Shown here one piece after another: positions 1 to 44,763 of a stretch of DNA of 44,763 nucleotides (positions within the stretch are counted from its first letter, which is position 1; each line of letters begins with the position of its first letter). The stretch lies in the IMG/VR virus record IMGVR_UViG_3300017971_000409, positions 1 to 44,763 of that record; one strand, given 5' to 3'. The stretch comes from a virus. Under the pieces are notes generated by a model, which was not told where the DNA came from, ran no database searches, and saw only the letters and a list, made by a program, of their open reading frames with translations. Position numbers and translations under genes: made by a program.

Positions 1-248
1 AAGTTGGCCTCGCTCAGGTCGGCCTCGCCCAAGTCGGCCCCGCCCAGTTTGGCCCCGCCCAGTTTGGCCCCGCCCAGTTTGGCCCCGCCCAGTTTGGCCC
101 CGCGCAGGTCGGCCCCGCTCATGTCGGCCCCGCGCAGTTTGGCCCCGCTCAGGTCGGCCTCGCCCAAGTTGACCCCGCGCAGGTCGGCCCCGCCGTGTGG
201 GCTATACCATTTAAATTCTTTCATAAGTTCCAACTGTCGATTATTCAT
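1..248 (-). CDS. Pentapeptide-repeat protein, 3' end cut by window edge
   Basis: The reading frame starts at an ATG at 248 behind a good AGGAG-type site and stays open through base 1, so the stop lies outside the window. About 15 unique residues are followed by at least 12 tandem A(D/N/K)LxG/A(D/N)LSE pentapeptides, the signature of the right-handed quadrilateral beta-helix family. Such proteins can mimic DNA, as the Qnr/MfpA gyrase protectors do, but most have no known role. Four 15-bp units are identical at the DNA level, which suggests recent expansion. The fold is confident; the function is not assignable. Confidence 0.85.
   Translation of the reverse strand, partial: MNNRQLELMKEFKWYSPHGGADLRGVNLGEADLSGAKLRGADMSGADLRGAKLGGAKLGGAKLGGAKLGGADLGEADLSEAN
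36..95. repeat. Four perfect 15-bp tandem repeats inside the pentapeptide gene
   Basis: The unit GGCCCCGCCCAGTTT occurs four times without a mismatch and diverged copies flank it. Each unit encodes one AKLGG turn on the minus strand. Identity at the DNA level points to slippage or unequal recombination changing helix length. Confidence 0.9.
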
Positions 249-272
249 GACTTTCTCCTTTGAATTATGATA

Positions 273-560
273 CTAACTTTTTACAATACCATTCTCCACC
301 ATCTTCTGTATGATCATCCCCCAAAAATTCCCGTGTGCATGATCATACAGCCCGCGCATAGAGTCGCGCATTTGCTCAGGCGTCATATCGTTGCCAGAAT
401 GACGCACAAGCAAATCATACCAAAAATCATGATCGCGCCACATCAGCGGCTTGATCTTTCGTAGGTGCGTTCCCGTAAATTGTGCCTTCTGGTTGCTTAT
501 GTATAGTTCAGCGATAAAGTGATTCCAATACTCGTGTTTTTTTTGCTCTGAAAACATCAT
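273..560 (-). CDS. Hypothetical protein, 95 aa
   Basis: The gene starts at tandem ATGs (560/557) after a GGGGAGA ribosome site. The protein is soluble, rich in His, Trp and Met, and shows no motif I recognise. It is the second gene of the left-end minus-strand series and is followed after 24 bases by the pentapeptide gene, probably co-transcribed. Confidence 0.7.
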   Translation of the reverse strand: MMFSEQKKHEYWNHFIAELYISNQKAQFTGTHLRKIKPLMWRDHDFWYDLLVRHSGNDMTPEQMRDSMRGLYDHAHGNFWGMIIQKMVENGIVKS

Positions 561-584
561 GGCTATCTCCCCTGAATTGCCGAA

Positions 585-1442
585 CTAACTGAAAAAGTTC
601 ACGTCCGCTTCACCTTGTACGGGCTGATTTGCCTCGATCAGGCCATGCGCCTGCCCCTTGTCCTTCCTAGCGCAGCCGCGCATGTACTTGAAAAATCCTG
701 CTTGACTACTAACGCCCTCCTCATCCGCGAGATTCACCCACCTCAAGACGGCATCCCAGTGGCGCCCATTATACCTCTGCTCGGCCATGCTAAGCACTTC
801 CCTCCACACGCGCTTCACACCGGCGCTTTTGAATTGCCGCGAGCCCCGCCGCCCCTGGCCGTGACGCACTTTGGTATACTCCTCGAGGATACGTGTGTCA
901 TCCTCGGACGTGGGCTTGTTCGTCTCGGTATCCATTCCTGGAAGGGTGGTGTATAGCGTTGGCTCAGGTGAAGGTTTGCTTTGGGGCGGTTCCGAATTTG
1001 TGCTGTTTGCAAATTCGGGATCTTTTGTCTGTGTAGTCTCTGTAGTAATGTCTGTTAAGGATTGTGAAATTTTTGATAATCCATTCTGTAAAAATTCAAT
1101 AAACAGTTTATGAAATTTTTGATAATCGAAACGATAGTGGACGGTTGGTGATCCATTTGCTCGCTTGATGTCCGTCTCGACTATGCCTATGTCAGATAGC
1201 ATATACACATATTTATTGACTTTGTATTGTGAGAGTAGGGTTTCATCTTCCCATTCCTTGTAGGTCTTGTAAAAGAAGCCGTCAGTACGCTTCCCCTTGT
1301 CACTCCAAAAGATCAATTGAGACAAGAACACACCACCCTCAAGACTTCCCATGAATTTGCAATAGGCCCTCGGAACGCCTATCATGTTGTCCTGTCCAGA
1401 AAAAGCCTTGATCAACTCTTTGAACTCATCGTAATTACTCAT
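585..1442 (-). CDS. Replication-initiator-like winged-helix protein (paralogue of 18001-18978)
   Basis: 285 aa. Residues about 20-120 have the layout of phage/plasmid replication proteins with an N-terminal winged helix: an FLSQLxFW segment, a YKEWE segment, an alternating helix-turn-helix and a V.YRFDYQKF strand. A low-complexity linker rich in Ser, Thr and Pro (about 130-185) leads to a basic C-terminal domain containing RQFKSAGVKRVWREVL. The protein encoded at 18001 shares the FLSQL..W...KEW pattern and domain order. By family it would bind origin DNA and recruit host replication factors; this is inference. It starts at an ATG with AAGGAG upstream, behind a possible TTGCGC/TAATAT promoter. 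Confidence 0.7.
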   Translation of the reverse strand: MSNYDEFKELIKAFSGQDNMIGVPRAYCKFMGSLEGGVFLSQLIFWSDKGKRTDGFFYKTYKEWEDETLLSQYKVNKYVYMLSDIGIVETDIKRANGSPTVHYRFDYQKFHKLFIEFLQNGLSKISQSLTDITTETTQTKDPEFANSTNSEPPQSKPSPEPTLYTTLPGMDTETNKPTSEDDTRILEEYTKVRHGQGRRGSRQFKSAGVKRVWREVLSMAEQRYNGRHWDAVLRWVNLADEEGVSSQAGFFKYMRGCARKDKGQAHGLIEANQPVQGEADVNFFS

Positions 1443-1459
1443 CGTAGCAAACTCCTTAT

Positions 1460-1487
1460 ATATTATGATGTTAAAATGTTAGCGCAA
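1460..1487 (-). promoter_or_regulatory. Candidate promoter for the 585-1442 gene
   Basis: On the minus strand TTGCGC (1482-1487) is followed after 16 bases by TAATAT (1460-1465), directly upstream of the replication-like gene. The -35 matches the TTGC class seen at seven other sites, but the -10 is imperfect. Confidence 0.4.
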
Positions 1488-1503
1488 CTCCGTTCGGGTT
1501 TGC

Positions 1504-1695
1504 TTACCATCCGAATATCCGTTCACAGACTGCGTAGGCGTCCATGACGGATCCAACGTTAAAACCATACTCAATGAGCAATTGAATCAGTATGGCGTGT
1601 TCTCCGAGTCTTCCTGATCCGCCAGCGTCACACATGCGCGCGCTCTCATAAGCCGACCATAGCTCGTTATACTGAGTATCTGTTAGCGATTGCAT
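1504..1695 (-). CDS. Hypothetical protein, 63 aa
   Basis: Small soluble protein without a recognised motif. The ATG at 1695 lies inside the end of the upstream gene and is preceded by AAGAAGG, so translation is probably coupled. It may be a regulatory or structural accessory; nothing specific can be said. Confidence 0.6.
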   Translation of the reverse strand: MQSLTDTQYNELWSAYESARMCDAGGSGRLGEHAILIQLLIEYGFNVGSVMDAYAVCERIFGW

Positions 1696-1987
1696 CTATG
1701 CCTTCTTGAATCATGGCCCTCAGATAAACGGAAAACTCAGGATCAATGTCGCTCATTGTCAATGCGACCTCATCAAGTGCGTTCTGCACTACGTTAACGG
1801 CTTCTGCCTGCGCATCCGCCACTGTTACGGCACTCACACTTTCAATGTCAATATACTTGAGGTTGCGCGAATTGTCACCTATGCGCCGTACCTGTAGCAT
1901 CGTGCCGTTAATATCTTCAAGGACGCGGCGCACAACGGCGACGGATCCAAAGTACTCTACCAGGTCATTAGGTTTAATCTCTTTCAT
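1667..1987 (-). CDS. Hypothetical protein with SH3-like N-terminus, 106 aa
   Basis: The start is placed at 1987 (MKEIKPNDLVEYF) because GGAGGC lies 6-7 bases upstream; a longer frame to 2008 lacks such a site. The first ~50 residues alternate strands (DLVEYFGSVAVVRRV...MLQVRRIGD), which resembles small beta-barrel domains in phage accessory proteins. The C-terminal half is helical and acidic. The 3' end overlaps the next gene by 29 bases. Confidence 0.65.
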   Translation of the reverse strand: MKEIKPNDLVEYFGSVAVVRRVLEDINGTMLQVRRIGDNSRNLKYIDIESVSAVTVADAQAEAVNVVQNALDEVALTMSDIDPEFSVYLRAMIQEGIDAIANRYSV

Positions 1988-2010
1988 AATTTGCCTCCGT
2001 AGAAACACTC

Positions 2011-2184
2011 CTACCCAACCGACTCAACCGTGATGGCTTCGGCATAGACATAATCTGTTAGTCCATAATCCTCAGCCGCCGCCTCGATTGCCGCCTTCTC
2101 CGCGTCTTCGCGATTTGGTGCCGACACATCCACCTGAACGCAGACTGTAATCTCAACGTTTACACGCCATTCGCTATTATTCAT
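2011..2184 (-). CDS. Hypothetical protein, 57 aa
   Basis: Short frame from ATG 2184 to TAG 2011-2013 behind a perfect TGGAGGTAG site. The product begins MNNSEWRVNVEITVCVQV, then an Ala/Glu-rich helix, then a short strand: a beta-alpha-beta pattern. It resembles small phage proteins in which a strand precedes a DAEKAAIEAA helix. Function unknown. Confidence 0.6.
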   Translation of the reverse strand: MNNSEWRVNVEITVCVQVDVSAPNREDAEKAAIEAAAEDYGLTDYVYAEAITVESVG

Positions 2185-2283
2185 GCTCTACCTCCATAGA
2201 AATAAAACCCATTCTGCCTATATCTTCATGTCATTTTCCATTACAAACACATAACATGGTGTTTCTCCTTTGTCTGTGATAAT
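2185..2283. other. Leader between the candidate sRNA and the 57-aa gene
   Basis: No gene of normal size. A strong AAAGGAG precedes an 8-codon frame on the minus strand (2231-2257, product MLCVCNGK), followed by an 11-codon frame ending at the next gene's start. These could be leader peptides or debris of a decayed gene. Confidence 0.3.
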
Positions 2284-2467
2284 AAAAAACGCCTATGCAC
2301 TTATCTGGACGGTTTGACGGCTCGCGGTTTGATTTAGTACATAGTTGGCAGGCTATATACTAGCCGCAAACCGCCCAGATAAAATCATAGACGTTTGCTT
2401 CAGTGACCGCTTGCTCTTGTTTGTCCTGCTTCGGGATCCGTCAGGCTTGCCAGGCCCTTCCCTCTAC
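2284..2467 (-). ncRNA. Candidate structured small RNA with its own promoter and terminator
   Basis: About 184 nt with no plausible frame. The 3' part folds into one rod. Minus-strand bases 2396-2367 pair with 2316-2287 (25 of 30). CGGC (2366-2363) then pairs with GCCG (2321-2318), and 2362-2353 pairs with 2344-2335 (ten pairs including one wobble) around an eight-base loop. The unpaired 2334-2322 forms a 13-base one-sided bulge that repeats the TCAAACCG of the stem, so an alternative pairing is possible. The rod ends in a run of six T, as in an intrinsic terminator. A TTGCCA-17-TATAAT promoter lies just upstream. Family unknown. Confidence 0.5.
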
Positions 2468-2473
2468 ATGTTT

Positions 2474-2502
2474 ATTATACTACGAATCGCGCAAAATGGC
2501 AA
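2474..2502 (-). promoter_or_regulatory. Promoter for the candidate small RNA
   Basis: On the minus strand TTGCCA (2497-2502), a 17-base spacer and TATAAT (2474-2479). It sits in the last codons of the 2480-2689 gene and fires into the gene-free stretch. Predicted start near 2467. Confidence 0.6.
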
Positions 2503-2689
2503 GTCGCTGCTGTACTGACGTCTGCTTCGGTGGAACCATCGCGGCTCTATAACATCGCGTACATAGAATGTTGCCGTTATGCCTGTGGTATCCGTTGTAG
2601 TAAAGCGTAGCATCGCTAATGATTTCATCGTCAATGACTTTCTTGATCTTGTGACATGCCTTGCATTTTATCGTGTGTTCTTTTTCCAT
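2480..2689 (-). CDS. Small zinc-ribbon protein, 69 aa
   Basis: The start is set at ATG 2689 with GGAG eight bases upstream; a GTG at 2704 is the alternative. Two CxxC knuckles (CKAC near residue 9 and CTRC near residue 50) predict one bound zinc. One of a cluster of tiny zinc proteins in this arm, likely nucleic-acid or protein adaptors, role unknown. Confidence 0.65.
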   Translation of the reverse strand: MEKEHTIKCKACHKIKKVIDDEIISDATLYYNGYHRHNGNILCTRCYRAAMVPPKQTSVQQRLAILRDS

Positions 2690-2700
2690 GCCTCTTCTCC

Positions 2701-2952
2701 TCACGCTCCATAAACACTATACAGCAGCCCTAGCGCCTTCTTGGTAAAGACACCATCAAGCAGAAGGCCATCGCTGACCATCTCATCAGCTATTGGCCCG
2801 GTAAAATCATGCCGGATGCCCAGGCTCCCTGCCTCTATGCATTTACAGAGCATTGCCGCAAGAGCGTGCTCTTTCTCGCTTGCATGTTGATACCCGCGCA
2901 GCATATCGAATGGGTGTTGATCTGGTTCTGTGAAAGATTCTATGTTCATCAT
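2701..2952 (-). CDS. Hypothetical protein, 83 aa
   Basis: Mostly helical, acidic, with a GIRHDFTGPIADEMVSDGLL segment and no known motif. Its ATG overlaps the stop of the upstream zinc-ribbon gene by four bases (ATGA), implying coupled translation. Confidence 0.65.
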   Translation of the reverse strand: MMNIESFTEPDQHPFDMLRGYQHASEKEHALAAMLCKCIEAGSLGIRHDFTGPIADEMVSDGLLLDGVFTKKALGLLYSVYGA

Positions 2953-3248
2953 TGCCCCCTTTTGCGCCCCATCATGACATCGTGAATTGTCTCGCGGTAG
3001 CTCTGTTGTTCCGCGCTGTCCTGGTGCCCATCCTCATACCTGATCATCGGATACTGAGCATCCCGGATAAGCGCCACATGCCCGCACTTGTTGCATAGGT
3101 GCTCGTCATACGGTGGGTATGATGTCAGTTGAGTCCCGGTGTACTCAAGCGTTCCCTCTTTGCACTTAGGGCACCTCGCCTCTACCTGCACAACTCTCAG
3201 CGGCTTGGTGCTTTCAATGATCTCGCTTTTGTTAATGTAATTGTTCAT
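2949..3248 (-). CDS. Zinc-ribbon protein, 99 aa
   Basis: CPKC (about residues 26-29) and CNKCG (about 52-56) separated by a strand hairpin form a classic two-knuckle zinc ribbon. A polar tail follows. The start has AGGAGA upstream. Such stand-alone ribbons usually contact nucleic acid or a polymerase; the target here is unknown. Confidence 0.7.
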   Translation of the reverse strand: MNNYINKSEIIESTKPLRVVQVEARCPKCKEGTLEYTGTQLTSYPPYDEHLCNKCGHVALIRDAQYPMIRYEDGHQDSAEQQSYRETIHDVMMGRKRGQ

Positions 3249-3275
3249 CGTCGTCTCCTTTTCTTGAGTCGTAAG

Positions 3276-3785
3276 TCACCGGATAGATGCAGCGAACTCT
3301 ATCCAGTGCTCAATAGTAGCATCATCCTCCAACACCTTCATGAATATCTCCATGTCTACCTCGCGGGCCGCATTTATGCAGGAAGCTATCAGGCTGATAA
3401 TTTTCTCATTGTCAATACCATGCATTTTGCAAATACTTCTTGAGGCATAAATAGGAGGCTGCGCTTTTATGTATTGCTTTGTCAACTCATAGTCATCACC
3501 ATGCGCGTTGAAAAATCTCCACGTCATGATCTTTTGCGGATCATCTGGTCTATGATTCCACCAACGCGCCGCCATAACCTCTAGGTCATCAAATGATAAC
3601 CTGACATGTGCATCCAGTCTCGCTTCCATGCATTGCGGATCACTGCACCTGATTATGATTGAGCGCCTTTTCGTGTTGGTCGTTCCAATGTGTGTAACCT
3701 TCGGTGTGCCGCCGCAGAGTTGGCATGGTAATAACTCGATTGCCGGGAGGTTGTCATTCCACCTATACATTATTGTGTTTGTCAT
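3276..3785 (-). CDS. Lar-like restriction-alleviation domain protein, 169 aa
   Basis: The N-terminal ~65 residues carry the LPCxxCGG ... I.IRCSDPQC ... A...WWNHR pattern of the Lar family: two Cys pairs plus a terminal WN.R. In Rac prophage, Lar modulates type I restriction toward methylation. The ~100-residue C-terminal helical extension is not typical and I do not recognise it. A link to defence evasion fits the several orphan methyltransferases here, but the function is inferred from a short domain. Confidence 0.6.
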   Translation of the reverse strand: MTNTIMYRWNDNLPAIELLPCQLCGGTPKVTHIGTTNTKRRSIIIRCSDPQCMEARLDAHVRLSFDDLEVMAARWWNHRPDDPQKIMTWRFFNAHGDDYELTKQYIKAQPPIYASRSICKMHGIDNEKIISLIASCINAAREVDMEIFMKVLEDDATIEHWIEFAASIR

Positions 3786-3802
3786 GCTATACTCCTTTGA
3801 AA

Positions 3803-4030
3803 TTATCTTAGTAACTTGTTTGCGCTTGCTTCTTTGGAACCATCACGGCGAACTGTCCATCTATTGAATCGGTCGCAAGTTGTGCTATTTTGCCACCCAT
3901 CACCAACATCGTCGAGGTACTCAGGATCACGCTCGCACCACCATGATCCGTTCTCGCTTCGATAATGCTTGCAATTTGCGCACACACGCGGCTCAATAAT
4001 CCTGCGATTGCGTGGCGGTTTAAGTTTCAT
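3803..4030 (-). CDS. Cys-rich phage protein, 75 aa
   Basis: Spaced cysteines in CANCKHYR...WWCER...TTCDRF (about residues 17-52) match a four-Cys module common in phage hypothetical proteins, probably zinc-binding. The ATG overlaps the stop of the upstream gene by four bases. Confidence 0.65.
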   Translation of the reverse strand: MKLKPPRNRRIIEPRVCANCKHYRSENGSWWCERDPEYLDDVGDGWQNSTTCDRFNRWTVRRDGSKEASANKLLR

Positions 4031-4233
4031 GATCTTGCCTCCTTTTCAACCTTCACCAGCGGCATATTCTTGTGCCGCCAAATAAAACCACCATCGCAGT
4101 GGTCACACGATACATACGGATACCAGTAGATGTACCCGTATCCTCCGCAGTGTGGGCATAGTTCCCATGTCTCACTGCCCATACAATACCACCATGACCC
4201 ACGTACCCTTGAAATGGCCCTGAGCCCATTCAT
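4027..4233 (-). CDS. DnaJ-type zinc-knuckle protein, 68 aa
   Basis: The start is placed at ATG 4233, which overlaps the previous stop (ATGA); a frame reaching 4293 would overlap that gene heavily. CPHCGGYGY and CDHCDGGF are paired CxxCxGxG knuckles like half of the DnaJ cysteine-rich domain. It lacks a J-domain, so it is not a DnaJ; likely a small zinc-stabilised binder. Confidence 0.65.
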   Translation of the reverse strand: MNGLRAISRVRGSWWYCMGSETWELCPHCGGYGYIYWYPYVSCDHCDGGFIWRHKNMPLVKVEKEARS

Positions 4234-4460
4234 CGCCACATCCTCGCCAGAAGCTGCTCGCGGTTGCGCTTGCGCCGCTCGCGTTCTTGCCATGCACGCT
4301 CCTCCATGTATTCCTTGTGATGCGCCTGGGCCGCATCATACCCGGTGAACCAGGCATCATGATCCGTTACGTAGTTTGGAGGGATACGGGGAAGGTTCGC
4401 ATCATACGCGCGCCAACCCTGTACTTTTGAGACTTCTGCTTCGATTTTGTCTGTTGTCAT
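4230..4460 (-). CDS. Hypothetical protein, 76 aa
   Basis: Starts at ATG 4460 with AGGAGCAATC upstream. The middle reads W..GYDAAQAH, a pattern seen in many phage proteins whose last part is a charged helix, here a very basic ERRKRNREQLLARMWR tail. Possibly nucleic-acid binding. Confidence 0.65.
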   Translation of the reverse strand: MTTDKIEAEVSKVQGWRAYDANLPRIPPNYVTDHDAWFTGYDAAQAHHKEYMEERAWQERERRKRNREQLLARMWR

Positions 4461-4491
4461 GATTGCTCCTTTTGAACTTACTAAACTAAAT

Positions 4492-5163
4492 CTATACCTC
4501 ATTACCAAATACATCCCACCCTGCGCGCTCGCGCCTAGCGAATAGCTCAAGGCGTGGCGTAAGTTGTGGGTACATCCATTCTAGTCTATCCTGCATCGCC
4601 TCTGGCTTTGCACTATGATCTCCGCGTGGCGCAAAGATCATTTGGCTGGCCTTGTGTCCTTCCGCGTGCTTTGGAGCATCACCACGCCGACCGAATAGCA
4701 CAAGCTCAGCATTGCTGCCGGTGTAGTAGCCAGGGCCGAAAAACGCAAGGTTGTCAAGCATCCGCATTAATTGTCCGTCATCCGGTGGGAATAGCGGCAA
4801 CTGTGACACAAAGGCTCGCAGCTTCTCCCATAACCCGGCATTAGCCTTGACCCACACGAAGCCAACCGTCACGAAATGGAAGTCCCAGGCCGCCATGACT
4901 TCTAGGGCATCGGGGAGCAGTGGACAGGTTGCCCACAGTGTGAGAAGGCATTGATCGGCGGTGAGTTGCGCAACGGGCATAGCGGCTATTTGGTCGGTGG
5001 TCATAAGATCGTAGCTCGCGCCTTCCCCGAATTTCGTTTGATCTCCGTGGTTGCGTTCATTGTACCACCACGGCGGATCCGCCGCAATCAGTTTGTACTT
5101 GCGCCCCTGAAATGCTGCCAACTGCATATCCAGGGCATTGCCGTTGATCACCAAGTCACTCAC
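4492..5163 (-). CDS. MT-A70 family DNA adenine methyltransferase, 223 aa
   Basis: The catalytic DPPW lies at residues 29-32, preceded by IIAA-type strand residues and followed by YDLMTTDQI and LLTLWAT, the standard layout of MT-A70 N6-adenine methyltransferases of phages. No restriction partner is adjacent, so it is an orphan likely to protect DNA from host enzymes or to act on expression. GTG 5163 overlaps the upstream stop by eight bases and gives a normal N-terminus. ATG 5184 is an alternative start adding seven residues. The recognition site cannot be read from sequence. Confidence 0.8.
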   Translation of the reverse strand: MSDLVINGNALDMQLAAFQGRKYKLIAADPPWWYNERNHGDQTKFGEGASYDLMTTDQIAAMPVAQLTADQCLLTLWATCPLLPDALEVMAAWDFHFVTVGFVWVKANAGLWEKLRAFVSQLPLFPPDDGQLMRMLDNLAFFGPGYYTGSNAELVLFGRRGDAPKHAEGHKASQMIFAPRGDHSAKPEAMQDRLEWMYPQLTPRLELFARRERAGWDVFGNEV

Positions 5164-5419
5164 GGCGTACCAGCCTTTCGCCATTGAAGACGAAGCGCCC
5201 TGCCGGTTGGAATGGATTGTTCCGACTCGTGCGCTCAAGGCGCACAACCTCCATGCCGATGGGTGGGAAGCCGCCCTCGTAGCCCTCCTCGTTGATGTTG
5301 ATGTCATCAAGGTCGAAGGCCGGCCACACAGCACCCTCATACATGCCCAGTGGATCGGTGATGACCTTGTAGGCTTTGAAACAACGTGCAGCACGGTCGG
5401 TTATGTCATGTGTTGTCAT
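5156..5419 (-). CDS. Hypothetical protein, 87 aa
   Basis: ATG 5419 has GGAGAAGGTCA upstream; the leader contains a 27-base element shared with the small gene at 8143-8256. The protein is acidic in the middle (FDLDDININEEGYEGG) and basic at the end (FNGERLVRRE). No recognised domain. It ends inside the methyltransferase start and is likely co-expressed. Confidence 0.65.
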   Translation of the reverse strand: MTTHDITDRAARCFKAYKVITDPLGMYEGAVWPAFDLDDININEEGYEGGFPPIGMEVVRLERTSRNNPFQPAGRFVFNGERLVRRE

Positions 5420-5432
5420 TGACCTTCTCCTC

Positions 5433-5459
5433 CGCGTGATGTGGTATGCGCGCTCCACC
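5433..5459 (-). repeat. 27-base leader element, copy 1
   Basis: Matches bases 8270-8296 at 25 of 27 positions. Both copies lie immediately before the ribosome site of a small minus-strand gene. The element contains a GCGCG...CGCG inverted core, so it could be a shared operator or 5'-leader structure. Confidence 0.6.
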
Positions 5460-5531
5460 TTGTAACTACTGGCTCAGTCCAACACACCCGACAACTCGCC
5501 CCCCGTCATCACGCAACAACGGACCAGCTGA

Positions 5532-6275
5532 CTAACTGATCCACTCGATGCGGTCGAACTCAAACGGCATCGGGCTTTCTACCGTGACGACAACAACATC
5601 TTGCTCACCGGCTTGTACCTCAACATGTGCGCGCGGGTTTACAAATTCCACAGCGCACATGATAGTTTCGCCACGCTCGCTGACGAATGATTGCTTTCTG
5701 GCGGTGGGGCGCGCCCCAGGCACGCTGAACACAATGCCGACCAGTCCGCGATCCTCGCGCGCCATCCGCGCGAGTGCTACGGCGACGTGGGGAGCGGTCG
5801 CCTGGAAAACGACCACGAGGCCCTGCGCGCGGGCCTCGCGGAGCAGATCCTCCACGTCCGCTACGCTGCGGAATGTTGGGTTTACCCGCTCAAATTTGAA
5901 CGGGTTGCCAACCTCAATAGCAACGCAGGCGCGGGCGCTATCGCCGAACTCATGGCGCCCGACGACTAGCACGCCTTGCGGCGTGTAGCCACGCCGCCGC
6001 TCAAAATCCGTTTGCCCAACGGCTACGACACCACCAAAGAACACACCCTTTCCGCCGACGTCGCAGAAAATCACGCGGCGCTCGTCATGCGGAATGGCGT
6101 TGAACCAACTTACCACGGCGTCCAGCTCGTCGTTGGTGTGCCCGTGCCCGTGGCTCACCTCGGTAAACGGCGGTGGCGGGATGTGGTCCTCCACCTCTAC
6201 GACGAAGGAAAAATCTCCCTCGTCCAACTCGGAATGGCCACCGTAATATTTGCTTTCTATTTTATAGGTCTTCAT
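5532..6275 (-). CDS. Hypothetical protein, 247 aa
   Basis: A long, clearly coding frame starting MKTYKIES behind AGGAG. The fold looks mixed: an acidic N-terminal strand region, a His-rich HGHGHTNDEL segment near residue 45, a central VVFQATAPHVAVALARMAR helix, and a C-terminal strand series ending MPFEFDRIEWIS. I recognise no family. GC content is higher than in neighbouring genes, hinting at separate origin. Confidence 0.7.
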   Translation of the reverse strand: MKTYKIESKYYGGHSELDEGDFSFVVEVEDHIPPPPFTEVSHGHGHTNDELDAVVSWFNAIPHDERRVIFCDVGGKGVFFGGVVAVGQTDFERRRGYTPQGVLVVGRHEFGDSARACVAIEVGNPFKFERVNPTFRSVADVEDLLREARAQGLVVVFQATAPHVAVALARMAREDRGLVGIVFSVPGARPTARKQSFVSERGETIMCAVEFVNPRAHVEVQAGEQDVVVVTVESPMPFEFDRIEWIS

Positions 6276-6287
6276 TTTTCTTTCTCC

Positions 6288-6491
6288 TTACTCCTCAGTG
6301 AACAGGGACCAACCAGGCCCCATGTAACCAACCACCTTCAGCGACTCCCCAAAAAGTGGCTGAAACCTCTCCGGGATCACGTATACCTCGGTATTCGTGC
6401 TCTCGGTCTCTCCGACCGACAGCCCCAACTCCTCGAAGTCGAGGCCGGCGGTACTGATGGCGTAGGCTTCGGCGTAAAATTCCTTAATCAT
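6288..6491 (-). CDS. Hypothetical protein, 67 aa
   Basis: Acidic protein; adjoins the next gene with its ATG directly after that gene's stop. No motif recognised. Confidence 0.55.
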   Translation of the reverse strand: MIKEFYAEAYAISTAGLDFEELGLSVGETESTNTEVYVIPERFQPLFGESLKVVGYMGPGWSLFTEE

Positions 6492-6809
6492 TCACACTCG
6501 CAATAAAACGACATTATCAAACCTGGACGACTCCTTATCTATCATCCAAATAGGCCCAAGACTCCCAGCGCGTCTAATGGCCTGGATGATATTCTTTAAG
6601 TCGCCGTCGCTATCAAAGACCACATGGTCTCTATGGTGATCTTTGAAGAAACTGACAGCGTGATCACCGCTGATGAAAGACGCTTCGGCGTGACTGATAA
6701 TCTCCACGTCAGTTCCGGCAGAAAGAAACTCCACGATGGCGGCCTTGATGGCCGCTTCTGAGTACCATCTTAGTGTTTCATAGTCTACAAAAATCTTTGC
6801 TTTCTTCAT
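6492..6809 (-). CDS. Possible HAD-like small phage protein, 105 aa
   Basis: The opening KIFVDYETL and the late GPIWMIDKESS...NVVLLRV are in the positions of motifs I and IV of small HAD-family phage proteins (normally DxDxT and DD). The second catalytic Asp of motif I is replaced and only one acid remains at motif IV, so phosphatase activity is doubtful. Identification is tentative. Start supported by AGGAGGAAG. Confidence 0.55.
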   Translation of the reverse strand: MKKAKIFVDYETLRWYSEAAIKAAIVEFLSAGTDVEIISHAEASFISGDHAVSFFKDHHRDHVVFDSDGDLKNIIQAIRRAGSLGPIWMIDKESSRFDNVVLLRV

Positions 6810-6843
6810 AGCTTCCTCCTCCTACTAACCCGACATATCTATA

Positions 6844-6915
6844 GGATACTGCGGGATTTGAACGCCGCCCCGGTCAGTGTTGTGCTGCCGGTACCTTACC
6901 CCGTTCGCGAGTACC
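6844..6915 (-). pseudogene. Degenerate tRNA-like element (Gln-tRNA-like)
   Basis: In a gene-free gap, 72 bases on the minus strand contain a tRNA T-loop (GTTCAAATC) and a D-loop to anticodon-stem stretch TCGCGAACGGGGTAAGG, close to tRNA-Gln. A CCGG...CCGG arm follows. All three arms need a bulged base, the anticodon loop has no T at position 33 and the acceptor pairing is broken, so it is not a working tRNA. It may be a decayed tRNA gene or a tRNA mimic. Confidence 0.35.
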
Positions 6916-6939
6916 ACCCGTACTAGGGGGAGTGCCCTT

Positions 6940-7000
6940 CTCAGAATCTTCGAGCGCGTCGGAAACTCTGAGTAGGGGCCGGAGCGGGTTAGGCTCCGGC
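6940..7000. repeat. Double-hairpin intergenic module, copy 1
   Basis: First hairpin CTCAGAATCTTC/GAAACTCTGAG (6940-6972); second GCCGGAGC/GCTCCGGC (6978-6985, 6993-7000). The same two-hairpin order recurs at 7525-7582. Neither has a T-run, so it is not a standard terminator. Confidence 0.6.
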
Positions 7001-7008
7001 TTGGTGTG

Positions 7009-7500
7009 CTACTCGCATGACTCAACCCATCGCATTATGTCTGCAACTGGCGAAGCAATCACCCATGCTAGGTGCTCATCACCTTCCGACAAATCCGCGA
7101 GGATAAAGTCGGCGTGCTTGCGAAGTTTGCGTCTGCCGCTTACGCGTCGCTCGGCCATCTCGTACAATTTGGAGGAGTGGTCGCAGTCTTCCTCATACTC
7201 AGCGACTAGCGCCGCAATGACGACCTCCTTTGTCTCTGGCCAGCCGCTGTAGCTGTCATCCTCATAGAACCACCGCGCAACGTCTTTAACGCTATCGCGC
7301 TTTTCGTCAACGCGCCATTCTCCTGGATCTCCGACAACCTCAGTGACGACGACTTCACTCCCGGTACATGGCGTTAGTTCGCTTTGATAGCTGAAGGACA
7401 GGTCGTGCGGATCAAACACAACCTCAGCCCCATTCATGACACTATCATTGTTGAAAATTGCCTCGGCCTTTGCTCTACAAAAACGCTTTTTCAAGTTCAT
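7009..7500 (-). CDS. Hypothetical protein, 163 aa
   Basis: Acidic soluble protein with a basic N-terminus (MNLKKRFCRAKAEAIF) and Asp/Glu-rich middle; no motif recognised. The start has AAAGGAG upstream. Flanked on both sides by the double-hairpin modules, which may set its mRNA ends. Confidence 0.65.
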   Translation of the reverse strand: MNLKKRFCRAKAEAIFNNDSVMNGAEVVFDPHDLSFSYQSELTPCTGSEVVVTEVVGDPGEWRVDEKRDSVKDVARWFYEDDSYSGWPETKEVVIAALVAEYEEDCDHSSKLYEMAERRVSGRRKLRKHADFILADLSEGDEHLAWVIASPVADIMRWVESCE

Positions 7501-7524
7501 TGCTATCTCCTTTATTTCAAAACT

Positions 7525-7582
7525 CAGAACCTCTAAACTGGTTAGAAGCTCTGTGTAAGGCCGGAGCGGTTAAGCTCCGGCC
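7525..7582. repeat. Double-hairpin intergenic module, copy 2
   Basis: CAGAACCTCTAA/TTAGAAGCTCTG (10 of 12 pairs) followed by GGCCGGAGC/GCTCCGGCC (nine perfect pairs, 7559-7567 and 7574-7582). The arms differ from copy 1 while the pairing is kept, which argues for selection on structure. Confidence 0.65.
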
Positions 7583-7589
7583 CTACTCT

Positions 7590-7994
7590 CTAGCTCATTC
7601 TATCATAGCACGCTTCACAACAGCTACCCATTGAAGCGGACATAACTTCGTGGGCATAATAAACCACGTGACCACAGGATAACTCGCGCCCTTCCGGGTA
7701 ATCGTATTTGGGGGCAACTTTGGCAACTTCGGCTTTAAGAATTTCGACCAAGCTATCGTTATCATTCCCAAAGCCATCATCACAATCATCATCAAGGCGA
7801 TAGAATTTGTATGCCCACTCCTGTACCTTGCTTCCGGTATACTCCATCATCCAAATGGTATTGTCCTGGTCAACGTAAACCTTGAAGCCCACGCCATAGT
7901 TAACATTATCAAAAACCAACTCGCCCTGTGCTTCTTCCGCGCCCTCTGCGTATTCCCGAATGTAATCAATTACTTGTCGCTTGCTCTTCTTCAT
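7590..7994 (-). CDS. Hypothetical protein with C-terminal Cys cluster, 134 aa
   Basis: Starts MKKSKRQVIDYIREYAEG behind AAGGAGAAACG. A beta-rich middle is followed by an acidic run (DDDCDDGFGNDND) and a CGHVVYY...CCEACYDRMS tail that could bind zinc. First gene after a strong TTGGCA-17-TATAAT promoter. Confidence 0.65.
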   Translation of the reverse strand: MKKSKRQVIDYIREYAEGAEEAQGELVFDNVNYGVGFKVYVDQDNTIWMMEYTGSKVQEWAYKFYRLDDDCDDGFGNDNDSLVEILKAEVAKVAPKYDYPEGRELSCGHVVYYAHEVMSASMGSCCEACYDRMS

Positions 7995-8036
7995 CTGCGT
8001 TTCTCCTTGTTTATGTGCTTGCCCTTAACTATCTAT

Positions 8037-8065
8037 ATTATATCATATAATTAAGCATTTGCCAA
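8037..8065 (-). promoter_or_regulatory. Promoter for the 7590-7994 gene and downstream genes
   Basis: Minus strand TTGGCA (8060-8065), 17-base spacer, TATAAT (8037-8042). The block upstream of it repeats the one upstream of the 9219 promoter. Confidence 0.65.
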
Positions 8066-8110
8066 GACACAATTTGACTAAAAAGCGATCAATTTCCGAA
8101 ATTGGTATCA

Positions 8111-8182
8111 AAATGACCGCATGGTTTGCGGTGTGTCTAAATTTAGACACAACCTTGCGGACATATTACTCGTGTAGCACGC
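8111..8182. repeat. 72-bp duplicated boundary element, copy 1
   Basis: Identical to 9292-9363 at 69 of 72 positions. Contains the perfect 20-bp palindrome TGTGTCTAAATTTAGACACA (8132-8151) nested inside CCGCATGGTT/AACCTTGCGG arms. Each copy lies just upstream of a minus-strand promoter and at the 3' end of the preceding small gene. Confidence 0.85.
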
Positions 8183-8256
8183 TTGCTCACCACGTCGCGG
8201 ATAATGCGCTCAAAATACGGGCGTCCGTGTTTGTCTATTTTTTCTTGCAGTTTCAT
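8143..8256 (-). CDS. Small protein, 37 aa
   Basis: ATG 8256 is preceded by AGGAGAAAACT and by the 27-base leader element. The product starts MKLQEKIDKHGRPYFERIIRD and ends ICPQGCV, with its stop inside the 20-bp palindrome of the duplicated element. Too short to classify; CPQGC could bind metal. Confidence 0.45.
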   Translation of the reverse strand: MKLQEKIDKHGRPYFERIIRDVVSKRATRVICPQGCV

Positions 8257-8269
8257 AGTTTTCTCCTTG

Positions 8270-8296
8270 CGCGTGATATGGTATGCGCGCCCCACC
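8270..8296 (-). repeat. 27-base leader element, copy 2
   Basis: Second copy of the element at 5433-5459, two mismatches, again directly before a ribosome site. Confidence 0.6.
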
Positions 8297-8309
8297 GCTG
8301 AATTACTAG

Positions 8310-8636
8310 CTAACTTCTCACCCTTGATAAATTGATCAATATTGCCGAAGCGGAGGGCTCGAAGCTCCCCGCCTTTGTAACTTCAAGATGGCATCCCGGC
8401 GGAACATTGACCCGCCCGGACTTCTTCGCATAATTCATCCCCTCACATGGCTCGTGCCACTTCTCAAGCACGCCATCTATATCTTTCCAAGAAACCTGAC
8501 GCACCCCGGCGGGGATTATGTACCCGCTGATGCGGCTCACTATACTGCACCCGTCCGGTACGACGTAGGTATTGATGAACTCACCCGTGACGGGCGATCC
8601 GTCAAAGCGCGTTTTTCTGGCAATTATTGCGTTCAT
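8310..8636 (-). CDS. Hypothetical protein, 108 aa
   Basis: Starts MNAIIARKTRFDGSPVTGEF behind AGGAG. Strand-rich (INTYVVPDGCSIVSRISGYIIP), likely a compact beta fold. No motif recognised. Its leader carries the CTCAGA/TCTGAG hairpin (8668-8682). Confidence 0.65.
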   Translation of the reverse strand: MNAIIARKTRFDGSPVTGEFINTYVVPDGCSIVSRISGYIIPAGVRQVSWKDIDGVLEKWHEPCEGMNYAKKSGRVNVPPGCHLEVTKAGSFEPSASAILINLSRVRS

Positions 8637-8667
8637 GACATTCTCCTTTTGTTCTTTAATTTCCCTA

Positions 8668-8682
8668 CTCAGAACCTCTGAG
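8668..8682. repeat. Partial hairpin module, copy 3
   Basis: CTCAGA-ACC-TCTGAG, six perfect pairs. The flanking bases match the first hairpin of copies 1 and 2, but the GC-rich second hairpin is missing. Confidence 0.5.
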
Positions 8683-8706
8683 AAGGGCCGTGGCCAATCC
8701 CCGGCA

Positions 8707-8931
8707 TCACAACTCTACAGATATAAACCACTGGCCCCTTCTGCATTTGATCGTGATCCCGTAATAACGGGCCAGTTTTGCGATCTTGTCTGCTGTCGGG
8801 GAGCTATCCCCGCGCTCTAGCATGTAGATGTAGTTTGTGGATATCCCCGACCCTGGGGCAACATCGTGCTCCACCGATAGGCTGCGCGCCTTGCGGAGAG
8901 CGCGCAGCTTCTCACCTAATCCACTATTCAC
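8707..8931 (-). CDS. XRE-family helix-turn-helix regulator, 74 aa
   Basis: Residues about 5-62 form an XRE/Cro-type domain: GEKLRALRKARSLSVEHDVAPGSGISTNYIYMLERGDSSPTADKIAKLARYYGI, with the recognition helix around STNYIYMLE. GTG 8931 is chosen because it overlaps the upstream stop (GTGAATAG) and gives a family-typical length; a longer frame to 9096 would cover most of the neighbour. Expected to bind operators nearby, the CTATTGTCAATAG repeat over its own promoter being the obvious candidate. Confidence 0.8.
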   Translation of the reverse strand: MNSGLGEKLRALRKARSLSVEHDVAPGSGISTNYIYMLERGDSSPTADKIAKLARYYGITIKCRRGQWFISVEL

Positions 8932-9163
8932 CCTGTTCGCCCTGTTCAATCCACTCGGCAACTGTGCCGGTGTCAGAGTAGTCCGAGAACTGGTATTCAT
9001 CATATCCATCAATGTCGATGGGGTCGGCGGCGATGACACAATCACCGGATGGGCCTGTCCAAATGGTGTCGGTGGTTTTGATCTCGCCGGTCTCAATGGC
9101 CGACTCCAACATGTCTGTCACATTGCCTGTGTCCATCTTCCATGCGCTGATATATTTAGCCAT
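8924..9163 (-). CDS. Hypothetical acidic protein, 79 aa
   Basis: First gene after the 9219 promoter and overlapping the XRE gene by eight bases. Very acidic (Asp, Glu) with a repeated EQGEQGE end; begins MAKYISAWKMDTGNVTDMLES. Could be a DNA mimic or partner of the regulator, but this is speculation. Confidence 0.65.
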   Translation of the reverse strand: MAKYISAWKMDTGNVTDMLESAIETGEIKTTDTIWTGPSGDCVIAADPIDIDGYDEYQFSDYSDTGTVAEWIEQGEQGE

Positions 9164-9218
9164 CTCCCTATCTCCTTCTCGCTTTTTGGGGTGGGTTTGT
9201 CCCTCCCATCTAATTACT

Positions 9219-9250
9219 ATTATAGCAGATAATTATACTATTGTCAATAG
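9219..9250 (-). promoter_or_regulatory. Consensus promoter with operator for the XRE operon
   Basis: Minus strand TTGACA (9242-9247), 17-base spacer, TATAAT (9219-9224). The -35 is embedded in the inverted repeat CTATTG-T-CAATAG (9238-9250), a likely operator for autoregulation by the XRE protein. Confidence 0.75.
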
Positions 9251-9261
9251 GCAAATTGACC

Positions 9262-9291
9262 AAAACGGGACGAATTTTGAAGTTCGTCCCG
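9262..9291 (-). terminator. Intrinsic terminator upstream of the XRE operon promoter
   Basis: On the minus strand CGGGACGAA pairs with TTCGTCCCG (9283-9291 and 9266-9274) and is followed by TTTT. It would end transcription arriving from the 9347-10258 genes. Confidence 0.6.
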
Positions 9292-9363
9292 AAATGACCG
9301 CAAGGTTTGCGTTGTGTCTAAATTTAGACACAACCTTGCGGACATATTACTCGCGTAGCACGC
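9292..9363. repeat. 72-bp duplicated boundary element, copy 2
   Basis: Second copy of 8111-8182. The same 20-bp palindrome lies at 9313-9332, here enclosed by perfect CCGCAAGGTT/AACCTTGCGG arms. Confidence 0.85.
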
Positions 9364-9508
9364 CAAGCGCACCGAAGATGCACGTCAGCACCACGATGAG
9401 CATGACCGCCATGACCGCCGGATCTCCGACTATTACCATCATGCCGAGTGCTACCACGCAGACCACAGATAGCAAAAACGCAATTGAAAGCCTCACAAAG
9501 GTATCCAT
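9347..9508 (-). CDS. Small membrane protein, 53 aa
   Basis: Starts at ATG 9508 overlapping the upstream TAA (TAATG). The product is two hydrophobic segments (about residues 7-28 and 32-50) joined by a GDP turn, with almost no soluble part. Probably an inner-membrane protein working with the larger membrane protein encoded just upstream. Confidence 0.6.
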   Translation of the reverse strand: MDTFVRLSIAFLLSVVCVVALGMMVIVGDPAVMAVMLIVVLTCIFGALGVLRE

Positions 9509-10044
9509 TATGTACTCCACGTTACGGACGGCCCTTTCGCATCGGCGTCCGCGTCCTTATATTTGATACCCGGCACAACGCCGGGCTTTAGTTGTCCAGG
9601 TTGCGCCTTCACACTGTTTAGCAGGTTCGGGAAAAGCGATTCGCCCAACTGGCGACTTAGCTGAGCAGCCAGGGGCAGTAGCGTCATGGGCAGGAAGAAA
9701 ATTAGCACCATCTGCGCCCAGGGCCAGTACAGCCATGTGACAGTGAACTCCGGCCATACGCCGAACACGGCTTCATAACTGAATAGCGCGCCGGTCAATG
9801 TGAATACGGCGGTGATGAAAAGCCACTCATTGCTGCGCGGGCCGAACCGCGCCAATGCCACGCACGCCACCAGAATCATCGTCCCAACGGCGCGCCCTAT
9901 GAGTAAGGCCCATGCCAGTATCACGATGATCATGGCCCCCTCAATACAAATGGCAATAAGGGTATGCTCGACGGCTTGCCATTTCTCACTCGCGCCGGTC
10001 TGCTTCTGGTACGGACCGGCGCCCATTCCAAAGATATTATTCAT
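9508..10044 (-). CDS. Multi-pass membrane protein, 178 aa
   Basis: Start at ATG 10044 (MNNIFGMGAG) with GAGGAGG upstream. Three to four transmembrane segments between residues about 30 and 135 (IEGAMIIVILAWALLIG; MILVACVALA; LFITAVFTLTGALF; MVLIFFLPMTLLPLAA), then a ~45-residue soluble tail. No family recognised. Together with 9347-9508 and 13057-13776 it makes this stretch rich in membrane proteins around an FtsK-like ATPase. Confidence 0.7.
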   Translation of the reverse strand: MNNIFGMGAGPYQKQTGASEKWQAVEHTLIAICIEGAMIIVILAWALLIGRAVGTMILVACVALARFGPRSNEWLFITAVFTLTGALFSYEAVFGVWPEFTVTWLYWPWAQMVLIFFLPMTLLPLAAQLSRQLGESLFPNLLNSVKAQPGQLKPGVVPGIKYKDADADAKGPSVTWST

Positions 10045-10258
10045 GGCCTTCCTCCTCATCAATCTCAAATAGCGTAGCGGCGCCCAATGCGCGCAGCTTC
10101 ATGGCCTCCGGTATCTGGTCAGTATGCCGGCACTCTGGATAATTAGCGCATCCTAAGAACTGGTGCCCGGTGTGGCGGTTCGTCTTGACTAGCATGTCAC
10201 CATCGCACTCCGGGCATGTACCCGCTTTTGAGTTGTCTTGAAACTTTACTTTACTCAT
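10037..10258 (-). CDS. Topoisomerase-type C4 zinc-finger protein, 73 aa
   Basis: CPECDGDML...TNRHTGHQFLGCANYPECRHT (about residues 15-47) is the C4 zinc finger found at the C-terminus of bacterial topoisomerase I, here stand-alone. It likely binds single-stranded DNA. Good AGGAG start; overlaps the membrane gene by eight bases. Confidence 0.75.
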   Translation of the reverse strand: MSKVKFQDNSKAGTCPECDGDMLVKTNRHTGHQFLGCANYPECRHTDQIPEAMKLRALGAATLFEIDEEEGHE

Positions 10259-10288
10259 TGTCTTTCTCCTTTACTTGGTAATTTGTTA

Positions 10289-10372
10289 GTCCGTCCGTTG
10301 GTCAATACGTCCGTTTTGGCCTTGTCCGGGCGAAAATTGGGCGTTGTTTTGCGCGGACGGACGGGACGGACG
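10289..10372. repeat. CCGTCC-rich inverted repeats in a gene gap
   Basis: GTCCGTCCG (10289-10297) is the exact complement of CGGACGGAC (10354-10362), and further ACGGGACGGACGGG follows. The 118-base gap between two minus-strand genes could form a long hairpin or bind a repeat-recognising protein. Confidence 0.5.
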
Positions 10373-10376
10373 GGCG

Positions 10377-10610
10377 CTATAGCTCACCGCACTCAACATC
10401 ATGCAGGTAGCTTAGGTACGCATCATACAATTGCTGCGGGTAGTTTTCCGCCATCCAACTGAATAGGCGGTACGTGGTATACTGCCCCATGCCCACGTTT
10501 TTCGTGAACTCGGTCATGATCTTCTCGTCAATGTGTTGCGTCATGGCGTACCATGCCATTACGCAATATGTAATTAGCTTTTCCTTGTTTTCGTCATTCC
10601 ACTCTTTCAT
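10377..10610 (-). CDS. Hypothetical helical protein, 77 aa
   Basis: Helical, rich in Tyr and Met, no motif recognised. Its ATG overlaps the upstream stop by four bases, so it belongs to the ATPase operon. Confidence 0.6.
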   Translation of the reverse strand: MKEWNDENKEKLITYCVMAWYAMTQHIDEKIMTEFTKNVGMGQYTTYRLFSWMAENYPQQLYDAYLSYLHDVECGEL

Positions 10611-10801
10611 GACATCTCCTCTATGATTTCATGTGATTTCGTTTCAATGACAATACGGTCAGTTGGCGTTATGAAGATAGCTTGCATGATCATCGGCTGC
10701 TCAATCTCAGCTAGACTCCATTCTCCTGACATACCGTCACTGTCAAGCTCTATTCGCTGCCAATCTCCATCAATGAATGAGTAGCATGGTATATCAGGCA
10801 T
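10607..10801 (-). CDS. Hypothetical beta-rich protein, 64 aa
   Basis: Start at ATG 10801, nine bases after AGAGG and overlapping the end of the ATPase gene by eight bases. Strand-rich and acidic; no motif. Coupled to the ATPase gene. Confidence 0.6.
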   Translation of the reverse strand: MPDIPCYSFIDGDWQRIELDSDGMSGEWSLAEIEQPMIMQAIFITPTDRIVIETKSHEIIEEMS

Positions 10802-12065
10802 TGCCAACATCCTCTATAATCTCATCGACACGCTGCCCAAAGGCGCGCATCTCAGAGTAGTCGGCATTGCTCACGGATCCGCCAAGCCGACCTAGCTCCT
10901 CACGACACTCGCGGCGGTTCCATCCACGCCGCCGGGCCATTATGCCCACGGCCACCTGCTCCGGCGTCCACCCTGGCCTACTTGGAAGATCATCGAGTGA
11001 CACGGGCCAGTGTGACATTGCAGGATCATGGCCCAGGACGCTTTCAATGATGTCTTGATCAGGAAGCGCCACCAATACCCTGTGGAAGTAGGGCGGGAAG
11101 CTGGCAATTGCATCGCCCTTTTCGGTCAGGTAGTCGGCGCGTGGCTCGGTCACATCCAGGGCCGCCTTTGATTCCTGCGCATTGGCAACAAGATGACAGA
11201 TGCGCGTGCCGAATTGCCCGCGCGTCATGTTCACCCCGAAAAGGCTCTGCTTCGGGCTTTGCGTAGCAAGAATGACATGGATGTTAGCCGATCGCGCCCG
11301 ACTCATGAGGTAGAACAATGTCTTGGGCGCTTGCTTGTCTTCCATCAAGACGATCTGCGGTTCATCCCACAGGAAGTACAGCGGCGCGTGCTTTCCGCCG
11401 GCCTGCTCCCGGCGCCCGCGCTCAGCATCTACGAAGGCGAGGGCGGTCAGGACTTCGCCGTAAGTGCCTGCCAGCGGCCCAAGCAGGCCATGCAGGGTAT
11501 CCAGGTGCTCAAGGTCGTTCTTGTCATTGGCGATGACGAATTGCGCCCGTGGATCATTGCGCGCCAATTGCACGGCAATAGAGGTGGCAGTGGTCGTCTT
11601 ACCGCCACCCGGCGCACCCGCAAGGAGCATGTGCGCGCTGGTGTAGGTATCAAAGCGCGGCGTCACCGTTACATTGCGATCATTCTGGCCCAGGGTGAAA
11701 CTGCCGGGCGTGTGCGGCTGCTCGGACATCTGTGAGAGCATGATCGCCTCGGTACGTAGCCCTTCCGGCCAGGGCGCTTCAATACATAGCTCCGCGCCTT
11801 CCCAATAGATTGATGGCTCGCCTTGCCCAAGCCATTCTGTCGGGAAAAGTTGCCGCAGCCGGGCGCGCCCATCGGCTTCGAGGTCTTTACGGATCAGACC
11901 CGTATGCATCCCGGCACTTACCCGCAGGATACCGGCGCGATGTCCTAGCGTTTCCGGCATCCGCAGATGTACGTTGCGGGCCCGCTTGAGTGACGGGAAC
12001 CCGCCCACAGCATGACCGAGGCTTCGCCGTAATTGTGATACTAACGCCTTGCGCTTATTGTTCAT
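10794..12065 (-). CDS. FtsK/HerA-like DNA translocase ATPase, 423 aa
   Basis: Walker A GAPGGGKTT at residues 150-158 and Walker B LYFLWDE at 229-235, followed by a VILATQSP sensor region (~265-275) and FGTRI, the arrangement of the FtsK/SpoIIIE translocase domain. A ~140-residue N-terminal domain has no transmembrane helix. A helical C-terminal part follows. The start is ATG 12065 with AAGG upstream. Such soluble FtsK-like proteins move double-stranded DNA in segregation, plasmid transfer or phage-plasmid maintenance. The neighbouring membrane proteins may anchor it. The packaging motor is a separate gene at 30218. Confidence 0.75.
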   Translation of the reverse strand: MNNKRKALVSQLRRSLGHAVGGFPSLKRARNVHLRMPETLGHRAGILRVSAGMHTGLIRKDLEADGRARLRQLFPTEWLGQGEPSIYWEGAELCIEAPWPEGLRTEAIMLSQMSEQPHTPGSFTLGQNDRNVTVTPRFDTYTSAHMLLAGAPGGGKTTTATSIAVQLARNDPRAQFVIANDKNDLEHLDTLHGLLGPLAGTYGEVLTALAFVDAERGRREQAGGKHAPLYFLWDEPQIVLMEDKQAPKTLFYLMSRARSANIHVILATQSPKQSLFGVNMTRGQFGTRICHLVANAQESKAALDVTEPRADYLTEKGDAIASFPPYFHRVLVALPDQDIIESVLGHDPAMSHWPVSLDDLPSRPGWTPEQVAVGIMARRRGWNRRECREELGRLGGSVSNADYSEMRAFGQRVDEIIEDVGNA

Positions 12066-12075
12066 TGTTTTGCCT

Positions 12076-12570
12076 TCATAATTCGATAGTGTGCCTGTCT
12101 TCAAGCATTGCTGCTACTTCCTCCGCGCTGCACTCCTCGACCTCAATGCCGTAGATGTCGTATTGCTGCTTGGTACGGAATTGCACACGGTCAAGCCATG
12201 CTAAAGAATTTCTCAGGGTGTAGCTTTGTGCCAACATATCGGGAGTGGTGTAGTCGCCTAGACTGGGAGCATCGGCGCGCCACATCATCCGCAGCGGAAT
12301 CCTATACATATCATCGGCCGCACCAGTTCCTCGTGGAGCTTTTAGCGATACCCGACTCAAAAGCCAGTCATGCATAGACTCTTGATTGAACGCGCGCCGT
12401 ACCATTTCATCAAGGGCCGCCATTATATCCGCACCAGGAGGAGACTTAAACCGCTCGTTCATTTCGCGTATCTCACGACGCAGCTTTAGCGTGGCCTGAT
12501 CCGGTATCTCTATACCCTGATCATCCCCAGGCTCCTGCAATGCCCTTAGTATGCGCGGCAGGAGTTTCAT
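12076..12570 (-). CDS. Hypothetical protein, 164 aa
   Basis: Sits between the ASCH gene (four-base overlap) and the ATPase gene. The N-terminal half is helical and charged; the C-terminal half ends in an acidic EVEECSAEEVAAMLED segment. No recognised family; a partner of the ATPase is possible from position only. Confidence 0.65.
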   Translation of the reverse strand: MKLLPRILRALQEPGDDQGIEIPDQATLKLRREIREMNERFKSPPGADIMAALDEMVRRAFNQESMHDWLLSRVSLKAPRGTGAADDMYRIPLRMMWRADAPSLGDYTTPDMLAQSYTLRNSLAWLDRVQFRTKQQYDIYGIEVEECSAEEVAAMLEDRHTIEL

Positions 12571-12860
12571 TGCAATACCTCAACCACCGCACCCAAGCTG
12601 ATTACGTAGTACCACCCATCCAACTCCTCACCATTGGCTCCTACAGCATTATCGAAAAGGTACAATTCACACCCCAACCAGCGCCGCGTCACTTCCGGCG
12701 CATCTTTGGCGTAGCCGTTGCGAAAGCGCACGGCATCAAACTCGCGGTTGTGAAGACGCGCCTTCCAGTAGTCGGTTGCCTGGCGATACTCGACGCTTTT
12801 CCGTCCGCTGGCTATGAGCTCAAACCAGCGCTTTTTGAGGACGAGCTGCAGGAGTTTCAC
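12567..12860 (-). CDS. ASCH-domain protein, 97 aa
   Basis: The start KLLQLVLKKRWFELIASGRKSVEYRQATDYW matches the opening of the ASCH (PUA-like) fold: a first strand, the W..I..G.K..EYR motif and an RL...F..VRFRNGY strand. ASCH proteins bind RNA or nucleotides, and some hydrolyse modified cytidines. Length fits a stand-alone domain. Overlaps both neighbours by four bases. Confidence 0.75.
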   Translation of the reverse strand: MKLLQLVLKKRWFELIASGRKSVEYRQATDYWKARLHNREFDAVRFRNGYAKDAPEVTRRWLGCELYLFDNAVGANGEELDGWYYVISLGAVVEVLQ

Positions 12861-13060
12861 TGCCGTACCTCGACCATCTGCCCGGTATCTGTGATGCGCT
12901 CGACTGGGTTCTCTCCGGTATAATCCTCTATGAGCTCGTATTGCTCATAGATGGTATTCAGTACAGCTTCGACAAACCAGCCGGTCAGGTGGCGACGCTG
13001 GCGACGGTACGGCTCGATTGCGTTTTGTATGGCGCTTACCAGCGTGTCATGCTCGTTCAT
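12857..13060 (-). CDS. Hypothetical protein, 67 aa
   Basis: ATG 13060 overlaps the upstream TGA (ATGA). Helical N-terminal half, acidic C-terminal half; no motif recognised. Confidence 0.6.
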   Translation of the reverse strand: MNEHDTLVSAIQNAIEPYRRQRRHLTGWFVEAVLNTIYEQYELIEDYTGENPVERITDTGQMVEVRQ

Positions 13061-13776
13061 TGCAACACCTCCACGCCAGCGCCGCGACACCAGCGCAGCA
13101 CCTTGTCGCGCGCCGCTTTGCCCGTCGCTGTACTCACGTCAAGCCCGCGTGACTCGGCCCAATCCAGCACGTCTTTCCGCGTCAGTGTATCGCGCTCGCC
13201 ATTTAGTGATGCGATCCATGCGTCAAATTGCGGTTTTTTCAGCGTCACTGCCGCGTCACTAAGCGTCACTACCACATCAGTGGCGGCACTTGTCGGCACA
13301 TTCTGCGGCACTTGCTGCGCAGTCTGTGCGGTTTGCTGCGACGCTTTCGGCGTCACAATGCGCCCTTCCAAGAGCGCCTGCGCATATCCGACAAACGCCA
13401 ACAGCAGCGGGATAAACCCGGCGGCAAAGAACGCGACCACCTCGGCTTCGTCGCCTTCGACTGCAACCAAAACGCGGCGCAGTTGCAGGTAAGAGAATCC
13501 CCACGAGTATACCACGCTGACGATTTCAGAAGCCAGTAGCGCATAGGCTAACTGGCGCTTTGCCTTGCTGCGATCCTGCCGCAATCGCCCGAACCAGTAC
13601 ATCAACACCATGCCCCCAATGTCAGCCATTGTGTTGAGCACTAGGCCCAACCATTCCCATCCCGGCGGCATCCACTGAGACATGTAGGCCCCGTCGATAC
13701 CGGAGGATGCGAGCATTAGACCGAGGCCGATAAGCCAAAGTGAGTTATTGACTATGGCGTCTTTTATGTGTTTCAT
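13057..13776 (-). CDS. Membrane protein with cytoplasmic C-terminal domain, 239 aa
   Basis: Four likely transmembrane segments (residues about 10-30, 40-62, 77-95 and 113-135) are followed by a Gln/Ala/Thr linker. The soluble C-terminal domain (about 175-239: PQFDAWIASLNGERDTLTRKDVLDWAESRGLDVSTATGKAARDKVLRWC) looks like a winged-helix or SAP-like DNA-binding module. A membrane-tethered DNA binder beside an FtsK-like ATPase would suit DNA anchoring, but that is inference. Confidence 0.7.
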   Translation of the reverse strand: MKHIKDAIVNNSLWLIGLGLMLASSGIDGAYMSQWMPPGWEWLGLVLNTMADIGGMVLMYWFGRLRQDRSKAKRQLAYALLASEIVSVVYSWGFSYLQLRRVLVAVEGDEAEVVAFFAAGFIPLLLAFVGYAQALLEGRIVTPKASQQTAQTAQQVPQNVPTSAATDVVVTLSDAAVTLKKPQFDAWIASLNGERDTLTRKDVLDWAESRGLDVSTATGKAARDKVLRWCRGAGVEVLQ

Positions 13777-13883
13777 GTCCCCTCCCGTCGTGGCATGTCA
13801 TTCCATTTGGCAATGCCGTCACGACCACGCGGCCCAGCGGCCTTGCATCGCCCGCAGAAATTAACCTTGACGACCTCACCCAT
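13773..13883 (-). CDS. Tiny Com-like zinc protein, 36 aa
   Basis: ATG 13883 lies inside the upstream stop region (eight-base overlap) and the stop overlaps the next start (ATGA). FCGRC near residue 10 and a basic rest resemble very small phage zinc-knuckle proteins. Existence rests on the tight overlaps. Confidence 0.5.
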   Translation of the reverse strand: MGEVVKVNFCGRCKAAGPRGRDGIAKWNDMPRREGT

Positions 13884-14289
13884 CCGGCAACTCCCGCCGC
13901 GACATGTCAAGCTCCACCCACCAGCGCACGTCATTCTCTGCATACCGCACGCCCTCGAACCCATTGGCCCGGCGCCCCGGCACACCGTCATGAATCACCG
14001 CCGGGATGGTGGTGTTGACGTATACGCTGACCTCATTGCGATTGACCATGAGATCCGTCTTGACGAAATGCCGGGCGTAGTCGGGCACTTCCTCATCATC
14101 GGCAAGCAGCCGGATAACCCACGGCATATCATTTTGGGCATAAGCCAGCGAGCCGGGCTTACGTGGGCCGGTACGACCATCATGCGCAATGACGGTAACG
14201 CCGGAGTTGACTAGCGCGGCGATCTGCTTGTGGTGGTTCATCAGGGCCGTCTTGAGGATATGCTCCTCTTGTACAGTGTTCTCGTTCAT
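13876..14289 (-). CDS. Hypothetical protein, 137 aa
   Basis: First gene of the leftward operon. Start at ATG 14289, five bases after GGAGG (a frame to 14301 exists but would use the ribosome site as coding). Contains a direct similarity within itself: GRTGPRKPGSLAYAQNDMPWVIRL and GRRANGFEGVRYAENDVRWWVEL, so it has two related halves. Function unknown. Confidence 0.65.
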   Translation of the reverse strand: MNENTVQEEHILKTALMNHHKQIAALVNSGVTVIAHDGRTGPRKPGSLAYAQNDMPWVIRLLADDEEVPDYARHFVKTDLMVNRNEVSVYVNTTIPAVIHDGVPGRRANGFEGVRYAENDVRWWVELDMSRRELPDG

Positions 14290-14307
14290 ATTTTCCTCCA
14301 TTCAATT

Positions 14308-14324
14308 AATATGATTCTATTATA
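14308..14324. repeat. Left arm of 17-bp inverted repeat in the divergent promoter
   Basis: Complement of TATAATAGAATCATATT; exact match to the right arm at 14386-14402. It covers the leftward -10 and start site. A protein bound here and at the partner would affect both operons. Confidence 0.75.
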
Positions 14325-14347
14325 CACCATTATTGAGAAAGGCGCAA
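14319..14347 (-). promoter_or_regulatory. Leftward promoter of the divergent region
   Basis: Minus strand TTGCGC (14342-14347), 17-base spacer ending in ATGGTG, TATAAT (14319-14324). Drives the minus-strand arm beginning with 13876-14289. Confidence 0.75.
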
Positions 14348-14362
14348 GTCTAGGCGTGCGAC

Positions 14363-14391
14363 TTGCAACTATTCCAATAGTGTGATATAAT
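14363..14391 (+). promoter_or_regulatory. Rightward promoter of the divergent region
   Basis: TTGCAA (14363-14368), 17-base spacer, TATAAT (14386-14391). The two -35 boxes sit within an inverted GCAAGTC/GACTTGC pair (14344-14350, 14360-14366). Confidence 0.75.
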
Positions 14392-14402
14392 AGAATCATA
14401 TT
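14386..14402. repeat. Right arm of 17-bp inverted repeat in the divergent promoter
   Basis: TATAATAGAATCATATT, perfect mirror of 14308-14324, covering the rightward -10 and first transcribed bases. Confidence 0.75.
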
Positions 14403-14420
14403 GAGTGAGGGAGAAAGGCA

Positions 14421-14699
14421 ATGCAAAAGACCGGCCCTAAAAATCAAATCAGCATACCCAAACGCATCGTCGTCATACAATCATGCTGGCGTGAGGGTGA
14501 CAGCATAGTCGCCAATGTCGGCATAACCGGCGCCGATGATCGCATTGAGTACAATAGGGTGCGCGTGTCCGGGAAAGATGTTGAGTACCTGGATGTAGAA
14601 GGTCCGCACTTTCTACAGGCGCTATCACGCGAGGAGTGGCACAGCATTTTTACGGCGCACTTTGATGAGATCATGGCGCTGGTTGAGGCGCTGCTGTGA
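14421..14699 (+). CDS. Hypothetical protein, 92 aa
   Basis: First rightward gene, ATG after GAGGGAGAAAGGCA. Opens with KTGPKNQISIPKRIVVIQSCWREGDSIVANV, then a strand region and a helical end. The opening resembles a SpoVT/AbrB-like swapped-hairpin start (SIPK...), which would make it a DNA-binding regulator, but the match is weak. Confidence 0.6.
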   Translation: MQKTGPKNQISIPKRIVVIQSCWREGDSIVANVGITGADDRIEYNRVRVSGKDVEYLDVEGPHFLQALSREEWHSIFTAHFDEIMALVEALL

Positions 14700-14968
14700 G
14701 CAAATGGCTAGTGGCTGTGAGCATGGAGATTGACGCGCGTGACCCGTTTATGAGCGTGGAAAGCTATCATGCCACTCGTGACGCAGCAATATTACGGGCG
14801 CATTATTTAGATTGGCGGTGTGGATACTCTTACATAGCGGTATACACACACAGTGGCCATTCTAACTATCGCCGCCCGCGCTATACCATTGATAGGCGTG
14901 ACAAATCATCATGGCCTATATGCGGGCTTGGCGGTCTTATAAATTCGCTGAGCGCGGACTGGTTCTAA
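14696..14968 (+). CDS. Hypothetical protein, 90 aa
   Basis: GTG start overlapping the previous stop (GTGA). Tyr/Arg-rich, basic in the C-terminal half. No recognised domain. Confidence 0.6.
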   Translation: MSKWLVAVSMEIDARDPFMSVESYHATRDAAILRAHYLDWRCGYSYIAVYTHSGHSNYRRPRYTIDRRDKSSWPICGLGGLINSLSADWF

Positions 14969-14977
14969 GAAACACCA

Positions 14978-15010
14978 AGCGGCCCCCGGCGCAAGTTACC
15001 GGGAGCCGCT
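14978..15010 (+). promoter_or_regulatory. Strong hairpin before the 15029 methyltransferase gene
   Basis: AGCGGCCCCCGG pairs with CCGGGAGCCGCT (11 of 12). It has no T-run, so it is more likely an mRNA-stabilising or processing structure than a terminator. A similar hairpin precedes the gene at 18001. Confidence 0.5.
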
Positions 15011-15028
15011 ACGACAAGGAGAAAGTCA

Positions 15029-16108
15029 ATGTGCATACATGATACCATGAAAACAGGAAAGGTGCAAGGTGGGTCGGTAAACATCGCCCATGCAGATTGT
15101 CTGGATTTTATACGGAGGATGGAGGCTGGGAGTGTGGCGCTGGCCTTCCTTGACCCGCCCTATAACATCAATAAGGCGACGTGGGACAAATGGCCGACCG
15201 ATGACGCCTTTCTAGCTTGGCTGGATACGGTGTTGGAGGGGATCGCCCGCGTGCTTGCTTCCAATGGCTCGCTGTATGTGTGCGCTTACCCGACGAAGGC
15301 GGCGCGGGTGGAAGTTTTGGTGGGGGAGAGGTTTAATGTGCTAAATTCGGTGGTGTGGATAAAAGATGCGGGATGGCACAAGAAGGTACAACAAGAGATG
15401 TTGCGGGCATACTTTCCGCAAACCGAGCGCATCATCTTTGCGGAGCATTACGGCGCGGACAGCAGCGCGAAAAGTGAAAGCGGATACCAGCGCGAGTGTG
15501 ATAAGTTGCGCGGGTTTGTGTTTGAGCCACTAAGAACTTACATCGTAGATGAATTTAAACGCGCCGGGATGCTCAGCACTACGGGTAAAATCGCGGCTAA
15601 TGTGGCGTGCGGATTTAGCCCAACTTCCGGCGGGATGGCGTCAAGACACTATTTTTCAGTGTCTCAATGGCTATTGCCAACCAAAGAGCATTACACCAAG
15701 TTACGCGAATTACTCAACCAACACGGCGGCGACTACCTCCGCCGCGAATACGACGACCTCCGCCGCCCATTCCAAGTCACCGCTCAAGACCAGTACACCG
15801 ACGTGTGGACATTCCCGACGGTGCAGACGTACAAGGGCAAACACCCTTGCGAAAAACCCGCCGCGCTCTTAGAACACGTCATTAAAACCAGCAGCCGACC
15901 CGGTGACCTTATCCTCGACCCCTTCCTCGGCTCCGGTTCCACCGGCGTCGCCGCCGTCAAGCTCGGTCGCCGCTTCGTGGGCTGCGACATCGACCGCCAT
16001 TGGGTAGACGTGGCCGCCGAACGCATCGCCAGCGCCGGGGTATCCGCGATAATTGAGGCTGACGGTGATACGGAAGAAGTTAAGCCAGTACAGCCGTTAT
16101 TGTTTTAG
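15029..16108 (+). CDS. Beta-class DNA methyltransferase (N6-adenine or N4-cytosine), 359 aa
   Basis: Motif IV DPPYN at residues 42-46 precedes motif I DPFLGSGST at 297-305, with HPCEKP between them: the permuted beta-class order of type II and orphan methyltransferases. A large target-recognition region (~100-270) lies between. DPPY favours N6-adenine. No endonuclease is adjacent. ATG 15029 has AAGGAGAAAGTCA upstream. Base composition changes within the gene from G-rich (15100-15480) to C-rich (15720-15990), suggesting mosaic origin. Confidence 0.85.
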   Translation: MCIHDTMKTGKVQGGSVNIAHADCLDFIRRMEAGSVALAFLDPPYNINKATWDKWPTDDAFLAWLDTVLEGIARVLASNGSLYVCAYPTKAARVEVLVGERFNVLNSVVWIKDAGWHKKVQQEMLRAYFPQTERIIFAEHYGADSSAKSESGYQRECDKLRGFVFEPLRTYIVDEFKRAGMLSTTGKIAANVACGFSPTSGGMASRHYFSVSQWLLPTKEHYTKLRELLNQHGGDYLRREYDDLRRPFQVTAQDQYTDVWTFPTVQTYKGKHPCEKPAALLEHVIKTSSRPGDLILDPFLGSGSTGVAAVKLGRRFVGCDIDRHWVDVAAERIASAGVSAIIEADGDTEEVKPVQPLLF

Positions 16109-16130
16109 TTTGATAATACGAAGGAGTGAA

Positions 16131-16451
16131 ATGGAAAGGAAATACCGCCAATGGTTACGAAGGCACTACGCTCGCGGAAGCATCAAGCCAATTGAAGGCA
16201 GTATTTACTGGAAGCTCTACACAAGCGGAGATCAGAGCGCCATCATTGAGGTTGGCATAATTGACGTGGTTCAAGTGCGAGGATATGCGCACAAGACCAT
16301 CATACGCAAGAATGGCGTGCCGATGCGATTCTTTGCGGATGAGATTACCTTTTTGCCGTCTCCTGAGCTCGAGAAGATTCTTATTGACTGGATCACAAAG
16401 GACAAGTTGGTCGGCATTGTTAGGCCGCTATGTCGGTTTAATTTTTGGTAA
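16131..16451 (+). CDS. Hypothetical basic protein, 106 aa
   Basis: ATG 16131 with AAGGAG upstream (an earlier in-frame start inside the methyltransferase gene is unlikely). Arg/Lys-rich N-terminus (MERKYRQWLRRHYARGS), then mixed strands. Not recognised. Confidence 0.6.
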   Translation: MERKYRQWLRRHYARGSIKPIEGSIYWKLYTSGDQSAIIEVGIIDVVQVRGYAHKTIIRKNGVPMRFFADEITFLPSPELEKILIDWITKDKLVGIVRPLCRFNFW

Positions 16452-16462
16452 GGAGAAAAACA

Positions 16463-16795
16463 ATGAGCTGTGAAAAACATAAAGGCGTATTGTTTGAAAA
16501 CTACTGCTTTGCGTGTCTGGTCGAGGAGCGCAACGAACTCTTAAAGGCGCTCAACTACTACCGGGCCGCAGCTATCCAGGGTAGGCATGTATGCCCTAAG
16601 CCGGACTTCATGCCAAAGCGCATACGGCTTAATAGCTATGTGCGTGGTTGGGATTGCGGCGCACTGCCCGGCGACTACGACGCGATATGCAACCAGTACG
16701 GTGCAGTTAGCATCATGGTTGATGGCGAGCCGTTTGGCCTCAAGCTCCACGAGTTCCATGTCCTTGAGTGGCAAGAGAATAAGGAGGCGTCATGA
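16463..16795 (+). CDS. Hypothetical protein with N-terminal Cys/His pairs, 110 aa
   Basis: ATG 16463 follows AAGGAGAAAAACA. CEKHKG...CFAC in the first 22 residues suggests a small zinc knuckle, followed by a helix and a strand-rich remainder. Role unknown. Confidence 0.6.
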   Translation: MSCEKHKGVLFENYCFACLVEERNELLKALNYYRAAAIQGRHVCPKPDFMPKRIRLNSYVRGWDCGALPGDYDAICNQYGAVSIMVDGEPFGLKLHEFHVLEWQENKEAS

Positions 16796-17172
16796 GTGAC
16801 TTACAAATGCAAGAGGACATCGCCCGACGCTGCGCACGGGCTCTGGGTTGGAGATCAGCAGGCGTACATCTATGCCCGCCCTGGACAATGTGGCATGATA
16901 GTGAGGGCAAGCTGTGGAATATCGGACGTCCACCGAGTGAAAATTGGCGTGTGTTTTTCGAGCCATGCATCAACCGCGAGCACGCCGACATGCTGCTTGA
17001 TGACATCGAACGGCGCGACTTATGGCGCAAGTTCGCATATCGTCTCGGTGACGTTCTGGATTTTTCACCAGATAGTTGTACGGAGTCAGTGTGGCGTTGT
17101 ATCAGGGCCACCCCGGAGCAGATAGCACGGGCGTACCTACTGACAGTTGAGGGTAAAGGGCATGACGCCTGA
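16792..17172 (+). CDS. Hypothetical phage protein, 126 aa
   Basis: Starts by four-base overlap (ATGA). The layout IARRCARALGW, a proline-rich WT...PPS turn, then HADMLLDDIE and a late SPDSCTESVWRCI...EQIARAYLLTV resembles the family of phage proteins built around an alpha-beta-alpha sandwich that modellers note beside phage methylases; this match is by eye. No catalytic motif. Confidence 0.6.
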   Translation: MSDLQMQEDIARRCARALGWRSAGVHLCPPWTMWHDSEGKLWNIGRPPSENWRVFFEPCINREHADMLLDDIERRDLWRKFAYRLGDVLDFSPDSCTESVWRCIRATPEQIARAYLLTVEGKGHDA

Positions 17173-17377
17173 CAAGATCATGCAGGAGCTAAATAAGCAC
17201 TTTCCGCCGATTGACAGCAAGCAGCACAGCATCATGACCGACGGCGCCCGCCTCGTGATCATCCTGTGGCGCGGGCGCGAGTGGTATCTGCCCGTTATTA
17301 TCGAGGGAGAGCATACCGCCGAGGAGATTTGTCGATGTATAGCGGATGAGGTTGAGGTAATGAACTTACCATCATAA
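17162..17377 (+). CDS. Hypothetical protein, 71 aa
   Basis: ATG 17162 overlaps the end of the previous gene by 11 bases. Begins MTPDKIMQELNKHFPPI; a compact alpha/beta protein with an acidic C-terminal helix. No known motif. Confidence 0.55.
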   Translation: MTPDKIMQELNKHFPPIDSKQHSIMTDGARLVIILWRGREWYLPVIIEGEHTAEEICRCIADEVEVMNLPS

Positions 17378-17395
17378 TGCGAAAGGAGATAGATC

Positions 17396-17632
17396 ATGAA
17401 GATAGGTGTATCATATTCACATCATGGCAAAGTACAGTACTTTGTCTATTGGAGCGATATTGTGCCACGTAAGGATGATATAATATCGCGCGCCAAAGAT
17501 AACAAATACGGAAAAATCATACTCAGGGTAAGGCGCGTAATACACATGGTAAACGAGGAAGACGACCTGGAATACGTCAAGATAGCCGCCGATGAGGTGT
17601 CAAGCGGTTGGTATATTCAAGAGGTGAAGTAG
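17396..17632 (+). CDS. Hypothetical protein, 78 aa
   Basis: Preceded by GAAAGGAG. Strand-rich start (MKIGVSYSHHGKVQYFVYW) and acidic end. Last gene before an internal promoter at 17642. Confidence 0.6.
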   Translation: MKIGVSYSHHGKVQYFVYWSDIVPRKDDIISRAKDNKYGKIILRVRRVIHMVNEEDDLEYVKIAADEVSSGWYIQEVK

Positions 17633-17641
17633 TAGTGTGAC

Positions 17642-17670
17642 TTGCATGACTAGGGCGAGTATGGTATAAT
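17642..17670 (+). promoter_or_regulatory. Promoter for the ribbon-helix-helix gene
   Basis: TTGCAT (17642-17647), 17-base spacer, TATAAT (17665-17670), preceded by GAC as in the divergent promoter. The transcript would start about ten bases before the ribosome site of 17689. Confidence 0.7.
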
Positions 17671-17688
17671 AGAGGGAGGTTAAACAAG

Positions 17689-17940
17689 ATGACAGGTAAA
17701 CCGGGCGTATATGACTTGCAGGTAACAGAGGGCGTGAGGATCACGAAAGAGCTACGTGATGTCCTTGACGCAGAGGCGAAGCGCATAGGCGTGAAGCGTT
17801 CCGCGCTTGTGCGGTATGCGTTGCGATGGTTCATGAATCTTGAAACGCATGACGATGTAAAGGAGAAGATGATCGAGGCGACAGCGCCAGACTCAAAGGG
17901 CAGCTTTGCTACTCGATCATGGTCACAAAGAGTGGAGTAA
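17689..17940 (+). CDS. Ribbon-helix-helix (Arc/CopG-like) regulator, 83 aa
   Basis: After a short N-terminus, the strand GVRITKELRDVLDAEAKRIGVKRSALVRYALRWFM (about 15-49) has the strand-helix-helix pattern of Arc/CopG repressors, with SALVRYAL as helix B. A GGAGG site precedes the ATG. It is transcribed from its own promoter upstream of the second initiator-like gene and so could repress that gene, as CopG represses Rep in plasmids; this is inference from order. Confidence 0.7.
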   Translation: MTGKPGVYDLQVTEGVRITKELRDVLDAEAKRIGVKRSALVRYALRWFMNLETHDDVKEKMIEATAPDSKGSFATRSWSQRVE

Positions 17941-17947
17941 AGAAAGC

Positions 17948-17972
17948 GGCCCGGCGTTACCAGCGCCGGGCC
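17948..17972 (+). promoter_or_regulatory. Strong hairpin before the 18001 gene
   Basis: GGCCCGGCG pairs with CGCCGGGCC around a short loop, nine perfect pairs. No T-run. Located between the RHH gene and the initiator-like gene; may block or tune read-through. Confidence 0.5.
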
Positions 17973-18000
17973 AAATCAAAACCGCAGGAGGTTTTATCTA

Positions 18001-18978
18001 ATGTATGATAATAATACCACAAATTCCGAAAAAGCGCAAGTACGTATAGTTGACACTCGCCTCGCAACCGTGTTAAAAAGTGACCGCCAGGCCATGTTTT
18101 TGTCTCAGCTTCACTACTGGCTTATGCGCTCCAAGCACTTCAATGACGACAAGGTGTGGGTGTACAATAGTTACAAAGAGTGGCAAAAGCAGTTCCCGTT
18201 TTGGTCATCGCATACCATACGTAGAATTGTCAATGCGCTGGAAGACCTTGAAGTTATTGTTACGGGCAACTATAACAAACGCCCAGGTGATCAGACACGC
18301 TGGTACACGATAAATTATGAGCGAATCGCAGAGCTTTCAAGAGAAACACTGATTGTGTGGCGCGATAGGGTGACTGACCACATGGCCAAAATGGACAAGG
18401 CACATGGCCAAAATGGGCAAACCATTACCATAAGATTACTACAAAAGATTACTCTTGCTCTAGCACCTCCTAACGCTATAGAAGATTCATGTAAAAGTAC
18501 GGATCCGGCTTTTGAGGCAAAAGCCCACGGCACTCCTGTCATTCAAGGAAAAGATGACACTACACCGCCTGATGCTACTACACATCCTGATACTACTACC
18601 TCCATAGCGTCGCCTCCTCAAGTTTTCGCTGAGGATATGGCCGGGTACATGACAGATCAATATGAGGTACGCGTGTATGAGTTGAAGAGCTATGAACTGT
18701 GGTTCGTGCAGATGATGACGATGGCCGTGGGCGATGGGCGCCCGGTGGAGCTTAACGCCAAGCAAAGCGCCAGTCTACGAGACGTGACAGAACGATTCGG
18801 CGGTGACTGGCAACTATTCGCGGAGGCATTGTGTAGCGGTTCAGGTCAGGGAATCAATAGCACGGACAGGATGCTTAACTACTTGACGACGTGCGCAAAG
18901 AACTCCGGCATGTGGCGTGTGCCGATTGACATGGTTGCGGATCCGCCGACGGCGGTTGAAGTAATGACAAGGAGATGA
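18001..18978 (+). CDS. Replication-initiator-like winged-helix protein (paralogue of 585-1442)
   Basis: 325 aa. Residues about 20-115 (TVLKSDRQAMFLSQLHYWLM...YNSYKEWQKQFPFWSSHTIRRIVNALEDLEVI...TRWYTINYERI) share the FLSQL..W...YKEW pattern and winged-helix layout of the other initiator-like protein. A Thr/Pro-rich linker (about 175-200) precedes a different C-terminal domain (about 205-325). With no polymerase or primase in the window, replication would lean on the host. ATG 18001 has GCAGGAGG upstream. Confidence 0.7.
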   Translation: MYDNNTTNSEKAQVRIVDTRLATVLKSDRQAMFLSQLHYWLMRSKHFNDDKVWVYNSYKEWQKQFPFWSSHTIRRIVNALEDLEVIVTGNYNKRPGDQTRWYTINYERIAELSRETLIVWRDRVTDHMAKMDKAHGQNGQTITIRLLQKITLALAPPNAIEDSCKSTDPAFEAKAHGTPVIQGKDDTTPPDATTHPDTTTSIASPPQVFAEDMAGYMTDQYEVRVYELKSYELWFVQMMTMAVGDGRPVELNAKQSASLRDVTERFGGDWQLFAEALCSGSGQGINSTDRMLNYLTTCAKNSGMWRVPIDMVADPPTAVEVMTRR

Positions 18979-18980
18979 CG

Positions 18981-20435
18981 ATGATAAACGCCAACGCACT
19001 AAATATGCCTTTTCTGGCTGATAATGTAGCACAGTGCTGTATTACCTCGCCGCCGTATTACCAGCAGCGTGACTACGGCTTACCCGGTACATATTGGCCC
19101 GCCAGCCAATACCGCCCTATGCCGAACCTGCCCTCGTTGACGTTCCCGGCGTGGACAGGCTGTTTGGGACTAGAGCCTACGCCGGAGCTGTACACGCTGC
19201 ACATGGTGCAGGTGTTTCGTGAGGTTGCGCGAGTGCTGCGGGATGATGGAGTGCTTTGGTTGAACTTGGGTGATTCATACGAGTCTGGTGGCTTGTCGCA
19301 AAATGCACCCGGCGGCACAGTTGGACAGCCCGGTATGAGGCAAGGTAATCGCGTAAGGCCACCTCGCACCGGCATCCCCGCAAAAAACCTCCTCGGCATC
19401 CCGTGGAGAATCGCCTTCGCCCTGCAAGCCGACGGCTGGATATTACGCAGTGATCCGCCGTGGATAAAGGCCAACGCCATGCCGGAGTCGGTGAAGGACA
19501 GACCCACGAAAGTGCACGAGTACATTTTTCAGTTCGTGCGGTCGCAGCGGTATTATTATGATGCGGATGCGGTGCGGGTGCCAAGTTGCGATAGTGGTGG
19601 CGGACCTCCTAGACGTAGCAAAAAAACAAATATGGTCTCATGTCGGGATGGGAGCATCATAGAATATGAGCGTGGGTCTGGCCGCAACTATCGCACCACC
19701 GACCCCCTCAACCAGCACCTTGTCCACGAAATCCAGCAAGCCCGCGCCCACCTCGCAGAACTCGAAGCCCTACAGCAAAAGGACCTACACCACGCCGACG
19801 ACGGCAACCCGCTATTATTGCGCGTGAACCCCCGCCCCTACAGCGGCGCGCACTTCGCGGTATTCCCGCCGGATCTCGTGGAGCCGTTTTTGTTGGCGTC
19901 CACGTCAGCGGTGGGGGAGTGCCCGGTGTGTGGGAGGGCGTGGAGAAGGGTTGTGCAATTGGGCAGTGCTACCAGCACCGGCGGCGGCGAGGGCCGCGAA
20001 AAGAGCGGCGCGTGTTTTTTGAATCGCGGGCATAGTAACATGGGCAGAATGGCGGCGCATGAACACAACACCCTCGCCTTTATCCCTCAATGCAACCATT
20101 ACCCCGACATCGACATGCAATCCTTCCACGACTACATCGAGCGCCGCAAGCTACAACGCCGCATTGACAACGAAACCAACGTCGCCAAACGCGCCATCCT
20201 GCAAGTGCAACTTGACGAGCTACCAGAACACCCGCCTAAGTACATCGCCGCTACCCTCGCCAAACTCGATGCAGCCCCCAAGCGCCCGCAACTCGTCCTT
20301 GACCCATTCGGCGGCTCAGGCACCACCGCGCGCGTAGCCCACCAGCACCGCCGCCGGGCCGCCAGCATCGAGCTAAACCCGGACTATGACGAACTGGCGC
20401 GAGAGCGCGAGAAAGTGCAGATCAGGCTCTTCTAG
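18981..20435 (+). CDS. Beta-class DNA methyltransferase (SPPY type), 484 aa
   Basis: Motif IV TSPPYY at residues 22-27 and motif I DPFGGSGTT at 441-449, with LNLGDSY (~95) and ELNPDY near the end. SPPY is usual in N4-cytosine enzymes but also occurs in some N6 enzymes. A CPVCGRAW segment with a later CNHY may bind zinc. ATG 18981 is chosen over 18975 for spacing from AAGGAG. Orphan, no nuclease nearby. Strand composition alternates sharply (C-rich near 19690-19830 and 20050-20300, G-rich between). Confidence 0.85.
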   Translation: MINANALNMPFLADNVAQCCITSPPYYQQRDYGLPGTYWPASQYRPMPNLPSLTFPAWTGCLGLEPTPELYTLHMVQVFREVARVLRDDGVLWLNLGDSYESGGLSQNAPGGTVGQPGMRQGNRVRPPRTGIPAKNLLGIPWRIAFALQADGWILRSDPPWIKANAMPESVKDRPTKVHEYIFQFVRSQRYYYDADAVRVPSCDSGGGPPRRSKKTNMVSCRDGSIIEYERGSGRNYRTTDPLNQHLVHEIQQARAHLAELEALQQKDLHHADDGNPLLLRVNPRPYSGAHFAVFPPDLVEPFLLASTSAVGECPVCGRAWRRVVQLGSATSTGGGEGREKSGACFLNRGHSNMGRMAAHEHNTLAFIPQCNHYPDIDMQSFHDYIERRKLQRRIDNETNVAKRAILQVQLDELPEHPPKYIAATLAKLDAAPKRPQLVLDPFGGSGTTARVAHQHRRRAASIELNPDYDELAREREKVQIRLF

Positions 20436-20480
20436 TCAGCAACTAATATCTTACTAACCTAACAACAAAGGAGATTTGAA

Positions 20481-20717
20481 ATGTGTGATCATGGCGAAGA
20501 TAAGGGCAATACGTGTCTTGACTGGTTCCCGTTTGGCGATGTGTACATGTGTGAGTGTGGAGCAATCCTTGATCTTGCAGATGAACGTAATTTTAAGTAT
20601 GACGGCGCATGGCATACCATGACGCCTAGCGAGCTAAAATCTGCGTTCCGGGCCTACGGCGACGAGATCAAGACAAAGGTCATCGCTGCTGTGAATGACG
20701 TAAAGTTGCGCCATTAA
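20481..20717 (+). CDS. Hypothetical protein with Cys/His N-terminus, 78 aa
   Basis: CDHG...C...CECG in the first 30 residues suggests zinc binding, followed by a helical C-terminus. ATG has AAAGGAG upstream. The promoter for the tRNA overlaps its last codons. Confidence 0.6.
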   Translation: MCDHGEDKGNTCLDWFPFGDVYMCECGAILDLADERNFKYDGAWHTMTPSELKSAFRAYGDEIKTKVIAAVNDVKLRH

Positions 20718-20734
20718 TAATTATGGTGTATAAT
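20706..20734 (+). promoter_or_regulatory. Promoter for the tRNA and lysis genes
   Basis: TTGCGC (20706-20711), 17-base spacer ending in ATGGTG, TATAAT (20729-20734). The predicted start lies about seven bases before the tRNA. Confidence 0.75.
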
Positions 20735-20747
20735 GGTATTGTATAGT

Positions 20748-20820
20748 TGCGGGATAGCTCAGATGGCAGAGCGCGAGAATCATAATCTTGAGGTCGAGGG
20801 CTCGAATCCCTCTCCCACTT
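20748..20820 (+). tRNA. tRNA with CAU anticodon (Met or Ile2)
   Basis: D-arm GCTC-AGATGGCA-GAGC, anticodon stem CGAGA/TCTTG with loop ATCATAA (CAT at 20781-20783), T-arm GAGGG-CTCGAAT-CCCTC. The acceptor stem TGCGGGA/TCCCACT has mismatches at 1:72 (T-T) and 3:70 (C-A). CCA is not encoded. A mismatch at 1:72 is a mark of initiator tRNA, but the three GC pairs of an initiator anticodon stem are absent. Elongator Met, lysidine-type Ile or a non-standard role are open. Confidence 0.8.
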
Positions 20821-20860
20821 TAGCCGAACATCTATTCCTTTAACTTATGGAGGTAAGACA

Positions 20861-21247
20861 TTGAATAAGAGACAGCAACTTGAATTGATGGTAGTATTGG
20901 CCGCAGTCCTGGCCCTGATGGTGGCCCTGCCAGTATTTGCTAAGGGCGCAGGCGGCCAGTACCCATACCCCGCGCCGCAGTCCGGTGAACTGGCAATCGG
21001 CGCAGTAAGTGTAGCCGCGCTCACCCTGTTGCTAGTACAGGCGATCAAGGAGTATACCGGCATCCAGGGAGAGGCCGTGCGCTTTACGGCTCTGGTCATT
21101 GGCACGGTGCTCTCCGGCATCGCCCTGGCTATTCAGGACGGCCTGATCACCGGCGGGGCCAAGAAGATCATCGACTTGCTGGTATTGGCTATTTCCGGCG
21201 GCTTTGGGAGTTCCGGGCTTTATCGCCTGGCGAAGATGCAAAAATGA
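20861..21247 (+). CDS. Holin-like small membrane protein, 128 aa
   Basis: TTG start at 20861 with a perfect GGAGGTAAG seven bases upstream. An N-terminal hydrophobic segment that resembles a signal (ELMVVLAAVLALMVALPVFA), then two further segments (about 44-62 and 72-90) and a Gly-rich last one. Size, topology and the position upstream of the amidase fit a phage holin. Family not certain. Confidence 0.65.
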   Translation: MNKRQQLELMVVLAAVLALMVALPVFAKGAGGQYPYPAPQSGELAIGAVSVAALTLLLVQAIKEYTGIQGEAVRFTALVIGTVLSGIALAIQDGLITGGAKKIIDLLVLAISGGFGSSGLYRLAKMQK

Positions 21248-21259
21248 ATCGCTCCAAAT

Positions 21260-21275
21260 CCGGCACCCCTGCCGG
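21260..21275 (+). promoter_or_regulatory. Small hairpin downstream of the holin-like gene
   Basis: CCGGCA-CCCC-TGCCGG, six perfect pairs, 12 bases after the stop. No T-run. Confidence 0.4.
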
Positions 21276-21296
21276 TTCATGTCAGTCTCCTTTCAC

Positions 21297-21335
21297 TTGC
21301 CAGGGTTGCATTAGCAGCCCTGGCAAACCTGTTTT
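21297..21335 (+). terminator. Possible intrinsic terminator or attenuator
   Basis: TTGCCAGGG pairs perfectly with CCCTGGCAA (21297-21305, 21318-21326), followed by ACCTGTTTT. It lies between the holin-like gene and the amidase, so partial termination could lower amidase expression. Confidence 0.5.
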
Positions 21336-21346
21336 AGAGGTGCATT

Positions 21347-21427
21347 ATGCTTGAGCTTATCAAGTTTATTATTGAATTGCCGCTGCGTATTGCCGCTGGC
21401 TTTGCATCATTGCTGAGGTTGCGATGA
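21347..21427 (+). CDS. 26-aa hydrophobic peptide
   Basis: ATG 21347 with AGAGG upstream; the stop overlaps the amidase ATG (ATGA). Product is MLELIKFIIELPLRIAAGF... ending LLRLR: one short amphipathic or membrane segment with basic end. Position between holin and endolysin suggests a lysis helper or simply a translation coupler. Confidence 0.45.
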   Translation: MLELIKFIIELPLRIAAGFASLLRLR

Positions 21428-22089
21428 CCGAAACACAGACGATTTACCTATTACACGGCGAAAGCGTGACCATTGAGGCCCGCGAACCGGATACACCGCC
21501 GGAGCATCCCTGGACGGACATGCGCGCCGACATGCCGGAGAACCACGCGCCTGACCATCCGTGGTTTGTTGCAAACGGACGCACCTGGTGGACAAAGCGC
21601 ACGACTGCAGCAATCAACTCAATTACGATTCACCACACGATGGCGCATAATCTCAGTTCATTTGCGGCATGGTCAACGCGCCCGCAGGCACAGGGCGGTA
21701 AGGGAATCCCGACGATTCAGTATACTTTTTGGATCACAGCGCGCGGAGAGGCCCTGTATTGTGTGGACCTTGAGGACGGCTTTTGGCATGACCACACGCC
21801 GGACGATCCCAACCTGCACCTGAGCATCGGCCTGGCAGGGCGGTGGGATTATGAACCGCCGCCGCTGGTGCAGATGCGCAAAGCCGCTGACCTGTGCGAG
21901 TACCTGATGCAACTCTATCCCGGCATCCACACGGTAAAGGGCCATTGTGACTATTTCACCACAGCCTGCCCAGGGTGGAACGGCGCCGGCTGGCGTGATC
22001 AGTTTTACGCTATGCTTGGCGGTGTGTCCTACGGCATCAGCATGGCCCATATTGATCACGACTACGCCGAGTTTATGGACGCGGAGTGA
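21424..22089 (+). CDS. N-acetylmuramoyl-L-alanine amidase (endolysin), 221 aa
   Basis: Amidase_2/PGRP fold: ITIHHT (His70/71) near the start of the domain and GHCDYFTTACPG near the end, giving zinc ligands His71, His174 and Cys182 as in T7-lysozyme-type amidases. It would cleave the amide bond between muramic acid and the stem peptide. No signal peptide, so a holin is needed for release. An N-terminal ~55-residue extension rich in Pro and charged residues is of unknown use. Confidence 0.85.
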   Translation: MTETQTIYLLHGESVTIEAREPDTPPEHPWTDMRADMPENHAPDHPWFVANGRTWWTKRTTAAINSITIHHTMAHNLSSFAAWSTRPQAQGGKGIPTIQYTFWITARGEALYCVDLEDGFWHDHTPDDPNLHLSIGLAGRWDYEPPPLVQMRKAADLCEYLMQLYPGIHTVKGHCDYFTTACPGWNGAGWRDQFYAMLGGVSYGISMAHIDHDYAEFMDAE

Positions 22090-22092
22090 GCT

Positions 22093-22662
22093 ATGGAATG
22101 GTATGAGATCATCGGCGTAGGTGGTGGCACGCTCATTGTGAACAAGCTCATTGACATGCTTTTGCAATGGCGCAAGTCGCGGGCTGAGGCCAACGTCACC
22201 CAGGAGCAGGCCCACGCCACGAGTCAGCAGACCACCGCGCAGACCTATGATCTCATACTGGCAGAAGTGCGCGAGAACATCATCGGCCCACTTGAGCAGC
22301 GCCTACGTGAAGAAATCACTGAGCGCAAGCAGTTATCAGACGAGATTAAAATGGTGCGCGCAGAGTGTGAAAAGGATAAGCGGGCAGTAACCCATGAGCT
22401 CGTGAGCGCCCAGAAGCAAATAGCCGAAATGCGCGAAGAGCACTCTGCGGAGATGCTACAGGCCAACTTACAAATACAGGAGTTCAGAGGAGTCGTAAGT
22501 ACATTGACGATTGAGCGCAAGGAACTGTACAGCGGCATCAAGATCATTACCACGCAGATGTGCGACGCCGGGATCACGCCGGACTGGACGCCGCCCGATC
22601 CGTCGTACTACGAGAACCTTACGCCACCCATACCAAACAAAAGAAAGGAGTCGTTACTATGA
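22093..22662 (+). CDS. Coiled-coil protein with N-terminal membrane anchor, 189 aa
   Basis: A short hydrophobic N-terminus (IIGVGGGTLIVNKLIDMLL) is followed by a long heptad-rich coiled coil (about residues 25-145), then a Pro-rich end. Placed right after the endolysin, this is the layout of an inner-membrane spanin or similar lysis accessory, but no lipoprotein partner is visible. Confidence 0.6.
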   Translation: MEWYEIIGVGGGTLIVNKLIDMLLQWRKSRAEANVTQEQAHATSQQTTAQTYDLILAEVRENIIGPLEQRLREEITERKQLSDEIKMVRAECEKDKRAVTHELVSAQKQIAEMREEHSAEMLQANLQIQEFRGVVSTLTIERKELYSGIKIITTQMCDAGITPDWTPPDPSYYENLTPPIPNKRKESLL

Positions 22663-22973
22663 TAGCGTCAGGGCTGATTACGATTGCGAGTGCCTTTGTG
22701 ATACACTTCACAAGATTTTACATGAACCGGATTAACGGCGAGGGCTGGCGGTTTATGTCTAAGTGTACTATTGGTGTAACCTTCACCTTCCCATTTTCCT
22801 TGCACTTTTTTGAGATGTTCATCAAGAGGCTCACGCCTGAACTTTTACCATTCATTGAAACGCTAAAGGTGATCTTTACCATCGCCTATTTCATCGCCTT
22901 TCTGTTTTTCGGCATGGGCGTTGCACTAGGGTATCTGTTCGAGTTCTTTTCTGGCATGGGTGGTGAGGAATGA
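22659..22973 (+). CDS. Membrane protein, 104 aa
   Basis: ATG 22659 overlaps the previous stop (ATGA) with AAAGGAG upstream. Two or three transmembrane segments (about 3-20, 34-50, 68-95), Phe-rich. Could be a second holin or antiholin. No family recognised. Confidence 0.6.
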   Translation: MIASGLITIASAFVIHFTRFYMNRINGEGWRFMSKCTIGVTFTFPFSLHFFEMFIKRLTPELLPFIETLKVIFTIAYFIAFLFFGMGVALGYLFEFFSGMGGEE

Positions 22974-23158
22974 ACGAGGTCGAACCATTGGAAGAAGAAA
23001 CAGAGGAAGAAGTACCGACGGGCGTGCCGTGCGATGTCTTCTCACGCATCGTCGGCTACCTATCGCCTGTACAGGGGTGGCATGTGGGGAAGCAGCAGGA
23101 GTTCAAAGACCGCAAGGAGTTTAGAATACCTGATGAAACTATCACCGGCACAAGCTGA
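22970..23158 (+). CDS. Stand-alone NrdD-type glycyl-radical C-terminal peptide, 62 aa
   Basis: After an acidic stretch, residues about 20-52 read PCDVFSRIVGYLSPVQGWHVGKQQEFKDRKEF. This matches the extreme C-terminus of class III anaerobic ribonucleotide reductase: R-x-x-GYL with the radical Gly, then W..GK..E...R. The rest of NrdD is absent. Only one of the usual zinc cysteines remains. Such spare-part domains (compare GrcA/YfiD) can restore damaged glycyl-radical enzymes; whether this one does is unknown. Overlaps both neighbours. Confidence 0.65.
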   Translation: MNEVEPLEEETEEEVPTGVPCDVFSRIVGYLSPVQGWHVGKQQEFKDRKEFRIPDETITGTS

Positions 23159-23342
23159 CATCCTTGACGTGATTCGTGAATATCCTGGGCGCACAAGTGC
23201 CGAGATAGCACGAAGGTTCGGAGTGACGCGAGGTGGGATTCAGCATAATTTGAGGGTTTTGGTATCCTTGAAGAAAATTGAGCAGCGCCGCATTGTTTAC
23301 GGTGGACAACACAAGCGGGGGTATGAATACTATGCAGTGTAA
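23133..23342 (+). CDS. Winged-helix (MarR-like) regulator, 69 aa
   Basis: LSPAQADILDVIREYPGRTSAEIARRFGVTRGGIQHNLRVLVSLKKIEQRRI is a complete winged helix-turn-helix, with recognition helix TRGGIQHNLRVL and a short wing. Starts within the end of the NrdD-like gene. Probably a small regulator of this cassette. Confidence 0.7.
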   Translation: MKLSPAQADILDVIREYPGRTSAEIARRFGVTRGGIQHNLRVLVSLKKIEQRRIVYGGQHKRGYEYYAV

Positions 23343-23511
23343 CTGGTGCAGCCTGTACCGTTGCGACGACACATGCCCGTACAACAAGGCAGTGGTACGC
23401 AGATACCAACGGGCGACCGGATTACGGCGTGTGTTTCGGCGGATCTGGATAACGGTACGCGATACGGATAACTGGCGCTGGCGCGCTAACGCACGGAGGT
23501 TGCGGCGATGA
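23332..23511 (+). CDS. Cys-rich small protein, 59 aa
   Basis: CNWCSLYRCDDTCPY at the N-terminus (four Cys) predicts one zinc, followed by an Arg/Trp-rich basic tail. ATG 23332 has GGGGG ten bases upstream; 23323 is the alternative. Confidence 0.55.
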   Translation: MQCNWCSLYRCDDTCPYNKAVVRRYQRATGLRRVFRRIWITVRDTDNWRWRANARRLRR

Positions 23512-24995
23512 GTACTGCAACCTTTTACCTCGGTGACGTGGCTGAAGTGCTCGCGCAGATGGAACCGCGCACGTTTGACGCGGTGCTGACGGATCCGCCG
23601 TATGCGTTGGCGGACATGACGACGAGTAAAACCATCGACCTGCTGCAGGCGTGGCTTGCTATGCAAGAGTACAACACTGGCGCCGGGTTTATGGGGCGCA
23701 AGTGGGATGTGATGCCCTCGCCTGCGGCGTGGCAAGCCGTGCGACGGGTGCAGAAGCCCGGCGCGCTGCTATTTGCGTTTGGCGGGACACGCACACAGGA
23801 TTTCCTGTCATTAGGGCTGCGGCTCGGCGGGTACGAAATCCGTGATTGCATCGCGTGGATGCACTCGCAGGGATTTGCGAAGGGTGCCAATATCTCCAAG
23901 AAGTTGGATGAGGAGGCGGGGGCGGAACGGGAGGTTGTGGGGCGCAAGCGTTTCGCAAACGGAACGTATCAGCGCGCCACAGCAAGGGCGGGACTTTATA
24001 GCGAAACACGCGGACAAGCGAAGCAGACCGCACCCGCCACCGACCTCGCCCGCGATTGGGACGACTACCACAGCAACCTGCGCCCGTCACACGAGCCCAT
24101 CATCATCGCGCAGAATCAGCGCGACGGCACCTTCGCCAACAACGCCCGCGTGTGGGGCTGCGGTGGGCTGAACGTGGGCGGGTGTAGGATTGAGAGGTGG
24201 GGAGAAAGCACAGTGAGGCCGCTATGCCATAATGCCTATCAGAATGGGCAGCTTTTAGGCGAAGGGTCAGGGACACGAGCTAAACAACAGTATAGCGGCA
24301 CCACCACCAAAGGTGCCTTCCCACAGAATACGCTACTAAGCTGTGAGTGCGAGACCGACGACCACGAGCGGCCCGGCTGCCAAGTCCGTGCCCTTGCGGA
24401 GCAGAGCGGGGAGCGGCCAAGTGGTGGACAAGGGCGAAGTCTGCCAGAAATGAAACATGGCGCGTGGCGCACCGGCCATAAGGCACGTGTGGTCAATAAC
24501 CCACGCGGAGCCGACACAGGCACCGCCGCCCGCTTCTACTACTGCGCGAAATCCTCACCGAGTGAGCGCCATAAGGGCCTTGATGACTTCTATTGGGTAC
24601 GCGACAAACGGCGCCCGTCGGGATTCCGCCGGATAGACAAAGAGACGTGGGAGCAGACGCCCAAACGCCAGCGCGCCACGGGCAATATCCATCCGACGGT
24701 GAAACCGCTCGAAATCCTGCGTTACATCGCTACGCTACTGCTCCCCCCGCCACGCGAAACCCCAAGGCGGCTATTAGTCCCATTCTGCGGCTCAGGCTCC
24801 GAGGTTCTCGCGGCATTGCAGGACGGGTGGGATGAGGTGGTGGGCATTGACATGGTAGACGACTACCTAGACATCGCCCGCGCTAGGGTACAACATTGGG
24901 ACATCACCGGCGCGGTGGAACTGGACGCGCCGCTATTTCAAGGGCAGCAGCCCCGGCGCGAACGGGCGCGGGCTGAACAACGGAGGCTGTTTTAA
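23508..24995 (+). CDS. Beta-class DNA methyltransferase, 495 aa
   Basis: DPPYALADM at residues 29-37 and FCGSGSE at 426-432 with VVGIDMVDDYLDIARAR after it. Between lie a GFMGRKWD segment, HPTVKP (~400) and a long variable target domain with CECETDDHERPGCQ, possibly zinc-binding. DPPY suggests N6-adenine. It overlaps the upstream gene by four bases (ATGA). The third beta-class enzyme in ten kilobases; each differs in target region, so different sites are likely. Confidence 0.85.
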   Translation: MSTATFYLGDVAEVLAQMEPRTFDAVLTDPPYALADMTTSKTIDLLQAWLAMQEYNTGAGFMGRKWDVMPSPAAWQAVRRVQKPGALLFAFGGTRTQDFLSLGLRLGGYEIRDCIAWMHSQGFAKGANISKKLDEEAGAEREVVGRKRFANGTYQRATARAGLYSETRGQAKQTAPATDLARDWDDYHSNLRPSHEPIIIAQNQRDGTFANNARVWGCGGLNVGGCRIERWGESTVRPLCHNAYQNGQLLGEGSGTRAKQQYSGTTTKGAFPQNTLLSCECETDDHERPGCQVRALAEQSGERPSGGQGRSLPEMKHGAWRTGHKARVVNNPRGADTGTAARFYYCAKSSPSERHKGLDDFYWVRDKRRPSGFRRIDKETWEQTPKRQRATGNIHPTVKPLEILRYIATLLLPPPRETPRRLLVPFCGSGSEVLAALQDGWDEVVGIDMVDDYLDIARARVQHWDITGAVELDAPLFQGQQPRRERARAEQRRLF

Positions 24996-25213
24996 TGAAC
25001 ACAGGCAAGCGAAAGAGCGACCAGGAACTAATAGACGCTTTTGCCCAACTCTTTGACGAGGTAGAGCCGGAGACGGGCGAAGAGATAAACGAGATGTTGC
25101 GGGAGGCCGGGTATGATCCTGATGAAGTGGACGCGAAATTCGCGTCATTTTGCGCTGGCGCGCTTTATGCCAAGTGCATACAGATGGAGGCATCACGTGG
25201 AAATGAAAATTAG
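24995..25213 (+). CDS. Hypothetical acidic protein, 72 aa
   Basis: Begins directly at the previous stop (TAATG). A helical, acidic protein (DEVEPETGEEINEML) with two Cys near the end. No motif recognised. Confidence 0.6.
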   Translation: MNTGKRKSDQELIDAFAQLFDEVEPETGEEINEMLREAGYDPDEVDAKFASFCAGALYAKCIQMEASRGNEN

Positions 25214-25751
25214 AGTGTGGCGCAAATCAACGGCCCATGACATGTACCAGGCTTTTGCTCGGTGCGCAGCGACCGAGAAGCGGCTTAGCATGGCCGACCG
25301 TGGCGACTTCCTACTACGTGCCTATCTCTCAGAGCATAGCCCGATTAGGGCCATGCTTTTCTGGATAGAGATTGATGGGATAAGCAACCGGGTGCATACG
25401 CACCTTGTGCGTCATCACGTCGGTGTACAGCCCTGGGTAAGGACGCAACGGCCCGACCGGGGTGGCAAGGAGGGAACGCGGGACATTACCATGCAGATTA
25501 ATGCACAGGGCCTCATTGACATGGCGAAGGTACGACTATGCTTCAAGGCGCATAAGGATACCCGCGCCGTAATGCTTGGCATCCGGGATGCGCTGCGTGA
25601 GGTCGATCCTGCACTAGCCTCAGTCATGGTTCCCAAGTGCGTGTATCGTGGCGGGCTATGTGGAGAGTTTAGGCCATGTTCACAAGGGGGGAGGAAAGCG
25701 CTAATGCATGAGTATGCCTACTATTTGAAGATGTTTGAGGGCCGTAACTAA
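25197..25751 (+). CDS. ThyX-like protein with altered active site, 184 aa
   Basis: GTG 25197 is chosen because GGAGG lies six bases upstream; ATG 25203 is the next choice. FWIEIDGISNRVHTHLVRHHVGVQPWVRTQRPDR (about residues 65-98) corresponds to the flavin-dependent thymidylate synthase signature, but the RHR..S....SxR motif reads RHH...Q..V.TQR. The helix after it (ITMQINAQGLIDMAKVRLC) occupies the place of the usual N-x-x-x-L...R substrate helix. A nucleotide-binding or altered methylase role is likely; true ThyX activity is doubtful. Confidence 0.6.
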   Translation: MEMKIRVWRKSTAHDMYQAFARCAATEKRLSMADRGDFLLRAYLSEHSPIRAMLFWIEIDGISNRVHTHLVRHHVGVQPWVRTQRPDRGGKEGTRDITMQINAQGLIDMAKVRLCFKAHKDTRAVMLGIRDALREVDPALASVMVPKCVYRGGLCGEFRPCSQGGRKALMHEYAYYLKMFEGRN

Positions 25752-26626
25752 TGGCACGTTACGTCGTTATCGTCACCTCCGATGAACATGCCGGCCATCG
25801 GCTTGGCCTGTGCAATCCTAATGCAGTGCTACCCGCAGACAATGAGGTCGGGAGGCCGGAGCCCGCGAAGCCACAGCTTGGGCCATTTCAGAAGTTGCTA
25901 TGGGAGTATCGGGTTGAGCAGATCGAGCAAGCCAAAGCCTTCGCCGGTAACGACCCGATCATCCTGAAGAACCTGGGCGACATGACGCACGGGCGCAAGC
26001 ACACCGATGGACTGATGACCAACCGACTTGCTGATCAGGTATTGATCGCCAGGGCCAATGCCATGCATATCGTAGAAGCACTCAAGCCGACGCACGTTTA
26101 CATGAGCGCGGGCACCAATGCCCACACGTTTGGTGATGCGGGATCTGAGACACTAATTGCAGGCTTCCTCAAGGACAAGTTTCCCGATCTCGCAGTTGAA
26201 CTTTTCTATCACGGACTGGTAGACATTGACGGGGTACAGATAGACTACAAGCACCACGGGCCTGGGCCGGGGATACGCGATTGGACGCGCGGAAATCAGG
26301 TGCTTTACCATTTGAAGGATTTGATCTATCGCCAGCGCAGCCTCGGTGAGCAGCCGGCGCGCATCTATCTATCCGGGCATTATCACTCATTCGTGTGGAT
26401 TACACATCATCAGGAATGGGACGGCGAGCTGCTGACTTATGACTATATCACCTTACCCTCATATTGCGGCCTGGGCAGTTACGGGCATCAGGCTACGCGA
26501 TCAGTGCAGTATCAGGACTTCGGATTGCTGGCGATTGAAATTGTAGACGGTGAAGTCGGGCGCATTAAGCCCATCAAGAAACGGCTAGATATTAGGAGCA
26601 GGAGTACTGTCAATGATGAAAGTTAA
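25751..26626 (+). CDS. Calcineurin-like metallophosphoesterase, 291 aa
   Basis: The five motifs are visible: SDEHAGH (10-16), NLGDMTHG (74-81), GTNAH (about 120, in place of GNHE), YKHHGPG (about 165) and SGHYHS (about 210). They coordinate two metals for phosphoester hydrolysis. The TNAH variant occurs in phage members of the family. Substrate unknown: could be nucleic-acid ends or nucleotides. Start overlaps the previous stop. Confidence 0.8.
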   Translation: MARYVVIVTSDEHAGHRLGLCNPNAVLPADNEVGRPEPAKPQLGPFQKLLWEYRVEQIEQAKAFAGNDPIILKNLGDMTHGRKHTDGLMTNRLADQVLIARANAMHIVEALKPTHVYMSAGTNAHTFGDAGSETLIAGFLKDKFPDLAVELFYHGLVDIDGVQIDYKHHGPGPGIRDWTRGNQVLYHLKDLIYRQRSLGEQPARIYLSGHYHSFVWITHHQEWDGELLTYDYITLPSYCGLGSYGHQATRSVQYQDFGLLAIEIVDGEVGRIKPIKKRLDIRSRSTVNDES

Positions 26627-26873
26627 GTGGACGAATGACGATGATGCGATTGCCGAGCTTTTAGCCATGCGGCAATCGGAGGAGCGCCAGGAGGATGAAT
26701 TTACCGTTAATGAGTACATGGCGCGTTACAACTCTGAAAAGCCGGATGCTCATATCAATCATGGACAAGCCCGCCGGCAGCTTGATAAGTATCGCACCGG
26801 TGGCGCGCTGACTTCCCGCATGGCCTATGTTGACGGGAGGCAGTGCCGAGTTTACAAGAAGGCGGCCCAGTGA
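26613..26873 (+). CDS. Small winged-helix-like protein, 86 aa
   Basis: EDEFTVNEYMARYNSE...INHGQARRQLDKYRTGGALTSRMAYVDGRQCRVYKKA has helix-turn-helix spacing followed by a two-strand wing, as in phage small DNA binders. It overlaps the phosphatase gene by 14 bases. Confidence 0.6.
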   Translation: MMKVKWTNDDDAIAELLAMRQSEERQEDEFTVNEYMARYNSEKPDAHINHGQARRQLDKYRTGGALTSRMAYVDGRQCRVYKKAAQ

Positions 26874-27052
26874 AGCGCAACACATGCTCAACTCCGTGGG
26901 CCTGTCATGAGTGCGAACGTGATCAGCGCAGTTGTAAGATTCGCCCTCACCAGGTCAGCATCAAGCACGTTGAGCTACGCGACTTCATGCAGGCATGGGC
27001 ACTAGCGGTGTGGTGGCGGTTTCGTGCTAAAAATCGCACTAAACGATGCTAG
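26870..27052 (+). CDS. Cys-rich small protein, 60 aa
   Basis: GTG 26870 overlaps the previous stop (GTGA). CSTPWACHECERDQRSC gives four Cys in 17 residues, then a basic tail with a Trp pair. Probably zinc-binding. Confidence 0.5.
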   Translation: MKRNTCSTPWACHECERDQRSCKIRPHQVSIKHVELRDFMQAWALAVWWRFRAKNRTKRC

Positions 27053-27406
27053 GACAAGCTAGTTATAGCTAGTTAGCACAATGTTATCACTAGTTAGTAT
27101 ATTGTATTTACTAGTAGGTACGAAAAATGCTACAATTTACAGAATCGAGATTGTACTAACTAGGTAGCATATCGTACTAACATGTGGTATCATTGTACTA
27201 GGTAGATGGTACAAAAATGAAGTGTTGAAACAACTCGTAAAAATACCCGCGTGGGAGCATTTTGAGGATTCGGAAATTGTATCTAATAGTAGATACGCCA
27301 TACTATAGTAGCTAGTACATTGTATCAAGTAGTTAATATGAGCCAAAATAGTAGTATATTTATACCTTATAATTAAGCAAAATGTGGACAAAGTGAGGAC
27401 GGCATA
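27053..27406. repeat. AT-rich repeat array, possible replication origin or operator region
   Basis: 354 bases without genes. ATTGTACTA-type sites start at 27101, 27150, 27171, 27192, 27276 and 27319. The steps 27150-27171-27192 are exactly 21 bp and 27192-27276 is 84 bp (four times 21), keeping the sites on one face of the helix. CTAGTTA occurs at 27059, 27069 and 27090. A TATAAT at 27368-27373 has no good -35, so activation by a bound protein is possible before the terminase operon. Iterons of this style also mark Rep-type origins. Confidence 0.55.
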
Positions 27407-28042
27407 ATGGTCAAGGACGGAGTGGAGTGGGACAATGACAGGCCTCTGGCTCGCGCAAAGGGCGAGCTTCAGCGACACACGCAAGCCCTGAATGACTACT
27501 ATGACTTAGGGCCAAAGAGATCCCACGCTTCCCTGATAGAGAAATATTTACAGTATCCTTCCAGTGAAAATGCCCCACCGACCACAAAATTAAATACAAT
27601 TAGCAAATGGTCTATAATGTACGATTGGCAGGCGCGCATCGCCCGACAAGAAGAGATCAAGAACGAACTTGATCAGATAGAACTTGCACGCAAGGAGCAA
27701 GAGGAGCGCGAGCTATGGGCCAAGCGCCGCGCCGAGTACTACCATCGCACGTATGAGACCGCCGCCGACCTGCAAGAGGCCGCGGCGCAAATGCTGACCA
27801 TGCTCAAGAAGTGGAAGATCAGCGAGACCAAAACGGAAGAGCCGGATGGCACGAAGGTCATCGTTCGCACCATCAAGCCCGATGTGTCTATCTCCCAACT
27901 TGCCACGGCCCTGGATACCTCTGAGGATTTGCTGGCGAAGGTGCTTGAGATTCCCGACCGCGCCGAGCGGCAAGAGGTGACAGGCAAGGGCGGCGCTCCG
28001 CTTTTTAATGACACGGAGATAATTGTGATCGAACATGAATGA
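27407..28042 (+). CDS. Probable small terminase subunit, 211 aa
   Basis: First gene of the packaging module. An N-terminal helix-turn-helix-like half (SHASLIEKYLQYPS...TISKWSIMYDWQARIAR, about 35-80) leads into a long charged helix (EEIKNELDQIELARKEQEERELWAKRRAEYY) for oligomer formation, then a C-terminal tail. This is the domain plan of TerS, which recognises pac/cos and hands DNA to the motor. Position ahead of TerL supports it. GAGG site eight bases upstream. Confidence 0.6.
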   Translation: MVKDGVEWDNDRPLARAKGELQRHTQALNDYYDLGPKRSHASLIEKYLQYPSSENAPPTTKLNTISKWSIMYDWQARIARQEEIKNELDQIELARKEQEERELWAKRRAEYYHRTYETAADLQEAAAQMLTMLKKWKISETKTEEPDGTKVIVRTIKPDVSISQLATALDTSEDLLAKVLEIPDRAERQEVTGKGGAPLFNDTEIIVIEHE

Positions 28043-28202
28043 TCAAAAACACATAGAACTTGAAGCATCTATATTCAAGGTGGACGGAAGCACATGCACC
28101 ATTGAGGATGTGGACAAAGTGACGGACGCAATTATAGAGGCTATTGAGAAGCTAGGTATGCAGATGGCGAGCCTGCAATACCTGAAAAGTGATGATGAAT
28201 GA
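28035..28202 (+). CDS. Hypothetical protein, 55 aa
   Basis: ATG 28035 overlaps the previous stop; good codon use to TGA 28200-28202. Acidic: a beta hairpin (IELEASIFKVDGSTCTIE) then a helix (DVDKVTDAIIEAIEKLGM). No family known. Confidence 0.55.
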   Translation: MNDQKHIELEASIFKVDGSTCTIEDVDKVTDAIIEAIEKLGMQMASLQYLKSDDE

Positions 28203-28216
28203 ATTAGGAAGGTAAC

Positions 28217-28798
28217 ATGAAAGAAATAGCCCACATCAAAGACCTTAAGCCCGACCAAATGAACCCGCGCCGCCGTACCGAGCGCAACCTGCAAATGATT
28301 GAGGCGTCCCTGAATGAAGTGGGCGCAGCGCGCTCCATCGTAGTGGATGAAGACGGCAACATCCTGGCCGGCAACGGCACCATCGAAGCCGCAGCCCTGG
28401 CCGGTATTGAGAAGGTGCGCGTCATTGAAGCTGACGGCGAGACTATTATTGCCGTGCGTAGGTCAGGGCTTACTGAGGAGCAGAAGCGCCGCCTTTCGCT
28501 TTACGATAACCGCGCCGCCGAGTTAGCCGAGTGGGACGCGGCGGTGCTTGGATGCTTGGAGAGTGAGACGCCGGAGGTGACGAAGGGACTGTTCACTGAG
28601 GATGAGTTGCTTTACATTATAGAAAGCGAATTAGGGGAAACAGAGCAGTTATTGAAAGAAGAAACAGAGCGTATCAGACAAAGAAAAATGCTACATGTTC
28701 TCATAAGCGTAGACGTTGACAGGGCAGATGAAGTTAGGGATGCAATAAGCGATTTTGACGAAATTCCAGGAATCGAGGTGCTATATGGTTCAAACTGA
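28217..28798 (+). CDS. ParB-like nuclease-domain protein, 193 aa
   Basis: Residues 1-95 form the ParB/Srx N-terminal domain: IKDLKPDQMNPRR, then LNEVGAARSIVVDEDGNILAGNGTIEAAALAGIEKVRVIEA and EEQKRRLSLYDNRAAE. The GNGT corresponds to the CTP-binding GERR box in divergent form. No HTH follows; the C-terminal half is helical and acidic. Such single-domain ParB proteins are frequent beside phage methyltransferases and terminases. Role uncertain: partition, nuclease or methylation-linked. Confidence 0.75.
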   Translation: MKEIAHIKDLKPDQMNPRRRTERNLQMIEASLNEVGAARSIVVDEDGNILAGNGTIEAAALAGIEKVRVIEADGETIIAVRRSGLTEEQKRRLSLYDNRAAELAEWDAAVLGCLESETPEVTKGLFTEDELLYIIESELGETEQLLKEETERIRQRKMLHVLISVDVDRADEVRDAISDFDEIPGIEVLYGSN

Positions 28799-29330
28799 CA
28801 ATAGCTTTTTTGCGGACAAAGTGGCGCTGAGAGCTGGTCATCTTCCGACAAAAACAGATAGAATATCTGTATTAGATTGTTTTGGTGGCGGCGGATTGGT
28901 TTGGAGCGCAGTTTCATCATCAACTGGCAGAAACATAAACAGAATTTCCATAGAGATTAAAGATGACCACGGAGTAGGCTTTCATTTGCCTGGAAATAAT
29001 ATGTCATTTTTGCCGTCAATGAATATAGACAAATTTGATGTAATAGACTTAGACGCCTACGGCGTACCATACGATCAACTAAGCGTGATATTTAAGAGAA
29101 ACTACCGGGGCATAGTCTTTGTAACCTTTATTCAAAGCGTAGTTGGATCGCTTCCTAGATTGATGCTAGTCGAAAATGGATTCACAAAAGAAATGATAAA
29201 AAATATTCCCACACTTTTCTTTAGAAACGGGTGGGAATATTTTAAGAACTTCCTCGCCTTACATGGAGTTGGCGAGGTTTGGCATAGGCATCATCATAGG
29301 AAGCATTACTTGGGCTTCATGCTTGACTAA
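28785..29330 (+). CDS. Trm1-like SAM-dependent methyltransferase, 181 aa
   Basis: ATG 28785 with GAGG upstream. VLDCFGGGGLVW (about 33-44) is motif I; IDLDAYGVPYDQL (about 88-100) parallels the DLDPFGSP motif of Trm1-type tRNA guanine-N2 methyltransferases. The frame is shorter than Trm1 and lacks its C-terminal domain. An RNA or base-modifying enzyme is likely. Its last 72 bases overlap the opposite-strand radical-SAM gene, and its sequence contains that gene's terminator hairpin. Confidence 0.65.
   Translation: MVQTDNSFFADKVALRAGHLPTKTDRISVLDCFGGGGLVWSAVSSSTGRNINRISIEIKDDHGVGFHLPGNNMSFLPSMNIDKFDVIDLDAYGVPYDQLSVIFKRNYRGIVFVTFIQSVVGSLPRLMLVENGFTKEMIKNIPTLFFRNGWEYFKNFLALHGVGEVWHRHHHRKHYLGFMLD
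29200..29243 (-). terminator. Intrinsic terminator of the radical-SAM gene
   Basis: Thirteen perfect pairs: AAAATATTCCCAC and GTGGGAATATTTT (29200-29212, 29231-29243). On the minus strand it begins 16 bases after the radical-SAM stop and continues into a T-rich run. It lies within the coding part of the convergent methyltransferase. Confidence 0.75.
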
Positions 29331-30119
29331 TGGAGCGTGCTCGATGTCTGTAACGGTTACGTGATGTGGGCCTAACTCCACATCTTCAAAGAACGCCCGC
29401 AGGTCGTCCTTGATGTAGTATGACTTGCTCAACGATTCGAGTAAGTCAACGGCGGCGATTCCGAAGGCTCGCCAGTCGAATCGCTCGGCAAGTTTGTGAT
29501 GGTTGAGTTTGCCGACTTTGAACAGATCGACAAAGGAGTGAGTTTGGCGGATGATTTCGAGAGCACTGTCAGGATTTAGCACCGGCTCCAATGATACCCA
29601 TGTCGGGATACCTGCGGCGTGGAACAGCTCTAAAGTTTCCATGCGCTCTTCCGGCACCGCCGCCCCAGGCTCCCATTTGCGCGAGTGCTCCGGCGAGAGC
29701 AGTGTCATGGTGGCGGCGAAGGCGTCACTTGGAAGAAAAACTTCCAAGTCGCGCAATGCGTTCTTCCCGCCCTTCGTGAGCACCTGGACATTATACCCGG
29801 CGGCGTGCAAAACTTCAATTGCTTGTCGCGTCAGGTCGTGCTCATTATTTGCGTCCTGGTACGGGTCGGTGGTGAAGCAGAACAGCACGCGCTCTCCGTT
29901 GCCGGGACGCTTGCGGCAATCGCGCTCTAGCTGGCGAATGACATCGCGGCGTGGATTTGCGCAGGCGTGAAAAGCTGCGCGGGCATCGGGTTTGAACTTG
30001 TATGGCGGTATTGTCGGCACGTAACAATACCGACACCCGTGGGTGCATCCTGAGTACAAATTCACAGCAAGCGGGGCGTACTCACGGGCGCGCCCTTTGG
30101 GCTCGTATAATATGGTCAT
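29259..30119 (-). CDS. SPL-family radical SAM protein, 286 aa
   Basis: ATG 30119 with AGGAGAAAGTC upstream. NLYSGCTHGCRYCYVP (about 20-35) carries the CxxxCxxC cluster motif in the spore-photoproduct-lyase-like variant. FTTDPYQ (~85), VLTKGGKNAL (~115) and LEPVLNP (~185) follow as in Rv2578c/SplB relatives. It would bind 4Fe-4S and SAM and perform radical chemistry on DNA, RNA or peptide; the substrate is unknown. The only minus-strand gene in the right arm, with its own consensus promoter and terminator. Confidence 0.8.
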   Translation of the reverse strand: MTILYEPKGRAREYAPLAVNLYSGCTHGCRYCYVPTIPPYKFKPDARAAFHACANPRRDVIRQLERDCRKRPGNGERVLFCFTTDPYQDANNEHDLTRQAIEVLHAAGYNVQVLTKGGKNALRDLEVFLPSDAFAATMTLLSPEHSRKWEPGAAVPEERMETLELFHAAGIPTWVSLEPVLNPDSALEIIRQTHSFVDLFKVGKLNHHKLAERFDWRAFGIAAVDLLESLSKSYYIKDDLRAFFEDVELGPHHVTVTDIEHAPLVKHEAQVMLPMMMPMPNLANSM

Positions 30120-30153
30120 GACTTTCTCCTTTTGTGATGATAATGATAATCTA

Positions 30154-30182
30154 ATTATACACGATAACTTAATATTTGTCAA
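30154..30182 (-). promoter_or_regulatory. Consensus sigma70 promoter of the radical-SAM gene
   Basis: Minus strand TTGACA (30177-30182), 17-base spacer, TATAAT (30154-30159). A perfect consensus, unlike the TTGC class used by the other phage units. Confidence 0.85.
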
Positions 30183-30217
30183 ACTGATATACTCTAATGT
30201 TTTAGGAACGTAAAACA

Positions 30218-31642
30218 ATGACAACCGCACATAAGTTCAAGCTACCCATCACCTCCGAGGGCGCCCTTCGTGAATTCGTAGAGCTATGCTTCGGCGCATG
30301 TATCCCTGACCAGGTAGTGGTAGAGGGACACTCAACACCGTGGCGGGCCTTCTGTGATGCGTGCTTCGCCAAATCACCTGTTGTCGTGTGGGTAGGTAGT
30401 CGTGGCTTCGCGGGAAAGTCATACCTGCTCGCACTCCTTTCTACCGTAGAGGCATTGACGCAGAAAGCCGATGTGAGTATCCTCGGCGGCAGCTTTGAGC
30501 AGGCAAAGCGGATCCAGGATTACATTACACAATTCTACCGCGCGCAGAACTCACCCAAGCATCTATGGGAAGGCGAACCGCTGACAACATTGCACCGCTT
30601 TGTGTGGGGCAATACGGTCAATGCACTAACGGCATCACAGAAGAGCATTAGAGGGCCACACGCACCCAAGCTGCGCGGGGATGAAGTTGATGAAATGTCC
30701 ATCGACCTCCTAGACGCGGCGTTGGGTCAACCCATGAGTGTGGTAGAAAATGGCAAGGTAGTCATCAAGGCGCAGACCGTCCTTAGCTCCACGCACCACA
30801 AAGCCGATGGCGTTATGACGGAAGTGCTCAAACGCGCCAACAAGCACGGCTGGCCCGTCCACTATTGGGGATACCAAGAGACAAGCGCAGAGGGCGGCTG
30901 GCTTCTCCCTTCCGAGGTAGAAAACAAGCGCACCGTGATCCCGGCGCAAATGTGGAAGGTGGAATATGACCTTAACGAACCGTCACCGGAAGGCCGTGCC
31001 ATTATGCCGGAGAAGGTTGAGCAGATGTTTGATCCCAAATTGGGAACATTTGAAGGGCGCAACGGTGAATACATCGAGATCGAGCCGCCCATGCTTGTGT
31101 GTCCTGTCTGCGGTTGGGAGATCATAGCCGCCGACGCCACGCATAAGAAGTGCGCCGTATGCAAGAGTAAGCTCCGCAATGCCCGCTATGCCACGGGCGC
31201 AGACTGGGCCAAGAAGCAAGATCACACCGTCATTGTTACCATCCGTTATGATGTGTCTCCCTGGCGTCTCGTAGCCTTCGAGCGGCATCAGCGCAAGCCG
31301 TGGCCCAAGATGGTATCACGCTATGACCGCCGTGTTAAACGCTACGGCGGCAAGGCGGCGCATGATGGTACGGGCGTAGGTGACGTGGTAGCCGACTACT
31401 CCACGGTGCGCTCACAGGCTATCATCATGACCGGCAACACGCGCAAGAATATGTTCACAAATCACATTGCGACTGTTGAGGATCGTGGCATAGTTGCGCC
31501 GATGATAAAATGGATGTATAATGAGTACAAGTATGCTGCACGCGACGACCTTTACGGCAGTGGACATCCGCCGGATAGCATAGTCGCCGGGGCGATGTCA
31601 GAGACCGCGATAAAGACACGGCGTGGGATAGGATTCGGGTAA
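30218..31642 (+). CDS. terL: Terminase large subunit, 474 aa
   Basis: ATPase: Walker A variant GSRGFAGKS (60-68) and Walker B LRGDEVDEM (152-160). Nuclease: ATGADWAKKQDHTVIV (about 325-340), HDGTGVGDVV (about 385) and HPPDSIVAGAMS (about 455) place the acidic RNase-H-like triad. It cuts concatemers and drives DNA into the prohead. Between the domains is a four-Cys zinc ribbon (CPVC 295-298, CAVC 312-315), not usual in TerL. ATG follows TTAGGAAC. A TTGCGC/TATAAT promoter lies inside its 3' end. Confidence 0.9.
   Translation: MTTAHKFKLPITSEGALREFVELCFGACIPDQVVVEGHSTPWRAFCDACFAKSPVVVWVGSRGFAGKSYLLALLSTVEALTQKADVSILGGSFEQAKRIQDYITQFYRAQNSPKHLWEGEPLTTLHRFVWGNTVNALTASQKSIRGPHAPKLRGDEVDEMSIDLLDAALGQPMSVVENGKVVIKAQTVLSSTHHKADGVMTEVLKRANKHGWPVHYWGYQETSAEGGWLLPSEVENKRTVIPAQMWKVEYDLNEPSPEGRAIMPEKVEQMFDPKLGTFEGRNGEYIEIEPPMLVCPVCGWEIIAADATHKKCAVCKSKLRNARYATGADWAKKQDHTVIVTIRYDVSPWRLVAFERHQRKPWPKMVSRYDRRVKRYGGKAAHDGTGVGDVVADYSTVRSQAIIMTGNTRKNMFTNHIATVEDRGIVAPMIKWMYNEYKYAARDDLYGSGHPPDSIVAGAMSETAIKTRRGIGFG
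31494..31522 (+). promoter_or_regulatory. Internal promoter within the terminase gene
   Basis: TTGCGC (31494-31499), 17-base spacer with ATGGATG at its end, TATAAT (31517-31522). It would supply the portal and downstream genes independently of the terminase transcript. Confidence 0.6.
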
Positions 31643-31654
31643 GCGAGGTGATAG

Positions 31655-34054
31655 ATGCCGCAATGGATTGATCGATTATTTAGGCCAAAGGTTTACAAAG
31701 CTAATTTATTTAAGCAGCGCCGCGATGAAGACCTGCAAATGATGATGTACGTGGAGCGCCGGATGCGCAACGTAAACACCAAATTCATGCCGCTAGACTT
31801 CTCCTCACGCGCCGAGATACCACAGCACCACATCACGGATTACCAAAGCTATGTGCTGGACGGATTCAACCGCAACGCCCTGGTGTATGCCTGCATCATG
31901 TATAAGGTTCGCGCCATCACCGCCGCGCCGCTGCGGGCTTACGAGGGTACGCGGGATCAGCCCGAAGTATTGCCCGCAGACAACGACTTGACCAAGCTTC
32001 TCGACCGCCCGAACACATACCAGAGTCAGCCGGAGTTTCAGGGCCTCAATGAAGCCTATTTGAACATCGACGGCAACTCATTCGTGATGATTGATCGCGA
32101 CCCCAAGACCGGCTTACCCATTGGCTTACACCCCTTGCGTCCCGACCGCGTGTGGATAATCGCCTTGCAAAACTATGACATCATCACAGCAAAGAAGCGC
32201 GGCAATAATGTCATGGATACTTGGCGCCGGCCCATGACCAGATATGAGCGCAAGGCTTACGGACAGTTAGTGCGTTCCAAGAACGGCTTTGCGAAGGTCG
32301 GCTACATCTACACGCCCGAAGGTGTGCTGCCGGGTGACACCGAGCGGGCCGTCCGTATCCCGGCCCAAGACATGATGCATGTCAAATTGCCGAATCTGTT
32401 GGATCCGCTTGAGGGCATGGGCTATGGCCTTTCTCCCTTGTCAGCCGCCGCATACAACGTGGACATGGACAACGACATCACCCTATACTTCTCAGAACTC
32501 ATCGACAAGATGCGGAAGACAATGGACGGCATACTCAACTTTAGTATGCCGCTTGACGAGGAAGTCATGGGTCGTATCAAGGAGCGCTGGCAGGAGCTAT
32601 ACGGCGGGGAGGTCGGCGTGACGGATGCCGACGGTGAGTATCAGCGTATCATGTTAAGCCCGGAAGAAATGGATTTAGACCTCATAGACCAGCGCAATGA
32701 AAGCCGGATAGCGATGGTGTTCGGCGTTCCGCTGATCCTTGTCGGCGCCCGCTTGGGCCTACTGCGTTCTACCTACGAAAACTATCGAGAGGCGCGCAAG
32801 GCGTTCTGGGAAGATACGATGGTGCCAGAACTTGGCTGGTTTGAGCAGGAGTATAACTACTACTTGGGGCAGCCCGATAGCGGTTACTTCATCCGCTTTG
32901 ACTACTCGCAGATACCCGCATTTGAAGACATCCGCGCAGATAGGCAGGCGGCGCTACTTGAGGGATGGGATGCCAGCGCCGTGACGATGAATGAATACCG
33001 CCGCGCCGCCGGCTTGTCGGAATTACCCAATGGTGATGTGCTCAAGGTGAACTTGCAAACCATCATGCAGCCGGTCTTTGAGGAACTACCAGATGATGAA
33101 GCGGGGGCAGTAGAGGCTACCGAAGACGACACCGACCGCGCCAAAACGCGTCAGATCAAGCGTCTTGACCACGAGCAGAAGGAAATGCTATGGAAGCAGC
33201 GCGATGCCGTAGCCATTGAGTATGAGCCCATCTTGCAGGATGCCGCACTTGAAGGCTTCAAGAATGACCGCCGCGCTGTAATGCAGATCATCATGCGGGC
33301 AAAGAAAAAGGCCCGCCAGGCGAAACAAACCATCAACTGGGAAGCAACCAGCCAAGAGTTGCGAGACTATTTCCTCAATGAATCCGGCGACGAATGGGCC
33401 GGGATATTCATTCCGCAGCTTGAGGGGCTCGTGACGGCGCAGGCAAACCTAACCTCCCTGGCATACGGCTTCGCTTTCGACGTGACCAACTTGTTTGCCG
33501 GTGACTGGCTAAACGACTACACCATGACCTTTGCCGACGAGATAGCGCAGACTTCCTCATCCCTAATCAATGAGATCATCCAGGAAGCCCAGGTGCGCGG
33601 GTGGTCAATCCCGCAGACTATGGAATCAATTGACACCCTCTTCAAGCGATGGATAGGGAAGGCAGATTGTGAAGCCGACGACCTGAGCGAGGCTGCCTTC
33701 TTCGCCTGCAAGCGACTGACCACCAACCGGCTTGAGCTAATCGCCCGTGACCAAACGCTACGCGCCAGCAATGCCGGGACGCGGCGCCTGTATGATGTGT
33801 GGCGCGAGGATGGCGTGGACATCACCGGGCATGAGTGGCTGACGACATTGGATGGGAGGGAGCGCGGAGCTAAGCCGACAGATAACTTTAACCATCGAGC
33901 GGCCAACGGACAACAGCGACCTATAGATACGCCATTTACAGTTAGCGGCGAGCGCCTGATGTATCCAGGTGATGAAAGCATGGGCGCATCATTGGGAAAT
34001 ATCATACAATGCCGCTGTCAAGAGTTAGTACTATTTGCAGATGAGTTTCCATAA
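31655..34054 (+). CDS. Portal protein fused to MuF-type minor head protein, 799 aa
   Basis: Residues about 60-455 are an HK97-type portal (NALVYACIMYKVRAITAAPL; LLDRPN; GNSFVMIDRD; LRPDRVWI; GLSPLSAAA; IAMVFGVPLILVG). After a charged helix (about 490-560), residues about 640-795 form an SPP1 gp7/MuF domain: ARDQTLRASNAGTRRLY, then HEWLTTLDGRER and MYPGD...NIIQCRC at the end. In most phages these are two adjacent genes. The fusion places the ejected MuF domain on each portal subunit. GAGGTG site upstream. Confidence 0.85.
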   Translation: MPQWIDRLFRPKVYKANLFKQRRDEDLQMMMYVERRMRNVNTKFMPLDFSSRAEIPQHHITDYQSYVLDGFNRNALVYACIMYKVRAITAAPLRAYEGTRDQPEVLPADNDLTKLLDRPNTYQSQPEFQGLNEAYLNIDGNSFVMIDRDPKTGLPIGLHPLRPDRVWIIALQNYDIITAKKRGNNVMDTWRRPMTRYERKAYGQLVRSKNGFAKVGYIYTPEGVLPGDTERAVRIPAQDMMHVKLPNLLDPLEGMGYGLSPLSAAAYNVDMDNDITLYFSELIDKMRKTMDGILNFSMPLDEEVMGRIKERWQELYGGEVGVTDADGEYQRIMLSPEEMDLDLIDQRNESRIAMVFGVPLILVGARLGLLRSTYENYREARKAFWEDTMVPELGWFEQEYNYYLGQPDSGYFIRFDYSQIPAFEDIRADRQAALLEGWDASAVTMNEYRRAAGLSELPNGDVLKVNLQTIMQPVFEELPDDEAGAVEATEDDTDRAKTRQIKRLDHEQKEMLWKQRDAVAIEYEPILQDAALEGFKNDRRAVMQIIMRAKKKARQAKQTINWEATSQELRDYFLNESGDEWAGIFIPQLEGLVTAQANLTSLAYGFAFDVTNLFAGDWLNDYTMTFADEIAQTSSSLINEIIQEAQVRGWSIPQTMESIDTLFKRWIGKADCEADDLSEAAFFACKRLTTNRLELIARDQTLRASNAGTRRLYDVWREDGVDITGHEWLTTLDGRERGAKPTDNFNHRAANGQQRPIDTPFTVSGERLMYPGDESMGASLGNIIQCRCQELVLFADEFP

Positions 34055-34094
34055 AGCAATGAAAGACGTAACTAAACCCGAAAGGAGTTGAGAC

Positions 34095-34586
34095 ATGAAT
34101 GAAATAACGCCCGTACTATATCATGATGAGGTACATCAATACATAGTCGTATCAGCAATGGACGCGCCAGGCATTGTTAGTTATGTGAACGATCTAAATA
34201 AGCGCGGATGGCGTGCATCAGGTGGCGTCATTACAACATTTGCCTGTGTAAACTCTGGTTTTAACTGGTATCAAGCAATGGTAAGGACAATACCGGAGCA
34301 TTGCGTCAAGTTCAAGCAAAACATACGATTGCAAAACAGAGAGTACTTAGAACTCATAGCAGATGTGCAGGTATTCACAAATCATGGATTCATTGCGCAG
34401 GCAATCATTTCTAAGGATGATGAAGAAATGTTCTACCAAGAACTATTGTATTATGCGACATCTCATGATGAAACCATGAACGCATCTGATCTTTTGACAT
34501 CCTACCATAGATTTGATGAACGCTGGATTAACGAAAGGTATGGTGATCATCTTAGGGTCGGACAAAAGCCACCCTCCAGGAGTTGA
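34095..34586 (+). CDS. DUF1737-like two-domain protein, 163 aa
   Basis: YIVVSAMDAPGIVSYVNDLNKRGWRASGGV...NWYQAMVR (about 13-65) follows the DUF1737 pattern of strand, helix, GW..xGG and QAM. The second half (FTNHGFIAQAIISKDDEEMFYQELLYYATSHDE) is also shared with the protein at 34991, so the two are full-length paralogues. Role unknown; sits where protease and capsid genes are normally found. Confidence 0.65.
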   Translation: MNEITPVLYHDEVHQYIVVSAMDAPGIVSYVNDLNKRGWRASGGVITTFACVNSGFNWYQAMVRTIPEHCVKFKQNIRLQNREYLELIADVQVFTNHGFIAQAIISKDDEEMFYQELLYYATSHDETMNASDLLTSYHRFDERWINERYGDHLRVGQKPPSRS

Positions 34587-34588
34587 CC

Positions 34589-34969
34589 ATGAATGACATC
34601 GAGAATAGAGAACTTGCGCACTTCACATGGTCATGTTCAGCCATGATCATGGCGCAAATAACGATGCACTCGAACTATGAATATAGAGGCATAGCGGCGA
34701 TTGCGTCTTTTCTGCTAACTGCGTACAATTCAATGCGTCTCATTGAGATATGTTCCGGCGTGAACATCATCAAATGGCTCACTGTAAGTTTATTTTTGCT
34801 CGTGCTTACTTCCATAATCATATTGCCATGTGTACATGTTGGCGTCAATGTGCTTGTACATGATTCCCACTATGCCATAGGATTTTATTCTATGGTTGTC
34901 ATTACTGCGCTTATCCTCGATTCACTTGAGCCATTTTATAAAAAGGTGATGAGGTATGCAAAACAATAA
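34589..34969 (+). CDS. Membrane protein, 126 aa
   Basis: ATG 34589, six bases after AGGAG. Three or four transmembrane segments (about 14-30, 34-52, 58-85 and 98-112). Lies between the two DUF1737-like paralogues. Unknown function; superinfection exclusion would be one guess for a late-region membrane gene. Confidence 0.6.
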   Translation: MNDIENRELAHFTWSCSAMIMAQITMHSNYEYRGIAAIASFLLTAYNSMRLIEICSGVNIIKWLTVSLFLLVLTSIIILPCVHVGVNVLVHDSHYAIGFYSMVVITALILDSLEPFYKKVMRYAKQ

Positions 34970-34990
34970 AAACCCGAAAGGAGTTAAGTC

Positions 34991-35368
34991 ATGAAACAAT
35001 ATACAATTGTATCCGCAAGGTCAGCGCCAGAACTAACTAATAAGGTGCGTGTTCTCTCAGAGTATGGATGGGAGCCCATTGGCGGCATGATAACCACGCA
35101 CTTCCTAATCAATGCTTGCTACAATTGGTCTCAGGCAATGATTAGAGAGGTCGAAGAAGACCAGAAAACTTGGTATATAGAGGTTAATGTTCATGCGTCA
35201 ATTCTTACAGAAATGAATGTCAAGGCGCAAGACCTAGCAAACCACGGATTTTTCGCTATAACTGATGTGCTAGAGATCAATGATGGTGTGTCTCAGAAAA
35301 TGGTGTGTATAGCCACGTCAATGGAAGAATCTCTAATAGCATACATGCTTCAGGAAAAGTACAGTTAA
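34991..35368 (+). CDS. DUF1737-like two-domain protein, 125 aa
   Basis: YTIVSARSAPELTNKVRVLSEYGWEPIGGMITT...YNWSQAMIREV and later LANHGFFAITDVLEINDGVSQKMVCIATSMEES repeat both domains of the 34095 protein. AAAGGAG upstream. Its end runs into a Cys-rich frame shifted by -1. Confidence 0.65.
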   Translation: MKQYTIVSARSAPELTNKVRVLSEYGWEPIGGMITTHFLINACYNWSQAMIREVEEDQKTWYIEVNVHASILTEMNVKAQDLANHGFFAITDVLEINDGVSQKMVCIATSMEESLIAYMLQEKYS

Positions 35369-35526
35369 CCCCGAATCATTGCGCATTTTGCGGAGAGGTG
35401 ATCGATAATGTGTACGCGGACAGCGACCACAAAGACGACTGTGCGCGTGTTGCCGTTATGGAATTCGTCAATCGACATTCCGAGACATTCTATGAGATTC
35501 TCGGATACTACCCAGGAGTGTCATAA
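35305..35526 (+). CDS. Zinc-finger protein without a clear start, up to 73 aa
   Basis: CAFCGEVIDN...DSDHKDDCARVAVMEF is a CxxC-H-C finger, related to the next protein. No ribosome site precedes any start; the frame is -1 relative to the DUF1737 gene, whose last codons contain GGAAAAG. Either it starts at GTG 35305 inside that gene, or it is made as a frameshifted C-terminal extension, or a deletion has split one gene. Confidence 0.5.
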   Translation: MYSHVNGRISNSIHASGKVQLTPNHCAFCGEVIDNVYADSDHKDDCARVAVMEFVNRHSETFYEILGYYPGVS

Positions 35527-35747
35527 TGAAGAAATCTATTCGCAAGATACTAGAGTCAATAGTTTATGACGAACCGTTTTTGACGGAGATCGGTATTGAT
35601 GCCACATCCCACCGCCTAACCGCAGTGTGGACATGTAAATACTGCGAGGCCGATTTGACCGCTGTGTCAAATCCTGACAGCCAGAAGGCACACAAGCGTG
35701 ATTGCCCATACATAATCGCACGCAAGATTCTCAAAAAGAGCAAATGA
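35526..35747 (+). CDS. Zinc-finger protein, 73 aa
   Basis: CKYCEADLTAV...SQKAHKRDCPYIIARKIL mirrors the CxxC-H-C finger of the preceding frame, so the two are paralogues. TAATG overlap with the previous stop. Confidence 0.65.
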   Translation: MKKSIRKILESIVYDEPFLTEIGIDATSHRLTAVWTCKYCEADLTAVSNPDSQKAHKRDCPYIIARKILKKSK

Positions 35748-35768
35748 ATAACTTAGGAAGGTAAAAAC

Positions 35769-36473
35769 ATGCCTTATACAACCGTTAGAGAAGTACGTCA
35801 ACACATAGACAAAACCGTCCAGGAAGATGATCCAGTAATCAAGGCCCTGATCCTCGCCGCCGGAAATGCTATCGACCGCTTTACCGGACACTATCAACAA
35901 GACGGCGACGGGAACGATATAGAAGCCTTCCTCGCGCCAACCACTGCAACGACGAAGATATACGCAGGTAGTGGTCTCGCGCATCAATGGATTGAGGAGT
36001 GCGTGGAAATCACAGCAGTTGCAGTGAAGGATTCCGTCACATCCGCAACCTACACCGCATGGACGGCAGGTACGGACTGGATAGCCTTCTCCGGCCCGGC
36101 AGCGGATCCGAACTTTAACCGCATACCCTACACCGGGCTCCTTCTTGCCGCCAACTCAAGCTACGGTATCTTTACGAGTGGTAGCTTCAATGGTCCGGCG
36201 GGCTTCCCGCCGGGCAACCTTGACCGCCAGCGCGCCACGCCCACGGTGCAGGTTACGGCGAGATGGGGCCATTCAATCACGACGCCGGAGGAGATCACCA
36301 CGGCCTGCATCATGCAAACAGCACGCTGGTACAAGCGACTACAAGGCGCACAGGATATTACCCTAGCGAGTGATGACTTTGGTACAATTCTATACCGTCA
36401 GGTGTTGGATGCTGACGTTAAGATGATCTTGGTAAACAGCCGCTACTACAAGCCCGCGATAGGGCGGCGATGA
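35769..36473 (+). CDS. Head-tail connector (gp6-type adaptor), 234 aa
   Basis: VREVRQHIDKTVQEDDPVIKALILAAGNAIDRFTGHY at the N-terminus and ITTACIMQTARWYKRLQ near the end are the helices of HK97-gp6/SPP1-gp15 adaptors. A long strand-rich insertion (about 60-175) is larger than in the usual ~100-aa adaptor and resembles longer members of the family. It would form the ring below the portal. AGGAAGG site upstream. Confidence 0.7.
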   Translation: MPYTTVREVRQHIDKTVQEDDPVIKALILAAGNAIDRFTGHYQQDGDGNDIEAFLAPTTATTKIYAGSGLAHQWIEECVEITAVAVKDSVTSATYTAWTAGTDWIAFSGPAADPNFNRIPYTGLLLAANSSYGIFTSGSFNGPAGFPPGNLDRQRATPTVQVTARWGHSITTPEEITTACIMQTARWYKRLQGAQDITLASDDFGTILYRQVLDADVKMILVNSRYYKPAIGRR

Positions 36474-36610
36474 TGAGTAGGCAATTTTGGATGAAACTAC
36501 GCCAGGGCCTTCTCATGATCGTAGATGCGATTGAGGATGAATTAGGCATGTCGCCCACTACCGCAGAGATACGCCGGGAGTTCAAGACCATGGCGAAGTT
36601 GCGTCCATAG
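36470..36610 (+). CDS. Small helical protein, 46 aa
   Basis: Starts by overlap with the previous stop (ATGATGA). Product MMSRQFWMKLRQGLLMIVDAIE..., helical and basic at both ends; this is a common phage small protein with MSPTTAEIRREFK. Function unknown. Confidence 0.55.
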   Translation: MMSRQFWMKLRQGLLMIVDAIEDELGMSPTTAEIRREFKTMAKLRP

Positions 36611-36627
36611 CGATTATGGTGTATAAT
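36599..36627 (+). promoter_or_regulatory. Promoter for the tail gene block
   Basis: TTGCGT (36599-36604), 17-base spacer ending in ATGGTG, TATAAT (36622-36627). The spacer end is almost identical to that of the tRNA promoter at 20706. Confidence 0.75.
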
Positions 36628-36658
36628 AGAGTAGTAAGGTAAAACATTAGGCAGCCCG

Positions 36659-36705
36659 AAAGGAGCGCCGCAAGCACTTAATTGTGCTGCGGCGCGTTTT
36701 GCATT
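36659..36705 (+). promoter_or_regulatory. Ribosome site separated from its start codon by a stable hairpin
   Basis: AAGGAG (36659-36664) directly precedes a hairpin (GCGCCGCAAGCAC/GTGCTGCGGCGC, 36665-36695). The hairpin is followed by GTTTTGCATT and ATG 36706. Folding would bring the site ten bases from the start. Alternatively the stem plus GTTTT acts as an attenuator just after the promoter. Confidence 0.55.
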
Positions 36706-37068
36706 ATGCCCACAGATATACAAATAGAAATCAAGGGACTAAAAGAGGCCCAAAAGAAGGTAGAGCAAGTCATCCGCGACTTGGATGGCGACGGCTTGCT
36801 CAATGCCATGCGCAAGGCTACACTCCTTGTACAGCGTGACGCCAAGCGCCTGTCTCCGGTAAAAACCGGCAGACTACGCGCCAGCATTACACCAGAGATC
36901 AGAACCAGCGCAGGCGGGAAGCGTATCATGGGCGTAGTGGGTAGTAATGTGGTGTATGCGCCCAAACAAGAGCGCCGCCGTCATTATCTGCAAGGCGCAC
37001 TTGAGAAGAACTTGGCGAAGATCGAAAAGCTACTCGATGATGCAGTGGCCTGGATAGTGGAAAAATGA
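36706..37068 (+). CDS. HK97-gp10-like neck/tail protein, 120 aa
   Basis: QIEIKGLKEAQKKVEQV...LLNAMRKATLLVQRDAKRLSPVKTGRLRASI...GVVGSNVVYAPKQE follows the HK97 gp10 family: an N-terminal helix, SPVKTGRLRASI, and a V(Y)AP strand. It acts at head-tail joining or tail completion. No ribosome site lies immediately before the ATG; see the hairpin entry. Confidence 0.8.
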   Translation: MPTDIQIEIKGLKEAQKKVEQVIRDLDGDGLLNAMRKATLLVQRDAKRLSPVKTGRLRASITPEIRTSAGGKRIMGVVGSNVVYAPKQERRRHYLQGALEKNLAKIEKLLDDAVAWIVEK

Positions 37069-37568
37069 GTGGAACGATAACCTTAGTGCAGATAGTCAAT
37101 GCAGTGGCGCGCACACTCGGCGCGGCGACAACCGTTGTGAAGCGCGTGCAAAGCTCCGGCGTCAGGCAGCAAGAGACATCATGCTCAGGCGTATGTCTTG
37201 GCCCTATCACTGAAGGCATCAATGACAATGGCACACTACAGGTGTACTGGGACAACAGCGGGACGGTAGACTCCCAGGGTGACACGAGCAAGACGACCTT
37301 TAGCAAATCCAACGGCACCATTCAATACGACTTCACTATCATAGCCGACTTGTACATTTCAAAGCGCAATCATCTTGGTGAAAACATCTATAATCAGACA
37401 TGCGCCTTCGATGCTTTGCAGACCATCTTTGATGATCAATCATGCGGATCGCTATTCGGCATAGATGGTATACGCAACTTTCAATACAACATCCAGCGCG
37501 CCACCTTTCCATACACTAGCGACCTCTACGCCGGGCTGCGCTGCACAATTCAGGTGAGGGTATTCTAA
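37065..37568 (+). CDS. Tail terminator or tail-completion protein, 167 aa
   Basis: ATGA overlap. A helix start, then strands (LQVYWDNSGTVD; GTIQYDFTIIADLYISKRNHLGENI) and a late SDLYAGLRCTIQVRVF match the plan of proteins that cap the tail tube in siphoviruses. Assigned mostly by order between the gp10-like gene and the tail tube gene. Confidence 0.55.
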   Translation: MSGTITLVQIVNAVARTLGAATTVVKRVQSSGVRQQETSCSGVCLGPITEGINDNGTLQVYWDNSGTVDSQGDTSKTTFSKSNGTIQYDFTIIADLYISKRNHLGENIYNQTCAFDALQTIFDDQSCGSLFGIDGIRNFQYNIQRATFPYTSDLYAGLRCTIQVRVF

Positions 37569-37909
37569 TGGCACTTTATCGCACAACGGACAATTTGAGT
37601 ACCGGACAGCGGCGCGGGCAGGTTTTTCGTGGTGAGGCGCTTAGCGCAAAGGCCCTGCGTATACTAGAGGAAAAGGGCGTGATTTACAAGATCAATACGC
37701 CGCCGCTTAACATCTTGCAGGGCTGGCAAGAACGTGCAACCCTGCTCAAGAAGTACGAGATCGAGACGGTTGGCGACCTGCTGTATGCAGATGCGGCCGA
37801 AATTGATGACGTAGAGGCAGAGGAGCTTAAAGCCTGGCAGGATCAGGCGTTTTCATTTATCACTGCACCCGCGCCGGATGGCGAAGGCTGCAACTGTAAA
37901 CGGAGGTAA
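37568..37909 (+). CDS. Hypothetical tail-region protein with HhH-like helices, 113 aa
   Basis: GWQERATLLKKYEIETVGDLLYADAAEIDDVEAEELKAWQDQA resembles a helix-hairpin-helix pair of the kind used in structural adaptors. The end CNCKRR is basic. TAATG overlap. No family recognised. Confidence 0.6.
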   Translation: MALYRTTDNLSTGQRRGQVFRGEALSAKALRILEEKGVIYKINTPPLNILQGWQERATLLKKYEIETVGDLLYADAAEIDDVEAEELKAWQDQAFSFITAPAPDGEGCNCKRR

Positions 37910-37914
37910 TGACG

Positions 37915-38391
37915 ATGGCTAAAACTGGTTATTCGATTCCGCAGAGTTGTGTAAAATTAGAGATCGCACCATGCGCCGCTGGCGTATGTGGATCATGGAC
38001 GGACATTAGCGGACATTTTATGAGCGTGAGCAATACGACACAAACGCGCATAACTGCTGAGACGCAGGTATTCGGTGACGACACGCCTATCATCAACGGC
38101 GGCAAGCGCACTGCGGTCAATCCGCTATTTGCAGGATTGTATACCGAGCAGCCGACAGATGCGTTTTTGGCGATTGCCGCTAAGTTTGAGGATGAGGATT
38201 GTGATGATGCCCGCTACTGCGCGCGCTGGTCTCCTGCCGGTGGCGCCATTGGCGACAAGCAGTATGAGGTGCGCTGCGGTGTGATCCAGGACTTTGACTA
38301 TCCCGGAGGCGAAGCGTCCGAAGCCTCGCCTATTCCGTTCTCCTTCTCGCTATTCAGCGACAAGATTCACCGCGATACCATTTCGAGTTAG
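37915..38391 (+). CDS. Major tail (tube) protein, 158 aa
   Basis: ATG 37915, eight bases after GGAGG. A strand-rich protein with SWTDISGHFMSVSNTTQTRITAETQVFGDDTPI...NPLFAGLYTEQPTDAF and the segment RWSPAGGAIGDKQYEVRCGVI near the end, typical of phage tail tube folds. Position before the chaperone pair fits. A similar RW.P.GGA.GD segment recurs in the protein at 41477. Confidence 0.7.
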   Translation: MAKTGYSIPQSCVKLEIAPCAAGVCGSWTDISGHFMSVSNTTQTRITAETQVFGDDTPIINGGKRTAVNPLFAGLYTEQPTDAFLAIAAKFEDEDCDDARYCARWSPAGGAIGDKQYEVRCGVIQDFDYPGGEASEASPIPFSFSLFSDKIHRDTISS

Positions 38392-38399
38392 GAGGAACC

Positions 38400-38720
38400 A
38401 TGAAAGCTGAACTTAAAGAGTACAATATTAAAGTCAGCATCCCGGAACCGTTCACGCAGGGCGCGATGGAGTTGTATTTCGGCACGGAGCGAAACGTCAA
38501 GGACGAGTACATCAAGGCGCGTAATAAGCGCACTGGTAAGGATGACCAGGGCATGAGTGGGCCTGAATACAATGGCGTCGTCGCGCGCACCCTGGCCCGG
38601 CTCGGCTGGTGCAGCTACAATGAGAGCGCCGTGCATGAACTTGACCCGCGTGCCGTGACTTGGATTTCCAGCATTGCGCAGCGCGAAATACTGAGCTATG
38701 CACAAATCCCAAAAGCATGA
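38400..38720 (+). CDS. Tail assembly chaperone, upstream frame (gpG-like), 106 aa
   Basis: Between tail tube and tape measure, with a CCCAAAA heptamer (38708-38714) in exactly the right frame just before its TGA. This arrangement is conserved for siphovirus tail chaperones, in which a minority of ribosomes shift -1 to make a longer protein. GGAGGAACC precedes the ATG. Confidence 0.75.
   Translation: MKAELKEYNIKVSIPEPFTQGAMELYFGTERNVKDEYIKARNKRTGKDDQGMSGPEYNGVVARTLARLGWCSYNESAVHELDPRAVTWISSIAQREILSYAQIPKA
38708..38714 (+). promoter_or_regulatory. Programmed -1 ribosomal frameshift site
   Basis: C CCA AAA (X XXY YYZ) in the reading frame ATC-CCA-AAA-GCA-TGA. A shift continues into the frame of 38717-39019, giving a product of about 206 aa. 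Confidence 0.75.
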
Positions 38721-39019
38721 TACTCGCGGCGGTTGCAACGGCTGATGACGCCAGCGCAACGCCGCCGCGAGAGCTAACGCATGCGTTCAGGATGCGCGGT
38801 TGGAATATCAAGCCGTACCCAGGGGCCTTCAATGAATGGCCGGCGGGGGAGCTAAACCGCATCTTGGCATCATGGGCTTACTATGACGCGTGGCGAGCTT
38901 GGACAAATCGGCAGATAGATGGCAAAATCTCGGACTGGTTGGCACAGCACAAAGAGCAATGGCCGCTCATACAGGACATAATCAAATTACGAAGTGAATT
39001 AGAAAACAATGGCGCGTAG
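38717..39019 (+). CDS. Tail assembly chaperone extension (gpT-like), 100 aa as a separate frame
   Basis: In the -1 frame relative to 38400 and overlapping its stop (ATGA). Helical with W-rich ending (WPAGELNRILASWAYYDAWRAW...). Likely made chiefly as the C-terminal part of the frameshifted chaperone, contacting the tape measure. Confidence 0.7.
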   Translation: MILAAVATADDASATPPRELTHAFRMRGWNIKPYPGAFNEWPAGELNRILASWAYYDAWRAWTNRQIDGKISDWLAQHKEQWPLIQDIIKLRSELENNGA

Positions 39020-41477
39020 AAACAGGGTAGAAGTACAGGTCGATACATCATCGGACACTAAAGGCATTAAGAATATTGAAGATGCCTTTGATGCCCTGCG
39101 TAAATCCGCGCCATTCGCAGGGGCCGCCGCAGCAGCCGGGGCTTTAACTGCTACGTTTGAAATGGCGAAGCTCGGCGCTTCCGTGAACACGGTAGCCGAC
39201 CGCTTTACTGCACTTGCCGGTAGTGAGCAAGAGGCTGACAAATTCCTACGCCAGATCCGCCAGGCGACTAACGGCACTATTGACAGCATGACCTCTATGC
39301 AGGCCGTGTCGAAATTCCTGTCAATGGGCCTCGCTGACAATGCTGACCAAGCAGCCAAGCTGACCAGCATGGCCGTGGCATTGGGCGACCAGACCATGAG
39401 CGCGGGCGACCGTATTGGAGACTTTAGCGCGCTCCTGGCAAACCAGTCAATCCCGCGTCTTGACAACTTCGGGATCAGCAGCGCTCAGGTGCGCACGCGT
39501 ATTGAGGAACTGCAAGCCGCCATGCCCGGACTATCCCGCGAGGCAGCCTTTAACAATGCCGTGCTTGAAATCGGGGCGCAGTCTATGGAGCGCCTGGGTG
39601 ATTCCGTGAATAGCCAACAGGCCAGCATTGACCGGCTTACCGCCATTGTCACAGACTCCAAGAACGCCTTTGTCTCTTGGGTGGCTGACGGCATAGTCCC
39701 GGTTCTGAACAGCGCCAGCAAGGTCTTTACCTTCACCCGCGACCTAAGCGACGCACTAGCTGACAACACACAACAGGCCATTGATGCGGGCCGCACATGG
39801 GAAGACTACGCGCGCACTCAGATGGTTGCTATTCAGACCACCGCAGAATTTGACCGGGTTGCCCAAACTGTACGCAAGTCACTATTTGAAGAAGGCATGG
39901 CCGCGCAGGAAGTTGACAAGATTTTTGGCGATAATAACTTGGTCATTGATGAGGCCATTCGCCTGGGCGTGGGTTTTGGCGACACTATGGATCGTGTCAC
40001 CTTTGAGACTACGCAAGCGGCCCGCGCCGGCGAGTATGCCAGCGAGGGCTTTAGTGATATGGGCGTCAGCATGAGAAGCGCATCCCAAGACGCCGAGACA
40101 CTTGAGGGCGCAATTGCCGCGACCAAAGACGCCGTTTCACAATACCACACATTATTGAGCGGGCCAATAAGTCAAGAGGTTGAGAGCTTCACCGAGAAAC
40201 AGCATGAGGCCCGTGTCAAAGTGCGTGAACTCAAAGACCAGATAGCCGAACTTGAAGGTCGGCGGTATCTTACAGATGATCAGAAGGGCCAACTTTCAGA
40301 CCTGCAAGGCAGCCTGCGCGACGCACAGCAAGCCGTTGAGGATAATGCAGCGGCCCATGAAGAAGCGACACGCCGCATACTGCTAGGATTCCTTGAGCAA
40401 CGCCTGGCCCTAGATGGGCTTACACAAGCTGAGCTTATGGGCTTACAGCAGGTTGCCAATGAGTGGGGCCTGCTGGATGACGCAACGCTTGAGGCCATTC
40501 AAGGTATAGATGAAATTGCCTCACAATTTGAGAGCGGCGCAGTTGACGCACAGGGCATGGCGGATGCCGCCGGTAAACTCTCAAGAGAACTGGATGGGAT
40601 CAGTGATGTAGAGATCATTGAGGGCGACCCGATAGAAAAGCGCACCGACAAACTACTTGCTATGGATGGTGCAGTACAAGGGCTTGCGAAAGACACAGAA
40701 GAAATCACTAAAGAAATGACGCAGGTGGGGAAGCGCGGCGGCAAATCAATAGAGGCGATTGATCAGCGCATGGCTAACATGCGCGAAACATTAGGCATGT
40801 CAGTTCGTGAAACGCGCAATTTAACACAGGGACTAGATACCGTTGCAGTAGAAGCGGCGCCACGTATGCAAGCCATAGTCGAATCTATGCAGACAGTGGA
40901 TGAAAGTATAGTCGGCATGAGCCAGAGCACTTCCGAGTTTGTTGGCACACTATCAGAGGCGGGTGAGCGCGGCGCACAAGTTGGTAGTGCAATGGAGGAA
41001 AGGTTCAGCGCGAACCGCAGGGCATTACATGAAAGCTCGAACGCTGCGCGCAATCTTGGCGGGGCTATGGAAAATCTGAGCGGAAGGGCGCGTACCGCAG
41101 CCGGAAACCTTGAAGGCGTATCCAGTGCTGCCGCTGCAATTCCGCGTGACATCAATATCAACGTCAATGTCACCGGCGACAAGCTACCCGGTGAAGGCGG
41201 TGCCGCCGGTGGATTCACGGGACGCACCGAGCAAGAGTTCTTCCAAGCAGGCATGACGCGTTTCGTAAACCGACCCACAGCTTTCAACTTCGTGGCAGGT
41301 GAAGCTGGTGCCGAGCAGGTCACAGTTGCGCCGCTTGAAGGATCACGGGCGCAGGCTACCGGCGGCGGTGACACCTTCATTACTAATGTCTATGATGGCG
41401 GGGCCGCCCGCGTACTTGGCGCAATGATTCAAGACCGGCGCTCCCGACGCCTTAACTCATTCATGGGGGTAGGGTAA
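39009..41477 (+). CDS. Tape measure protein, 822 aa
   Basis: Long, Ala/Gln-rich helical protein. An N-terminal module (VEVQVDTSSDTKGIKNIEDAFDAL; SVNTVADRFTALAGSEQEADKFLRQIRQATNG; LSREAAFNNAVLEIGAQSMERLGDSV) matches phage tape measure proteins. Coiled coils occur at about 390-440, and a Gly-rich C-terminus ends in a small beta domain. It sets tail length; 822 residues predicts a tail on the order of 120 nm by the usual rule. Overlaps the chaperone by 11 bases. Confidence 0.85.
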   Translation: MARRNRVEVQVDTSSDTKGIKNIEDAFDALRKSAPFAGAAAAAGALTATFEMAKLGASVNTVADRFTALAGSEQEADKFLRQIRQATNGTIDSMTSMQAVSKFLSMGLADNADQAAKLTSMAVALGDQTMSAGDRIGDFSALLANQSIPRLDNFGISSAQVRTRIEELQAAMPGLSREAAFNNAVLEIGAQSMERLGDSVNSQQASIDRLTAIVTDSKNAFVSWVADGIVPVLNSASKVFTFTRDLSDALADNTQQAIDAGRTWEDYARTQMVAIQTTAEFDRVAQTVRKSLFEEGMAAQEVDKIFGDNNLVIDEAIRLGVGFGDTMDRVTFETTQAARAGEYASEGFSDMGVSMRSASQDAETLEGAIAATKDAVSQYHTLLSGPISQEVESFTEKQHEARVKVRELKDQIAELEGRRYLTDDQKGQLSDLQGSLRDAQQAVEDNAAAHEEATRRILLGFLEQRLALDGLTQAELMGLQQVANEWGLLDDATLEAIQGIDEIASQFESGAVDAQGMADAAGKLSRELDGISDVEIIEGDPIEKRTDKLLAMDGAVQGLAKDTEEITKEMTQVGKRGGKSIEAIDQRMANMRETLGMSVRETRNLTQGLDTVAVEAAPRMQAIVESMQTVDESIVGMSQSTSEFVGTLSEAGERGAQVGSAMEERFSANRRALHESSNAARNLGGAMENLSGRARTAAGNLEGVSSAAAAIPRDININVNVTGDKLPGEGGAAGGFTGRTEQEFFQAGMTRFVNRPTAFNFVAGEAGAEQVTVAPLEGSRAQATGGGDTFITNVYDGGAARVLGAMIQDRRSRRLNSFMGVG

Positions 41478-42394
41478 TGGGAACCTGGTATGATGTGGGC
41501 GGACGTCTTGCTACCTCCAAGCAGGACATCAACCAGACATGGACATTTTTCATGCGCTGCCCGATTCAGCCGCCTATAACTGCATCAATGCTGCGCTTCC
41601 GTGTTGTAACTGCACCCGCCGGAGCGCGCTACAGATTAGGGATTTACAGCGATGTGGCAAGTCTACCATCGGCCCTGCTTGCTCAGACGGCAGATTTTGC
41701 CGTGGCGGTCGGAGCGGCGCAATATGAAATAGCACTAGCCGGCAGTGTAGTGCTGACGACAGATTACGTGTGGATCGCACGCCAGGTCAATAACAACACA
41801 TCATTTATTAATGAGACCGGCAGCGATGACCCATCCGTAATTCGCACCGACCGTCTTACCGGCGGCTATGCGGCAGGCTTCCCGGCTGTGGTCGGGGCGC
41901 TTAATAGTGATGCCGAGGCAGCATGGTGTGGACTATTTACTGAGGCGCATGTAACCGCCAATCCACAGGGCTGCTATTTCATAGAATACTCGACCGATAA
42001 CATTAACTGGGTGGATGTCAGCGGCTTTGCCAATTCAATCCGCACCCCGCGCCGCTCCCGGCGTTTTTCTGAGACGCAGCCGCAGGCAACGGACACGCCC
42101 ATCGTGTCAATGGGAAAGCGTATTGCCGAACGCGTGACTATTGAGGTACTTTACACGGAAGCCGACGGGATGGTATTCAATGCGTTGCGGCAGCGTTTTG
42201 AAAACAATGAGCTCCTAATGCTGCGTTGGGCGCCGACCGGCGGCGCTGTTGGCGACTACAATTTCACTACAGATGCAACATATAGCTACATCGTGGATAT
42301 GGAAGTACCGGGGGCCAATGCGCGTAATAGTGCAGAGCCGCTTATTGCTACATTTACAGTGATTACGCAGGACGTAACGCAGGGGGTAGTATAA
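41477..42394 (+). CDS. Distal tail protein with tube-like C-terminal domain, 305 aa
   Basis: The N-terminal ~165 residues are a strand-rich jelly-roll-like domain (MLRFRVVTAPAGARYRLGIYSD; DYVWIARQVNNNT). The C-terminal part (about 170-305) has YSTDNINWVDVSGFANSIRTPRRSR and RWAPTGGAVGDYNF, parallel to segments in the tail tube protein. It would follow the tube at the tip; the N-terminal domain could bind carbohydrate. Directly after the tape measure, as expected. Confidence 0.65.
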   Translation: MGTWYDVGGRLATSKQDINQTWTFFMRCPIQPPITASMLRFRVVTAPAGARYRLGIYSDVASLPSALLAQTADFAVAVGAAQYEIALAGSVVLTTDYVWIARQVNNNTSFINETGSDDPSVIRTDRLTGGYAAGFPAVVGALNSDAEAAWCGLFTEAHVTANPQGCYFIEYSTDNINWVDVSGFANSIRTPRRSRRFSETQPQATDTPIVSMGKRIAERVTIEVLYTEADGMVFNALRQRFENNELLMLRWAPTGGAVGDYNFTTDATYSYIVDMEVPGANARNSAEPLIATFTVITQDVTQGVV

Positions 42395-42588
42395 TGCAGG
42401 ATTACACATACCAAAAAGTGGCAGTGGTACACTGCCCGGAATGTCAGGCGCGCATTTTTATCCAGCGCCCTATTGCGCCGGGACAGCAGATAGTCAAGAC
42501 ATGCCCAGGGTGTGGCTTGCGCGTGATCTTTGAGCGCAAAACCGAAACAGACACGGCGCGCCGACCTGGACCGAGTGAGGTAAAATGA
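42394..42588 (+). CDS. Zinc-ribbon protein, 64 aa
   Basis: CPECQARI and CPGCGLRV (about 14-40) form a two-knuckle zinc ribbon; a basic tail follows. TAATG overlap with the previous gene. Unusual within a tail module; role unknown. Confidence 0.65.
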   Translation: MQDYTYQKVAVVHCPECQARIFIQRPIAPGQQIVKTCPGCGLRVIFERKTETDTARRPGPSEVK

Positions 42589-42896
42589 ACCACGCAATTA
42601 TTGAGCTTTGTAGAGAGTTGGGCATTGAACCAAACGCCCTGTGTGTATTTTTCGCGCACCTAACGGCACGAACAACATCAGTTAGAGTCGCGGGTATGGC
42701 CGCAAATCCAAGCTACACAGTATTAAATTATGGTAATAAGTCAATACCGCCGCACATTTTAGACACCGAGGTCGTGACCATCGAAAAGCTACCCGTCAGT
42801 GGAAAAACTGTGCGCGGCGGCTACACAGAACGCCTGCATATCCTCGTGATAGATGAGAAGTGGGCGAGGGCACAGGAGAAGCAACATGCCGACTAA
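42585..42896 (+). CDS. Hypothetical protein, 103 aa
   Basis: ATGA overlap. Helical start (IIELCRELGIEPNALCVFFAHL) and strand-rich remainder. No recognised family. Confidence 0.6.
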   Translation: MNHAIIELCRELGIEPNALCVFFAHLTARTTSVRVAGMAANPSYTVLNYGNKSIPPHILDTEVVTIEKLPVSGKTVRGGYTERLHILVIDEKWARAQEKQHAD

Positions 42897-44763
42897 CTTC
42901 CCGCAACAGGGCGATGATCTAAAGGTAAGCCTGCGCAATTCCAATTATCCGCAGTTTGACCGGGCATGGGCTGAGGATTTACGCGACGACTACCCACAGA
43001 TATGGGATGCCGGTGGTAATATTCGCGGTAATGAAGCCTTTACGCTATGGGGGCGTGCGCGTGACGGCAGTGAAGGTGAGGCCGTGCTTGAATGGATCCG
43101 CGAACGTGAAGCATGGGCCGCAAGACATTTTGACAACGGCGACGCTTTTACCGGCAGCAGCCCGGATGAGCCGAACATTTCAAATATCGCCGGAGTCGTG
43201 GCATGGGTGAAGTGGGGCGTCGTTGGGCAGTTGGGCGAAGGTCGTATGAAGGAGGTTCTAAACACTATGAAAAAGAAAATTGATGCGCAGAAGCTACGCA
43301 AGACGGGCGCATACCGCAATCTTCCAGACTATGAAGTCAAGCGGATGCCTACCTTTGTGGTCAAGGCCGATGAGGCCCAGGGCATAGTTGAGCAGGTCGT
43401 GGCCGTCATTGGCAATATTGACGATGGCGGCGACATGATCATGCCGGGAGCCTTCACCAAGAGCATTGACGAAAGTGCCCGCCGGGTGCGTGTCCTTGAT
43501 AATCACCAGGCGCACTCAATTCACAATGTCATCGGTAAGCCGCTATGGATGCGTGAGGTCGGGCAGGATCAATTACCCGTGGAGGTGCTACGTTATGCCC
43601 CCGATGCCACCGGCGGCCTGCTCGTGGCTACACAGTACGCCATGAAGACGGATAACGGGCGCAATGCCTTCAATCTCGTGGCTGGCGGCTTCGTCACGGA
43701 AAGCAGCATCGGCTATGACCCGGTACAGATTGAGTTTGTCGAAGCCAACTGCAACGGTGAGAAATGCAGCGTGCGACAACTAAAGGAAATCAGGCTATGG
43801 GAGTATAGCAACGTGTTGTGGGGCATGAATCCCGCGACCGCCACACTCTCAGCGAAGAAAACGGAGGGCGATATGAAGAAAGATAAAAAGGCCGTGCTGA
43901 CTTATCAGAACTTACCACTTGCATCGCGTGATCGCGCATGGGATTCTACGGAAGCGGAGGGGCGTGTACGTCGTTGGGCAAGTGAAGACGAAAGCGAAGA
44001 CTTGGATACGATAGACTGGAAGCGATATGCGAATGCCTTCTTTTACCGTGATCCAGAAGCCGACGAGCAGGTTGGTGGATACAAGCTCGGCTATGCTGAT
44101 GTGATCAACGGCGAACTCACTGCAATTCCTAGCGCAATTTTTGCCGTTGCCGGAGTGCTACAGGGAGCACGTGGCGGTGTGGGTATTCCAGAAGCAGAGC
44201 AAGAGCGCGTCAAGACGCAAGTTGCGCGCTACTATGCCAAGATGCGCGAGGAGTTTGACGACGACGGGCTTGTACCTCCGTGGGATCAAGAGGAAATGGG
44301 CGCGAACAAAGGCAATGAATCAAAAATGCAAGGTATGCCCATGTTCGGTGACTATTTACAGGGCTGTATTCATAAGATGTACACCATGATTTGTGACGAC
44401 TCGTACATGTACGGAAACATAGGCCGCGAACAGCGCAAGCTAATGAGCAGTATACTTGGTGATATGCTTGACTTATTCTCTGATAGGTGCCCGCAAGAGA
44501 TTTACGAAATGCCGTCGCACACTACCTACTCTTATATGATGGCGCTTGAGGATGCTGTCAGCGAGGTAAAGGCCAGGCGCGCCATTAGCAAGGCCAACGC
44601 ACAACGCATACGCGCAACCATTGACCAGATCCATGCCGCAGCCACCGCGCTTGAGGAGATGCTGGATACCGCCATGCCTTCTGAGGAAGAGCCCGTGGAA
44701 CCGGAAGACGACATGGCAGGTAATGAAGATGAGGAAAATAAGGGCCGCGACACTGAGGCCGGG
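42886..44763 (+). CDS. Prohead protease fused to long scaffold-like regions, 3' end cut by window edge
   Basis: 626 residues are open to the last base. Residues 1-125: a domain with REAWAARHFDN and GVVAWVKWGVVGQLG, often found before phage proteases. Residues about 155-310: HK97-type U35 prohead protease (VVAVIGNIDDGGDMIMPGAFTKSI; VLDNHQ with His207; GGFVTESSIGY with Ser273/274). Residues about 330-470: LPLASRDRAWDSTEAEGRVRRWAS...YKLGYADVINGELTAIPSAI...LQGARGGVGIP, a module common in protease-scaffold polyproteins. A charged helical region with DEEE tail follows, likely scaffold delta domain. ATG 42886 has AGGAG upstream. Confidence 0.8.
   Translation, partial: MPTNFPQQGDDLKVSLRNSNYPQFDRAWAEDLRDDYPQIWDAGGNIRGNEAFTLWGRARDGSEGEAVLEWIREREAWAARHFDNGDAFTGSSPDEPNISNIAGVVAWVKWGVVGQLGEGRMKEVLNTMKKKIDAQKLRKTGAYRNLPDYEVKRMPTFVVKADEAQGIVEQVVAVIGNIDDGGDMIMPGAFTKSIDESARRVRVLDNHQAHSIHNVIGKPLWMREVGQDQLPVEVLRYAPDATGGLLVATQYAMKTDNGRNAFNLVAGGFVTESSIGYDPVQIEFVEANCNGEKCSVRQLKEIRLWEYSNVLWGMNPATATLSAKKTEGDMKKDKKAVLTYQNLPLASRDRAWDSTEAEGRVRRWASEDESEDLDTIDWKRYANAFFYRDPEADEQVGGYKLGYADVINGELTAIPSAIFAVAGVLQGARGGVGIPEAEQERVKTQVARYYAKMREEFDDDGLVPPWDQEEMGANKGNESKMQGMPMFGDYLQGCIHKMYTMICDDSYMYGNIGREQRKLMSSILGDMLDLFSDRCPQEIYEMPSHTTYSYMMALEDAVSEVKARRAISKANAQRIRATIDQIHAAATALEEMLDTAMPSEEEPVEPEDDMAGNEDEENKGRDTEAG

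Follow-up and report, generated by a model that had tools for sequence, protein, structure and literature searches.

The stretch of DNA analysed here (the window) is IMG/VR virus record IMGVR_UViG_3300017971_000409, which is 44,763 bases long and classified as linear. Portal and terminase subunits identify it as part of a tailed phage, one almost without close relatives. Genes are read from the minus strand between 0.3 and 14.3 kb and mostly from the plus strand from 14.4 kb onwards. The portal gave a 25% match to that of Geobacillus phage GBK2, and a DnaD-like protein matched proteins of Staphylococcus and other (pro)phages and of a Sporosarcina genome at 40-53% over its N-terminal 120 residues, so a Bacillota host is likely. 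Relatives of the terminase, the portal and a 57-aa protein were found in IMG/VR only on a 73.8-kb twin contig, IMGVR_UViG_3300028840_000888, which matches the window in every base over 14.2 kb apart from six positions at 56-89. These positions fall in a 15-nt tandem repeat that codes for pentapeptide repeats (1-213 of the window), and as both contigs end near this repeat and differ only there in the 14.2 kb compared, it probably broke the assemblies. A PAPS-reductase-like gene in the twin (L019:13727-14815) and a ParB-like gene in the window (28217-28798), with several DNA methylases beside them, possibly form a DNA modification set.

The otherwise tightly packed minus-strand gene set is interrupted by a gap of 295 nt (2185-2479). 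The features in and around this gap, all on the minus strand, are as follows.

2474-2502, minus strand: near-consensus promoter of sigma-A/70 type, TTGCCA-17-TATAAT; the upstream ORF (2480-2704) extends into it with its 3' end
2398-2467, minus strand: 5' leader segment of about 70 nt with little structure of its own (-11.8 kcal/mol vs -16.2 for shuffles)
2366-2398, minus strand: early 5'-arm hairpin GCAAAC...GTTTGC, -12.8 kcal/mol, which excludes the rod; possible antiterminator
2287-2396, minus strand: rod of 42 bp (terminator stem), paired from 2396/2287 inward, with an 8-nt loop at 2352-2345
2323-2335, minus strand: 13-nt one-sided bulge of the rod, AAATCAAACCGCG, a partial repeat of the 3' arm (CAAACCG)
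2284-2289, minus strand: U6 tract, predicted intrinsic terminator, T-tail score 4.9 (a short terminator at 9266 scores 3.4)
2231-2257, minus strand: 8-codon mini-ORF (MLCVCNGK) just past the terminator, with a strong Shine-Dalgarno sequence AAAGGAG (2271-2265)
2011-2184, minus strand: first downstream gene, 57 aa, Shine-Dalgarno GGAGG
585-1442, minus strand: fourth downstream gene, DnaD-like helicase loader / replication initiator (phrog_6493, 8e-27)

The first-pass annotation had described a gene-free minus-strand stretch framed by TTGCCA-17-TATAAT and a T6 run, and both elements proved to be rare here. Only four sites scoring at least 11/12, this promoter among them, occur in the 44.8 kb, compared to 0-2 in each of ten shuffled genomes, and T6 runs are limited to 13 overlapping matches on both strands, one of which lies exactly at the 3' end of the rod. 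Transcription is predicted to start at about 2467, giving a leader of about 184 nt (to 2284) that holds no gene and opens with an A/G-rich, unstructured segment. No leader peptide with a Shine-Dalgarno sequence was found in it; leader-peptide attenuation was rejected because the sole leader ATG (ATGATTTTATCTGGG...) lacks such a site.

The long rod with its 13-base one-sided bulge in the 3' ~110 bases, also proposed from inspection, was borne out by folding. Besides this bulge its irregularities are four G-U pairs, one 2x2 internal loop and one 1-nt bulge, and its minimum free energy (MFE) of -58.4 kcal/mol compares with -24.7 +/- 3.3 for 500 dinucleotide shuffles (z about -10). Pair count does not discriminate, as many loose 40-pair folds exist, and the discrimination comes from the shuffles and from GC-corrected energy, for which the rod ranks lowest among all 114-nt windows on both strands, by a small margin over the next-ranked hairpins. 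The best GC-corrected hairpins at other loci reach similar values, and the rod is therefore exceptional for the window but not for phages generally. The structure is real, and it is probably transcribed and terminates transcription.

The imperfections of the rod give a hint of the strand on which it acts. Its four non-Watson-Crick pairs all take the form G-U when read from the minus strand, against A-C from the plus, and the minus-strand RNA folds 12 kcal/mol better than the plus strand (-46.0 kcal/mol, z -6.5). This hints, without proving, that the minus-strand RNA is the form that counts; the G-U pairs are only a hint because four in four has a chance of 1 in 16 if transitions are random with respect to strand. 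The same observations bear on a role as DNA, either as a replication origin hairpin or as a protein-binding cruciform near the DnaD-like gene, in favour of which stands the presence of a large inverted repeat only about 0.8 kb away from the initiator gene. An origin hairpin had been put forward as the main alternative to a regulatory RNA, but GC skew is unchanged at 2.3 kb, with its cumulative minimum near 14 kb, no iterons are present at the rod, and the G-U bias and folding energy favour minus-strand RNA, so that a DNA role appears highly improbable. An AT-rich 20-nt direct repeat (1062-1081 and 1108-1127, 95%, 46 nt apart) lies instead inside the DnaD-like initiator gene, and these copies are possible origin iterons. 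At 14302-14408, the point at which the genes change direction and GC skew changes too, an inverted repeat of 49 nt (78%) is accompanied by back-to-back promoters; this is a candidate for a divergent control region or an origin.

It had also been suggested that the bulge, by repeating part of the stem, creates two mutually exclusive pairings. The second pairing, of CAAACCGC (2331-2324) with GCGGTTTG, is real in that it can be drawn from the sequence, but the claim was overstated because the bulge register is the less stable one: the penalty is 11.4 kcal/mol for the full-length RNA and 1.9-3.9 kcal/mol relative to the MFE for lengths of 146-160 nt, and this register is the MFE at no transcript length tested. 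A different competitor is the hairpin at 2398-2366, which belongs to the best predicted fold from about 102 to about 150 nt of transcript, until the rod takes its place. It may serve as an antiterminator, a reading that is no more than suggestive since 13 of 200 shuffles, in a search over the whole 5' arm, matched its energy.

Beyond the terminator lie co-directional genes for proteins of 57, 113 and 63 aa, the DnaD-like initiator and a 95-aa protein, mostly with good Shine-Dalgarno sites. A second, different DnaD-like helicase loader is encoded at 18001-18978 (plus strand). Between the rod and the first of the downstream genes no promoter scoring at least 9/12 was found, the best reaching 8/12 in what is a consensus scan and not proof. 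A second internal promoter (9247-9219) also has a terminator nearby, but this one (9291-9266) is upstream of it; at 2.3 kb this order is reversed, with promoter, leader and terminator ahead of co-directional genes.

The element is best read as a terminated 5' leader, an attenuator or antitermination switch with the short RNA as its usual product, to which we give roughly an even chance. This reading is preferred because the terminator sits between a promoter and co-directional genes that have no other promoter, and because attenuators and lambda pR'-tR' likewise have the promoter first and the terminator after it. Under plain transcription punctuation, the rod would instead be a strong terminator that ends transcription of the leftward genes upstream, combined with an internal promoter, and the short RNA would be a functionless by-product. 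The rod and U6 do form a good terminator, and there is no space for one ahead of the promoter because the upstream ORF ends inside it. However, elsewhere in the window terminators are short hairpins, and a promoter that precedes its terminator is useless to the downstream genes without read-through, which leaves punctuation a rather unlikely explanation.

As a terminated leader, the element could work as follows. RNA polymerase would start at about 2467 on the minus strand and copy the loosely folded 70 nt first, after which the inverted repeat would zip into the 42-bp rod ending at U6; most transcripts would consequently stop at 2284, releasing the RNA of about 184 nt, and minus-strand transcripts arriving from upstream would be halted there as well. 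The downstream genes would depend entirely on the share of transcripts that passes the terminator, and this share would set the level of the replication operon. Read-through could be a constant leak, could require an antitermination factor of phage or host origin, or could arise when the early 5'-arm hairpin replaces the rod. The promoter, rod, U-tract, gene order and lack of a second promoter are read directly from the sequence, while transcription, termination and regulated read-through are inferred. By Pfam, neither a Q-type antiterminator nor a NusG paralogue is encoded in the window or the twin, both of which may be incomplete contigs.

The annotation of the locus as a discrete regulatory RNA of about 184 nt stands in part, as the sequence gives good support for a minus-strand transcript that has a promoter and a terminator of its own. 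An independent role in trans is unsupported, since homologues and covariation are lacking and the phage translation-start regions gave no target. In such a stand-alone gene the RNA would target mRNAs of the host or the phage, or would serve as a decoy for a protein, and the terminator would lie ahead of the next genes by happenstance. The complete transcription unit, its typical small-RNA size, the very stable rod and an open A/G-rich 5' segment that could pair are all consistent with this. Against it, pairing of the open segments with 56 phage translation-start regions did not exceed shuffled controls, the downstream genes would be left promoterless, and relatives were absent from Rfam and from phage, plasmid, GTDB and IMG/VR sequences apart from the identical contig; we consider it unlikely.

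The family is indeed an unfamiliar one, as had been noted: Rfam gave no match at the gathering threshold and none with E up to 10, with no riboswitch, 6S or phage pRNA among the results. A 20-mer of the element occurred in IMG/VR only in the twin, the only contig that shares the element, and a 22-mer had no match in GTDB genomes. Searches by blastn gave one chance hit at E = 4 against phages and nothing against plasmids. Covariance model R1 recovered from ten records only the element itself, the twin and their reverse strand, and found no homologue in 398 genomes of Sporosarcina's phylum, a search with no positive control and in what is only the likely host phylum. The near-identical twin carries no evolutionary signal for covariation or conservation. 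An adjacent reverse transcriptase, as for a retron ncRNA, was not found.

A separate structured RNA or DNA element is conserved in prophages with related DnaD-like genes (L003:3890-3981, L004:4276-4367, L005:5402-5493, L007:4066-4156 and L008:4090-4194). It consists of a hairpin GACAAGC-NNNN-GCTTGTC, a stem of 15 bp whose large loop includes CCCCACCTA, and a hairpin GATGC-GTGAAA-GCATC, with a compensatory change (GC/UA/AU) at one stem pair. A pattern search matched 33 viral contigs, at least one of them (L047) by chance, and four of the loci had no match in Rfam up to E = 1; it is possibly a Bacillus cereus-group repeat. It is not homologous to the rod of the window.

Other putative control sequences are present in the window. 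Two 102-nt copies, 84% identical (8081-8182 and 9262-9363), lie upstream of near-perfect promoters at 8065-8037 and 9247-9219; both hold the palindrome TGTCTAAATTTAGACA and are likely operators of a phage regulator. In addition, promoters of the type TTGCG...(T/A)GTATAAT recur at 14319-14347 (minus strand) and at 20706-20734, 31494-31522 and 36599-36627 (plus strand), the copies at 20706 and 36599 having 41 nt in common at 76%, and perhaps represent a phage-specific promoter class.

The control element at 2.3 kb is sound but ordinary-looking, and without known relatives. Its rod is much longer than termination in an attenuator would require, a hint that it has a further role. The element could be both the attenuator of the replication-initiator operon and the source of a released 184-nt rod RNA with a function in trans. 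That RNA would target host replication mRNAs, or would serve as a long double-stranded decoy that engages a host RNase or an RNA-sensing defence, although we regard this double role as very unlikely. Phages encode several small RNAs that act in trans, among them PreS and 24B_1 (reviewed in PMC12197685). The RNA described here is likewise a small phage RNA but, unlike these, is without a demonstrated target, chaperone site or homologue.

Another parallel to the predicted leader is Rli51 of the Gram-positive Listeria, an attenuated 5'UTR that also acts as an sRNA (PMC11394854). Premature termination in the 5'UTR frees a short RNA in Rli51 (121 nt) and would do so here, and alternative terminator and antiterminator folds, the latter putative in the window, can be drawn for both. 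In Rli51 the antiterminator is the fold with the higher predicted stability, whereas here the alternative is much weaker than the terminator; no sequence relation between the two is expected.

The pR'-tR' leader of phage lambda, about 190 nt long, has the same arrangement of a strong promoter, a short leader closed by an intrinsic terminator, and genes beyond that are reached via read-through only. In lambda the intrinsic terminator tR' (PMC4604602) is read through by means of Q/qut (PMC6266700). The window differs in having no Q-family protein by Pfam and a rod much longer than the usual terminator, and its leader precedes small early genes and a DnaD-like initiator instead of late genes. If the terminated leader is real, this single example would mean that premature termination governs the replication-initiator operon in a poorly known lineage of phages, a form of control best known from the late genes of lambda.
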